Shown here in pieces: positions 1 to 51,114 of a stretch of 51,114 nucleotides of DNA (positions are counted from its first letter, which is position 1; each line of letters starts with the position of its first letter). Location: NCBI GenBank assembly GCA_947311115.1, contig CAMZKE010000150.1, positions 1 to 51,114 on the forward strand, written 5' to 3'. The stretch is from an uncultured Bacteroidales bacterium (GTDB lineage Bacteria > Bacteroidota > Bacteroidia > Bacteroidales > JAFGXI01). A model generated the notes under the pieces. That model saw nothing but the letters and a program-made list of their open reading frames with translations. It was not told where the DNA came from and did no database searches. The position numbers were made by a program, and so were the translations under genes.

Positions 1-165
1 ATAGCAAATGTAATTACTTAACCTGTATTATTCATGCTTTTTTCTTTTCCTGATACTTCGTTGCAAACCATTTGCAGTATTCATATACAGCCACATGGTT
101 TGTCGCCTCATCTCAGAAAAAGAAAAAAGCATGAATAATACAGGTTAAGTAATTACATTTGCTAT
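1..165. repeat. long palindromic repeat (48-bp perfect inverted repeat)
   Basis: Positions 1-48 are the exact reverse complement of 118-165, with a 69-nt centre between them. Within the centre a second, imperfect pairing is visible (GCAAACCAT near 63-71 against ATGGTTTG near 105-112), so the RNA or single-stranded DNA could fold into one very long hairpin. The core from about 33 to 139 recurs in the same orientation at 51018-51114, so this is a dispersed repeat family. No open frame of note lies inside. It may be a MITE-like or REP-like element; no transposase for it is visible. Because the element starts at base 1, its left border is not certain. Confidence 0.8.
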
Positions 166-253
166 AAAGACTCAATAATAATTAAGAAGTTGCCTAAAAA
201 ATATTTTTTTTGAAATAATTATATACACTTAATAAAAGATATAATTATAAATA

Positions 254-283
254 AATCTCCTCGCCGCATGCAGACTAGATATC
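254..283. repeat. degenerate partial copy of the dispersed CTCCTCGCCG repeat
   Basis: The stretch opens with AATCTCCTCGCCGCA and ends in ATATC, resembling the first 30 bases of the fuller copies at 289-386 and 20718-20813 but with a decayed right half. It sits only a few bases before the full copy, suggesting a nested or tandem insertion that has drifted. Confidence 0.5.
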
Positions 284-288
284 TTTTT

Positions 289-386
289 AATGAATCTCCT
301 CGCCGTAAGCGGACGAGGTATCGTTTTGGAATACTATTCTTTTATACGTCCCAAGGGACGGGGAATTAAACCCAAACAGATTAAAA
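289..386. repeat. dispersed ~97-bp repeat, copy A
   Basis: This element begins AATGAATCTCCTCGCCG and ends CCCAAACAGATTAAAA. It contains two small hairpins: CCTCGCCG against GCGGACGAGG, and CGTCCC-AA-GGGACG. A near-identical copy lies at 20718-20813. The right end covers the stop codon of the neighbouring YfcC-type gene (381-383), so the element may have supplied that stop. Function is unknown; the structure fits a small non-autonomous mobile or REP-type element. Confidence 0.7.
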
Positions 387-2039
387 CCCATTAAGTTGCA
401 TTGTAACAGTAGGTATAAGTAATATAAATCCAATAATTGTAAGAATTAATATAAGTGGCCATACCCATTTAACCCATTTTTCGTAAGGAATTTTAGCTAC
501 GCCAAGTACCGCAATAAGCACACCCGATGTTGGAGTAATCATATTTGTAAAGCCATCGCCAAATTGAAATGCCATAACTGTTGCTTGACGCGAAACACCA
601 ATTAAATCGGAAAATGGTGCCATAATTGGCATTGTAAGAGCGGCTTTAGCAGAGCCAGAAGGAATTACTATATTTATAACAGTTTGTATCATATACATAA
701 TACCGACCGATGCAATTTTACTCATACCATCCATTGATTGAGAAAGGGTATATAAAATTGTATCAATAACTTGTCCATCTTCTAAAATTACAATTATTCC
801 CCCTGCTAATCCCACTACAATTGCTGCCGACATAATATCGCCAACACCGGCAATAAATAGTTTTGTAATTTTATCGGGCGAGTATCCACTTGCAATTCCG
901 CTCATCAAACCCATAGCAAAGAAAATGGCGGCAATTTCCATAATATACCAATCGTAGCCCATTACTCCTATTACAAGAATTACCATTGTTAGAAATAACA
1001 ATACCAAATTAAAATAATGTACAGATTTTCGTAACGACAACCAAGCTAAAATTGCGAAAATAACCGTTATTATTGGTAATATTAATATGTTTATTGTTGA
1101 TGTACCTATTTTTAGTTGAGTTTCTACTAAATTTAAAAATCCTAAATTAACGGTATGAGGAGTAATTAATTCGCCATGCTTTACCACCTCCGATATAGAA
1201 GGAATAAAAGAATATAACGCAAGCACACCAAGTATTAAAAAATAAACAATTTTAGATGAAATGTTTGTGTAATAATCTAAATCAGAATCTTTTACATTTT
1301 CACGCTTCCGCCAATATTCATCTTCTTTATAAACAACCGACTTTTCAGGGTTTCGTTTAATTTTTCGTGCATAACGTAATATATAAAATATACCTACAAA
1401 ATTAATTACAACCCAACTAAACATTCTAAACTCGATACCCGAAAATAATTGCAGACCAGATAAACCTTGTGCTATTCCAATTGTAAACGGATTTAATACA
1501 GCTCCGGCAAAGCCCAAACCTGCAGCAACAAAGGCTAACGAAACGCCAACAATACTATCGTATCCCATTGATACTGCTAAAGGTACAACAATTACTATAA
1601 ATGCAATTGTTTCTTCGCTCATTCCAAAAACAGCTCCAAAAATCGAAAACATTATCATTATCAGTGTCATAATAATATTGTCGATACCTAAAAATTTAAT
1701 AATTTTATGGCGTTCGAGTTTTTTTGTTGCTTTTAAAAACGATAAAATACCTACATCAATAGCTTTACTACTGTTCATTATCCAAAAAGCACCACCTATC
1801 ATTAATATAAAGATAATAATACCTGCTTGACGCTCAAAACCCTTAAAAAGAGCTGAAAATATTTGCCAAGTTTGTGGATTGCTATCGGTATACTGAAACT
1901 GCTTAGTTAAAACCTGCTCCCCATTTACAACAGTTTCTACATCAATATATTTACCTCCGGGCATAACCCATGTTATTATTGCAGCAAATACAATAATATA
2001 AAATATTATTACATAAGTATGTGGTACTTTTTTTAGCAT
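381..2039 (-). CDS. YfcC-family (DcuC-like) membrane transporter
   Basis: A 552-residue multi-pass membrane protein with roughly a dozen hydrophobic segments across its whole length, a normal size for the YfcC/DcuC family (short-chain C4-dicarboxylate or amino-acid carriers). The N-terminus MLKKVPHTYVII, then a WVMPGGKY motif after the first membrane helix, and the late conserved stretch IPSGSAKAALTMPIM followed by TNMITPTSG are typical of YfcC proteins. The substrate cannot be fixed from sequence; C4-dicarboxylates or basic amino acids are the usual suggestions. It is last in a minus-strand run after pyrI (32 bp gap), so it may be co-transcribed with the pyrimidine genes. Its last codons run into a dispersed repeat. 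Confidence 0.85.
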   Translation of the reverse strand: MLKKVPHTYVIIFYIIVFAAIITWVMPGGKYIDVETVVNGEQVLTKQFQYTDSNPQTWQIFSALFKGFERQAGIIIFILMIGGAFWIMNSSKAIDVGILSFLKATKKLERHKIIKFLGIDNIIMTLIMIMFSIFGAVFGMSEETIAFIVIVVPLAVSMGYDSIVGVSLAFVAAGLGFAGAVLNPFTIGIAQGLSGLQLFSGIEFRMFSWVVINFVGIFYILRYARKIKRNPEKSVVYKEDEYWRKRENVKDSDLDYYTNISSKIVYFLILGVLALYSFIPSISEVVKHGELITPHTVNLGFLNLVETQLKIGTSTINILILPIITVIFAILAWLSLRKSVHYFNLVLLFLTMVILVIGVMGYDWYIMEIAAIFFAMGLMSGIASGYSPDKITKLFIAGVGDIMSAAIVVGLAGGIIVILEDGQVIDTILYTLSQSMDGMSKIASVGIMYMIQTVINIVIPSGSAKAALTMPIMAPFSDLIGVSRQATVMAFQFGDGFTNMITPTSGVLIAVLGVAKIPYEKWVKWVWPLILILTIIGFILLIPTVTMQLNGF

Positions 2040-2071
2040 ATTAAATCAAATAACTATTAATTATTAACTAT

Positions 2072-2533
2072 TTACACCACTTCAATATTTCCTTTTGAAG
2101 TAATTTTTTCGCAATAGTAACATTTAAGTTTTAATTCATTTTTATCAACTACAGTAAATTTTGTAGAAACAGCCTCTACATTAGTAACACACTTAGGATT
2201 AACACATTTTACAATTTTATCAAAAGTATCAGGAATTTCAATTACTTTTTTATCAACAACTTCGTAATCTTTTATAATATTAAGCTTTGCATTAGGAGCA
2301 ACAAGCGAAATCTTATTAATTTCTGCATCCTCAAAATATCTTTCCGATATTTTTATTATAGCTTTTTTTCCTTGAGTTTGGCTATCAAGATTTGTTCCAA
2401 ATGTAATTGTATTATCAATTTTATCTAAACCTAGTATATTTATTACATTAAATAAACTATCAGCAGGTATATGGTCGATAGCAGTTCCGTTTTTAATGGC
2501 ACTTACTCTTAATTCTTTTGTTTCTTTTGTCAT
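2072..2533 (-). CDS. pyrI: aspartate carbamoyltransferase regulatory chain PyrI
   Basis: This 153-residue protein has the full length of PyrI. It is the regulatory subunit of aspartate transcarbamoylase, which binds nucleotide effectors and holds the catalytic trimers together. The N-terminal allosteric domain begins ELRVSAIKNGTAIDHIPA. The C-terminal zinc domain shows the four cysteine ligands C110, C115, C138 and C141 (CVNPKC and CYYC). It lies 46 bp downstream of pyrB on the same strand, the usual pyrBI arrangement, and predicts an allosteric (class B type) holoenzyme. Confidence 0.96.
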   Translation of the reverse strand: MTKETKELRVSAIKNGTAIDHIPADSLFNVINILGLDKIDNTITFGTNLDSQTQGKKAIIKISERYFEDAEINKISLVAPNAKLNIIKDYEVVDKKVIEIPDTFDKIVKCVNPKCVTNVEAVSTKFTVVDKNELKLKCYYCEKITSKGNIEVV

Positions 2534-2579
2534 TTTATTCTTTTATTTAAAAGTATTATTATTTTTTATTACTCAAGTG

Positions 2580-3491
2580 TTAAATATCTAATCCTAAAAT
2601 AGATGCAATAATAGCTTGACGTGCATACACTCCATTTTCGGCTTGTTGAAAATAATATGCTTTAGGGTTTGAATCAACATCTTCATTAATCTCGGTTACA
2701 CGAGGAAGTGGATGTAAAATACGAAGATTATCTTTTGTATTTTCAAGCATATTATTTCTTAATATATATACATTTTTCACTTTTTCGTATTCAATAGGAT
2801 CTGAAAAACGTTCCTTTTGTACACGAGTCATATAAACTATATCAGCTTCATCAATATACTCTGTAAAATCAGAATGCTCGTAATATTTAATACCTTTTTC
2901 ATTTAAAAACAATTTGTATTCATCAGGTATTTTTAAAAATTCCGGCGATATAAAATTAAATGTAGGATTAAAATGCGACATTGCAATTAATAGCGAATGC
3001 ACTGTACGTCCGTACTTTAAATCACCAACCATAAAAATATTCAGATTTTCGAGAGTACCTTGTGTTTTTAAAATTGAATACAAATCTAAAAGCGTTTGTG
3101 TTGGGTGCTGATTAGCACCATCGCCAGCATTTACAACAGGAACTTTTGATACTTCGCTAGCATAACGTGCACTACCTTCAACAGGGTGTCGCATTACAAT
3201 AAGGTCGCTATAATTAGCAACTGTCATTATTGTATCTTTAAGCGACTCTCCTTTTTTTACGCTTGATGAAGCAGCATCGGTAAATCCTATAATTTTACCA
3301 CCTAATTTACTAATTGCACTCTCAAAACTTAAACGAGTACGAGTTGACGGCTCAAAAAACAAAGTAGCAACTACTTTTCCGTCAAGGATTTTTTGAACAG
3401 GATTAGCTTCAAATTTAGCAGCAAGGTCAAGAATTTTCAAATAATCTTCCTTACTATAATCATTAATCGAGATTAAACTTTTGTTCTTCAT
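2580..3491 (-). CDS. pyrB: aspartate carbamoyltransferase catalytic chain PyrB
   Basis: 303 residues, normal for the family. The enzyme joins carbamoyl phosphate and aspartate to make N-carbamoyl-aspartate, the committed step of pyrimidine synthesis in the cytoplasm. The carbamoyl-phosphate binding motif [13 protein letters not shown] lies at about residues 45-57, followed by MRHPVEGS and [12 protein letters not shown]. The C-terminal aspartate-binding part includes [10 protein letters not shown]. It stands between the YigZ-family gene (11 bp upstream) and pyrI (46 bp downstream) in one minus-strand run. No attenuator structure was recognised ahead of it. Confidence 0.97.
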
Positions 3492-3502
3492 TATATATTT
3501 AT

Positions 3503-4120
3503 TTACACCGTTTTAATATAGTTTACTTTCACCCCTTTTACTTTCTTAAACTGCTCTGTTACAGCATCTGAATCGGCAATATTTATTTTTATTTCTAAGC
3601 TGCAATTTAAGTCAAATTTTTGATTAGATTGAAAAATGTTATTATCTTTTATTAACTTCATTACTGAGTTCATTTGCTCGTAAGAGAAAGTAATTAAAAA
3701 ATAGCTTTCTACCTCTTTTTCAATTATTTCAGCATTTTCAATTGCTTCTTTTGCCGATGTTTTATAAGCATTTATTAAACCCGGAATACCTAATTTTGTT
3801 CCTCCAAAATAACGGATTACAATAATTAATATATTTGTTAAACCGAAAGATTGTATTTGCCCAAGTATTGGTGGACCTGATGAATTTGATGGCTCTCCAT
3901 CGTCGCTTGCTCTAAAGCGTTTTTTATCGGCACCAAGTCGCCATGCAAATACATGATGACGAGCATCGTAATATTCTTTTCTTAATTTGGCTTGTATTTC
4001 TTTTATTTCGTCTTCGGTTGTAACCGGATAGGCAAATGCATAAAACTTACTGCCTTTATCTTTGTAACTTCCCTCCGATTTAGATTTTATAGTTTTATAT
4101 TTTGATACTACTTCTGTCAT
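3503..4120 (-). CDS. YigZ/IMPACT (UPF0029) family protein
   Basis: A 205-residue protein of the YigZ/IMPACT family. The N-terminal domain has the family signature: [12 protein letters not shown], then [26 protein letters not shown] and [19 protein letters not shown]. The C-terminal ~70 residues correspond to the small ferredoxin-like second domain. Bacterial members have no settled biochemical role, though eukaryotic IMPACT is a translation regulator that blocks Gcn2 activation. The start abuts the stop of the DMT gene with no gap, which suggests translational coupling. Confidence 0.9.
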
Positions 4121-4984
4121 TTATGCTTGCGATAAAATTATTATTGCCAATATTGAAATACCAACCCCAATTTTATTTATATTTAGTAGTTTTTCTTTAA
4201 AAATTAACAATCCTATTAATACTGATAAGCTTACTATTCCTACATTATTTATTCCAAAAATTATTGAGCTGTCGAAAATTTCTGAGCCTAATGCTTTTAT
4301 AAAAAAGAAAACTCCATAGAAATTTAATACTCCTAAAATGGCTCCAAAAATCCAGATATTTTTATTTAATAACCCCTTTATACGTTTTGTTACAATAACA
4401 TATATTAAACTGCTTACTAATGATATATAAAAAAGAGAAGAATTAAATAGTGCAATATTTGAAGAATCTAAGAAATTATGTTGAGAATATTTCATTAAAG
4501 AATCACTTGTTCCCATTCCAATAAATAGTATTATGGGAATAAGTATTTCATAAACATTCACCTTTTTATTTTCTTTTTCAGATGGCTTATAAACCGTTAA
4601 TACTACACCAATTACAGCAATTAAAACACCTAACACTTTAAGTATTGAAATATTTTCACTAAAGTAAATAATTGAAAAAACAATGGGTATAACTGTACTC
4701 ATTTTTGCAGCCACAGTAGTAATTGATAAGCCTACAAGTTTTGTACTTACACCTATTATTACAAAAGATGCAAAAAACAATACACCTATTAAAAATGCCA
4801 TTAAAAACCAATCTTGCGTAAACATACTAAAAGCGTTTACACCACTTTGTATGTTACCTATTACGGCTGCAAATAAATAATTTACAACAATAATATTTAT
4901 TACCGATAAATTCCTTTTCTCTGCAATTTTAAAAACTACAAATATTCCTGATAACGAAAGTATGCTGATTAATATATATAACAT
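4121..4984 (-). CDS. DMT-superfamily (EamA-like) permease
   Basis: 287 residues almost wholly hydrophobic, with about ten predicted membrane helices arranged as two EamA-like halves (for example VGLSITTVAAKMSTVIPIVF in the first half and FGINNVGIVSLSVLIGLLIF in the second). This size and layout match drug/metabolite transporter exporters. The substrate is unknown. It starts about 20 bp past the dnaA terminator and heads the run to yigZ, pyrB, pyrI and the YfcC carrier; no TAnnTTTG promoter was seen in the short gap, so it may rely on read-through or a weak promoter. Confidence 0.85.
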   Translation of the reverse strand: MLYILISILSLSGIFVVFKIAEKRNLSVINIIVVNYLFAAVIGNIQSGVNAFSMFTQDWFLMAFLIGVLFFASFVIIGVSTKLVGLSITTVAAKMSTVIPIVFSIIYFSENISILKVLGVLIAVIGVVLTVYKPSEKENKKVNVYEILIPIILFIGMGTSDSLMKYSQHNFLDSSNIALFNSSLFYISLVSSLIYVIVTKRIKGLLNKNIWIFGAILGVLNFYGVFFFIKALGSEIFDSSIIFGINNVGIVSLSVLIGLLIFKEKLLNINKIGVGISILAIIILSQA

Positions 4985-5001
4985 TATTAATTAGTAGATA
5001 T

Positions 5002-5034
5002 AAAAAAACAGCTTAACCATTTGGTCAAGCTGTT
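5002..5034 (-). terminator. rho-independent terminator of dnaA
   Basis: On the minus strand AACAGCTTGACC pairs with GGTTAAGCTGTT around a very short loop, with one G-U wobble, followed at once by seven T residues. It lies 26 bp past the dnaA stop codon and separates dnaA from the DMT-pyr gene run. Confidence 0.9.
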
Positions 5035-5060
5035 GATAATATTTTTAAATGTGATTAGCA

Positions 5061-6482
5061 TTATAATTTTAATTTCTTTTCTATTTCGTCAATATAAACT
5101 CTAAAGCTTTTATCGGTATCAATTAAATTGTTTACTGTTTTACAGGCGTGAAGCACTGTAGCGTGGTCTTTGTTACCTATTTGCGTACCAATAGTTACAA
5201 GCGACGATTTTGTCATACTCTTTGCAAAAAACATTGCAATTTGGCGTGCTTGTACTATTTCACGTTTACGTGTTTTCGATTTTAACAGTTCCATTGGCAT
5301 ATTAAAGTAATCGCAAACAACTTTTTGTATATAATCTATTGATATTTCACGTTTAGTATTTTTAACAAGCTTATCAATAATTTGCTTTGTTAAATCAATA
5401 GTAATTTCTTTTTTGTTTAATGTTGACTGAGCAAGTAATGATATTAAAGCTCCTTCAAGCTCACGTATATTAGTAGTTACATGAGACGCTATATATTCTA
5501 TTACTTCGTCGCTTAATACTATGCCATCGTTATAAGTTTTCTTTTTAAGAATACTTATACGAGTTTGATAATCAGGCTTTGATAAATCGGCAGATAACCC
5601 CCACTTAAATCTAGAAAGTAATCTTTGTTCAATACCCTGTAATTCAACAGGTGGTTTATCAGATGTTAAAATAATTTGTTTACCTGATTGATGTAAATGA
5701 TTAAATATATGAAAGAAGATATCTTGAGTTTTTTCTGTAGTTAACCAATGTATATCATCAATAATAAGAACATCAATCATTTGATAAAAATGAACAAAAT
5801 CGTTTCTGTTATTGTTTCTTATTGCCTCAGTAAATTGTGTTTGGAATTTATTTGAGTTTACATAAAGAACTGTTTTTTCGGGAAAACGTTTTTTAACTTC
5901 AATACCAATTGCTTGAGCTAAGTGAGTTTTTCCTAAACCTGAATCGCCATATATAAACAAAGGGTTAAATGCTGTACCGCCAGGGTTGTTAGCTACTGCA
6001 TATCCTGCAGAACGTGCTAAGCGGTTACATTCGCCTTCAATAAAATTATCGAAAGAATTGTCTTGATTTAATTGAGGATCTACGTGTAATTTCTTAATTC
6101 CAGGTATTACAAAAGGATTTTTAATTGTATTTTCTTCAATTTTAACAGATACAGGTCTGTTTTGAATATTTGTTTTATTTTGTGTCGGGATTTTAACTGT
6201 GTATTGTTTATTACCGGAATAACTATTATTTTCCATTACAATACTATATTCTAACTTAACTCCTTCGCCTAATTCTTTTCTTAATGTTTTACCTAAAATA
6301 TCTATATAATGTTCTTCAAGATATTCGTAAAAAAATTGGCTTGGAACCTGTATTGTTAAAACATTATTTTCAAGCTTTATCGGAACGATAGGCTCAAACC
6401 ATGTTCTAAAACTTATTGTAGGAACATTATCTTTGATAATCTTCATGCAATTTTCCCAAACTATTTTGTAATCTTTATTCAT
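5061..6482 (-). CDS. dnaA: chromosomal replication initiator DnaA
   Basis: 473 residues, the normal DnaA length. DnaA binds DnaA boxes at the origin, melts DNA and helps load the helicase. Domain I is at the N-terminus (IVWENCMKIIKDNVPTISFR); domain II is the variable linker around residues 85-130. Domain III is an AAA+ ATPase with Walker A GDSGLGKTHL near residue 179 and Walker B VLIIDDIHWL near 240. Domain IV is a helix-turn-helix carrying the DnaA signature GNKDHATVLHACKTV. A strong terminator follows. The 240 bp upstream are AT-rich, but I see no cluster of DnaA boxes (TTATCCACA-like), so no origin is called here. Confidence 0.98.
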   Translation of the reverse strand: MNKDYKIVWENCMKIIKDNVPTISFRTWFEPIVPIKLENNVLTIQVPSQFFYEYLEEHYIDILGKTLRKELGEGVKLEYSIVMENNSYSGNKQYTVKIPTQNKTNIQNRPVSVKIEENTIKNPFVIPGIKKLHVDPQLNQDNSFDNFIEGECNRLARSAGYAVANNPGGTAFNPLFIYGDSGLGKTHLAQAIGIEVKKRFPEKTVLYVNSNKFQTQFTEAIRNNNRNDFVHFYQMIDVLIIDDIHWLTTEKTQDIFFHIFNHLHQSGKQIILTSDKPPVELQGIEQRLLSRFKWGLSADLSKPDYQTRISILKKKTYNDGIVLSDEVIEYIASHVTTNIRELEGALISLLAQSTLNKKEITIDLTKQIIDKLVKNTKREISIDYIQKVVCDYFNMPMELLKSKTRKREIVQARQIAMFFAKSMTKSSLVTIGTQIGNKDHATVLHACKTVNNLIDTDKSFRVYIDEIEKKLKL

Positions 6483-6722
6483 TGGTTATCATACTATTAT
6501 TCGTTTCACGCAGTTTTTATTTGCTGTTTGCAAGTTGAACATAAAATTGTTAAATAAAAAATGAAATTGCTATTGTTTTTTAATTATTTTTTACTTAAAG
6601 TTTCAATTGCTTTACTGTGTTTCAAAAATAATATTTTTGAATTAAAAAAAGGTATAAATAACAAAAAAAATATAATTAAAAATTATTATAAATTAGATTT
6701 TTTCAAGAATTGCTTAACACCA
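6483..6722. other. AT-rich gap between dnaA and the hybrid kinase
   Basis: Very A/T-rich and non-coding. A TATTTTTG match on the minus strand (6623-6630) could be a dnaA promoter -7 element, although no correctly spaced TTG was found. No DnaA-box cluster and no structured RNA were recognised. Confidence 0.4.
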
Positions 6723-9011
6723 CTACTTTTCAAGTAAATTAAGATATTCAGATATTAATAATTCTGATTTTTCCAACTCAAAATTATTAATACTTTCTAC
6801 AATTTGTTGTCCATAGTTATTTAACTCTACAGATTTATATTTCTCCGCTATTTTTATAATTTTCTCACCAAAACTAATTATATCATCTGATAAGTTTTCG
6901 TTTAATATTTTAGTGTGTAATTGCTTTAATTTTTGCAATTCATCAAGTACATTGTTATTTAGCTTATCTTTTAATTTATTTTCATATTCTGAAATAGATT
7001 TTTTTTCAGTTTCTATGCTTTCTTTTATTTTTATATATTTAGTTAATTCTTGCAATAACACCTCTTGCTGAACCGGTTTTTGAATATAACCACTAAAACC
7101 TTTTGTTGTTAATTCGCTTTCTTTATTAAAATATGATGCAGTAACAGCAATTACAGGAATATCTTTAGTTTTAGGATTTTCTTTTAACAATTTTGTTGCA
7201 TGAAAACCATCGATACCATCCATTCTAATATCCATTAAAATAACATCAGGTAAAATATTTTCAGATATAACAATTCCATCTTTAGCATTATTGGCTGTTT
7301 TAATTTTAATGTTTGATTTTTCAAACATCATTTTTATTAAATTTAAATTATCTTCAGTATCATCAATTACTAAAACTGTTGCTTCATTAAAATCTGATAT
7401 ATCAATTTTGCTATTATTTATTATTTTTAGTGTATTTCCTATTTCAAATTTTATATTTTTAAAAATAACTTTAAAATTACTACCCTTCCCTACTTCGCTG
7501 GTAACGCTAATTTTACCATTCATTTTATTAATAAGTTTTTTACTTATTGTTAATCCTAAACCTGTGCCGCCATACCTTCTTGTACTTTGACCTGCTTGCT
7601 GTTTAAATGCATCAAAAATTAGACTTTGTTGTTTTTCAGGAATCCCAATTCCTGAATCTTCAACTTCAATTAACAAATCAATAGTTTTATTAAGGTCATT
7701 AATATTTTGTGAATTTACTAATATTTTAACATATCCTTTTTCAGTAAATTTTATTGCATTACCTACTAAATTAAATATAATTTGACGTAACCTAACTTCA
7801 TCTATAAAAATTAATCTAGGTACATTATTGTCTATTTTTATTATAAAATCAAGATTTTTTTCTTTTACTTTTAACGAAAAAATTCGCTCTACTTCATTAA
7901 TAATACTTTTAAGGTCAACTATTTCGTAATTAATATCCATTTTTTCAGCCTCAATTTTTGATAAATCGAGAACATCGTTAATTAAAGTAAGTAAATTGTT
8001 TCCTCCTGCTTTTATGGTTTGTATATAATTACTGTATTTATCGTCAGTCAATTCTTTATCAAGAAGTTCAGAAAAGCCTATTATTGCATTTAAAGGTGTG
8101 CGTATTTCATGCGACATATTAGATAAGAATTCACTTTTAGCCCTATTCGCATTATCTGCAATTTCTTTTGCTTTTATTAGGTCTTTTGTTTGTTCTTCAA
8201 CCTCTTCCTTTAATCCTTCGTTTAGTTTTATTATTTCGGTTTGCTTTTTTTCAATTTCATCAATCATTGAATTAAAACTATTATACAAATCACCGGTTTC
8301 ATCTTTACGTTTATTTTTAACTCTTTTCGAGAAATTACGAGTACTAGTAATCTCCTTAAGGACTTTATTTAAATTAGTTATTGGTTTTATTATTCTTCTC
8401 GAGAAGAAATAACCTATTAATACAGTGATAATTACAATAATTAAAGTAAAAACAGATGCAAGCCAAATATAGTTTCTTATTGTATCGTTAATATAATTAA
8501 TTGTATATGCTACTTGTAGTTTTCCTATAAACTTACCATTTTCTATAATTTCAAATTCGTTATAAAAAATACCATCATACTCATATTTATATAACTTTCT
8601 TATATTTGTGTCCTTATTAAGTCTGTAATTCTCTTTTAGCCCTAAAACAAATTTTTCTATATTAATTGTTGTATCTAAAATTATTGAAGAATATTCTTTA
8701 TCGTTAATATCAACAACTCTAACGGCAATTATTCCACGTATTTCGGTTAAACTTTTTAATATTCTATTTGTATTTGCGGTATCGTTTTCTGCTACAAAAT
8801 CAGATATATTTAAACTCACAATTTTAGATACGGAGTTAACTCGAGTAAGTAAATTTGCTTTAATTACAGCTACATTTATGAGTAGCAAAAATACATATAT
8901 TATTGATACACTAAATAATACTGCAAAGGATATTAATATTGTATTTTTTGAAACAATATTAATTCGAGCTATTTTATTGCTTAATTTATTTAACATATAA
9001 CAAGTCTTCAA
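6723..9011 (-). CDS. membrane hybrid histidine kinase with C-terminal receiver
   Basis: 762 residues. Two membrane helices (about 27-50 and 182-203) flank a ~130-residue extracytoplasmic sensor that resembles a CHASE8-type domain. A HAMP linker (about 200-255) and coiled coil lead to HisKA with phospho-accepting H301 ([11 protein letters not shown]), then a HATPase with N, G1 and G2 boxes ([24 protein letters not shown]). A receiver follows with D594 (ILMDIRMDG) and the conserved K in YIQKP. The last ~90 residues are helical but show no clear Hpt histidine. The gene overlaps the 3' end of miaA by 26 bp; an in-frame Met five codons on (8996) is an alternative start. No cognate regulator is adjacent, so its signal and targets are unknown. 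Confidence 0.9.
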
Positions 9012-9918
9012 TTAATTTAATTTTTTCTTCTAATGGTAATTTACCATCAATCCAATGTATTTTAGTACCTTTTCTCTCCATACCTCTATACCAAGTCATT
9101 TGTCGTTTTGCAAACTGATGAATTGCAGTTTGTAAACTATTTACCATTTGAGCATACGACATCTCCCCTATTATATATTGAGTTAAAAATTTGTATTCTA
9201 GTCCGTAATACATTAAATCTTGTGGTGTAATACCTGTTTCTATTAAATTTTTAACTTCATAAATCATTCCTTCGTTAAGCCTAGCTTTAAGCCTGGCTGT
9301 AATTCTAGCACGTCTTGTTTCTCTATCTACATCAATGCCTATAAATATATTATTTATTTTAGGATAATTGGTATCAATATTCTTATTATTTTTATAGTAT
9401 TCAGCTATTTCAATTGCTCTTATGGCTCGTTTTTTATCAGTAATATCCGACTGATTATGAAGTTTTTTATATTTAGATAGTATATTTTTTAACTCATATA
9501 AACTTTTATTATTCAGCTTGTTACGTAATTCAATATTATCAGGCACTTCAATTAATTTGTACCCTTTTGTAACTGCATCAATATACATTCCTGTGCCACC
9601 ACATAAAATAGCATTTGCAGGCTTTTCTTTTATTTGTTTATAAGCTTTTAAAAAATCGTTTTGATATTGAAATACATTATATTTAGTACCTGCATCTACA
9701 ATATCGATTATATGATACGGAATATTTTTACCATTATAAGAATATTCTTTAATATCTTTGCCTGTACCAATATCCATTCCTCTATAAACTTGACGCGAAT
9801 CGGCACTTAATATTTCGGCTCCAATTTTATCGGCTAATGCTACGGCAACAGTAGTTTTACCGGTAGCTGTAGCTCCTAAAATTGTTATTAAATCATACTT
9901 TATATCTAAACTCATCAA
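8986..9918 (-). CDS. miaA: tRNA dimethylallyltransferase MiaA
   Basis: 310 residues, typical for MiaA, which transfers a dimethylallyl group to A37 of tRNAs that read UNN codons. The P-loop [15 protein letters not shown] lies near the N-terminus, followed by [16 protein letters not shown] and [10 protein letters not shown]. The later motifs [19 protein letters not shown] and [11 protein letters not shown] support the call. The first two codons are both Met, so the start could be either. Its 3' end overlaps the hybrid-kinase gene, implying co-transcription. Confidence 0.96.
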
Positions 9919-9980
9919 TAAAATTTATACTTATATTTGTAAAAGTAACAAAATTGTTAATTATTTTAATTGTTATGGTT

Positions 9981-9988
9981 TACTTTTG
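9981..9988 (+). promoter_or_regulatory. putative -7 element for the Yip1-smpB operon
   Basis: TACTTTTG matches the Bacteroidota TAnnTTTG -7 element and lies 16 bp before the ATG at 10005. The nearest TTG (9954-9956) is 24 bp away, slightly wide for a -33 box, so the match is moderate. Its position argues against the longer reading frame that would start at 9882. Confidence 0.5.
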
Positions 9989-10004
9989 TAAAAAACATAA
10001 AATT

Positions 10005-10586
10005 ATGGATGTAAATAAAATAATAAATAGAGCAAAAGGATTAATAATTAATCCTGCTAAAGAGTGGGATATAATTAACAACGAAAATATTGATAAAACA
10101 AAAATAATAAAAGAATACGCATTGCCTTTAATTATTTTAGCATCAATATCAACATTAATTGGAAGTTTTGGTTCGCCTAAATTTCTTTCCCCATCAATAA
10201 GTTATTCGGTTATTAGTGCATTTGTAACTCTGGCAGTATCTGTTGTTTCTATTTATATATCGTCGTATATTATTAACGAAATTGCACCAAATTTTGGTTT
10301 ACAAAAAGATTTAAACAAATCGTTTAAGCTTGTAATTTACTCATCAACACCGGCTTATTTAGCTTCAATAATTGCAAATTTACATTGGACACTTGGTTTT
10401 TTAAACATTTTAGGTGTTTACTCTGTTTATTTATTTTGGCTAGGTTCATCACAAATACTAAATATTCAAGAAGATAAAAAAGTTGGTTTTGTAATACTTT
10501 CTTTTGTTGTATTATTGGTAGTATATTTAGTTTTAGCTGTATTATTAGGAGGTATAATTTTAAGTACTGCATTTACTTTTAAATAA
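10005..10586 (+). CDS. Yip1-domain membrane protein
   Basis: 193 residues from the ATG at 10005. The N-terminus [24 protein letters not shown] is typical of Bacteroidota YIP1-family proteins (the phrase 'NPAKEWDII' marks the family), followed by about five hydrophobic segments. Function is not known in bacteria; eukaryotic Yip1 proteins act in membrane traffic. An upstream in-frame extension to 9882 would overlap miaA on the opposite strand and contain the likely promoter, so the shorter start is preferred. The TAA stop overlaps the smpB ATG by one base, suggesting coupling with smpB. Confidence 0.8.
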
Positions 10587-11035
10587 TGAAAAAAGAAATT
10601 AATATACGAAATAAAAAGGCTTCGTTTAATTACGAATTTATTGACAAATATACTGCAGGAATTGTACTTACAGGTACCGAAATAAAATCGATACGAGAAG
10701 GTAAAGTAAGTTTTACCGATTCTTACTGCCGGTTTATAAACGATGAATTGTGGCTAATTGGAATTCATATAGCAGAATACTCGTATGGAAGCTACAATAA
10801 CCACATTCCAAAGCGTGACCGTAAACTTTTGCTCAACAAAAAAGAATTACAAAAAATTAATAAAAAAATATCGGAAAAAGGTTTAACTATAGTGCCTGTG
10901 CGATTATTTATTAACGACAGAGGTTATGCAAAAATTGTAATTGCCGTTGCCCGAGGTAAAGCAAAGTTTGATAAACGCCACGATATAAAAGACCGTGACA
11001 ATAAACGTGATTTAGATAGGTATATGAAGAAGTAA
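10586..11035 (+). CDS. smpB: SsrA-binding protein SmpB
   Basis: 149 residues, the usual SmpB size. SmpB binds tmRNA and brings it to stalled ribosomes for trans-translation. Typical motifs are [10 protein letters not shown] near the start, [16 protein letters not shown], the residue run [16 protein letters not shown], and a basic C-terminal tail ([17 protein letters not shown]) that enters the mRNA channel. It follows the Yip1 gene with a one-base overlap. The tmRNA gene itself was not found in this window. Confidence 0.97.
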
Positions 11036-11279
11036 TTTGAAATATTTTACAATTTTATACATTCACGACTTCATCAGTACATACAATTATTATTATTTAC
11101 AGGTTATTACAAACAATTGATACTATATTTATTTAAATTATTTAAATAAATATTATATTTGCGATACATAGCTTTAACAAACTGATTACTATAATATTTC
11201 CAAGCAATAATTATCATAAAAAGCCATATAAAATCTGCATCTAACTTAAAAAACTAATAATAAAAACCATTATCAAATA
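11036..11279. other. gap between converging smpB and ribF
   Basis: No frame or RNA was recognised. The stretch holds a palindrome TTATTTAAATTATTTAAATAA (about 11129-11149) and a TATATTTG match (11154-11161, plus strand) with no gene behind it and no TTG at the right spacing, so it is not called as a promoter. Confidence 0.3.
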
Positions 11280-12200
11280 CTAATTTAGAAGTTTTAAAAC
11301 CATTTTCTTATCTAACTTCAGTTGAAGTTTTAACTTATCAACACTTTCAAATTTCTGCTCATTTCTAATTTTTTCTATAAAAAATATAGTAATTTTTTTA
11401 TCGTAAATATTTTCATCAAATTCAAAGATATTTACCTCAATACCTGTTTTTTCGTTATTACTAACAGTTGGTTTACGCCCAACATTTACCATTGCATTAT
11501 ATTCGATTTTGTTATAATAAACCTTTACAGCATAAACTCCGTTTGCCGGAATAAGTTTGTAACTCTCCCATTTAATATTGGCTGTAGGAAAACCTATTTT
11601 TCGTCCAAGAGCTTCGCCTTTAATAACTGTACCTGTAATTGAATAATTATATCCTAAATATTTATTAGCTTTTACAATATCGCCTTTCTTTAGTGCATTT
11701 CTAATTTTAGTTGAGCTAATATTATCATTTCCGCTAGATAAAGCTGAAACTTGCTCAATTGTAAATCCAAACTCGTTTGCACATTCTGCTAATTTTTCGA
11801 ATCGCCCCTCTCTATTCTTGCCAAAATGATGATCGTAACCTAAAACCAAATGTTTTACATTTAATTTAGCTACCAATAAATTTTTCACAAATTCGTAAGA
11901 TGTTTGTTCTGCAAATTGTTTTGTAAATTCAACAATTACAAGATAGTCAATACCATAATCATCTAATATTTTTGCTTTTTCATCAATAGTACTTAAAAGC
12001 TCTAAACCATCAATTTTACCTAAAACAAACCTCGGATGTGGCCAAAAAGTAAATACTACCGATTTATAATTCAATTGTTTGGCTTTATTTTTCAACCTAT
12101 CAAGAATAGTTTTATGACCTCTATGAAGTCCATCAAACGTACCAACAGTAACAACTGTATCGGTAATATTAAAACTATTTATATCGGTAATTTTTATCAT
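11280..12200 (-). CDS. ribF: bifunctional riboflavin kinase / FAD synthetase RibF
   Basis: 306 residues from the Met at 12200. RibF phosphorylates riboflavin to FMN and adenylylates FMN to FAD. The N-terminal nucleotidyltransferase domain has VGTFDGLHRGHKTIL, LGYDHHFGKNREG and ISSTKIRNALKKGD. The C-terminal flavokinase domain has GEALGRKIGFPTANI and MVNVGRKPTV. An upstream in-frame Met (12209) lies in a TACATTTG promoter-like element on the same strand, so the start MIKITDIN is preferred. It is divergent from der. Confidence 0.95.
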   Translation of the reverse strand: MIKITDINSFNITDTVVTVGTFDGLHRGHKTILDRLKNKAKQLNYKSVVFTFWPHPRFVLGKIDGLELLSTIDEKAKILDDYGIDYLVIVEFTKQFAEQTSYEFVKNLLVAKLNVKHLVLGYDHHFGKNREGRFEKLAECANEFGFTIEQVSALSSGNDNISSTKIRNALKKGDIVKANKYLGYNYSITGTVIKGEALGRKIGFPTANIKWESYKLIPANGVYAVKVYYNKIEYNAMVNVGRKPTVSNNEKTGIEVNIFEFDENIYDKKITIFFIEKIRNEQKFESVDKLKLQLKLDKKMVLKLLN

Positions 12201-12206
12201 TTCGTG

Positions 12207-12214
12207 CAAATGTA
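12207..12214 (-). promoter_or_regulatory. putative ribF -7 element
   Basis: On the minus strand the sequence is TACATTTG, a match to TAnnTTTG directly ahead of ribF. No correctly spaced TTG is present. The predicted transcription start falls at or near the ATG, implying a very short leader if real. Confidence 0.4.
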
Positions 12215-12232
12215 TGTAAAATTAATTATTAA

Positions 12233-12263
12233 TTGATAATTATTAATTGAAAGCGTACCTTTG
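12233..12263 (+). promoter_or_regulatory. promoter of der (TTG-N20-TACCTTTG)
   Basis: TTG at 12233-12235, a 20-bp spacer and TACCTTTG at 12256-12263 match the Bacteroidota housekeeping consensus well. Transcription should begin near 12271, which fixes the der start at 12289 and not at the upstream in-frame Met at 12247. Confidence 0.8.
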
Positions 12264-12288
12264 CACTTTCAAATTAATTAATCAGAAA

Positions 12289-13593
12289 ATGAGTAATATT
12301 ATTGCAATAGTAGGTCGTCCTAATGTAGGGAAATCGACATTATTTAACCGTTTAATTGGCAAACGACAAGCTATTACCGACGAAACTAGTGGAGTTACAA
12401 GAGACCGTCATTATGGAAAATCGAACTGGAATGGGTATGATTTTTCGGTTATTGATACAGGTGGTTATGTTACTAATTCTGAAGATGTATTTGAAGAAGA
12501 AATTAACAAACAAGTAATGTTAGCTATTGAAGAATCTGATGTTATTCTTTTTTTAGTTGATGTAAAAAATGGTATTACCGATTTAGATGAGTCAATAGGA
12601 AAACTATTAAAAAGGACAAAAAAACCTGTAATGCTTGTTGTTAACAAAGTTGATAATTCGGCTCAGCATAACGACACTTTTGAGTTTTACTCGTTAGGCT
12701 TGGGCGATCTCTATCCTATTTCATCAACAAATGGCTCCGGTACCGGCGATTTACTAGACGAAGTTGTAAAACATTTCAATACAAAAGATGATGAAGAAGA
12801 TTTAGGAATACCAAAATATGCTATTGTAGGACGACCAAACGCTGGAAAATCATCATTAATTAATGCTTTAGTTGGCGAAGACCGTAATATTGTAACAGAT
12901 GTTGCCGGTACTACTCGCGACTCAATACATACTCGTTATACAAAATTTAATCAAGATTTTTTAATTATTGATACTGCAGGATTACGAAAAAAGACTAAAG
13001 TTACCGATGATTTAGAGTTTTATTCGGTTATGCGAGCTGTACGCTCTATTGAAGAGTCTGACGTGTGCTTATTAATGATTGATGCAACACGAGGAATAGA
13101 AGCTCAAGATTTAAATATTTTTTATTTAATTGAAAAAAACAAGAAAGGTGTTGTTGTAATTGTTAATAAATGGGATTTAATTGAAAAAGATACGCATACA
13201 ACAAAAGAATTTGAAGAAAAAATTAGAGCTAAATTAGCACCATTTAACGATGTACCTATTATTTTCACTTCTGCTATTACAAAACAGCGTATTCATAAAG
13301 TATTAGAAACGGCAATTAAAGTTTACGAAAATAGAATTAAAAAAATACCAACATCAAAACTTAACGAGTATATGCTTGGTGTTATTGAGGCGTTTAGACC
13401 ACCTGCAATAAAAGGTAAATTTGTAAAAATAAAATATGTAACACAGTTACCTATTCATGCTCCTGCATTCGCTTTTTATTGCAATATGCCACAATATATT
13501 AAAGAACCTTATAAAAGGTTTTTAGAAAATAGACTTAGAGAGGAATACGATTTTACCGGTGTTCCTATTCAAATATTTATTCGTAAAAAATAA
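12289..13593 (+). CDS. der: GTPase Der (EngA), ribosome assembly
   Basis: 434 residues. Der is a double-GTPase needed for 50S ribosomal subunit maturation. Two G domains are visible in order: [16 protein letters not shown] with DTGGY and NKVD, then [16 protein letters not shown] with DTAGLRKK and NKWD. The C-terminal KH-like domain includes the segment [10 protein letters not shown] and ends [13 protein letters not shown]. The start [11 protein letters not shown] is chosen because a strong promoter lies within the 14-codon upstream extension. A bidirectional terminator follows directly. Confidence 0.97.
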
Positions 13594-13621
13594 AAAAAGA
13601 GGTTTAAAAACCTCTTTTTTA
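13593..13621. terminator. bidirectional terminator between der and the paralogue cluster
   Basis: AAAAAAGAGGTTT and AAACCTCTTTTTT pair around AA, giving a U-run on either strand. It serves der (plus) and the converging 131-aa paralogue run (minus). Confidence 0.9.
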
Positions 13622-14023
13622 TTATTTTAAAAACCACTTATAAGCAGCTTCTTTATTTTTAAACGCTTTAAAAGGTAAATCTGTACCGCCTATTTTTTTC
13701 ATTATATTATTAAAATAGTAACGTTTAAACGGATTTGCCCCCAGAACAATTCCGCCTTTTTGTAAACCTGTTGCAATAGCTCTTTCAATGGCATTTTCCT
13801 CAAACCATGTTCTATCTTCAGGAGTTACAACCTTTTGATTAACAATATCAGATAAATAATACAATACATCATTATCCTTTCCTACTTGTATAGACCTTTC
13901 CCATACATCACGGTACTGCTCGCTTGTAAAATTAGCTTTTGCCCATGTTACCATTAGCACTTTCGCATCTTCGTCAAAAACTATTTCAACATAATTTGTT
14001 TTAAATATTTCTCTCATAGGCAC
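13622..14023 (-). CDS. ~131-aa paralogue 1 (STAS/SpoIIAA-like, function unknown)
   Basis: 133 residues, third in transcription order of three tandem paralogues. The N-terminal half has an alternating strand pattern (YVEIVFDEDAKVLMVTW, then LYYLSDIVNQKVVTPEDR). The C-terminal half ends with RYYFNNIMKKIGG, then LPFKAFKNKEAAYKWF. The general look, a small soluble alpha/beta domain with 'LSDI...V.PEDR.WFE', resembles Bacteroidota STAS/SEC14-like or SpoIIAA-like stand-alone domains; this is an inference from pattern. The first codons MPMREIF allow a start two codons later, matching the MREIF of paralogue 3. No membrane segment or signal peptide is present. The role is unknown. Confidence 0.75.
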   Translation of the reverse strand: MPMREIFKTNYVEIVFDEDAKVLMVTWAKANFTSEQYRDVWERSIQVGKDNDVLYYLSDIVNQKVVTPEDRTWFEENAIERAIATGLQKGGIVLGANPFKRYYFNNIMKKIGGTDLPFKAFKNKEAAYKWFLK

Positions 14024-14028
14024 TTATT

Positions 14029-14424
14029 TTATCCTAAAAACCACTTATAAGCAGCCTCTTTATTTTTAAACGCTTTAAAAGGAAGTTCTGTGCCTCCAAT
14101 TTTCTTCATTATATTATTAAAATAGTAGCGTTTAAATGGGTTTGCACCTAAAATTATTGCACCCTTCTTTAAACCTGTATCTATAGCTTGTTGAATAATA
14201 TTATCTTCAAACCACTTTCTATCTTCAGGGGTTACAACTTTCTGATTTATTATATCTGATAGAAAGTACAAAACTTCATTTTCTTTAAAAAAAGCTATAC
14301 ATCTATCCCAAACATCTCTATAATTATCGCTAGTAAAGTTATAGTTTAGCCATACTGTAAATACAACTTTCGCTTCTTTATCGTAACTAATTGTTACGTA
14401 TTCCGATTTATATATTTCTTCCAT
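14029..14424 (-). CDS. ~131-aa paralogue 2 (STAS/SpoIIAA-like, function unknown)
   Basis: 131 residues, the middle member of the tandem triplet, with short gaps of 5 and 10 bp to its neighbours. It shares the same architecture: YVTISYDKEAKVVFTVW, LYFLSDIINQKVVTPEDR, GANPFKRYYFNNIMKKIGG and a final KAFKNKEAAYKWFLG. At DNA level its 3' part differs from copies 1 and 3 at several more silent sites than those two differ from each other. Function is unknown; the conserved aspartate and PEDR segments may mark a ligand or partner surface. Confidence 0.75.
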   Translation of the reverse strand: MEEIYKSEYVTISYDKEAKVVFTVWLNYNFTSDNYRDVWDRCIAFFKENEVLYFLSDIINQKVVTPEDRKWFEDNIIQQAIDTGLKKGAIILGANPFKRYYFNNIMKKIGGTELPFKAFKNKEAAYKWFLG

Positions 14425-14434
14425 AAGTATAATA

Positions 14435-14830
14435 TTAACTTAAAAACCACTTATAAGCAGCCTCTTTATTTTTAAACGCTTTAAAAGGTAAATCTGTACC
14501 GCCTATTTTTTTCATTATATTATTAAAATAGTAACGTTTAAACGGATTTGAGCCAAGAATAATACCTCCTTTTTTAATTCCTGTTTTTATTGCACGAGGT
14601 ACAGCACTTTCCTCAAACCATTTTCTATCTTCGGGAGTTACAACTTTTTGATCAATAATATCGGATAGAAAAAAATCAATCTTATTAGCAAATGCAAACT
14701 CTAAAGTTTTTTCCCAAACTTCACGATATTGTTCGCTTGTAAAATTTGCTTTTGCCAATTTTGCAAAAACTACTTTTACTTCTTCATCAAAAGTGATTTC
14801 AACATAGTCTGTTTTAAATATTTCTCTCAT
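14435..14830 (-). CDS. ~131-aa paralogue 3 (STAS/SpoIIAA-like, function unknown)
   Basis: 131 residues, first in transcription order. It starts MREIFKTDYVEITFDEEVK and ends with the same GGTDLPFKAFKNKEAAYKWF block as copy 1. Over about 110 bases at the 3' end, copies 1 and 3 differ at only about one position, silent sites included, while their 5' halves are much more diverged. No clear promoter was found; TATCTTTA on the minus strand in the upstream gap is one base off the -7 consensus. Function is unknown. Confidence 0.75.
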   Translation of the reverse strand: MREIFKTDYVEITFDEEVKVVFAKLAKANFTSEQYREVWEKTLEFAFANKIDFFLSDIIDQKVVTPEDRKWFEESAVPRAIKTGIKKGGIILGSNPFKRYYFNNIMKKIGGTDLPFKAFKNKEAAYKWFLS

Positions 14831-14922
14831 AGTAGGTATTTTTATACTTTAAAGATATATAATATTTACGAAAACAAGCTATAAATTAGATTAAATATAA
14901 AATATCATTGATTAATGAGTAT

Positions 14923-16425
14923 CTATTTATCATATTTCAGCTCTAATAAATAGGATATATTAAAATCTTCAACACCTTTTTGATATTTATTAAAAAACAT
15001 TATCCAGTCAGGAACACCTTTTTGTACTAAAACAAAACCCTTATTTTCAAGCCATTGTTTATTTTTATAATAATATCTTTTATTAACTGATAATAAATTA
15101 ACAGAGTTACTTTTAAACAAAGAATCTGCAGGGAGTTCATTTTCATTAAAACTTGAGAAGGATAAATTATTAGTTATATAATAAGTCATTGGTAAACCAA
15201 AAGGATTATAAGGATTACTCCATTCTTTTGATACAATATGTACAGAGCCTTTATAATTATTATAAATATATTCGGTTATTTTCATTAAACCTGCTTCTGT
15301 CGATTTTAGTCCAATAGCAGCAATGGCTACCGTGTTAATAATAATTAATATTGAAATATATGTAATCAATACATACTTATATATTATTCTTTTATGTTTA
15401 ATAAATTTAAATGCATCGGTTAAAAACACAAATATTATTATTGGTGTAAAATATGCTATTGGGAACAAAAAACGTAATTCTTTATGCGGAATAATTGTAT
15501 GAATTACAATAAATGGTACTATTAAAAATGTAAATAAATTTTTAGGATATCTAATAATAAAATAAATAAGAGAAATAACGATTAAAAAACCGAGAGGATA
15601 AGTAGGGTATTTATAAAAATATTTTATAAACATCCACCAAGGGCTTGTACCAAACCCAGATGCTCCTGATTGTAATATATTAAATTTAAAATAGTTAACT
15701 AATGATAACGAGAATGAATTGTAAAATAAATAATCTAAAAACACTCCAAAAATAACAACTACACTCCCACCTAACATTATCACAAATAACTTAACAACAG
15801 ATTGTTTTTCAACAAAAAACAACCATACAACAAAACTAAATATTAAAACTCCGGTTTGAAAACGAAATAAAAAAGCCAAGCCTAAAAATAATCCGATAAT
15901 TATGTAATTCAATATAGATAGTTTTTCTTTTATCAAATATATTGATATTGCTATTATAAAAAAGCTAGTACTAAATGTTTCGGAAGAATATCTAACAGAA
16001 ATATAAGGTAAAAACCACAGTAAAAATATTAAAAGCAGAAATAAAAATCTATAATTTAAATCTATAATTTTTCTTTTAACAAGAGATTTATATAATAAAT
16101 AAATTGAAAACAACGACAAAAAAGCACTAAGTAGTCGCAATATAAACATTTGTGTATAATGATTATAAACACCAACACAATCCATTGTTTTAAACAAAAT
16201 AACTGTAAGCCAAGGTTGAATACTCGACCTAAGTTTAGCGTTAAATTCCCATGCCAATTGGTTTGATTGTATGTTACCTAGTTTATAATTTGCAAATTCT
16301 ATTATTTGATAATGCTCATCAGCAAAATGATAACCGGAACTATAATAGGCAGTAGTTATATATACCGTTAATATTATAAGTGTTAATAATATATTTTTTT
16401 TTACAATATTATGCATAAATAACAT
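14923..16425 (-). CDS. GT22-like membrane mannosyltransferase
   Basis: 500 residues with about ten membrane helices. After the first helix a loop reads FADEHYQIIEFANYKLG and then SSIQPWLTV, the acidic-residue loop where GT-C enzymes hold their catalytic aspartate or glutamate. Later the motif PHKELRFLFP appears; HKExRF is a hallmark of glycosyltransferase family 22 (PIG-B/ALG9/ALG12-like mannosyltransferases), so a polyprenyl-linked sugar donor is likely. The acceptor is unknown. Its start lies 2 bp after the stop of the next upstream gene, so the two are probably translated together. Confidence 0.75.
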   Translation of the reverse strand: MLFMHNIVKKNILLTLIILTVYITTAYYSSGYHFADEHYQIIEFANYKLGNIQSNQLAWEFNAKLRSSIQPWLTVILFKTMDCVGVYNHYTQMFILRLLSAFLSLFSIYLLYKSLVKRKIIDLNYRFLFLLLIFLLWFLPYISVRYSSETFSTSFFIIAISIYLIKEKLSILNYIIIGLFLGLAFLFRFQTGVLIFSFVVWLFFVEKQSVVKLFVIMLGGSVVVIFGVFLDYLFYNSFSLSLVNYFKFNILQSGASGFGTSPWWMFIKYFYKYPTYPLGFLIVISLIYFIIRYPKNLFTFLIVPFIVIHTIIPHKELRFLFPIAYFTPIIIFVFLTDAFKFIKHKRIIYKYVLITYISILIIINTVAIAAIGLKSTEAGLMKITEYIYNNYKGSVHIVSKEWSNPYNPFGLPMTYYITNNLSFSSFNENELPADSLFKSNSVNLLSVNKRYYYKNKQWLENKGFVLVQKGVPDWIMFFNKYQKGVEDFNISYLLELKYDK

Positions 16426-16427
16426 TT

Positions 16428-17825
16428 CTAATCTTTCTTTTTAACTAATCTATATTCTCCTTTATGAGCAGCTTTATTATCAGGCACTTTTATTATTGAT
16501 TTGTAATATTCTGTTTTCTCAATTTTTAGAAACTGTTCCCAATACGTTTCTTTTGTCATACTAAAACAATTTATAGCACCAGAATTATACTGTCGTATCT
16601 GAAAGTTATTATAAAAAATTAATATTGCTAATACTACTATAAGTAGATAATTAATATATTTCTTTTTTAACAAAAACATAATTAGTGATGTCAAAAAAAT
16701 TGCCATTATGCCATAAAAATCAATAAAAGCTCTATTGCCATAGTTACCGCCATACCACCAAGACCACCATGAAGAAAGAACATAAATAATCATTATCATA
16801 AATATACTTAACTGTATTGATAATGATTTATTAGTTTTGTACAATGTAAACGCACCAAAAACAGCTAAAAACATAATTGGAGTATAAACAAACCAACCTT
16901 TCCAATAAGAAAAAAGAATATTAAATATTTGAGGATTTAAAAAGAAGAAACCTTCGTTGCTTTCACCGTACGAAAAATACAAATAGCTTCCAGTTTGAAT
17001 TTTCCAAAAAATTAATTGAGGAATCCAAGGCAATATATATAAAAGTATTAAAGAAACAGTAATCTTAGTATTTTTAAAGAAAAACATAAATCTATTTATT
17101 AAATCTTGTTTTGATTTTACTCCCCAAAAAATAAAAATAAAATAAACTAAGATATTTGTTGGTCTAATTAACGTAATCAACCCTCCTAAAAACCCCAAAA
17201 TAACTAATTTTTTTATTTTATTATTTTTCCACCACAACATTGTATTATATATAAAAATATTAATCAATGTAAAGTTATAAACATGTGTCATTCCTGGTTC
17301 ATAGCTAGAATAAAATATAAGATTTGTTCCTGCTACAATTGAAATAGTAGAAATAAAAATTGATAGCTCAGAAAATTTCAAAAGCAACAACAATTTACGC
17401 AAATAATAAATACCAAATAACAAATAAATAAGAGCTAGCATTGTTATCAAATATTTATATGGAACAGAATACCCATTAGCCTCATACCCCATTGGCTCTG
17501 CAATAATATGCGCTATTAAAAATGCAGGTAAATAAATGTATGACATACCAATTGTTGTCTTTATTATATATTTACCATTATCAAGTTTTATTGGCCATAT
17601 CTGATTTTTTAGAAACTCTGAATTTTCACTATCATAAACAAAATTAAAGCTTAAATCTTTATATATAAAAGTCGCAGGTAAATACGCATAATAAGACTTT
17701 ACATCCCATTCAATAACTTTAGAATTATCTTTCCAGAACTTATGTCCTTGGTTGGTTCCAAAAACATACAAACCAATAATAACTATTGTTATTATTGAAA
17801 TGTATTTACTTTTTATTTTGCGCAT
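16428..17825 (-). CDS. multi-pass GT-C-like membrane protein
   Basis: 465 residues with about ten hydrophobic helices. A first loop, VIEWDVKSYYAYLPATFIYKD, carries the acidic residues expected of a GT-C glycosyltransferase, and the loop around SSYEPGMTHVYNF followed by ITLIRPTNILVY resembles uncharacterised Bacteroidota family-39-like enzymes. No specific family can be asserted. It is the first gene of a two-gene operon with the GT22-like protein, behind a well-formed promoter. It probably acts in cell-surface glycan or protein glycosylation, but the substrate is unknown. Confidence 0.65.
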   Translation of the reverse strand: MRKIKSKYISIITIVIIGLYVFGTNQGHKFWKDNSKVIEWDVKSYYAYLPATFIYKDLSFNFVYDSENSEFLKNQIWPIKLDNGKYIIKTTIGMSYIYLPAFLIAHIIAEPMGYEANGYSVPYKYLITMLALIYLLFGIYYLRKLLLLLKFSELSIFISTISIVAGTNLIFYSSYEPGMTHVYNFTLINIFIYNTMLWWKNNKIKKLVILGFLGGLITLIRPTNILVYFIFIFWGVKSKQDLINRFMFFFKNTKITVSLILLYILPWIPQLIFWKIQTGSYLYFSYGESNEGFFFLNPQIFNILFSYWKGWFVYTPIMFLAVFGAFTLYKTNKSLSIQLSIFMIMIIYVLSSWWSWWYGGNYGNRAFIDFYGIMAIFLTSLIMFLLKKKYINYLLIVVLAILIFYNNFQIRQYNSGAINCFSMTKETYWEQFLKIEKTEYYKSIIKVPDNKAAHKGEYRLVKKKD

Positions 17826-17844
17826 TTTATTAAGTTATTAATCT

Positions 17845-17874
17845 CAAAAGTATATACTTAATTGGTTTTAACAA
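17845..17874 (-). promoter_or_regulatory. promoter of the glycosyltransferase pair
   Basis: On the minus strand TTG (17874-17872), a 19-bp spacer and TACTTTTG (17852-17845) fit the Bacteroidota consensus. It lies 20 bp before the ATG at 17825. Confidence 0.75.
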
Positions 17875-17933
17875 AAAATGACTACATATATACAAAATTA
17901 ATCCCTAATATTAATAACTATAAATTTAAAAAT

Positions 17934-17964
17934 TTGTTAGCATATTCAGTAATTATTATTTTTG
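17934..17964 (+). promoter_or_regulatory. promoter of the T9SS cargo gene
   Basis: TTG at 17934-17936, a 20-bp spacer and TATTTTTG at 17957-17964 fit the consensus. Transcription would start near 17971, giving a leader of about 70 nt before the ATG at 18042. Confidence 0.75.
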
Positions 17965-18041
17965 AGATTCTAATTAAAAGGTATTACATATAAAGCAACT
18001 TTTAATTAAAATATATCGTCTGAAAAACAAATAGAAATCCT

Positions 18042-20684
18042 ATGAATAAATTCTTAATTTTTATATTTATAATTTCATATAAATTAATTACAGCACAAAT
18101 TTGCGATGACGCACAAGTTATTAACAACTTACCTTTTACAGATGTACAGGTAAACACAATTGACGCTGATTGTGATATAATTGGAAATTATTGTAATAGC
18201 TCAGGTCAAGCAGCAAATGACACAATTTATGAGTATTATTCAAATGCTTTTCAAAATATTGATATAATTCTATCAAACGTAAATATTCAATATGATTGGC
18301 TTGTTAGTATATTTCTACTCGACACATGTCCTGATGTAGCAACAACAACAAACTGTATTGCATCTGCTAGCGGTGGTGAATTAAGCATTACAAATCAAGC
18401 TATTGACTCTAATAAAACATATTACATTGTGATAACAAATTTATTATTACTTAATATTAATAGTTTTATTTATGATATAGAAATCAGAGAACACTATGAT
18501 TATGATTTATCTATTGTTGAATTTAATGACCCAAAATCATATTATGATTTTGCAATTTCTCTTGGCGAAACATCTGCATGGATTGCAAACAACGGAAATT
18601 ATACTGTAGACACACTAAACTTTGGTTTAGTATTAAATGGCACAACTTATTACAATACAATTATTGATGCAAATTTATTGCCAGGAGAATCAAGGCGTTT
18701 TTATCCATTTGCACATGATATGTCAGCAGACGGTCCATACCTCACAAAATTATTTCTAAGAAATAATGATATGAACCCTAACAACGACACACTCACAAAA
18801 CGTTCGCATAATCTATATGAAATCTCTTCGTTTCCATATTTCACTGATTTTGAATCTGGTACAAACGGATGGGTTACTGAATGGAAAAATGGTTCAAATA
18901 TTAGAGAAACATGGGAAATGGGAGTTCCTAATGCCAATATAATTGATACAGCATCATCAGGAACTCATGCATTTGTTACAAATTTAGATGGTAACTGCAA
19001 TATTAATGAAGATTCATATTTAGTTAGTCAAAGTTTTGATTTCTCCAACATTAGTTCTCCTATGATAGAATTTGATATGTGGAAATCTTTAGATTCTACA
19101 GCTTCTGTTTATCTTGAATATACAGATACAAATGAAATTCACTGGGTACGAGTTGGTTCTGTAGGAACAGGAACCAATTGGTATAACACATTTTTAGGTC
19201 AAAGTGATGACACATGGTTAGGAAACTCAAATGGCTGGATAACAGCCAAAAACAAAATACAAGGTGCAGGAGGAAAACCTCATGTGCATTTACGATTTGT
19301 TTTTAAAAACATGTCATACAACACCCCTGAAGGCATAGCAATAGACAACATAAAAATATACGAAGCTCCAAATCACGATATTGGTGTTACAAACATTTTA
19401 AATCCTATTTCAAAATGTAACATTAACAACGACAGTATTACAGTTAAAATAACGAATTTTAGTCCTGATACAGCACACTCTAACTTTATTATTAAAGCAC
19501 TTATTGATAATACATACGAACTAACAGATACTGTTACGCAAACAGTACAAGCAAACAGTACATTAATTTATACTTTTAGAAACACTTTTAATTTCAACCA
19601 GTTAAAAGAATACAAAATAAAAGCCACAACATATTTAATTAACGAAGACGACACCACAAACGATGCTGACAGTACTGTATTTTTTAATTTTGATAACAAC
19701 ACACTACCTTATTTTAACGATTTTGAGACAAACAATGGAACATGGCACACTACAGGTATTAACTCATCTTGGGAATATGGAACTCCAACCGATAGCGTAA
19801 TTACAGATGCAGCTTCAGGCACAAAAATATGGGCAACAAATCTTTCAGGTTACCATAATCAACCGGAAGAATCATACCTAACAAGCTCTTGTTTTGATTT
19901 ATCATTATTAACAAACCCATTAATCAAATTCAAAGCAAACTACGATTTATATATCGATAATGGAGCTACATCAACCTATGTACAAATGTATTATAGCAAT
20001 AATAACGGTAATACATGGACTATTCTAGGCAATGCGAATAATAATTGGTATGATGCAGGCTCATCTTGGGTTGGCAAGTCTGATAATTGGATTGAAAAAC
20101 TTTACAACATATCAAATTTAACTAATTTAGGAAATATTCAGCTACGATTTAAACTTTTTGCTTTACAAGAAAAAACAGGTTTCGCTTTTGATGATTTTAC
20201 TATATGCGATGCTCCTAAAGCAGGATTTATTTACACTGCAAGTGGAAGAAATATTTTAATAAATGATACTTCAATAAATAGCGAAACTTATAAATGGTTT
20301 ATTAACGATACTCTTGTATCAACCGAGCAAAACCCTACACTTATAGTAACTCAAGACACCAGTAAAATTACACAAGTTGTTATTAATAATTGTTATTCAG
20401 ACACAATTTCTCATATAATTTTCACTTCAAATATTTCTAATATTACAAACGGAAACATTAGAGTATATCCTAACCCTACAAGTAAATATTTAATAATTGA
20501 AAATAATAAATATAATATTTCATTAATTCAATTAATAAATTCTCTTGGGCAAATACAGATAAGCAAAAAAGTTGCTAATAATTACATTAATAAAATTGAT
20601 GTATCTAATTTATATAATGGAGTTTATTTACTCAGAATAGAAACAAACAACGGTTCATTTACCGAACGTATTATTATAAAATAA
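18042..20684 (+). CDS. secreted multidomain protein with T9SS C-terminal sorting domain
   Basis: 880 residues. The signal peptide is MNKFLIFIFIISYKLITAQ with likely cleavage after AQ. Two MAM/jelly-roll-like modules of about 170 residues (roughly 265-445 and 560-730) share the pattern 'YF.DFE...W......WE.G.P...I.DAASGT..W.TNL.G......SYL.S..FD'. Between them is a CARDB-like beta domain (HDIGVTNILNPISKC). The last ~80 residues (NIRVYPNPTSKYLIIE ... GVYLLRIETNNGSFTERIIIK) form a type A T9SS sorting domain, so the protein is exported across the outer membrane and probably anchored or released at the surface. No catalytic motif is seen; adhesion or glycan binding is possible. Confidence 0.88.
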   Translation: MNKFLIFIFIISYKLITAQICDDAQVINNLPFTDVQVNTIDADCDIIGNYCNSSGQAANDTIYEYYSNAFQNIDIILSNVNIQYDWLVSIFLLDTCPDVATTTNCIASASGGELSITNQAIDSNKTYYIVITNLLLLNINSFIYDIEIREHYDYDLSIVEFNDPKSYYDFAISLGETSAWIANNGNYTVDTLNFGLVLNGTTYYNTIIDANLLPGESRRFYPFAHDMSADGPYLTKLFLRNNDMNPNNDTLTKRSHNLYEISSFPYFTDFESGTNGWVTEWKNGSNIRETWEMGVPNANIIDTASSGTHAFVTNLDGNCNINEDSYLVSQSFDFSNISSPMIEFDMWKSLDSTASVYLEYTDTNEIHWVRVGSVGTGTNWYNTFLGQSDDTWLGNSNGWITAKNKIQGAGGKPHVHLRFVFKNMSYNTPEGIAIDNIKIYEAPNHDIGVTNILNPISKCNINNDSITVKITNFSPDTAHSNFIIKALIDNTYELTDTVTQTVQANSTLIYTFRNTFNFNQLKEYKIKATTYLINEDDTTNDADSTVFFNFDNNTLPYFNDFETNNGTWHTTGINSSWEYGTPTDSVITDAASGTKIWATNLSGYHNQPEESYLTSSCFDLSLLTNPLIKFKANYDLYIDNGATSTYVQMYYSNNNGNTWTILGNANNNWYDAGSSWVGKSDNWIEKLYNISNLTNLGNIQLRFKLFALQEKTGFAFDDFTICDAPKAGFIYTASGRNILINDTSINSETYKWFINDTLVSTEQNPTLIVTQDTSKITQVVINNCYSDTISHIIFTSNISNITNGNIRVYPNPTSKYLIIENNKYNISLIQLINSLGQIQISKKVANNYINKIDVSNLYNGVYLLRIETNNGSFTERIIIK

Positions 20685-20704
20685 ATATACAATTTACAAT
20701 ATCT

Positions 20705-20827
20705 AAAACCTGATAAAAATGAATCTCCTCGCCGCAAGCGGATGAGGTATCGTTTTGGAATACTATTTTTTACGTCCCAAGGGACGGGGAATTAAAACCC
20801 AAACAGATTAAAATTTTATCAGGTTTT
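20705..20827 (+). terminator. terminator stem split by a dispersed repeat
   Basis: AAAACCTGATAAAA (20705-20718) and TTTTATCAGGTTTT (20814-20827) are exact reverse complements followed by TTCTTT. They would form the terminator of the T9SS gene, whose stop lies 20 bp upstream, but a ~95-bp repeat occupies the loop (20719-20813). The stem could still pair across the insert. Confidence 0.7.
20718..20813. repeat. dispersed ~97-bp repeat, copy B
   Basis: Near-identical to the copy at 289-386, starting AATGAATCTCCTCGCCG and ending CCCAAACAGATTAAAA. It holds the same two small hairpins (CCTCGCCG/GCGGATGAGG and CGTCCC-AA-GGGACG). It sits exactly in the loop of the upstream gene's terminator, giving both borders to within a base or so. 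Confidence 0.8.
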
Positions 20828-20994
20828 TCTTTCCTATAAAACTATACACCCCTACAAAAAATAAACAAAACATCAATTAACTTACTGAAACACTTACAAG
20901 TATTTATTAATACATCTCAACAACAAACACTACACTCATATATTAACTCAATAAATATATATATATTTGTTTCGTTTTAAAAAAGAATTACCGA
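20828..20994. promoter_or_regulatory. leader region with TATATTTG -7 element
   Basis: TATATTTG at 20962-20969 lies 26 bp ahead of the class-V aminotransferase start. No TTG was seen at the proper distance. Nothing else recognisable lies in this AT-rich gap. Confidence 0.45.
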
Positions 20995-22452
20995 ATGAAC
21001 AAATTAGAACAGTATTTCGAGAAATATAGAGAAAATACTATTGGGTACAATCAAGAATACACATCAGCTTACGGAAAACAAAAAATTATTTATGCCGATT
21101 GGGTAGCAAGCGGCAGGTTATATAAACCAATTGAAAATAAAATTGCAAACGAATTTGGTCCTTTTGTTGCAAACACACATACCGAAACAAGCGAAGTAGG
21201 TACATTAATGACAAAATCATACCACTACGCGAAGCAAATAATTAAAAACCATGTTAATGCCAACGAAAACGATGTATTAATAAATACAGGCTTTGGAATG
21301 ACATCAGCCATAAACAAACTACAGCGTATAATAGGATTAAAATATTGCGGAAGAAAACGACACGCTAATTGTATTCAAGAAAAGCCTGTAGTGTTTGTTA
21401 CTCACATGGAGCATCACTCAAATCACACATCGTGGCTTACAACTATTGCCGATGTAGTGTTAATAAAACCTAACAAAAACCTACTTATCAGTTTACAAAA
21501 TTTAGAAACAGAATTAAACAAATATAAAAACAGAAAAATTAAAATTGGAGCATTTACGGCAGCATCAAATGTTACCGGAATTATACCTCCATACTATAAA
21601 ATGGCAAAATTAATGCATAAATATAACGGTCTATGTTTTGTTGACTTTGCTATGGCTGCACCATATATAAATATTAATATGCACCCATCAGACCCTGAAG
21701 AAAGACTTGATGCAATTACATTTTCACCACATAAATTTTTGGGAGGTCCGGGTTCTGCCGGAGTATTAATTTTTAATAAGAAACTATATAAAAGAGAAAC
21801 ACCCGATAATCCGGGCGGTGGCACAGTTGACTGGACAAACGCTTGGGGTGAATTTAAATTTGTTGATGATATTGAACTCCGTGAAGATGGTGGCACACCG
21901 GGTTTTTTACAAACAATACGTACAGCTCTTTCAATAAATTTAAAAAATGAAATGGGTGTTGAAAATATACATAAGCGTGAAAAAGAGCTACTTAGTATAG
22001 TTTTCGCTGAATTTGCAAAAATAGAAGGTATAAACATTTTAGCACCAAACGAAAAACAAAGATTAGGTGCCATTTCGTTTTATCACGATAAAATACATTT
22101 TAATTTATTAGTTAAACTTTTGAGCGATAAATATGGTATTCAAGTACGTGGAGGTTGTGCTTGTGCAGGTACTTATGGCCATTATTTACTAAATGTTGAT
22201 TACAATAAATCACAAAATATAACTGAAAAAATTAACAAAGGAGATTTATCAGAAAAACCGGGTTGGGTACGACTTTCAGTACATCCAATAATGACTGATA
22301 AAGAAATTTATTATATTTCAAAATCGCTAAATGACATTGTTGAGAATATTGACAAATATATTAATGATTACGAATACATTCCAAATACAAACGAATTTGT
22401 ATTTAAAACCAAATACAAAAAACTTGACTACAAACATTGGTTTAATCTATAA
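20995..22452 (+). CDS. class-V aminotransferase / cysteine desulfurase-like protein
   Basis: 485 residues with fold-type I PLP enzyme motifs. HMEHHSNHTSW is the cofactor-stacking histidine region. CFVDFAMAAPYI carries the PLP aspartate, and FSPHKFLGGPGSAGVL carries the Schiff-base lysine. A late cysteine loop, RGGCACAGTYGHYLL, lies where SufS-type desulfurases place their nucleophile. It is longer than SufS (406 aa, also in this window) and has an unusual N-terminus (a motif YADWVASGRLYKPIE). Related proteins are annotated as cysteine desulfurases or selenocysteine lyases; the substrate is not settled. It stands alone between a T9SS cargo and a peptidase gene. Confidence 0.8.
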   Translation: MNKLEQYFEKYRENTIGYNQEYTSAYGKQKIIYADWVASGRLYKPIENKIANEFGPFVANTHTETSEVGTLMTKSYHYAKQIIKNHVNANENDVLINTGFGMTSAINKLQRIIGLKYCGRKRHANCIQEKPVVFVTHMEHHSNHTSWLTTIADVVLIKPNKNLLISLQNLETELNKYKNRKIKIGAFTAASNVTGIIPPYYKMAKLMHKYNGLCFVDFAMAAPYININMHPSDPEERLDAITFSPHKFLGGPGSAGVLIFNKKLYKRETPDNPGGGTVDWTNAWGEFKFVDDIELREDGGTPGFLQTIRTALSINLKNEMGVENIHKREKELLSIVFAEFAKIEGINILAPNEKQRLGAISFYHDKIHFNLLVKLLSDKYGIQVRGGCACAGTYGHYLLNVDYNKSQNITEKINKGDLSEKPGWVRLSVHPIMTDKEIYYISKSLNDIVENIDKYINDYEYIPNTNEFVFKTKYKKLDYKHWFNL

Positions 22453-22453
22453 T

Positions 22454-22504
22454 AAATAAACAGATAAACAAATAAACAGATAAACGATTTTTTATATATC
22501 TTTG
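22454..22504 (+). promoter_or_regulatory. tandem 16-bp repeat and -7 element before the C69 peptidase
   Basis: The 16-mer AAATAAACAGATAAAC occurs twice back to back (22454-22469 and 22470-22485). TATCTTTG (22497-22504) follows, a -7 match about 30 bp before the ATG. The repeat covers the place where the -33 box would lie, so it might be an operator; that is speculative. Confidence 0.45.
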
Positions 22505-22533
22505 AAAAATAACATAAACTAATATAATATACA

Positions 22534-24264
22534 ATGAAAAGTAAATTAATTACACTATTAGCAGTTGTTTCAATGCTATTTGCTATTAATAAAACAAATG
22601 CTTGTACTAACTACTTAGTTACAAAAGGAGCATCAACTGACGGCTCTGTAATGATATCTTATGCTGCCGATTCTCATGTTTTATACGGCGAATTATACCA
22701 TTGGGCTGCAAAAAAATGGCCTGCAGGCTCAATGTTAGATGTTTACGAATGGGATACAGGTAAATTTCTTGGCAAAATTAAACAAGCTGCCGAAACTTAT
22801 AATGTAATTGGTAATGTAAATGAGTATCAAGTTGCTATTGGCGAAACAACTTACGGCGGACGTAAGGAATTACATCATCAAGATGGAGCAATAATTGACT
22901 ACGGAAGTATGATTTATATTGCATTACAGCGTTCAAAATCAGCACGAGAAGCTATTAAAATAATGGCTGAATTAATGGCTGAATATGGTTATTATAGCGA
23001 AGGTGAATCTTTTTCTGTTGCCGACCCTAACGAAGCTTGGATTTTTGAAGTAATTGGTAAAGGTCAAGGCGAAAAAGGTGCTGTTTGGGTTGCTCGTAAA
23101 ATTCCTGACGGATATATTTCAGGACACGCTAATCAAGCACGTATTACAACTTTCCCACTAAAAGGAAAAAACACAATTTCATCTAAAAAATTGAGTAAAA
23201 TATTTGATAAAAATATTGAAAATGTTTACTCTGAAGATGTTATAACATTTGCTCGTAAAAAAGGCTGGTTTAACGGTAAAGATGAAGATTTCAGCTTCTC
23301 TGACACTTATGCTCCTGTTGATTTTGGTGGAGCTCGTTTTTGCGAAATTAGAGTTTGGAGTACTTTTAACGATGTTAAAGCCGGTATGAATAAATACTGG
23401 GACTATTGCAAAGGTGATATTCAACATGCAGAAAAACTTGCTAATGGACATGCTAATATTAACAAATATGCAACTAATCGTATGCCTTTATGGGTTAAAC
23501 CTGATAAAAAAGTATCAGTTTTAGATATGATGCACTTTATGCGTAATCACTTAGAGGGTACAGAACTTGATATGAGTAAAGATATTGGTGCAGGTCCTTT
23601 TGGTATGCCTTACCGCTGGAGACCTTTAACCTGGAAAGTTGATGGAAAAACATACTGCAACGAACGTACTACAGCAACACAACAAACAGGTTTTTCGTTT
23701 ATTGCTCAATTACGCTCAAACGTACAAAACATAGGAGCTATAAACTGGTTTAGTGTTGACGATGCAGCAAGTACAGTATATATCCCGATGTACACTGTAA
23801 TGACAAAAACGCCTGAAACTTTTGCTGTTGGCAATGGTAACATGACTGAATGGAGCGACAACTCTGCATTTTGGACATTTAACGAAATGAGCAACTGGGC
23901 TTATGCTCGTTACAACTTAATTCACCCTGAAATTGAGAAAAAACAAGCGGCTTACGAAAAAGAGTTTGTTGATAATACTGCAAAAATTGATGCAGAAGCA
24001 ATGAAACTTTATAAAGAATCCCCTGAAAAAGCGGTTGAATATTTAACAAACTACTCTGTAAAACAAGCTAATCGTGTTGTAAAAGAATGGAAACAATTTT
24101 ATCACCAATTATTTGTAAAGTATTCTGATGGAAATGTAAAAACAAAAGCAGAACCTAAAGAAGGTTACAAATATGTAACTCCAAAACTTGAACAACCCGG
24201 CTATGGAGAAGAGTGGTACAAAAAAATTGTAAAAGAAACAGGCGAACAGTTTTTAATGAAATAA
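22534..24264 (+). CDS. C69-family (PepD-like) dipeptidase, secreted
   Basis: 576 residues. A signal peptide (MKSKLITLLAVVSMLFAINKTNA) precedes Cys24 in ACTNYLVTKGASTDGS. In family C69 this cysteine becomes the N-terminal nucleophile (Ntn hydrolase) after processing, so signal cleavage at this site would create the active enzyme. Further family features are the YAADSHVLYGEL segment, EYQVAIGETTYGGR, and IFEVIGKGQGEKGAVWVA. The protein is probably a periplasmic dipeptidase in amino-acid scavenging. A strong terminator lies ~36 bp after the stop. Confidence 0.9.
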   Translation: MKSKLITLLAVVSMLFAINKTNACTNYLVTKGASTDGSVMISYAADSHVLYGELYHWAAKKWPAGSMLDVYEWDTGKFLGKIKQAAETYNVIGNVNEYQVAIGETTYGGRKELHHQDGAIIDYGSMIYIALQRSKSAREAIKIMAELMAEYGYYSEGESFSVADPNEAWIFEVIGKGQGEKGAVWVARKIPDGYISGHANQARITTFPLKGKNTISSKKLSKIFDKNIENVYSEDVITFARKKGWFNGKDEDFSFSDTYAPVDFGGARFCEIRVWSTFNDVKAGMNKYWDYCKGDIQHAEKLANGHANINKYATNRMPLWVKPDKKVSVLDMMHFMRNHLEGTELDMSKDIGAGPFGMPYRWRPLTWKVDGKTYCNERTTATQQTGFSFIAQLRSNVQNIGAINWFSVDDAASTVYIPMYTVMTKTPETFAVGNGNMTEWSDNSAFWTFNEMSNWAYARYNLIHPEIEKKQAAYEKEFVDNTAKIDAEAMKLYKESPEKAVEYLTNYSVKQANRVVKEWKQFYHQLFVKYSDGNVKTKAEPKEGYKYVTPKLEQPGYGEEWYKKIVKETGEQFLMK

Positions 24265-24300
24265 GAAATATATTAATTCATTAAATACAAATAATATATA

Positions 24301-24324
24301 AAAACCGCTTAGGCGGTTTTTTTT
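24301..24324 (+). terminator. terminator of the C69 peptidase gene
   Basis: AAAACCGC and GCGGTTTT pair around TTAG, followed by a run of T residues to 24324. Confidence 0.9.
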
Positions 24325-24327
24325 ATA

Positions 24328-24792
24328 TTGTTTGTAAATAAAACAAAACTTGTTGCTAATGCTAATAAAGAAATTGAAGCAATTGAAAGTTTCGATCCTA
24401 AAACAACAGCTATTGTTGACAAACGATTTGAAAAAGAGCTTTTTAATTTCTCTAAAGATGCTAGTGCAAACATAACACTAACCGACTATAAGCCAAATCA
24501 TTTAACTTACAAGACAGAATGTAATAGCGACCAGTTAGCTGTTTTCTCAGAAATATACTACGATAAAGGTTGGAACGCATATGTAGATAATAAATTAGTA
24601 CATCATTTCAGAGCAAATTATGTTTTACGAGCTATGAAGATACCGGCTGGTAATCACATAATAGAATTTAAATTCGAGCCATCATCATGGTCAATAGGTA
24701 CAACAATATCATTAATAAGTTCAATAATTCTTTTACTTGGTTTACTAGCTATTGTATTCTTTGAATTTAGGCAAAAAAATAAAGAAGTATAA
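24328..24792 (+). pseudogene. C-terminal remnant of a YfhO-type membrane protein
   Basis: 154 codons open from a TTG at 24328. The sequence matches the C-terminal end of YfhO-type proteins: a FDPKTTAIVDKRFE segment, a beta-rich region with AVFSEIYYDKGWNAYVD, HHFRANYVLRAMKIPAGNH, and one final membrane helix. Intact YfhO proteins have well over 700 residues, with a dozen helices before this part; all of that is missing. The homology begins only four bases past the terminator of the peptidase gene. A perfect terminator overlaps the stop codon, so the 3' end is the original one. It is best read as a deletion relic; expression is doubtful. Confidence 0.75.
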
Positions 24793-24810
24793 TAATTATA
24801 CTTCTTTATT
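24778..24810. terminator. bidirectional terminator after the YfhO remnant
   Basis: AATAAAGAAGTATA (24778-24791) pairs perfectly with TATACTTCTTTATT (24797-24810) around ATAAT, with T-runs available on both strands. It overlaps the stop codon of the remnant and also faces the converging lipoprotein gene. Confidence 0.85.
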
Positions 24811-24854
24811 TTTTCATTTATAGTATTTAATTATCTAGATAACGAATATAATTA

Positions 24855-26642
24855 CTATTCGTCTATATCCCAACTAATTTCAATATCCCAATTTGCACGT
24901 ACTACAATATTTTCTTTATAAAACTGCACTTTTTCGGGTTGTTTTCCTTCTAAATATTTTCCTGTATCCCATTTTAGATTAGCATTATCATCATAAATAA
25001 GCTTTAATTTATACGTATTTGCAGGTAAATATTCTATTGATATTTCATCATCTTTATCAAGATAAAACTCTTGCAAAACTGCATCGTTAGCCGATAATAA
25101 CTGAATAATAATATTCTGTTTTACATTATTTGTGGTTAATAAAATTTTCCCATAGAATGCCAAAGCTTGTGCTGAGAAAGTATTGATAATTGTATCGTTA
25201 ACTAATCCATAATTATTATCAAACACATTAGTATCGATTAATAATTTATAATTAGTTTCTTCTTTAGCTTTAAAATTAACAAAGTATTTACGCTTTATTA
25301 TAGAATCTTGCTGCAAAGTAAAATCTAAAGGAACAAATTCGTCTTTTTTATTTACAAACAAATGTATTTTAGATTTGTCCACACTATTTATCGGAACATT
25401 TGTGGTAAAAAACAACTTGCTATTAAGTCCTAATTTGCCATTATTTTTCACATTAAAATCAACAATAATTTTAGGTTTTTCTGTTTTTTGTTCCTTTTGT
25501 TTCTTTTGTTTATTCTTTTTCTTTTTAGCAAAAACTTTAGGTTTTTTATATATTAACTTAATAGTATCATTCAACATAGACATTTCACCTAAAGTATCGG
25601 TTGCAATATAATCAAACTTTACTTTAAGAGTGTCAATATTGTAAATGTTTGAATCGGTTAGCCATACATTTAGCGTATCTCCTGTTATTGATTTTTCGGT
25701 ATAAAGTTTTTCTGATAAATCGATATTAATACCTGTTATGCTAAAATTATCATCGAGTTTATCGTTAAAAATAAAAATAAACTGTTCTTTTTTATCTCTA
25801 CTACTAGATTTTAAATACTGATTATGATTTTCTTCTTCAAATAAAAACAACTCAACACTATCAGGGGTGTAAGTTATAATATTCTTTTTTACAACACTAT
25901 CAGTACCTAAAGAATCGTTTTTTATTGTATCAGTACGTACTTCAAGTTTTGCTTGAGGAAGTAGAATTGAGTCTAAAAATGCAATATTTTCGTTAGGTAA
26001 ATCAAAAATTCTATTTTTATTTAAATCTTTAAGTGCAAATATTTTATATTTACCACCACGCATATACGAAATATTAAAATGCCCTGATTTATCTGTTTTT
26101 CCAATATATGAAGGTAAATCGAAATACATTATAGAATCGTAAAATATTTTATTATCGTAAAGTAAAATTAAAACATCTTCTACAGGTTTTAAATCAGTTG
26201 CGTTTACCAATGTTCCGGAAACCTGCAACGAGTCGATATAATCGCCGGTAGAAAATGCAAAATAATAATTTACAAATGCGTTTGATTCGTTAACATCAAC
26301 AATTGCATTTCCAAAATTTAAATTATAAGTAGTGTTTTCGAGCAAAGTATCTTCGAAAGAAAACACAACACTTTTCCCTTTTAAAACAGCTTTTGGCGGT
26401 TTGTTTAAAGGTGGCGATGATATAAATTGTGAGTTTAAATCTTTAATTTTAACAAACTCATCGAAATATACTCTTATTTTATTCTTATCGAAATTTAAGC
26501 TTCCTTTTTTTGGTATTTCTTTTACAATAACAGGAGGAGCAACATCTTTAGGACCTCCGGTTGGCCTAGATACATTTGCACAACTATAAGCAATAATAGC
26601 TAAAACAACTAACAATAATATTTTTGAAATACCCGCCTTCAA
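24855..26642 (-). CDS. Ig-like domain lipoprotein (Bacteroidota family)
   Basis: 595 residues. The signal peptide ends in a lipobox, IAYSC with Cys21, so the protein is a lipoprotein. It continues RPTGGPKDVAPP, a phrase typical of a widespread Bacteroidota family with an N-terminal SbsA Ig-like domain (residues ~40-140: IRVYFDEFVKIKD, TTYNLNFGNAIVD). A CarboxypepD_reg-like beta domain follows (~150-215: GTLVNATDLKPVEDVLILLYD). A lysine-rich linker (KKKKNKQKKQKEQK, ~380) precedes a second beta-rich part. No enzymatic motif is seen. The stop of the DUF59 gene lies 2 bp upstream, so it is likely co-transcribed with the suf genes; why is unclear. Confidence 0.8.
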   Translation of the reverse strand: MKAGISKILLLVVLAIIAYSCANVSRPTGGPKDVAPPVIVKEIPKKGSLNFDKNKIRVYFDEFVKIKDLNSQFISSPPLNKPPKAVLKGKSVVFSFEDTLLENTTYNLNFGNAIVDVNESNAFVNYYFAFSTGDYIDSLQVSGTLVNATDLKPVEDVLILLYDNKIFYDSIMYFDLPSYIGKTDKSGHFNISYMRGGKYKIFALKDLNKNRIFDLPNENIAFLDSILLPQAKLEVRTDTIKNDSLGTDSVVKKNIITYTPDSVELFLFEEENHNQYLKSSSRDKKEQFIFIFNDKLDDNFSITGINIDLSEKLYTEKSITGDTLNVWLTDSNIYNIDTLKVKFDYIATDTLGEMSMLNDTIKLIYKKPKVFAKKKKNKQKKQKEQKTEKPKIIVDFNVKNNGKLGLNSKLFFTTNVPINSVDKSKIHLFVNKKDEFVPLDFTLQQDSIIKRKYFVNFKAKEETNYKLLIDTNVFDNNYGLVNDTIINTFSAQALAFYGKILLTTNNVKQNIIIQLLSANDAVLQEFYLDKDDEISIEYLPANTYKLKLIYDDNANLKWDTGKYLEGKQPEKVQFYKENIVVRANWDIEISWDIDE

Positions 26643-26644
26643 TA

Positions 26645-26968
26645 TTAAAAGTAACCTAATTCAAGTTTAGCTTCTTCGCTCATCATATCTTTATCCCAAG
26701 GTGGGTCGAAAACTAAATTTACATTTGCCGATTTTACACCTTGTATAAAATTAACTTTATCTGCCACTTCGGCAACAAGCGAATCAGCAACCGGGCAATT
26801 AGGGGCGGTTAATGTCATTGTTATAACGACATTGCTATCATCATCAATATCAACATCATAAATAAGACCTAAATCATATATATTTACAGGTATTTCGGGG
26901 TCGTAAACCGATTTTAGAACAGTAAGTATTACTTCTTCTAAATCCATATAATTATTTTTTTCTGCCAT
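26645..26968 (-). CDS. DUF59/MIP18-family Fe-S assembly factor (SufT-like)
   Basis: 107 residues of the MIP18/PaaD-like family. Characteristic are LKSVYDPEIPVNIYDLGLIYD, then VVITMTLTAPNCPVADS, with the conserved cysteine in the 'T.P.CP' motif. Members assist Fe-S cluster assembly or transfer. It lies 63 bp downstream of sufE in the order sufS-sufE-DUF59, a layout common in Bacteroidota, so it probably acts in the SUF pathway. The SufBCD scaffold genes are not in this window. Confidence 0.92.
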   Translation of the reverse strand: MAEKNNYMDLEEVILTVLKSVYDPEIPVNIYDLGLIYDVDIDDDSNVVITMTLTAPNCPVADSLVAEVADKVNFIQGVKSANVNLVFDPPWDKDMMSEEAKLELGYF

Positions 26969-26979
26969 TTTTTAATAAT

Positions 26980-27022
26980 TTAAGAACCACATTATTGCAA
27001 AACAATTAACAAGCAAATGTGG
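26980..27022. repeat. inverted repeat ACCACAT/ATGTGGT between sufE and the DUF59 gene
   Basis: ACCACATT and AATGTGGT can pair over a loop of about 20 nt with no T-run after them. It may be an mRNA processing or stabilising hairpin inside the suf operon and is not a convincing terminator. Confidence 0.35.
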
Positions 27023-27031
27023 TAATAGTAT

Positions 27032-27457
27032 TTAATTATTTAATTTTGAATTATACGCAATAGCATACAATTTAATCTGCTTAACCATTGATAATAAGCC
27101 ATTTGCCCTTGTTGGCGAAAGATTTTGCTCTAAACCAATTTTATCGATAAAATACAAGTCAAAATCTATCAACTCTTTTGGCTCTCTGTTATTAAAAACT
27201 CTTAATAATAAAGCGATAATACCTTTGGTTATTATTGCATTACTATCTGCTTTAAAGTGTATTTTCCCATCTACCAATTCGGCATTTAGCCATACTTTTG
27301 ATTGGCAACCACTTATTAAATTTACATCAGTTTTATGCTCCTCTTCAATAACAGGCACATCTTCAGCCAATTCAATAATATAGTTATACTTATCTAACCA
27401 ATCATCAAAAATTGAAAATTCTTCAATTATTTGATCCTGAATTTCGTTTATTGTCAT
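27032..27457 (-). CDS. sufE: SufE-family sulfur acceptor
   Basis: 141 residues, normal for SufE. SufE accepts persulfide sulfur from SufS and passes it to the scaffold. The sulfur-accepting cysteine sits in LISGCQSKVWL; the rest is typical (FSIFDDWLDKYNYIIELA, then GIIALLLRVFN and LSPTRANGLLSMV). It begins 11 bp after sufS on the same strand. Confidence 0.95.
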   Translation of the reverse strand: MTINEIQDQIIEEFSIFDDWLDKYNYIIELAEDVPVIEEEHKTDVNLISGCQSKVWLNAELVDGKIHFKADSNAIITKGIIALLLRVFNNREPKELIDFDLYFIDKIGLEQNLSPTRANGLLSMVKQIKLYAIAYNSKLNN

Positions 27458-27468
27458 TTGTGATTTTT

Positions 27469-28689
27469 TTATCCGAAAAGTTCTTTTACTTTTTTTATTC
27501 CCTCAACTAATTTATCAACTTCCTGTTTGGTGTTATAAAACGAAAGCGATGCTCTTATAGTACCATCAATACCAAAGAATTTCATTATTGGTTCGGTACA
27601 ATGAGTTCCTGTACGTACAGCAATATTCATTTTATCTAAAACCATACCTGCATCAAAATGATGAATATTTTCAATATTAAATGATATTATTGATGATTTA
27701 TTTGGCGATTGACCAAATATTTTAACTCCTTCAATTCGCGAAATAGCATCTGTAGCATAAGTAGCTAAATCTGATTCATATTCTGCAATTTTATCAATAC
27801 CAATATTTTGAACATACCTAATTGCATGGTCTAAGCCAACAGCACCAACAAAATTGCTTGTTCCTGCTTCAAATTTAAACGGTAATTCGTTATATACAGT
27901 TTTTTCTATTGTTACTGATTTTATCATATCGCCACCACCTTTATACGGAGGCATTTTATTCAATAATTCTTCTTTACCATATAAAATACCAATTCCTGTA
28001 GGCCCATATATTTTATGACCTGAAAAAGCATAAAAATCGCAATCTAAATCTTTAACATCAACTTTCTGATGTTGAATACCCTGAGCTCCATCAATAAGTA
28101 CATAAGCACCTTTTGCATGTGCTTTTTTTATAATATCTTTAATAGGATTTATTGTTCCTAGAGTATTTGATACATGAGTAATGGCAACCAATTTTGTTTT
28201 ATCGGTTAAAAGCTCGTCTAATTCGCCCAATAATAACTCACCAAAATGATTAAGTTTAATAACTTTAAGCTTAGCCTTCTTTCTTTCACAAAGCATTTGC
28301 CACGGTACAATATTTGAGTGATGCTCCATTTCCGAAATTAAAATTTCGTCGCCTTCATTAATAAATATTTCACCAAAAGAAAATGCTACAAGATTTATAC
28401 TTTCGGTTGTTCCTGATGTAAAAATTATCTCGGTATCAGAATTGGCATTTATAAATGTTTTAACAGTTTTTCGTGCAGTTTCGTATGCTTGAGTCATTTT
28501 TTCGCTCAAATAATGAACGCCTCTATGTATATTACTATTGTATTTTGAATAATACTCATTAATAATATTAATTACAGAGTTAGGTTTCTGAGTTGTGGCT
28601 CCATTATCGAAATAAACCAACTGCCCGGAATATAAATTCTGCTTTAATATTGGAAAATCTTCTCTTATTTTATTTATATCAAAATCCAA
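27469..28689 (-). CDS. sufS: cysteine desulfurase SufS
   Basis: 406 residues, full length. SufS removes sulfur from cysteine with PLP and hands it to SufE. Visible are the N-terminal YFDNGATTQKP, the cofactor histidine in EMEHHSNIVPW, the PLP aspartate in LIDGAQGI, the Schiff-base lysine in FSGHKIYGPTG, and the active cysteine in VRTGTHCTEPIM. It heads the sufS-sufE-DUF59-lipoprotein run. A TAGTTTTG promoter match lies ~25 bp upstream. Confidence 0.96.
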   Translation of the reverse strand: MDFDINKIREDFPILKQNLYSGQLVYFDNGATTQKPNSVINIINEYYSKYNSNIHRGVHYLSEKMTQAYETARKTVKTFINANSDTEIIFTSGTTESINLVAFSFGEIFINEGDEILISEMEHHSNIVPWQMLCERKKAKLKVIKLNHFGELLLGELDELLTDKTKLVAITHVSNTLGTINPIKDIIKKAHAKGAYVLIDGAQGIQHQKVDVKDLDCDFYAFSGHKIYGPTGIGILYGKEELLNKMPPYKGGGDMIKSVTIEKTVYNELPFKFEAGTSNFVGAVGLDHAIRYVQNIGIDKIAEYESDLATYATDAISRIEGVKIFGQSPNKSSIISFNIENIHHFDAGMVLDKMNIAVRTGTHCTEPIMKFFGIDGTIRASLSFYNTKQEVDKLVEGIKKVKELFG

Positions 28690-28711
28690 AACTTTATTTT
28701 TAAGAGAGTTA

Positions 28712-28719
28712 CAAAACTA
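28712..28719 (-). promoter_or_regulatory. putative sufS -7 element
   Basis: On the minus strand this is TAGTTTTG, a match to TAnnTTTG 22 bp before the sufS start. It lies within a small GAGAGT...ACTCTC inverted repeat (about 28704-28728) that could be an operator. No well-spaced TTG was found. Confidence 0.45.
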
Positions 28720-29002
28720 ATTACTCTCACAATTTAATTTACTAAATTATTGATTAAATAAGTAACAAACAAGATAAAACTATATATTATTTAAAATTAA
28801 TAAAAATTAAGAATTAGTATATTAATAAGATACTGTATTAGCAGGACAAAATTACACTTTATATTTTGCTTATTTGTTTAACAAATAGTTATTTACTGAA
28901 GTTTCGCACCTACAACTAATATACTCTATATTAACAATTTAACATATTACATATAGTATTTAGCGCTACGATTTATGTCATATTAATTTTAGAAATTAGA
29001 CA
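28720..29002. other. AT-rich gap upstream of sufS
   Basis: About 280 bases with no frame, hairpin-plus-T-run or RNA that I recognise. It ends at the terminator of the small-RNA candidate on the minus strand. Confidence 0.4.
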
Positions 29003-29029
29003 CAAAAAAAAGGGGGAACCACCCCCCTT
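29003..29029 (-). terminator. terminator of the candidate small RNA
   Basis: On the minus strand GGGGGG-TGGTT-CCCCC is followed by eight T residues. The only plausible client is the small transcript starting near 29077. Confidence 0.8.
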
Positions 29030-29083
29030 AAAACCCAAAAACAACTAAAATTATGAAAAGATGACTTCCGTAGAAGTCAAGCA
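29003..29083 (-). ncRNA. candidate ~80-nt small RNA
   Basis: A complete transcription unit without a gene: promoter TTG-N19-TATATTTG (29113-29084), then about 80 nt, then a strong terminator (GGGGG/CCCCC stem and eight T, 29003-29029). The transcript would carry a first small hairpin GACTTC-TACG-GAAGTC (29063-29078), a single-stranded U-rich middle, and the terminator stem. A GTG-started frame of 18 codons exists but starts at the predicted 5' end with no leader, so translation is unlikely. I do not recognise an RNA family. It could be a trans-acting sRNA or the remnant of a leader. Confidence 0.5.
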
Positions 29084-29113
29084 CAAATATATATATATAT
29101 TTGCTTACTGCAA
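29084..29113 (-). promoter_or_regulatory. promoter of the candidate small RNA, with palindromic -7 region
   Basis: Minus strand: TTG at 29113-29111, 19-bp spacer, TATATTTG at 29091-29084. The -7 region lies in a perfect 20-bp palindrome CAAATATATATATATATTTG (29084-29103), so a TATATTTG is also present on the plus strand (29096-29103), there without a matching TTG. Confidence 0.65.
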
Positions 29114-29360
29114 ATTAATTGGTAATTGATTACCTTAATTATTGATGAAAGTATTAAAAATTGCTATTAATTTCATATTTATCATGAAATAATTTACCAT
29201 ATATAAATTGAGAGTAGCAATTTGTAAATTTATACGAGCAGTTAGTATTACTAATATTGATTTTTTACATACAAAAACCTAAATTTACGATGTGTTTTTC
29301 GAATTAATGCAATGTCAGCATTATAAACGAAGATAGAACAAAAGTTCGTCTTCGTTTTTT
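29104..29360 (+). ncRNA. possible second, divergent non-coding transcript
   Basis: A plus-strand terminator at about 29327-29360 has no gene ahead of it, and the plus-strand half of the palindromic -7 region (29096-29103) lies 230 bp upstream. No coding frame of note is found between them. This suggests a ~250-nt non-coding RNA, but the promoter lacks a TTG box and no internal structure was recognised. Confidence 0.3.
29327..29360 (+). terminator. orphan plus-strand terminator
   Basis: AACGAAGA...GAAC pairs with GTTC.TCTTCGTT around AAAA with one small bulge, followed by about nine T residues. There is no T-run on the other strand and no plus-strand gene upstream. Confidence 0.7.
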
Positions 29361-29367
29361 TTTATAT

Positions 29368-29405
29368 AAAAAAGCACTGTACATTTTAAATGTATAGTGC
29401 TTTTT
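29368..29405. terminator. terminator of the adenosine kinase gene
   Basis: GCACTGTACATT pairs with AATGTATAGTGC (one wobble) around TTA, flanked by six A and five T residues, so it can act on both strands. It sits 18 bp past the kinase stop. Confidence 0.85.
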
Positions 29406-29422
29406 ATAAAATATAGTAGTCT

Positions 29423-30397
29423 CTACAATTTTGAAATCATATACTTAATATCTGCCCAAGTTTTTTCGTCTGGTTTTGCTCCAATAAATTCGATTATTTT
29501 ACCAGATAAAATAGCTCCAATTTCACCACATTTATCCAAAGAATAATTATTTATTAATCCATAAATAAAACCTGCAGCATACGAATCGCCTGCGCCGGTT
29601 GTGTCAATCATTTTTACAGGAATAATTCCTGCAGTATATTTTTTGCCATCTTTTTTAATTAATGAACCTTTTGATCCAATTTTTACAACTGCAATATCGC
29701 AAAATTCTGCAATTTTTTCTAAAGCTTCTTCCGGCTCTGCATTAGTAAACGCCTTAGCTTCTTCTTCGTTGGCAAAAACAATATCTACATATTTCTTCAT
29801 ATAGTCTTTAAGGAAATCAAAATTGTCTTCAACTACATTATAGCTTGCTAAGTCTAATGATATTTTTAAACCGTTTTCTTTTGCTAATTCTGCCGCTTTA
29901 AGCATTAATGGGTGGTTATATACTAAATAGCCTTCAATATGAAAAATATCGAACCCTTTAAAAAACTCTGATTTTAATTCATCAGCATTAAGCTCAACAG
30001 CAGCACCTAAGAATGTTGCAAATGTACGTTCTCCATCTTTACTCACTAAAGCCATTGCTTTACCTGAAGGAGTTTCTGAGTTAAGTAAAATAGGAGTAAT
30101 ATTATTCCCCTCCATATCAGAACGGAAAAAATTACCTAACTCATCGTTTTTAACTTTTCCAATATAAGAACTTTCTATTCCAAGTTTAGCTAAACTGTAT
30201 ATTGTATTTGCTGCACTACCACCCGAAGTCATTTTTTGAGTGAATATTTTTGAATCCTCATGTATTTTTGTTGATGTGTTTTCGTCAACTAATTGCATAC
30301 TTCCTTTAGGAAGATTGTTCTTTTCTAAGAAATTATCATCGTCTAACATAGTCATAATGTCAACTAGAGCATTTCCTAAGCCTATTACTTTACTCAT
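29423..30397 (-). CDS. PfkB-family adenosine kinase
   Basis: 324 residues of the ribokinase/PfkB family. The N-terminal GLGNALVDIMTMLDDD, the glycine-rich TSGGSAANTIYSLAKLG, and the C-terminal anion-hole and catalytic-base motif DTTGAGDSYAAGF are all present. The length and N-terminus fit the adenosine-kinase-like subgroup common in Bacteroidota (adenosine + ATP to AMP), though related sugar kinases cannot be excluded. It is monocistronic: its promoter region is shared with the divergent tRNA-Asn and a strong terminator follows. Confidence 0.88.
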   Translation of the reverse strand: MSKVIGLGNALVDIMTMLDDDNFLEKNNLPKGSMQLVDENTSTKIHEDSKIFTQKMTSGGSAANTIYSLAKLGIESSYIGKVKNDELGNFFRSDMEGNNITPILLNSETPSGKAMALVSKDGERTFATFLGAAVELNADELKSEFFKGFDIFHIEGYLVYNHPLMLKAAELAKENGLKISLDLASYNVVEDNFDFLKDYMKKYVDIVFANEEEAKAFTNAEPEEALEKIAEFCDIAVVKIGSKGSLIKKDGKKYTAGIIPVKMIDTTGAGDSYAAGFIYGLINNYSLDKCGEIGAILSGKIIEFIGAKPDEKTWADIKYMISKL

Positions 30398-30454
30398 ACT
30401 ATACTGATTATTTGTTTATTATAAATTAATTTAAAAAAAGTGTATTTTTTTTTA

Positions 30455-30462
30455 CAAATATA
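30455..30462 (-). promoter_or_regulatory. putative -7 element of the adenosine kinase gene
   Basis: TATATTTG on the minus strand, 57 bp before the kinase start. It abuts the -33 box of the divergent tRNA-Asn promoter, so the two may compete. Confidence 0.45.
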
Positions 30463-30493
30463 TTGTTTATTTGAAAAATACACACTATTTTTG
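30463..30493 (+). promoter_or_regulatory. promoter of tRNA-Asn
   Basis: TTG (30463-30465), 20-bp spacer, TATTTTTG (30486-30493). Transcription would begin near 30500, about 25 nt before the tRNA. Confidence 0.8.
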
Positions 30494-30525
30494 CATCGCA
30501 TTTTTAAGGAAATGTATAATGTTCT

Positions 30526-30599
30526 TCCTCTTTAGCTCAGTTGGTTAGAGCACCTGACTGTTAATCAGGGTGTCCCAGGTTCAAGTCCTGGAAGAGGAG
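30526..30599 (+). tRNA. tRNA-Asn (anticodon GTT)
   Basis: A 74-nt cloverleaf: acceptor stem TCCTCTT/AAGAGGA with discriminator G, D-arm GCTC..GAGC, anticodon stem CCTGA/TCAGG with loop CTGTTAA (anticodon GTT at 30560-30562), and T-arm CCAGG-TTCAAGT-CCTGG. CCA is not encoded. The terminator just downstream forms part of a 39-bp direct repeat that marks the edge of a probable genomic island. Confidence 0.97.
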
Positions 30600-30604
30600 C
30601 TTAA

Positions 30605-30643
30605 AAATCAAAGGTTTACAGCAATGTAAACCTTTTTTGTTTT
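30605..30643 (+). repeat. 39-bp direct repeat, left copy (candidate attL) with tRNA terminator
   Basis: Identical over 39 bp to 43940-43978. It begins AAATCAAAGGTTTACAGC and includes the tRNA-Asn terminator (AAAGGTTTACA, loop, TGTAAACCTTT and a T-run). It starts six bases after the tRNA and is followed within 200 bp by a tyrosine-recombinase remnant. Confidence 0.75.
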
Positions 30644-30772
30644 ACCGGAGTCACATGTCAGAGTCACATTTTTAAATTTATTTATCTAAAAAAACGGCTT
30701 AAAATATCTTTTTAGACAGTTGTTTTATTTAAGACCTACTGACTGTTTGTGGTAGTCATTGTTTTTTTTAAT

Positions 30773-30806
30773 AAAAAAATGCCCCAAATATTATTAATTG
30801 TGGCAT
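30773..30806 (-). terminator. terminator of the integrase remnant
   Basis: On the minus strand ATGCCACAA pairs imperfectly with TTGGGGCAT, followed by seven T residues, 22 bp past the integrase stop. Confidence 0.7.
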
Positions 30807-30828
30807 CTAAAGTTATTAATCTATTTTA

Positions 30829-31416
30829 TTACTTTTCAGGAAACACCCTGAATCCATCGCTAACCATTTGTTTAACAATTTCTACATCATCAATATAATA
30901 TCTTTCTGTCGTTTTCACGTTTGAATGTAAGGTAGTTATAGATGAATTATTGAAAATCCGTTCTCTTGTAGCGTAGGTTTTTCTTAAATGGGTCAAACTT
31001 CTAAAATAAGATTTGTTCAATTTCTTCCAATAGAACGAAAACGATATTGAGGCTTGTTTTTCCGTGGTTTTTCTATTGTTTACTTCTGGCAGAATCAAGT
31101 ATTTATCGGTATGCTTATTTTTGTTTAAACCCATATCTAACAGCACCGTTTTCAATTCTTCGCCTATAGGAATATATACATATTCAATTTCTTCTATTGT
31201 GAAATTATTCTTCTGTTTATTAACCTTAGTATTTGGGCTTGCAATGTAGATAGGCAAATCATTTTCATAATGAATCATATTCCACTTTAATTTTGCAATA
31301 TCCATATTTCTTTGTCCCGTAAAAGCTTTAAGTTTAAAAAAGTCAGACAACCATGGTCTATATCTGCTTTTTACAGATTTCCCAACTTGTTCTTTCGAAT
31401 TTTCAGGTGGTACCAC
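30829..31416 (-). pseudogene. truncated tyrosine recombinase (integrase C-terminal domain)
   Basis: 195 codons from a GTG; the frame stays open a further ~20 codons upstream, overlapping the next ORF, before a stop. Only the catalytic domain is present, with the family residues in order: first Arg in AFTGQRNMDIAKLKW, then the His-x-x-Arg pair in LTHLRKTYATRE, the next His in TLHSNVKTTERYY and the tyrosine at its end. The N-terminal core-binding domain is missing, so the gene is a decayed phage- or island-type integrase. Its place 230 bp from tRNA-Asn fits tRNA-associated integration. Confidence 0.8.
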
Positions 31417-31421
31417 ATCTA

Positions 31422-31985
31422 TTAAATCAAAGAAATCGTCTCTGTAAATACTAATATTTGACTTTGTGTTAAATTAATTATTCCAATTTCTGAGATTCTC
31501 ATTAATTCTTCATTAGAAAGAAAAAATTTAATATACCCTTTTTCATTATTTGCAGAAATAGGATGCAATAATTTTCCATATCTATTTTCATTTTTTAACA
31601 TATATTTACTTAATGTCCCTGCTATAACTATTGGTTTTGTTTTATTATTTAATTCTCGAAACAGATTATTTTTAAAATTAACCACTTCTGAAATCGGATA
31701 TATATATACATCATTTCTTACATTAATTTTCAGGTCGTAAAAAGTTCCTTCTTCAAAAAACATCTTGTTATCACCTTTCAAAAAACAAGGTTTCCTTTTT
31801 TGATCTGTACCTTTATTGGATAATTTTATTATATCTTTTGTAGAAAAAGGAAGTACAAGAAAATTACCAGTCCCATTCATTTGTATATAACTACCTTCAT
31901 ATGGAAAAAAACAATAATATTCATTAACTTTAATCAATAATGATAAAAATTTATTTATTACAACAGTGCCCGATAGAACGAGCAT
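31422..31985 (-). CDS. hypothetical protein of the island
   Basis: 187 codons with no family that I recognise. The predicted protein is soluble, rich in Lys, Asn and Phe, with beta-strand-like stretches (TGNFLVLPFSTKDII, VYIYPISEVV, KPIVIAGTLSKYML). An internal start at MNGTGNFLV is possible. Its 5' end touches the border of a transposase fragment on the other strand and its 3' end overlaps the open integrase frame, so it may be truncated at one or both ends. Whether it is expressed cannot be judged. Confidence 0.45.
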   Translation of the reverse strand: MLVLSGTVVINKFLSLLIKVNEYYCFFPYEGSYIQMNGTGNFLVLPFSTKDIIKLSNKGTDQKRKPCFLKGDNKMFFEEGTFYDLKINVRNDVYIYPISEVVNFKNNLFRELNNKTKPIVIAGTLSKYMLKNENRYGKLLHPISANNEKGYIKFFLSNEELMRISEIGIINLTQSQILVFTETISLI

Positions 31986-32346
31986 ATCAAATGAGGTCTC
32001 AAGAAATTACCAAGAGGTAGATTTATATACCATTGAACAAATAGAAAGCCGCAATATTGGTGGGGAGTGGCTGATGAAACAGTCCATGCAGAAGTTAGGT
32101 ATTGAAAAGATACTCTCAAGTACAGGTATGGGCAAAGAAGAAATTCTTTACGCTCAAATGCTACTTACAGCTAAAGCCATACACCCGTCAAGCGAGCTAG
32201 AAACCCAGCTGCAGTTACACGAAAACTCAGCCACAAAAGAGCTATATAATAAAAACGAAAAAGTGAGCAGGTATAGGCTGTATAAAGCAGCAACACAAAT
32301 GTATGATTACAAAAAAATATTGATAATCAGCTACATAATAATGTAA
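31980..32346 (+). pseudogene. internal fragment of an IS1634-type transposase
   Basis: The frame reads NEVSRNYQEVDLYTIEQIE, IGGEWLMKQSMQKLGIEKIL, then KEEILYAQMLLTAKAIHPSSE and KVSRYRLYKAATQMYDYKK, matching the region after the N-terminal domain of IS1634-family (IS4 superfamily) transposases. It lacks the protein N-terminus. After YKK the frame shifts at a run of seven A residues; a neighbouring frame continues IDNQLHNNVSNF for a few codons and then stops. The DDE catalytic residues lie beyond the break and are absent. Confidence 0.75.
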
Positions 32347-32485
32347 GTAACTTTCATTAGTCTATTTATTTTACTATGCATATTTACACGTTTATTTTGC
32401 AAATAATACACACAATATAACAATTACATATAATAAATATTATAAACTTATTAACACATAATTACAAAGACTAAACCACATTAAA

Positions 32486-33604
32486 TCACATTTTTAAACT
32501 AACAATAAACTCAGTCCCCTCTCCCCAAACACTATTAACTTCAACTTTACCATTATATTTATCAATCATTTTTTTAAGAATGGATAATCCCAAACCACTA
32601 CCAGAGATATGCTTAGTTTTTTCGTTTCTTATGCGTGTAAATTCGTGAAATAATTTATCAACATCTTCCTGTTTCATACCAATGCCAGTATCTTTAACCG
32701 ATATTTTATATTCGTTAGCATTTTGAGTTAGGCTAATTCTAACCGTTCCATTTTCTTTATTGTATTTAACGGCATTCGATATTAAATTATTAAATATTAT
32801 CTCAATCTCATCGATATCGGCTTGTATATTAGACTCTAATTTCGAATCTAATATTAGCTTTATATTTTGCTGAATTGCCATTGGCTCCATTGTATTGATA
32901 GCCATTTGAGCAATCTCTTTTAAATCTACCGATTCTATTTGTTGAACTTTCTTGCCCGACTCTATTTTGGTTAAGTCCAATAAATCCATAATTAAACTCC
33001 GCATCCCTTTTATTCTAATCATTGAGCGTTCAATCATTTCGCTATAATCCTCTAAATTATCGCCTAATTGGCGGTCTTTCATTAACTTTAAGTAACCATC
33101 GATAGCATTAAGCGGAGATTTAAGTTCGTGCGAAAGAATAGATAAAAACTGAAAGCGAACTTCTTTGCCCGATTCCTGCATTTTCTTGGTTACACGTTTT
33201 AGAAATAAATGCTTTGCTAATTCGTTTATTGCTGTTTTTAAATCGTTAGGTGTAAATGGTTTAGGAATAAAATTATAAGCTCCATTTTTTGTGGCCCGCA
33301 CTGCTAAATCTAAAGATGCAAAAGATGTTATCATCATTACATAAACATCTAAATGGTCTTTTCTAATTATTTCTAAAAGCTCAATCCCCGATATTCCTGG
33401 CAATTTATTGTCTAATAAAACAATATCTGGTTTCTTATCCTTAATAACCTCTAAACCTATTTCACCTGTCTCTGCTTCAAAAATTTCGAATTTAAAATCT
33501 TCGTTAAGAAACGGATAATCTACTCTGTAATTTCTTAAAATACGAGTTATCCCTGAACGAATACCTGGCTCATCGTCTACAATTAATAATTTTAGAACGC
33601 TCAT
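32486..33604 (-). CDS. receiver-histidine kinase protein of the hydrogenase block
   Basis: 372 residues with no membrane segment. An N-terminal receiver (LLIVDDEPGIRSGITRIL, phospho-acceptor Asp65 in IVLLDNKLPG, conserved Lys in FIPKPF) is followed by a HisKA domain with His159 (LSILSHELKSPLNAID) and a HATPase with N box NLISNAVKYN, VKDTGIGM and GSGLGLSIL. It is thus a soluble response-regulator/kinase that could take phosphate from one protein and start a second relay. It is last in the minus-strand run after the single receiver and the hydrogenase-kinase fusion, so it probably works downstream of that sensor. Confidence 0.9.
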   Translation of the reverse strand: MSVLKLLIVDDEPGIRSGITRILRNYRVDYPFLNEDFKFEIFEAETGEIGLEVIKDKKPDIVLLDNKLPGISGIELLEIIRKDHLDVYVMMITSFASLDLAVRATKNGAYNFIPKPFTPNDLKTAINELAKHLFLKRVTKKMQESGKEVRFQFLSILSHELKSPLNAIDGYLKLMKDRQLGDNLEDYSEMIERSMIRIKGMRSLIMDLLDLTKIESGKKVQQIESVDLKEIAQMAINTMEPMAIQQNIKLILDSKLESNIQADIDEIEIIFNNLISNAVKYNKENGTVRISLTQNANEYKISVKDTGIGMKQEDVDKLFHEFTRIRNEKTKHISGSGLGLSILKKMIDKYNGKVEVNSVWGEGTEFIVSLKM

Positions 33605-33643
33605 TTTTTTTGTCTTATTATTTTCTACTAAATACTTGTTACT

Positions 33644-34033
33644 CTATAACCTCATCAACTTATTCATTTCTCTATGCAATTGTTCGGCTCTTACATTCTT
33701 TTCCAAGAACAAATCGGCTTTCATCCAAGTATGGTTTGCATCAGTTTCTAAACTAAAATTCATACCTGTTTCTGCAGTTACTGCACTTATAATTATAACA
33801 GGAACCTCAGGGTTCTTTTTCTTCGACTTATAGCTTAAAATAAATCCACTGTCTTTATTTTCCATCATTAAATCGAAAATACATAAATCGGGATTAAAAT
33901 TATTTAATTTTTCTTCTGCCTCTTTTTGCGAGTCAGCTGTTTCTACTTCAAAGCCCATTTTTTTTACATACAATTCCATTTGTAATAAAAGGTCTTGATC
34001 GTCGTCTGCAATTAATATTTTTTTAGTATTCAT
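33644..34033 (-). CDS. single-domain response regulator
   Basis: 129 residues, receiver domain only: KKILIADDDQDLLLQME, Asp54 in LCIFDLMMENKDSG, VPVIIISAVT and a Lys near ADLFLEKN. No output domain is attached, so it signals by protein contact or phosphate relay. It sits 11 bp after the hydrogenase-kinase fusion and before the receiver-kinase; the three are likely one phosphorelay. Confidence 0.88.
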   Translation of the reverse strand: MNTKKILIADDDQDLLLQMELYVKKMGFEVETADSQKEAEEKLNNFNPDLCIFDLMMENKDSGFILSYKSKKKNPEVPVIIISAVTAETGMNFSLETDANHTWMKADLFLEKNVRAEQLHREMNKLMRL

Positions 34034-34044
34034 TTTTGTAAATT

Positions 34045-36006
34045 TTATTTATTAAATTTTAAAGTGAAACAAGTTCCTGTTTCGCCCATATTTTTATCGG
34101 TATTAGAGGTAACTTTAATTTGTCCCTTATGCATTTTTACTATGCCATAAATAAGAGGCAAACCTAAGCCTGTGCCTTTTCCAACAGGTTTGGTAGTGAA
34201 AAATGGAGTAAATATTTTATCCATATTTTTTTTAGCAATTCCAACGCCTGTATCTTTAATTTTTAAAATTATTTCGTTTTCATTTTCCGATAAATCAACT
34301 GTTAAAACACCACCGTTTGGCATTGCTTCTACTGCATTTTTTTCTAAGTTTGTAAGAACTTGCATCATTTGCTCGGTATCAATATCAAGAATATTGTTTT
34401 CTAAATCGGTATTAAACTCAAGCTTAATGTTTTCTTGTTTAATGATGCTTTTAAAACTGTTTTTTACAAACTTTTCGAAATTAGTAGCCACTAGATTAAC
34501 CTGATTTTTTCGTGCAAAATTTAATAAGCCTCCCACTATTTTTTTACATCTATCGGCTTGCTCTGCAATTAATTCTAAATCTTCTTGAATAGGCGAATCT
34601 TTACCTGCCTCATCTTTTAAAATATTGCTATACATTGTAATAACACCAAGCGGATTGTTAAGTTCATGAGCAATACCTGCCGATAATTGCCCCATATTCG
34701 CAAGCTTTTCAGATTGTTTAAGAGCCTGTTTAGCATTGGCTAATTCTGTATTAGAATTGTTAAGTTTTTCTATTGTAAATGGCAAGCACATTTCTTCCTC
34801 TGCCAATCCACAAACCACGGCCGAAGCGTGTTCTTTACAGTTTATATAACCGCAAGCACCACAGTTTAATAAATCGAGTGTTTCGTTTTTATTCATAGAA
34901 ACCAAAACTGCTGTAATAGCTTCTTCCGAAACTTCCTGCGAGTTTAATTCCTGTTTGGTAAATATTCTTTTAGAATCGATTTTAGAATACAACTCTACAT
35001 CTTTTTCCCAATCTTTTTTATTAATCTTACTAAGTTTTGTTTTTGTAGCCTTACTAATTTTATCTCTACGTAAAAAACGCTTCCCATTTTTTGACATTCC
35101 CGGTCCCATAATACAACCATCGCAGCATAAAAGTTCTAAATATTTAGCATCTAATATTCCTTTTTCGTATTCTTCAATTACATCTTTAAAATACGTTTGC
35201 CCCTGTGCTACAATAGTTTTGTTTTCCGATATATCATCAGATAAATCCATATTATGCAATAAGCCGTGACTTACAGGAAATATGGCTCCTTTCCCGCCAT
35301 AAGGAGGATCGAATTTCGAAGCTGTTACTTTTGTAAAATCAATATTTTTAGCATCAAAAATTTCTCTTAACTCAGAAAACGTAAGCACATAATCGATTAA
35401 ATCCGATTCGGTTTTTTTGGCGATACAAGGGCCAATAAAAACTGTTTTTATATTATCTCCATATTTCTTTTTAACCACTTTAGACATAGTCATTAATGGC
35501 GAATCTACCGCAGCTAAATCTTTAATTAATTTAGGATGAAATTTTTCGATATAATTAACAATAGCAGGGCAATCGGAAGAAATTAGATGTTTAATTTTAT
35601 CGGACTCAACCAATTGCTTGTAGTTTTTAGCAGCTAAATCAGCCCCAAAAGCAACTTCTGTAACTAAATTGAAACCTAATTTTCTAAGCATAGCAACTAG
35701 AATACCTGTCTCATTATGCTCTAAAAATTCGGCTACATAGCTTGGGGCAACCAATGCTACAACCGTTTCTTTTTTCGAATCTAATAATTGTAAAACATCG
35801 TTAATATTGTTAATATATGTTTTAGCCCCTTGACTACAAACCTTAACACAATTACCACAAGCAATACAACGTTCTGTAATAACCTCTGCTTGTCCATTCA
35901 TTATCTTTATAGCCTTTACAGGGCATTCTCTAACGCAAGTATAGCATACTCTACACCTGCCTTTTATGGTAAAAACTAATGGGTTATTTGTGTTTATTAT
36001 TGTCAT
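34045..36006 (-). CDS. [FeFe]-hydrogenase-like sensor fused to a histidine kinase (HydS-like)
   Basis: 653 residues without membrane helices. Residues 18-57 form a 2[4Fe-4S] ferredoxin (C18, C21, C24, C28; C47, C50, C53, C57). Residues ~80-310 are a shortened hydrogenase large-subunit domain with the equivalents of all four H-cluster cysteines: C146 (SSDCP), C194 (GPCIAKKTE), C294 and C298 (CCDGC). The proton-transfer cysteine beside the first ligand (TSCC in catalytic enzymes) is Asp145 here. A further Fe-S domain of the PF04060 type lies at 382-407 (CGACGYINC). A short coiled coil leads to HisKA with His447 (GIAHELNNPLG) and a HATPase to the end. It probably senses H2 or redox state and signals to the receivers encoded just downstream. 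Confidence 0.88.
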   Translation of the reverse strand: MTIINTNNPLVFTIKGRCRVCYTCVRECPVKAIKIMNGQAEVITERCIACGNCVKVCSQGAKTYINNINDVLQLLDSKKETVVALVAPSYVAEFLEHNETGILVAMLRKLGFNLVTEVAFGADLAAKNYKQLVESDKIKHLISSDCPAIVNYIEKFHPKLIKDLAAVDSPLMTMSKVVKKKYGDNIKTVFIGPCIAKKTESDLIDYVLTFSELREIFDAKNIDFTKVTASKFDPPYGGKGAIFPVSHGLLHNMDLSDDISENKTIVAQGQTYFKDVIEEYEKGILDAKYLELLCCDGCIMGPGMSKNGKRFLRRDKISKATKTKLSKINKKDWEKDVELYSKIDSKRIFTKQELNSQEVSEEAITAVLVSMNKNETLDLLNCGACGYINCKEHASAVVCGLAEEEMCLPFTIEKLNNSNTELANAKQALKQSEKLANMGQLSAGIAHELNNPLGVITMYSNILKDEAGKDSPIQEDLELIAEQADRCKKIVGGLLNFARKNQVNLVATNFEKFVKNSFKSIIKQENIKLEFNTDLENNILDIDTEQMMQVLTNLEKNAVEAMPNGGVLTVDLSENENEIILKIKDTGVGIAKKNMDKIFTPFFTTKPVGKGTGLGLPLIYGIVKMHKGQIKVTSNTDKNMGETGTCFTLKFNK

Positions 36007-36190
36007 TTTATTTTTTTTAAGAGGTCAGATACTAGAAGACAGATATTAGATATTAGTGGTTTATGCTAACATCTAAGTTCTTCAATCTATTTTCTGCAAT
36101 TCGCATCTATAATCTGTTCTCTGCATTCTGCCTTCTGTTTTTAACACCTACAAAATTCCTATATATTTAGATATTTTACTATGAAATAAA
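36007..36190. other. gap between hydA and the sensor kinase
   Basis: No gene. Contains short reiterated AGATATTAGATATTAG-like and TCTGCATTCTGCCTTCTG-like stretches, but no clear hairpin terminator or promoter on the minus strand. Transcription from hydA could continue through it. Confidence 0.35.
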
Positions 36191-37903
36191 TCATCTTATT
36201 TGATAAGTTCGGTGTAATAAATGATGACTTTTCTCACCCAAAGGTTCACCCAAATAATTCTTGTATAATTGGCTCACCATATGGTTTCGATGCGAAGCTT
36301 TTATAGTATCAGCATCATCAATGTCGTAAAGTGCTTTCATTCGTTTTTGTATAGCATCAATATTTTGATTTATAGGTTGTCCACCACCATTAATACAACC
36401 ACCAGGACAAGCCATTACCTCAATAAAATGCAAATCACTTCTACCATTTTTTATTTCATCGAGTAATATTTCTGCATTTTTAAGACCGCTTACAACTGCA
36501 AATCCAAATGTAGTTCCATTTATCTCAATTTTGGTTTCTTTTCTACCCTCGCAACCTCTTACGTCTTCAATTCTATATTGAGTCAATTCTTTTCCTGTTA
36601 ATCTGTAATAGGCTGTTCTTATTGCAGCTTCCATAACACCGCCCGATGTTCCAAATATTTTACCTGCAGAACTGTGCATTCCAAGCGGAGAATCTGCCAT
36701 TTCTGGTTCTAAATTCTTTAAATCGATACCGTGAAAACGAATTAATTTAGCCAATTCTCTGGTGGTTAAAATTGCATCAACATCAGAAATACCGTTTTGC
36801 ATCATTGTTTTTTCTTGCTGCTCAAATTTCTTGGCTGTGCAAGGCATAACGGCAACTGAATACAAATCTTTCTGTTCTATTTTCTCGGTTTCGGCAAAGT
36901 AGCTTTTTATTACTGCACCCATCATTTGTTGAGGCGATTTACAAGTCGATAAGTTTGGAATAAAGTCTTGCTGGAAACCTTCGGCGTATTTAACCCAACC
37001 AGGACAGCAGCTTGTAAACATTGGTAATTTTCCTCCCGTTGTTACTCTATCTATTAATTCGGCAACCTCCTCTATAATAGTTAAATCGGCAGAAAAAGAA
37101 GTATCGAAAACTACATTAAAACCTATTTTACGCAAAGCTGTATTTAAAACGCCTTTAATATCGGTTCCCGAGTCTAAGCCAAATTCTTCGGCAATAGATA
37201 CCGAGATAGATGGTGCGTGCTGAACAACAACCGTTTTTGTAGGGTCTTGCAAGTTTGCTTCAATCTCTGTAAAATGACATTTTTCTCTTAATGCGCCTGT
37301 TGGACAAACATTTATACATTGTCCGCAATTTACACATTTAGACATATTTAAGCCTTCGTTAAAAGCTGTTCCTATTATAGTTTTGTTACCTCTGCCAACA
37401 AATTCGATAGCAGATACAGCTTCAATTTCTTCGCAAACTCTAACACATCGTCCACATAAAATACATTTTGCAGGGTCACGAACAATACTTGTGCTCGCTA
37501 CATCTAATTTGTATTCTTGTTTTTTGCCTACAATTCTTCTGTTTCTAACATGATGTTCGTTAGATAATGATTGTAATTCGCAATTATTATTTCGTTCGCA
37601 ATACAAACAATCGTCAGGGTGATCGGCTAATAAAAGCTCGATTATAGTTTTACGAGAATTAATAACTCTTTGCGAATGAGTTGTGATACTCATTTTGTCG
37701 GTAACAGGTTCTGAACAAGATGGCACTAAATTTTTTCGTCCCTCTACTTCTACTACGCACATTCGGCATGCTCCAGAAGGTAACATATCCTTCATATGGC
37801 AAAGTGTTGGAACCTTTACAGAATTTCTGTTTAACACCTCCAATATAGTTTCACCTTGTTCGGCTTCAACTTTCTTATTATTTATTTCTATTGTATAGCT
37901 CAT
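36191..37903 (-). CDS. hydA: [FeFe]-hydrogenase catalytic subunit HydA
   Basis: 570 residues. In order: an N-terminal [2Fe-2S] domain (C35, C46, C49, C63), the His-ligated [4Fe-4S] site (H95, C99, C102, C108), a 2[4Fe-4S] ferredoxin (C147, C150, C153, C157; C190, C193, C196, C200), and the H-cluster domain with TSCCPGW (C299, C300), MPCTAKK (C355) and ACPGGCINGGGQP (C499, C503). The spacing coincides with the classical clostridial enzyme. A small-subunit-like tail (HLLHRTYQIR) ends it. With all catalytic residues present it should make or use H2. With NuoF- and NuoE-like partners it is expected to form the trimeric NAD-linked, possibly electron-bifurcating, enzyme. The HydE/F/G maturases must be encoded elsewhere. 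Confidence 0.96.
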   Translation of the reverse strand: MSYTIEINNKKVEAEQGETILEVLNRNSVKVPTLCHMKDMLPSGACRMCVVEVEGRKNLVPSCSEPVTDKMSITTHSQRVINSRKTIIELLLADHPDDCLYCERNNNCELQSLSNEHHVRNRRIVGKKQEYKLDVASTSIVRDPAKCILCGRCVRVCEEIEAVSAIEFVGRGNKTIIGTAFNEGLNMSKCVNCGQCINVCPTGALREKCHFTEIEANLQDPTKTVVVQHAPSISVSIAEEFGLDSGTDIKGVLNTALRKIGFNVVFDTSFSADLTIIEEVAELIDRVTTGGKLPMFTSCCPGWVKYAEGFQQDFIPNLSTCKSPQQMMGAVIKSYFAETEKIEQKDLYSVAVMPCTAKKFEQQEKTMMQNGISDVDAILTTRELAKLIRFHGIDLKNLEPEMADSPLGMHSSAGKIFGTSGGVMEAAIRTAYYRLTGKELTQYRIEDVRGCEGRKETKIEINGTTFGFAVVSGLKNAEILLDEIKNGRSDLHFIEVMACPGGCINGGGQPINQNIDAIQKRMKALYDIDDADTIKASHRNHMVSQLYKNYLGEPLGEKSHHLLHRTYQIR

Positions 37904-37946
37904 TTCTTTGTTTTTTTTGGTCTGAAATATCAGATTTCAACGTCTT

Positions 37947-39878
37947 TTATAAAATCTCAATGGCATCAAACTTACATACCTCGTCGCAGGTTCCACAGCC
38001 AATACACTTATCATCTATAATATAATGAGCTGCTTTTCTAGAGCCAATAATGGCATCGGTAGGGCACTTTTTTGCACATATTGTGCAGCCCGTACATTTG
38101 TCAACATCAATCTTGAAAATTCTTAAACTTTGACAAACTCCTGCATCGCACTTTCTATCGAAAATATGCTCTTCGTATTCGTGCTTAAACCATTTTAGCG
38201 TGCTTAAAACCGGATTTGGAGCCGATTGTCCTAATCCGCAAAGCGAGGTATCTTTAATGACATCGGCTAAACTTTCCAACTCCATAATTCCCCTAAAACG
38301 CACCAGTGCATCATTAGAACTATTGTCGGGTTTAGTGGTAATCAGTTCTAAAATTTCTAACATTCTACCTGTTCCTTCTCTACAAGGGATACATTTTCCA
38401 CAGCTTTCACGCTGAATAAAACTCATAAAAAATTTAGCCACATCTACCATACAGGTTTCTTCGTCCATTACTACCATTCCACCAGAGCCCATCATGGCTC
38501 CGATTTCTACTAAACTCTCATAATCTATCTGTATATCAAGGTTTTGTTCAACAACACATCCACCAGAAGGACCTCCCATTTGAACAGATTTAAACTTTTT
38601 ATTGTTTAAAATACCACCTCCAATATTGTAAATAATTTCGCGAATTGTGGTTCCCATAGCCACTTCTACAAGTCCTGTTAAAGTTATTTTTCCTGATAAA
38701 GCAAAAACCTTAGTTCCTTTACTTGTTGCAGTACCATATTTATTAAAATTACCAGCTCCATTGTTAATAATCCAAGCAATATTTGCTAGTGTTTCTACAT
38801 TATTAATAATGGTTGGCTTTTCAAATAATCCGCTTACAGCAGGGAAAGGTGGGCGTGGGCGAGGCATTCCTCTTTTGCCCTCAATACTATGAATAAGTGC
38901 AGTTTCTTCGCCACAAACAAATGCTCCTGCTCCTTTTTTAATGATAAAATCTAAATCGACACCTGTTCCAAAAATATTTTTACCGATTAAACCGTATTCC
39001 TTAGCTTTTTTAAGTGCAATTTCTAAACGCTCAATGGCCAAAGGATATTCTGCTCTAATATATATGTAAGCCTTTGTTGCTCCAATAGCAAAGGCAGAAA
39101 TAGCTTGTCCTTCAATAAGTTTATGTGGATCACCCTCAATTACAGCTCTATCCATAAATGCACCAGGGTCGCCCTCATCGGCATTACAAATAAAATATTT
39201 CTGATCAGCTTCGGTATTTAACGAAAATTTCCATTTTTTACCAGTAGAAAATCCTCCACCACCACGTCCTCGTAAGCCCGATTCTTCAATAAGGTCGCAA
39301 ATTTCTTTCGATTTGTAATTTCTTATAGTATTCAAATAAGCCTTATAGCCACCTTTTGCAATATATTCCTCAATGCTTGTAGGGTCAATAATTCCACAAT
39401 TTTCAAGAACAATACGTTCTTGCTTTTCAAAGAATGGGTGTTCAGAAATATCTATTACATTATCCCATTTTTCTTGTGTGTCTGACTTAAATTGAGCTAA
39501 AATATGTTTCGGATTTATTTTGTTTGCAAATACATCGTCCAAAATATTGTTAACATCTGTATTGTTAACTTTCTCGAACGAAACACGTTGCTTGTTTGGT
39601 AATTTAACATCCATTATTGGTTCCGACGAACAAAGTCCGATACAACCAACGGCAATTATTTCCGCATCAATATTATTAGTTTCTAAATATTGCTCTATTG
39701 CAATTTTAGTTTTGCCTGCACCTGCACCTAAACCACAAGTTCCTGCACCAATATATATAATAGGTTTGTTGTTTTCTTCTTTAGTAATTTGCTTTAATGT
39801 AAGCAAAGTGTTTTTGTCAAATGGCTTGGTATTATTCAATACCTTTTCTACAAGAAATTTCTTATTGCTATTTTTCAT
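37947..39878 (-). CDS. hydB: NuoF-like hydrogenase subunit HydB
   Basis: 643 residues. An N-terminal thioredoxin-like [2Fe-2S] domain (GAGTCGLGAGAGKT, VGCIGLCSSEP) precedes the NuoF core with FMN and NAD(H) sites (GRGGGGFSTGKKW, CNADEGDPGAFMDR, GAGAFVCGEETALI). A [4Fe-4S] site follows (ESCGKCIPCREGT), then a C-terminal 2[4Fe-4S] ferredoxin (CTGCTICAKKC, CIGCGTCDEVC). This exact layout is that of HydB of trimeric hydrogenases, the flavin subunit where NAD(H) and ferredoxin electrons meet. It overlaps hydC by 11 bp and is 43 bp ahead of hydA. Confidence 0.96.
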   Translation of the reverse strand: MKNSNKKFLVEKVLNNTKPFDKNTLLTLKQITKEENNKPIIYIGAGTCGLGAGAGKTKIAIEQYLETNNIDAEIIAVGCIGLCSSEPIMDVKLPNKQRVSFEKVNNTDVNNILDDVFANKINPKHILAQFKSDTQEKWDNVIDISEHPFFEKQERIVLENCGIIDPTSIEEYIAKGGYKAYLNTIRNYKSKEICDLIEESGLRGRGGGGFSTGKKWKFSLNTEADQKYFICNADEGDPGAFMDRAVIEGDPHKLIEGQAISAFAIGATKAYIYIRAEYPLAIERLEIALKKAKEYGLIGKNIFGTGVDLDFIIKKGAGAFVCGEETALIHSIEGKRGMPRPRPPFPAVSGLFEKPTIINNVETLANIAWIINNGAGNFNKYGTATSKGTKVFALSGKITLTGLVEVAMGTTIREIIYNIGGGILNNKKFKSVQMGGPSGGCVVEQNLDIQIDYESLVEIGAMMGSGGMVVMDEETCMVDVAKFFMSFIQRESCGKCIPCREGTGRMLEILELITTKPDNSSNDALVRFRGIMELESLADVIKDTSLCGLGQSAPNPVLSTLKWFKHEYEEHIFDRKCDAGVCQSLRIFKIDVDKCTGCTICAKKCPTDAIIGSRKAAHYIIDDKCIGCGTCDEVCKFDAIEIL

Positions 39879-40344
39879 CTTTTGCCTCCTTTTCTCTATA
39901 AGTATTAAGAATTTCGTGAATAGATTCTGCGGTTACTTGTGCGTGAAATTCGCCATTTACACTAATTACAGGAGCTAAACCACAAGCACCAATACAGGCC
40001 ACTACTTCTATACTAAATAAGCCATCGGTGGTGGTTTGCTCTGTTTTAATTTTTAAAGCATTTTCTATTTCAGATAAAACTGTTGCTGAGCCAAGTACGT
40101 GACAAGCTGTACCTCTACACACTTGTATATGATATTTACCCGGAGGAGAAAACTTAAATTGATTATAGAATGTAGCAACTCCATAAATTTTACTTGTTGG
40201 TACATTTATATATTTTGATACCTTTTCAACAGATTCTTTCGAAAGAAAGCCTTCGTTTTCTTGTAACTTTTGCAAAATGGGGATTAAACTATCTCGTTTT
40301 GCTCCTTTGTAAGTTTCAAGTATATTGTCAACTTCTGTTTTCAT
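39868..40344 (-). CDS. hydC: NuoE-like hydrogenase subunit HydC
   Basis: 158 residues of the NuoE/24-kDa family. The helical N-terminus (RDSLIPILQKLQENEGFLS) precedes the thioredoxin-like domain with four [2Fe-2S] cysteines in CRGTACHVLGS and CIGACGLAPV. It is the small electron-transfer subunit of the HydABC complex. It is first of hydC-hydB-hydA; a hairpin lies in its upstream region. Confidence 0.95.
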   Translation of the reverse strand: MKTEVDNILETYKGAKRDSLIPILQKLQENEGFLSKESVEKVSKYINVPTSKIYGVATFYNQFKFSPPGKYHIQVCRGTACHVLGSATVLSEIENALKIKTEQTTTDGLFSIEVVACIGACGLAPVISVNGEFHAQVTAESIHEILNTYREKEAKDEK

Positions 40345-40360
40345 TTGCTTTATTTTTATT

Positions 40361-40387
40361 GTTTAAAAAGCAGGCAGTATAACTGCC
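40361..40387 (-). terminator. hairpin between the double-receiver gene and hydC
   Basis: GGCAGT-TAT-ACTGCC is a perfect 6-bp stem followed on the minus strand by TGCTTTTTAAAC. It lies 17 bp before the hydC start. It may terminate the upstream gene, partly attenuate read-through into hydCBA, or stabilise the hyd mRNA 5' end. The stem is short and the T-run interrupted. Confidence 0.45.
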
Positions 40388-40442
40388 CACTTTGTAAATA
40401 ATCCCTATTATTAATTTTGGCTGAAATTACATTGAAGGACCA

Positions 40443-41372
40443 TTATTTTTTTAACAGTTTATTTACTGTATTAATTAAATACGCAGCTTCAATAGGCTTT
40501 TTAATAAAACCTTCTACTTCAATAGCGTGAGTTTTATTATCGCTAGTACGATAATCTACACAACCTTTTCCTGTTGTTGCATCTTTTATTAAAAGTACAT
40601 CTAACTCTCTGTATTCTCTTTGGCTTCTCATATTCATAGCCATATCAAATACGCTATAATCAGTAGCTATTAACACATCTATTGATGATTGCATTAACAC
40701 CGGAACTCGTTTTAACTCAGGAATATCCTTAAACGATTTTGCCAATTCAAATCCCTCATAATGGGTAGTCATCATTACATCAAGAATTGCAACATCTGGC
40801 ATTACTTCTTTTGCTAATTTAATTCCTTCTGTTTTATTTGATGCTGTGTAAACATCAAATCCTTCTTTTTTTAAAATTGCTTTTGCAACTGTTATGATAT
40901 CAATATCATCATCAACTAATAAAACTTTTTTTGTTTCCATATCACTAATTTTTATACTGTTGTTAATTAAATTTGTATTATAGTTTTTAGAGATGTAGAT
41001 TTCATTATCTAACACCTTATTTATTGCATTGTTTAATTCTGTTCGGCTTGTGTATTTCGATATAATTGCATTTACACCATTTTTTAGTAACTTTTCAAAG
41101 TACAATTCTTCGGTAATAAATGATAACGCAATTATTTTTAAACTCTTGTTTTTATGTTGTAATTGACGTATTAAGTCAAATTGATCTTTACGAATCATCT
41201 CAATATCAATAAATAAAATATCAATATTATTTTTAAATTTGCTTAATAAATCTAATCTCGTTTCTGCTTCTAAATTAATTTCAAATTTGGTATTTTTACT
41301 TAAAATTACTTTAATTGCATTTCTAAATGTTGAATGCTTGTCTACAATTCCTATTTTTATTTTTGCTTTCAT
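40443..41372 (-). CDS. double-receiver regulator
   Basis: 309 residues from the Met at 41372 (MKAKIKIGIVDK); an extension to 41417 is possible but unlike the family. The first receiver (about 1-120) is degenerate: the acidic pocket reads IVDKHSTFRN where IVDDH is usual, though an Asp remains in ILFIDIEM. The second (about 150-309) is intact, with VLLVDDDIDIITVAKA, DVAILDVMM and KKP near the end. There is no DNA-binding domain. It stands between the NarL-type pair and hydCBA, so it probably links the regulators of the block. Confidence 0.82.
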   Translation of the reverse strand: MKAKIKIGIVDKHSTFRNAIKVILSKNTKFEINLEAETRLDLLSKFKNNIDILFIDIEMIRKDQFDLIRQLQHKNKSLKIIALSFITEELYFEKLLKNGVNAIISKYTSRTELNNAINKVLDNEIYISKNYNTNLINNSIKISDMETKKVLLVDDDIDIITVAKAILKKEGFDVYTASNKTEGIKLAKEVMPDVAILDVMMTTHYEGFELAKSFKDIPELKRVPVLMQSSIDVLIATDYSVFDMAMNMRSQREYRELDVLLIKDATTGKGCVDYRTSDNKTHAIEVEGFIKKPIEAAYLINTVNKLLKK

Positions 41373-41659
41373 TTCGTTTAATTTTCTTTGGTAAAGATAT
41401 ATCAACGCAAAAGGCAAAAACAGATAGTAAATTATAAATTTATGCAGTAGAAAGCTGTAATTATTTCAATCAAAAACCAGTACTTTTAAGCAATTATGAG
41501 CTCAAATGCTTTTACGAAGTAAACTAACAAGCACATAGTGAGACGATTGCCGAAAAGGTTGTTTATTATGTATGGTATATTTTTATGAGTAACAATTAAT
41601 TTTATTATGAAAAATAATTACAGATTTTTGATTAAAATTATAGTTCAAATTATTAAAGT
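41373..41659. other. gap between the NarL-type and double-receiver genes
   Basis: Around 290 bases without a recognised gene. TATATCTTTA on the minus strand (about 41392-41401) is near the -7 consensus but off by one base. No terminator was recognised. Confidence 0.3.
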
Positions 41660-42307
41660 TTACACTTCAATAATTTTATTTTTTAAAGCAAATGAGATTA
41701 AACCAATAGCATTTTTACAACCTGTTTTTGATAATAAATTAGATTTATGTCCAATAACTGTACGTTCGCTAACAAATAATTTCTCTGCAATTTCTTTATT
41801 GGTCATACCATCATACAACAACTCCATTATTTCTTTTTCTCGTTTTGTAAATTTAGGTATTTCATTTTTGTGTTGTTGAGTGTTTATCTTTTTAGTAAAA
41901 AAGCCCCAAAGTTCTTCAGAATAATAAACCTGCCCATTGGCAACTATTGTAATGGCTTTATTTAAAATATCTTTGTTTATATTTTTAATTAAAAAGCCTT
42001 TTACTCCAGCATCAAGCATACTTTGTATGTATTCGTCGTCTTTAAACATACTTAATGCAATAATTTTTAAATCTGGCTTAATTTTTAGAGCTTCTTTTGT
42101 TGCTTCAATGCCATTCATTTTAGGCATTTCAATATCCATTAAAACAATATCGGTATCATTATTTTTAAGTTTTTGTATAAAATCGGCACCATCGTAAGCT
42201 TCATAAATATGTGAAACTATTTTTATTTTACCCAGAACCATTTTTAGTCCTTTTCTAAAAATTTCGTGATCGTCAACTATTGCTATATTTAATTCTGTAT
42301 TATTCAT
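41660..42307 (-). CDS. NarL/LuxR-type response regulator
   Basis: 215 residues. The N-terminal receiver has AIVDDHEIFRKGLKMVL, Asp58 in IVLMDIEMPKMNG and Lys in GFLIKN. The C-terminal LuxR-type helix-turn-helix reads FTKREKEIMELLYDGMTNKE, then IAEKLFVSERTVIGHKSNLL. It should bind DNA when phosphorylated. It overlaps the kinase gene upstream by 8 bp, so the two form a pair. The only DNA-binding protein of the island block, it is the best candidate for transcriptional control of hydCBA. Confidence 0.93.
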   Translation of the reverse strand: MNNTELNIAIVDDHEIFRKGLKMVLGKIKIVSHIYEAYDGADFIQKLKNNDTDIVLMDIEMPKMNGIEATKEALKIKPDLKIIALSMFKDDEYIQSMLDAGVKGFLIKNINKDILNKAITIVANGQVYYSEELWGFFTKKINTQQHKNEIPKFTKREKEIMELLYDGMTNKEIAEKLFVSERTVIGHKSNLLSKTGCKNAIGLISFALKNKIIEV

Positions 42308-43313
42308 CTTCTGTAATTATTTCGATACTAAATTGCATATCAACACCAACTTTTACCTGTTCGTTAAAATAAAAATTACCCGACATTGATTTTATACGGT
42401 TTATTATATTTATTAGTCCTATTCCTGATGAGCCATTTTTTAATGCTTTACTTAAATTAAAACCAATACCGTCATCTTTATAATTCAAATGAAGGATATT
42501 ATTTTCGGAAAACAAATCAATAAAAATATTATTTGCAGATGCGTGTTTAATACTATTATTAATTAACTCTGTTATAATTCTGAACAATGTTAGTTTTATT
42601 GTTTTTTCGATATTATCGGGTATGTTTTTATGAGTAAAACTAACGTCTAATTTATGTGTTGCATTTATTTTGTTTTTAAACGAATCTATTGATTTCACTA
42701 AACCGTATGTGCTAATTATTTGAGGTGTAAGGTTATTTGATATTTCACGTGTATTCGTTACAGCCTCATCGAGCAATTCAATAATATAATTAATATATTC
42801 TTCTTTTTCGTTTTTGGTATTATCATCAGAATTTAATTCATGAACATATAGCTTAATAGTTGATAATAAAGGGCCTAAACCATCGTGTAAATCTTTTGCA
42901 AAACGATTACGTTCTTTTTCTTCGGTTTCAATTACTGCCGATAAAATTTTATTCTGTACTTCCTTTTTGTTTATTATTGTATATGCCGAACAAGCAATGT
43001 ATGTATTATTATCTACTATTATTTTTTTTGTATAAATCTCGTAAGGTATAGTTTGATTTTTACTTGAATTTATTTCAAATTCGAAAATTTTTCGCCCTTT
43101 TTCAAAAGTTTCTAATAAATTATTTGTGAATTGATTATTATTAATAATAGTCTTAATATTTTCGAGTTTAACATTTTGTGTTTCATTAATATTAAATACA
43201 CTTTGACCTATATCGTTAATACTAGCTACAACTCCACAATTATCTATAATAAAACACAATATTTCACTTTTATTAAAAAAAGTAAAATATGCCGAAAAAT
43301 CTAATTTTTCCAT
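42300..43313 (-). CDS. NarX/DesK-type histidine kinase (cytoplasmic, PAS-like sensor)
   Basis: 337 residues without membrane helices. The first ~110 residues look like a PAS domain (ILCFIIDNCGVVASINDIGQ). A HisKA_3 dimerisation domain follows with His143 (NRFAKDLHDGLGPLLSTIK), then a HATPase with ELINNSIKHA, DDGIGF and GSSGIGLINI. The HisKA_3 type pairs with NarL-like regulators, matching the gene overlapping its 3' end. The signal is unknown; being soluble it must be internal, such as redox state or a ligand of the PAS domain. Confidence 0.9.
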   Translation of the reverse strand: MEKLDFSAYFTFFNKSEILCFIIDNCGVVASINDIGQSVFNINETQNVKLENIKTIINNNQFTNNLLETFEKGRKIFEFEINSSKNQTIPYEIYTKKIIVDNNTYIACSAYTIINKKEVQNKILSAVIETEEKERNRFAKDLHDGLGPLLSTIKLYVHELNSDDNTKNEKEEYINYIIELLDEAVTNTREISNNLTPQIISTYGLVKSIDSFKNKINATHKLDVSFTHKNIPDNIEKTIKLTLFRIITELINNSIKHASANNIFIDLFSENNILHLNYKDDGIGFNLSKALKNGSSGIGLINIINRIKSMSGNFYFNEQVKVGVDMQFSIEIITEDE

Positions 43314-43384
43314 AACAATACAAAGTAATAAATATTACTCTTACTTATAAATGATGTTTATCAGTTATAAAAAAATAACTAATT

Positions 43385-43900
43385 ATGTATTCAAATATTG
43401 TAACAGATATTGTCTGGGAGCGAATAAAAGAGAGGGAAAAACCCAAGGGCGAATATTTTTTGAGATATACAAAAACAGCTGTATCTGAAAACGATATATG
43501 GCAAGTTTACAACCTAACAAGAGATGTAGAGGCTGTATTTAGATGTTTAAAAACTGACTTGGACACAAGACCAATATATCATCAAAAGGATGAATTTATT
43601 GAACCACATATTTGCTTAGGAATTATTGCTTATCAAATTGTCAACTATATTAGAACAACATTGAAAGACAATAATATAGATTATAGTTGAACTACCATAG
43701 TACAGAAAATGCAATCAATGCAATCGTCAATAGTTAGCGTAAACAACAACAATAATGAAAAGATATACATAAAACTGCGCACAAGACCAAATGCCGATCA
43801 AATAAAGATATTCAATACACTTAATTTTAAACACCTCCCTTTTGTGAGAAAACAAAAGTTGTCCCCCAATTGTAAAAACGCAAATCGCAACACGCTGTAA
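43385..43900 (+). pseudogene. C-terminal part of an IS1634-type transposase, with nonsense mutation
   Basis: The frame from 43385 contains YFLRYTKT, WQVYNLTRDVEAVFRCLKTD, TRPIYHQKDEF and CLGIIAYQIVNYIRT, the conserved C-terminal block of IS1634-family transposases, including the third catalytic acidic residue region (DVEAVFRCLKTD). A TGA at 43688-43690 interrupts it where relatives have Trp (DYS-stop-TTIVQKM; TGG to TGA fits). The same frame then runs on to 43900 with KLRTRPNADQIKIFNTLNF and LPFVRKQK, close to the natural end. The N-terminal half is absent here; a different piece of such a gene lies at 31980-32346. Confidence 0.8.
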
Positions 43901-43939
43901 TACAACCTTATGCGATTAGACATTTTCAAGTTGGGTTAG

Positions 43940-43978
43940 AAATCAAAGGTTTACAGCAATGTAAACCTTTTTTGTTTT
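43940..43978 (+). repeat. 39-bp direct repeat, right copy (candidate attR)
   Basis: Exact copy of 30605-30643, including a complete terminator hairpin, but with no tRNA in front of it. It lies just past the decayed transposase and before the converging YihY operon. This is the expected right junction if an element integrated into the terminator of tRNA-Asn. Confidence 0.75.
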
Positions 43979-44053
43979 TAGATTTTCAAACAATTTCCAA
44001 ACATTTAATTGTATATTTTGTTTCTTGATAGAAATTAATTTATAGAAGTCACA

Positions 44054-45376
44054 TTAAGCTATTTTCTTTACCAAAATATCATCAACATCTAATAATAAAC
44101 TATCAATTTTATCGCTTATAACTTTGTAAACATTATTATCCGGTTCCGGTATTTCGTCAGTACCTAATTTATCTAATGCCGATAATATATAATTTATTGT
44201 AAGCCTATCAGTATCAATAGCAGGTTGAAATCTTATTACTTTATATTTATCATTTTCAATTCTCGATAAAATTCCCGCATCAACCAAGTCTTCAGTAATA
44301 CTTGCGACTAAGCGAAATGGTAAATGCAATTGTTCTTTAACCTCATCAATTGTTGGAGCTTCTCCATTAAAAAACTTTTTAACTAGAAAATGAGTAATAT
44401 AAATACTTAACTTTTTCTTAAACGATAGCGAAACATTTCCTGATTCATCTTTAAGAATAAATTTTTCTACATTTTGATGTACAAACGATAACTCTGCACC
44501 AAACAGTACAATAATCCAACTTAAACGTAACCACACCAAAAATAAGGGTAAAGCGGCAAAACTGCCATAAATAGCATTAAACTTAACTACTCCAATCTGA
44601 AAATTAACATATCCCCATTGTACTAAAACAAATACAGTTCCTGATATTACAGCAGCAACAAATGCCGATTTAAACTTAACTTTTGTATTTGGCATTATCA
44701 TATAAACCATAGTAAGCAAAAGCCAAAAAATTACATAAGGCAACAATCCTAAAATAAAAGACAATTCGTTTTCAATATAATTTAAAAAGCCTACAGAACT
44801 TGCTATATTTTTTGTTGTTGACGAAATAAAAACAGTAACACTACTCGATGCTATCAGTAATATTGGAGCTAACAACATTATTGACAAATATTCAGTAAAT
44901 TTTTTTACCAAAGTACGCCCTTTTTTTATTCCCCAAATTGCATTAAACGATTCTTCAATATTACCCATTACTTTTAATACAGACCAAAACAACAATGCAA
45001 CACCAACTCCGGCCACTACCCCACCTTTTGTATTTTCAAGTAAATTATTTGCAAAACCTATAACCTGATTCATAACATCTTGCTGCGACGATAACTTTTC
45101 TGTAATTAACTGATTTAATCGTTCATCCATTCCAAAACCTTTGGCAATACCAAAAGCCATTGCAACTATTGGCACTATTGACAGTAATGAATAATAGGTT
45201 AAAGCCGAAGAACGTAACTGAACCGCATCTTCATTAAAGCCCTTATAAGCCATAATAATAACTCTCAATATTTTTACTAATAGAGATTTATACCATGGTA
45301 ATTCTTCAGGATTTTTATGCCATATATCTTTCTCAATATAAGTTTTTGTTTCTGTTATTATTCTTTTGAATTCCAT
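44054..45376 (-). CDS. YihY/BrkB-family membrane protein
   Basis: 440 residues. Six membrane helices in the first ~310 residues carry the family pattern (LRSSALTYYSLLSIVPIVAM, then NAIWGIKKGRT, MPNTKVKFKSAF and GSFAALPLFLVWLRLSWIIV). The C-terminal ~130 residues are soluble and winged-helix-like (LPFRLVASITEDLVDAGILS), an extension common in Bacteroidota. The family was once called ribonuclease BN by mistake; its function is not known. It is third in a minus-strand operon after PAP2 and TRIC genes. Confidence 0.88.
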   Translation of the reverse strand: MEFKRIITETKTYIEKDIWHKNPEELPWYKSLLVKILRVIIMAYKGFNEDAVQLRSSALTYYSLLSIVPIVAMAFGIAKGFGMDERLNQLITEKLSSQQDVMNQVIGFANNLLENTKGGVVAGVGVALLFWSVLKVMGNIEESFNAIWGIKKGRTLVKKFTEYLSIMLLAPILLIASSSVTVFISSTTKNIASSVGFLNYIENELSFILGLLPYVIFWLLLTMVYMIMPNTKVKFKSAFVAAVISGTVFVLVQWGYVNFQIGVVKFNAIYGSFAALPLFLVWLRLSWIIVLFGAELSFVHQNVEKFILKDESGNVSLSFKKKLSIYITHFLVKKFFNGEAPTIDEVKEQLHLPFRLVASITEDLVDAGILSRIENDKYKVIRFQPAIDTDRLTINYILSALDKLGTDEIPEPDNNVYKVISDKIDSLLLDVDDILVKKIA

Positions 45377-45386
45377 TTTTCTTTAA

Positions 45387-45998
45387 TTATATTTTTTTGT
45401 AAATTCCGGGTAACGATATTTTATATCTTACCACTATAAACCTCAGTATTATTATAAATAATACAGGAACCAATTCAGTAATATAATATCCTACATTATA
45501 TAATTTCAACAATAAATATAACGATGCTCCTGCAATACTAATTGTTGCATAAATTTCTTTTCTAAAGATAACGGGTACTTCATTTACTAACACATCGCGT
45601 AAAACGCCACCAACAACACCTGTAATTGTTGCTAATATAACACATGATAGCATATTTAAATCGTAGGACAAACCTATTTCTGCACCCAAAATAGTAAATA
45701 ACGCTAAACCAACAGTATCAAAAACTAACAATGTAGAACGTAAATATTCTAAGCATTTATTAAAAACTAAAGCAAAAATACTACCACCCATTATAATATA
45801 AGGATAGGTTGGGTCGAATATCCAAAAAACATCTTTTCCTATTAAAATATCACGCAAAGTACCACCTCCTATCGATGTTACAAAAGCAATAATAAAAACA
45901 CCAAAAACATCAAACTTTCGTTCCATTGCAGTTAATGCACCTGAAATAGCTAAAACAAATGTTCCAACCATCATTAATATGCTATAAATTTCTTCCAT
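45387..45998 (-). CDS. trimeric intracellular cation channel family protein (UPF0126/YadS)
   Basis: 203 residues with six or seven helices and the two repeated family motifs TSIGGGTLRDILIG and GVVGGVLRDVLVN, one per UPF0126 half. Structures show prokaryotic members to be homotrimeric TRIC-like cation channels; some are implicated in glycine or ion transport. The stop of the PAP2 gene overlaps its ATG by one base. The YihY gene follows after 10 bp. Confidence 0.93.
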   Translation of the reverse strand: MEEIYSILMMVGTFVLAISGALTAMERKFDVFGVFIIAFVTSIGGGTLRDILIGKDVFWIFDPTYPYIIMGGSIFALVFNKCLEYLRSTLLVFDTVGLALFTILGAEIGLSYDLNMLSCVILATITGVVGGVLRDVLVNEVPVIFRKEIYATISIAGASLYLLLKLYNVGYYITELVPVLFIIILRFIVVRYKISLPGIYKKI

Positions 45999-46558
45999 TA
46001 TTTACCCAATATTTTTGTAAATAAATAATATACAGCAAGTGCTATTACAGTACCCAGAACTGCACCACCAAGTACATCACCCAAATAATGAACGCCTAAA
46101 TATATCCGACTATATGCAATTATTATTGCCCAAAAAACTAACAACACACTAACTATTTTGTTTTTAAAAAATAAAGACATAAAAACAGCTAAAGCAAAAG
46201 TATTTGTTGCATGAGACGAAACAAAGCCAAATTGCCCTCCACAATGATTATTAACTATATGTATCGCATCTCTTATTTGCTTACAATGACAAGGACGCAA
46301 ACGTTCAAACACATTTTTAAACAAATGTACCGAACTTTGATCCGCAACAGTAATTAACAGAGCTATCGACAATAAAAACAATATAAAAGCTTTAACATTT
46401 TCTGATTTCTTAAATGCAAAAAATATAAGAACTAAATAAAGCGGAACCCAACTAAATTTACCACTTATAAACAACATTATAGCATCAAAAAAACTATTAT
46501 GAATCCCATTAAGGAATAAAGTTATTGAAGTATCAATATTTATTAACGATTCTATCAC
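45998..46558 (-). CDS. PAP2-family membrane phosphatase
   Basis: 186 residues with five or six helices and the three phosphatase motifs: KNVFERLRPC (motif 1), FVSSHATNT (motif 2, SGH-like with Ser for Gly) and SRIYLGVHYLGDVLGG (motif 3). The family removes phosphate from lipid phosphates such as undecaprenyl pyrophosphate or phosphatidic acid. The active site would face the periplasm, so undecaprenyl-PP recycling is a reasonable guess. It is first in the PAP2-TRIC-YihY operon, divergent from mutA. Confidence 0.9.
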   Translation of the reverse strand: MIESLINIDTSITLFLNGIHNSFFDAIMLFISGKFSWVPLYLVLIFFAFKKSENVKAFILFLLSIALLITVADQSSVHLFKNVFERLRPCHCKQIRDAIHIVNNHCGGQFGFVSSHATNTFALAVFMSLFFKNKIVSVLLVFWAIIIAYSRIYLGVHYLGDVLGGAVLGTVIALAVYYLFTKILGK

Positions 46559-46647
46559 GCTGTAAATTTATAAATTACATCTTATTTAACCGAGTTTTTA
46601 TTGATATAAATCATAAATTCAGTATATTTTATTACTTTTATAGTCTA

Positions 46648-46655
46648 TATATTTG
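46648..46655 (+). promoter_or_regulatory. putative -7 element of mutA-mutB
   Basis: TATATTTG, 28 bp before the mutA ATG, matches TAnnTTTG. No TTG lies at the expected distance upstream. Confidence 0.5.
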
Positions 46656-46683
46656 TGAAATAAAACTATAAAAAAGTTAAAAT

Positions 46684-48534
46684 ATGAATAAAGATTTTAA
46701 AGCTTTATTTACCGAATTTCCTGACATATCAACTCAGGAATGGAAAGATAAGATAGTCAAGGACTTAAAAGGTCGTGATTATAACACGCTTATAAATAAA
46801 ACAGATTTAGGTTTAAACTTTGAACCTTTTTATCGCGAAGAAAATTTACAAGAAATTCCTTTTGTAGATAATATTCCCGGAGAATTTCCATTTGTTAGAA
46901 GTACAAAACAAGATAACGACTGGAATATTAGACAAATTATAGTTGTTACTGATATTAACAACGCAAATAAACAAGCAGTTAAGCTATTACAAACAGGTGT
47001 AAATTCGCTTATTTTTTGCTTTATGGAAGACAAACTATCATCTGTTTCCGATTTATCAGACTTACTGCAAAACATTGATATTACAGCAATAGAAGTAGGA
47101 TTTAACTACAAACCTAACGCCTTTAAAATTCAGAAATTATATATCCAATATATTGAACAAAATAATATAGATATAAATAAAATTTCGGGTAGTTTTAATT
47201 TTAACCCTTTCGGAAAAGTTTTAATGACAGGAACTCCTGCTGAAAACGAAAAACTACCGAAACTAAACGAATTTGTAAACACTAATGCAGAAAAACTTGG
47301 TAATTTTGGTGCTATTACTATTGGTGCTGTAATGTATTCAAATGCTGGAGCTAATACTATTCAAGAAATTGCGTTTGCATTATCGCAAGCAGTTGAATAT
47401 ATTAATAAATTTACTGATAATGAACCTAATGATATAGAAAAACTACTTAAACGTATGGAGTTTACTTTTGCAACAAGTGGCGATTATTTTATTGAAATTG
47501 CAAAATACAGAGCAATTCGATATTTATGGGCTAAAATTGTAAAAGAGTTTGGTGTAAACAATACAGAGTTGCAAAAAATAAAAATGAATGCAATAAATAC
47601 AAACTGGAACAAAACTGTTTACGACGCTCATGTAAATATGCTACGTGTTACAACAGAAACTATGTCGGCTGCAATTGGTGGAGTTTATTCTATTTCGGTA
47701 TCACCTTTCGATACTACATATAAAATGCCAGATGAATTCTCGTACCGTATTGCAAAAAACACACAAATAATATTAAAAGAAGAAAGCTATTTCGATAAAA
47801 TTGTTGACCCTGCCGGAGGTTCGTATTATATAGAAAAACTTACAAAAGATATTTCCGAAAAAGCTTGGGAATTATTCTTAGAATTAGAAAAATCTGGAGG
47901 ATTCTACAGTAATATTAAGAATAATACAATTCAAAATATGATTGAAGAATCGGCAAATGCAAAAGATATTAAGATTGCACAAGGTAAAATTACACTTCTT
48001 GGAACAAACAAATACCCAAATCAAGACGAAACAGCATCTGACAAAATTAAATTTAACAAACCTGAATTTAAAAGTACCTCAGACATTAAAGTACTACAAA
48101 AATATAGAGGTGCTGAAGCTTTTGAACAACTAAGATTAAAAACGGAAAAGGCAAATAAAATACCAAAAGTTTTTCTTTACAATACAGGTAATGTTGTAAT
48201 GAGCAAAGCAAGGGCAATGTTTGCTTCAGGATTTTTTGCTTGTGCAGGTTTTGAAATTATTGAAAGCGAATTATCATTAAATATTAATAACGGACTTGCA
48301 GAAATTCAAAAACAAAACCCTGATATTATTGTAGTTTGCAGTTCTGATGAAGAATACGCTGATGTTGTTCCACAAATAAAAGCAAAACTAAACAAGAATA
48401 TAAAACTTGTTGTTGCAGGATATCCAAAAAAATTAATTAATAAATTTAATGAAATTGGTGTAACAGAATTTATTCACGTGAAATCAAATATTTTAGAAAC
48501 ACTTACTAAATTTCAAATGGAGATATTAAAATAA
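46684..48534 (+). CDS. mutA: methylmalonyl-CoA mutase small subunit MutA
   Basis: 616 residues, the size of the non-catalytic subunit of heterodimeric methylmalonyl-CoA mutase. The barrel domain is recognisable (VTTETMSAAIGGVYSISVSP, RIAKNTQIILKEESYFD, KIVDPAGGSYYIEKLT). The C-terminal flavodoxin-like domain (IPKVFLYNTGNVVMSKARAM) lacks the cobalamin-binding DxHxxG motif that mutB has, as expected for the small subunit. It precedes mutB by 94 bp. The complex converts succinyl-CoA and methylmalonyl-CoA in propionate formation or use. Confidence 0.94.
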   Translation: MNKDFKALFTEFPDISTQEWKDKIVKDLKGRDYNTLINKTDLGLNFEPFYREENLQEIPFVDNIPGEFPFVRSTKQDNDWNIRQIIVVTDINNANKQAVKLLQTGVNSLIFCFMEDKLSSVSDLSDLLQNIDITAIEVGFNYKPNAFKIQKLYIQYIEQNNIDINKISGSFNFNPFGKVLMTGTPAENEKLPKLNEFVNTNAEKLGNFGAITIGAVMYSNAGANTIQEIAFALSQAVEYINKFTDNEPNDIEKLLKRMEFTFATSGDYFIEIAKYRAIRYLWAKIVKEFGVNNTELQKIKMNAINTNWNKTVYDAHVNMLRVTTETMSAAIGGVYSISVSPFDTTYKMPDEFSYRIAKNTQIILKEESYFDKIVDPAGGSYYIEKLTKDISEKAWELFLELEKSGGFYSNIKNNTIQNMIEESANAKDIKIAQGKITLLGTNKYPNQDETASDKIKFNKPEFKSTSDIKVLQKYRGAEAFEQLRLKTEKANKIPKVFLYNTGNVVMSKARAMFASGFFACAGFEIIESELSLNINNGLAEIQKQNPDIIVVCSSDEEYADVVPQIKAKLNKNIKLVVAGYPKKLINKFNEIGVTEFIHVKSNILETLTKFQMEILK

Positions 48535-48543
48535 AAGAACTCC

Positions 48544-48609
48544 CGCAGATTTAGCGGATTTTCGCAGATAAGGATAACTAAATATATGCGATTATTTGCC
48601 AAATCTGCG
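48544..48609. repeat. CGCAGATTT inverted repeat between mutA and mutB
   Basis: CGCAGATTT (48544-48552) and AAATCTGCG (48601-48609) are exact reverse complements; CGCAGAT occurs once more between them (48563-48569). This resembles intergenic repeats commonly seen in Bacteroidota. It has no T-run and lies within what should be one transcript, so it may tune the mutA:mutB mRNA ratio. Confidence 0.5.
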
Positions 48610-48628
48610 TAAAATAAAATTTTAAGAA

Positions 48629-50761
48629 ATGAAACCGATTTTTAATAATATAAACATAAACGAAACTGTTAACAATACCGATAATCTTAACTTAGAAAAA
48701 GATTGGATAACAGCCGAACAAATACCTGTAAAGAAAATTTACACAAAAAAAGATACCGAACACTTCGAGCATTTACACTATGCAGCAGGTTTAGCACCTT
48801 TTTTACGTGGACCATACTCACCAATGTATGCTTTTAAGCCTTGGACAATTCGCCAGTATGCAGGATTTTCTACTGCCGAAGAAAGTAATGCTTTTTACCG
48901 CCGTAACTTAGCCGCAGGTCAAAAAGGATTATCCGTTGCATTCGATTTAGCAACTCATCGTGGTTACGATTCTGACCACGAACGTGTAGTTGGTGATGTT
49001 GGAAAAGCAGGTGTTGCCATTGATTCAATACTAGATATGAAAGTTTTATTCGACCAAATTCCGTTGGATAAAATGTCGGTATCTATGACAATGAACGGAG
49101 CAGTTTTACCCATTCTTGCATTTTATATAGTTGCAGGTATGGAACAAGGTGTAAAATTAGAAGAACTAAGTGGAACTATTCAAAACGATATTCTAAAAGA
49201 ATTTATGGTGCGTAATACATATATTTATCCACCTGATATTTCTATGAGAATAATATCCGATATTTTTGAATACACAAGTAAAAATATGCCTAAATTTAAT
49301 TCAATAAGTATTTCGGGTTACCATATGCAAGAAGCCGGTGCCACTAACGATATAGAGTTAGCATATACGCTTGCCGATGGTTTAGAATATTTACGAGCAG
49401 GTGTAAATGCCGGAATGGATATTGACACTTTTGCTCCTCGCCTATCATTCTTTTGGGCTATTGGAATGAATCATTTTATGGAAATTGCAAAAATGCGTGC
49501 AGGACGTATGCTTTGGGCAAAAATTGTTAAACAATTTAATCCTAAAAACCCTAAATCATCATCATTACGTACACATTCGCAAACAAGTGGTTGGAGTTTA
49601 ACTGAGCAAGACCCATATAATAATGTAGCTCGTACTTGTATTGAAGCTATGGGTGCAGCTCTTGGTCATACACAAAGCTTACATACAAATGCACTTGACG
49701 AAGCCATTGCTTTACCAACCGATTTTTCAGCACGTATTGCTCGAAACACTCAAATTTACATTCAAGAAGAAACAAATATTACTAAACATATTGACCCTTG
49801 GGCTGGTTCGTATTATGTTGAGAGTTTAACTCACGAAATTGCTCACCGTGCTTGGAAACTTATTGAGGAAGTTGAAGAACTTGGAGGAATGGCAAAAGCT
49901 ATTGAAACAGGTATTCCTAAAATGCGAATTGAAGAAGCTGCGGCTCGTAAACAAGCTCGTATTGATGCCCGAAAAGAAACAATTGTTGGTATAAATAAAT
50001 ATAAATTAGACCACGAAGACCCACTAGATATTCTTGAAGTTGATAATACTGCGGTTAGAGAATCGCAAATTGAAAGACTAAATAAATTAAAAACAGAAAG
50101 AAACCAAACTGAAGTTGATGCTGCCTTAGAAGCAATAACAAAAGCAACAGAAACAGGTAAAGGTAATTTGCTTGAATTAGCTGTTGATGCTGCACAAAAA
50201 CGTGCAACTCTTGGCGAGATTTCTTACGCTATTGAAAAAATTAAAGGAAGATATAAAGCTGTGATTAGAAGTGTATCAGGTATTTACTCTGCCGAATCAG
50301 GTAACGACGAAGAGTTTAAAAAAGCTAGTAAAATGACCGAAGATTTTGCAAAAATGGTTGGTCGTCAACCACGTATTATGATTGCAAAAATGGGACAAGA
50401 CGGACACGACCGTGGTGCCAAAGTAGTATCTACAGGTTACGCCGATATTGGTTTTGATGTTGATATTGGACCATTATTCCAAACACCTGCTGAGGCAGCC
50501 AAGCAAGCTGTAGAAAACGACGTACATGTGCTTGGAGTATCAAGCCTTGCTGCCGGACACAAAACACTTATTCCGCAAGTAATGGAAGAACTTAAAAAAC
50601 TTGGACGTGAAGACATTATGGTTATTGCAGGAGGGGTAATACCTGCTCAAGATTATAAATTCCTTTACGATGCAGGTGTTGTTGGTATTTTTGGTCCCGG
50701 CACTTCTGTTTCGGTTGCCGCTATTAAAATATTAGAGGTTTTAACTGAGGCATATAAATAG
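48629..50761 (+). CDS. mutB: methylmalonyl-CoA mutase large (catalytic) subunit MutB
   Basis: 710 residues, full length for the B12-dependent catalytic subunit. The barrel domain includes [20 protein letters not shown], which holds substrate-binding residues, then [18 protein letters not shown]. Further marks are [20 protein letters not shown] and [12 protein letters not shown]. The C-terminal domain has the cobalamin motif [12 protein letters not shown] with the axial histidine, followed by the conserved LAAGHKTL and GGVIP stretches. With mutA it interconverts succinyl-CoA and (R)-methylmalonyl-CoA. The epimerase and decarboxylase genes are not in this window. Confidence 0.97.
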
Positions 50762-50795
50762 TGTATAGCGTATAGTTACAATTTAAGTCATTCTG

Positions 50796-50827
50796 AACAT
50801 AGCAAAGAATCTACTTTTTGCTATGTT
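50796..50827 (+). terminator. hairpin after mutB (likely terminator)
   Basis: AACATAGCAAA pairs perfectly with TTTGCTATGTT across a 10-nt loop, with TTGAGTGATTTTTTT after it. The stem lies in a stretch reading CATTCTGAACATAGCAAAGA, which recalls intergenic repeats I have seen in other Bacteroidota, so it may be a repeat acting as a terminator. Confidence 0.55.
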
Positions 50828-51010
50828 TTGAGTGATTTTTTTAATAACACTGCAATAACCAAAACAATACTAACCCTGATTATTATTTATCTGGCTTTAA
50901 ATAAATTAACCCGCATTATTCATATAATTCAATAATGTTACGCATAATCCGCTTATAAACAGTCGATTATCGCAAACCCAAAACACCCCAATTTGGGTGA
51001 TTATATTTTT
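50828..51010. other. gene-free end of the window
   Basis: No convincing gene. A minus-strand frame of 67 codons (50906-51109) runs through the palindromic repeat and is not believed. Nothing else is recognised. Confidence 0.5.
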
Positions 51011-51114
51011 TAATATACATTTTTCTTTTCCTGATACTTCGTTGCAAACCATTTTATTCATATACAGCGGCATGGTTCGTCGCCTCATCTCAGAAAAAGA
51101 AAAACGCATGAATA
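51011..51114. repeat. second copy of the palindromic repeat, cut by the window end
   Basis: From TTTTTCTTTTCCTGATACTT onwards it matches 33-139 with a 7-bp deletion (TTTGCAGT shortened to TT) and a few changes; it ends GAAAAACGCATGAATA at the last base. Its arms pair less perfectly than those of the first copy. The element may go on beyond the window. Confidence 0.75.

Follow-up and report, generated by a model that had tools for sequence, protein, structure and literature searches.

A putative H2-responsive sensor histidine kinase with an [FeFe]-hydrogenase-type input domain, encoded beside a HydABC hydrogenase and a conserved pair of receiver genes

Background

Sensory [FeFe]-hydrogenases are proposed H2 sensors. 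The characterised members, TmHydS of Thermotoga maritima (group C, M2f) and TamHydS of Thermoanaerobacter mathranii (group D, M2e), bind the H-cluster and turn over H2 slowly, and neither has a kinase. Members with a kinase are known from genomes. HydDB lists group C1 as 'Histidine kinase-linked (putative)' (PMC5037454), and a C1 protein has been reported close to the Hnd genes in Petrimonas mucosa (PMC7768429). A 2024 survey of Hydrogenedentota describes BfuT, which has a histidine kinase domain, in BfuABC clusters of sub-type V, and labels it C3; sub-type V is given there for Hydrogenedentota, for Calditrichota with the same organisation, and for some Bacteroidota (PMC11406978). The same survey doubts H2 sensing for its own C1 set, as H-cluster motifs were hardly found (PMC11406978).

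A search of the open-access literature turned up no paper in which a kinase-fused member had been tested, or in which autophosphorylation of an [FeFe] sensor kinase had been shown to depend on H2. An earlier note on the DNA analysed here had called the direct kinase fusion less well described experimentally. No experiments on it were found, but surveys do describe the arrangement (HydDB C1, Petrimonas and BfuT of sub-type V).

The gene and the domains of its product

The window, ie the whole stretch of 51,114 nucleotides that was analysed, contains an open reading frame (ORF) which begins with ATG and encodes a protein of 653 amino acids. The earlier note had its coordinates correct and did not state the strand, which is minus. 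The features of the gene are as follows.

34045..36006, minus strand: sensor histidine kinase with an [FeFe]-hydrogenase-type input domain (ORF, Pfam, structure model)
35836..35955, minus strand: two [4Fe-4S] motifs, residues 18-57, C18, C21, C24, C28 and C47, C50, C53, C57 (Pfam, cysteine list)
35101..35766, minus strand: H-domain, residues 81-302, Fe_hyd_lg_C (Pfam; Z about 37-40 to CpI and CbA5H)
35569..35574, minus strand: L1, D145 (C299 position) and putative ligand C146 (C300) (alignment)
35425..35427, minus strand: L2, putative ligand C194 (C355) (alignment)
35113..35127, minus strand: L3 loop C294-C295-D-G-C298, one residue fewer than the catalytic CX3C (alignment)
34786..34863, minus strand: C-terminal Fe-S motif C382, C385, C390, C407 (Cx2Cx4Cx16C, PF04060) (Pfam, alignment)
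34504..34695, minus strand: HisKA, residues 438-501, with phosphoacceptor His447 at 34666-34668 (Pfam, alignment)
34054..34380, minus strand: HATPase_c, residues 543-651 (Pfam)

The earlier note had placed 2[4Fe-4S], an H-cluster domain, a PF04060-type Fe-S domain and a histidine kinase in one chain, and a domain search with Pfam matched all of them. The Fer4 pair spans residues 17-61, and Fe_hyd_lg_C (E 1.1e-50) covers positions 2-245 of the 245 in its profile. The PF04060 FeS match (residues 380-409, E 1.1e-6) lies above the cut-off, and HisKA and HATPase_c were matched with E 1.4e-14 and 5e-22. None of these matches is due to chance. There was no Pfam match to a PAS domain in the sensor kinase. 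The kinase boxes are intact, with His447 in AHELNNPLG, the N box NLEKNA at 553, and the G boxes (G1 and G2) with DTGVG at 585 and GTGLGL at 611. As the earlier note had it, the H-domain is shortened, being 222 residues long compared to 285 in the neighbouring HydA (Pfam). The spacing Cx2Cx4Cx16C has been reported for sensory M2e and M2f enzymes, and is matched exactly by C382-C385-C390-C407.

Predicted structure

Structure prediction, a check suggested in the earlier note, gave a model with a hydrogenase fold. The AlphaFold model was generated with a 48-row alignment and has a pLDDT of 85. The part from residue 1 to about residue 352 has the fold of [FeFe]-hydrogenases and can be superposed on CpI and CbA5H over about 345 residues. 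The match to CbA5H has Z 40.1 and rmsd 2.4 with 344 aligned residues, and that to CpI has Z about 36-37 and rmsd 2.6-2.9. A helix predicted at residues 408-450 links the FeS domain to HisKA in the model, where residues 435-446 are of low confidence.

Phylogeny and output domains

A tree of the input region was calculated with IQ-TREE after removal of the L3 columns, using reference rows defined by domain content. Sensory and catalytic proteins were split with support of 100/97 (97 in a quick tree with more rows), and a clade of the kinase, sigma-54 and MCP types had support of 99/95. The window protein lies with L004 and other Bacteroidales kinases. Phylogeny, likewise suggested in the earlier note, thus groups the sensor kinase with sensory proteins of group C type and apart from the catalytic hydrogenases. 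The direct-kinase fusions are spread over more than one clade, about 5 changes of this label being required on the tree (no fewer than 3 if judged by the starred branches).

Assignment to catalytic group A or B is ruled out by the tree and by the pocket residues; the motifs are SSDCP in L1 and CCDGC in L3 instead of TSCCP and PGGC. Group D (M2e, TamHydS-like) is ruled out by Gly192 at the M353 position, where Ser or Thr would be expected, and by the HisKA and HATPase_c output. The group C-type traits found were the position in the sensory clade, the Cx2Cx4Cx16C motif after the H-domain, an unconserved C299 and proton relay, and a small residue at M353. The PAS domain of that type, as in TmHydS (M2f), is lacking; HydDB (PMC5037454) and the 2024 survey (PMC11406978) nevertheless file PAS-less kinase-linked proteins in group C.

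Several outputs are joined to the sensor module: HisKA directly, PAS-HisKA, MCP signalling domains, PAS-containing C-termini in which no kinase was detected, and Sigma54_activat with HTH_8. The PAS-kinase form adjoins a REC-Sigma54-HTH_8 regulator in three loci from the Clostridia phylum. The sigma-54 fusion seems to condense this pathway into a single protein. Sigma-54 activators joined to a sensory [FeFe] module were seen in genomes of two phyla (L124, L126, L128-L142, L144, L146, L149 and L155). Five were confirmed by Pfam (L124, L132, L136, L139 and L155, of which L136 is cut short with no HTH seen) and the remainder were assigned by motif; the full-length examples scanned with Pfam have a Fis-type HTH. 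These fusions are apparent one-component transcription activators, and no papers on [FeFe]-sigma54 fusions were found in the open-access literature.

The active site

The active site was compared with that of the neighbouring HydA, and positions are given in CpI numbering. The earlier note held that the four H-cluster cysteines were kept, as C146, C194, C294 and C298. Three of these align with ligands, C146, C194 and C298 with C300, C355 and C503, respectively. The assignment of C294 is the less likely one, as it is C295 that aligns with C499. C294 is confined to a Bacteroidales subclade and L111, where the adjacent cysteines permit either spacing, whereas C295 is invariant in the kinase rows. 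Both this invariance and an alignment anchored in the strand that precedes the loop favour C295 over C294 as the probable fourth ligand. All four ligand columns are invariant in the kinase rows (34/34), compared to a mean column identity of 49% for the family.

The sensor kinase has D145 at C299, G192 at M353, L293 at M497, L171 at Q325 and A165 at S319, and gaps at the E279 and E282 positions. The equivalents of E279, E282, R286, S319, M353 and M497 are all missing. It keeps S169 (S323), K197 (K358), P88 (P231) and S89 (S232).

Asp145 stands at the position of the proton-transfer cysteine, as the earlier note said, and had been taken there as a sign of slow turnover. This is contradicted by saturation mutagenesis of C298 in CaHydA, in which Asp alone kept high activity, with kcat about half (PMC3485046), and because of this result Asp145 is no argument for slow turnover. 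Better grounds for a putative slow turnover are the lost equivalents of E279, E282, R286 and S319 together with M353G and M497L. Sensory enzymes have Ala at the C299 position in about 43%, Cys in 17%, and Pro and Ser in about 10% each (PMC10055695). Asp was found in one Bacteroidales subclade only, that of the sensor kinase, its relatives having Ser, Pro, Ala or Phe, and this rules out Asp145 as a conserved adaptation of the sensors.

It is very unlikely that the protein is a slow catalytic hydrogenase which happens to carry a kinase and whose H2 turnover is metabolically important. The gene does lie within a catalytic hydrogenase operon, and Asp at the C299 position was the sole substitution that kept turnover in CaHydA (PMC3485046), but the six active-site equivalents listed above are missing, the protein groups with fusions to signalling outputs, and a full HydABC is encoded next door.

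The L3 loop

The kinase-linked relatives have in common a deletion of one residue in L3, which gives CX2C where catalytic enzymes have CX3C. CX2C was found in 44 of 44 direct-kinase proteins, 5 of 5 PAS-kinases and 16 of 21 sigma-54 fusions, and CX3C in the catalytic enzymes, the MCP-type proteins and 19 PAS-type sensors. As far as we found, the deletion has no earlier description. With L3 shortened in this way normal assembly of the H-cluster is not assured, and this is the main uncertainty of the mechanism proposed below.

The short loop might prevent insertion of [2Fe] altogether. The domain would then hold an ordinary [4Fe-4S] cluster only, and the kinase would read ferredoxin or the cellular redox state. 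The presence of CX2C in every one of the 44 direct-kinase proteins and 5 PAS-kinases, with CX3C in the catalytic, MCP-type and 19 PAS-type proteins, would agree with such a redox sensor, as would a second sensor copy in L006, L010 and L013 which has no C499-equivalent cysteine and keeps the other Fe-S motifs. In CpI the substitution M497L impaired [2Fe] integration (PMC10055695), and Leu is the rule at that position in the sensor-kinase family. We nevertheless regard this alternative as unlikely. Pocket residues without a role in a plain cubane are kept in the kinase rows (S323 in 34/34, P231 in 34/34 and K358 in 31/34), other sensory enzymes which have neither M353 nor M497 still bind the H-cluster, and the gene adjoins HydABC in most loci.

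Relatives

Full-length homologues with 50-57% identity were found in ten Bacteroidales-type MAGs, one of which (L008) has the gene split into two frames. A sample of the phylum (395 genomes) gave many further homologues with 42-45% identity, from another class. In profile searches the sensor module turned up in the Desulfotignum phylum in 27 of 247 genomes (E up to 1e-60), and in the Clostridia phylum in 180 of 299 (E up to 1e-50), the latter including more distant hits of group B type. A decaying gene without current function is extremely improbable: the ORF is full-length, no kinase or cluster motif is missing from it, and relatives at 42-57% identity keep these motifs. Two relatives are apparently split (L008 and L081) and degenerate second copies exist, but each split was seen in a single draft genome and could stem from faulty assembly.

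Four loci have the second, divergent sensor copy, which is encoded on the minus strand, upstream of hydC (L006:2749-4620, L010:2346-4196, L013:24-1892 and L009:1585-3447). In three of the four (L006, L010 and L013) Asp or His replaces the C499 equivalent, and none of the four retains the K358 equivalent, so that H-cluster binding by these copies seems doubtful. That they lose ligands, while every kinase row keeps them, suggests continued selection on the kinase form to bind the cluster. The window genome has no second sensor copy.

Four kinase-fused proteins (L120, L121, L123 and L127) have an altered L2, eg ITPCLAHMRE, without the K358 equivalent. Their REC and REC-kinase pair is kept (L160, L161), and no HydABC was found directly upstream in the stretch read; they possibly respond to a different signal.

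The genomic neighbourhood

The genes around the sensor kinase are as follows.

41660-43313, minus strand: HisKA_3 kinase and NarL-type regulator (Pfam)
40443..41417, minus strand: double-receiver protein, of uncertain membership in the system, only its C-terminal receiver being matched in L004 and L005 (Pfam)
39868..40344, minus strand: HydC, NuoE-like (Pfam)
37947..39878, minus strand: HydB, NuoF-like (Pfam)
36191..37903, minus strand: HydA, catalytic subunit of a bifurcating-type hydrogenase (Pfam; NF040763 with 796.6 bits, cut-off 765)
33644..34033, minus strand: lone receiver (REC), phosphoacceptor D54, next gene in 35/35 loci (Pfam, locus comparison)
32486..33604, minus strand: REC-HisKA-HATPase protein, D65 and H159, second gene in 34/34 testable loci (Pfam, locus comparison)

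Read along the minus strand the order is HisKA_3 kinase with NarL-type regulator, double-receiver protein, HydC, HydB, HydA, sensor kinase, lone REC and REC-HisKA-HATPase protein. The two downstream receivers of which the earlier note spoke are therefore present, as the lone REC and then the REC-HisKA-HATPase protein (Pfam). In every locus with flanks (35/35) the lone receiver is the next gene after the sensor, and in every locus extending far enough (34/34) the receiver-kinase is the second, while HydABC lies directly upstream of the sensor in 28 of 35. The receiver pair is thus a more constant partner than HydABC, which supports a relay. The phosphoacceptors are invariant as well: Asp54 of REC in 36/36, including the window, and Asp65 and His159 of the receiver-kinase in 35/35 and 33/33. 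These adjacent receivers are the likely targets of the sensor kinase. As far as we found, the receiver relay has no earlier description.

The NarL-type regulator and HisKA_3 kinase were considered as a conserved output and ruled out, there being no match in the other loci. No conserved DNA-binding output was found in the operon across the loci compared, which counts against the explanation we prefer. A promoter scan gave 49 sites where 59.5 were expected, ie below chance, and was uninformative; there was no minus-strand terminator-like site in the gaps between HydA, sensor, REC and REC-kinase.

HydE, HydF and HydG are encoded in the genome on contig C73, next to a second HydABC, and score above the cut-offs of NCBIfam; with all three present the H-cluster can be made in the organism. 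The second HydA (L097:4671-6455) has TSCSP in L1, with Ser at the CpI cubane ligand C300. In another class (L063-L077 and L080, about 16 kb each) most cassettes are extended by a further receiver and a second hydCBA, which unites the two hydrogenases and the sensor in a single long cluster, whereas in the window genome the second HydABC lies with HydEFG.

Weak mobile-element-like fragments flank the hydrogenase region at 30829-31416 (minus strand), 31966-32346 (plus strand) and 43385-43690 (plus strand). The matches are integrase-like (E 1e-4, below the cut-off) and transposase-like (E 0.045), and the right-hand fragment is single copy in the genome. These fragments suggest, but do not show, past mobility.

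Proposed mechanism

The protein is probably a sensor histidine kinase of the cytosol, of the same type as the group C sensory [FeFe]-hydrogenases, which responds to H2 (or to H2/redox). The central proposal of the earlier note, a sensor kinase with an H-cluster-type input domain, agrees with the intact domains and motifs and with the place in the sensory clade. An H2 sensor is favoured by these together with the hydrogenase fold, the invariant ligands and the maturases. The linkage to HydABC, REC and REC-kinase and the outputs of the relatives, all of them signalling (sigma-54, PAS-kinase, MCP), point the same way, as, by analogy, do the H-cluster binding and slow turnover of the characterised sensory relatives.

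We infer the following for H-cluster assembly, H2 as the signal, the direction of the response, the route of phosphotransfer and the final output. HydEFG would install the H-cluster in the sensor kinase. H2, or reduction through the N-terminal [4Fe-4S] pair, would change the state of the H-cluster domain, and this change would reach the HisKA dimer by mechanical coupling, via the C-terminal FeS domain and the helix starting at residue 408, altering autophosphorylation of His447. In TamHydS H2 does not reduce the C-terminal cluster, and arguments have been made against such a reduction being the signal (PMC13104023), which counts against this coupling step. Phosphate would then pass to D54 of the adjacent receiver, to D65 of the REC-kinase, or to both, and the relay would adjust hydrogenase expression or activity. 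The sensor kinase probably helps to regulate the adjoining hydrogenase genes.

More tentatively, it is possible that in kinase-linked and most sigma-54-linked sensory hydrogenases the L3 deletion creates a differently shaped or incomplete H-cluster site which serves as the signalling switch, acting through a dedicated REC and REC-kinase relay more constant than the neighbouring hydrogenase. If true, this would be a distinct design for H2/redox sensing, not represented by TmHydS or TamHydS. With sensor and kinase in one chain and likely receivers next door, the question of how the signal leaves the H-cluster domain becomes one for an autophosphorylation assay, and the conserved REC and REC-kinase genes are named candidate partners.

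Comparison with known systems

TmHydS resembles the sensor kinase in its 2[4Fe-4S], H-domain and C-terminal [4Fe-4S], in an unconserved C299 and in Gly at M353. It ends in a PAS domain, whereas HisKA and HATPase follow directly in the sensor kinase, and at the positions of D145, F243 and L293 TmHydS carries Ala, Tyr and Ser. TamHydS has the same Fe-S layout without PAS, but Ser at M353 and no fused output domain, where the sensor kinase has Gly and a kinase. In the group 2b [NiFe]-hydrogenases the metal site is unrelated and the kinase is a separate protein. These regulatory, histidine kinase-linked enzymes are a functional analogy, in that H2 sensing is passed to a histidine kinase (PMC5037454).

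HydDB C1 is alike in linking an H-cluster domain to histidine kinase signalling near bifurcating hydrogenase genes (PMC5037454, PMC7768429). BfuT of sub-type V, as described in the 2024 survey, is also alike: it is a sensory [FeFe]-hydrogenase which carries a histidine kinase domain and whose gene follows that of the bifurcating A subunit. The sub-group labels conflict, kinase-linked proteins being C1 in HydDB and BfuT C3 in the survey. The survey also describes, in some Bacteroidota, a second copy upstream of the C subunit (PMC11406978), like that in L006, L009, L010 and L013 and unlike the window genome. The phrase 'response regulator' is absent from the accessible text of the survey, and the L3 loop is not discussed in it (PMC11406978). 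The sensor kinase therefore belongs to a family already catalogued from genomes, whose fusion and neighbourhood are known, and is not a new kind of system.
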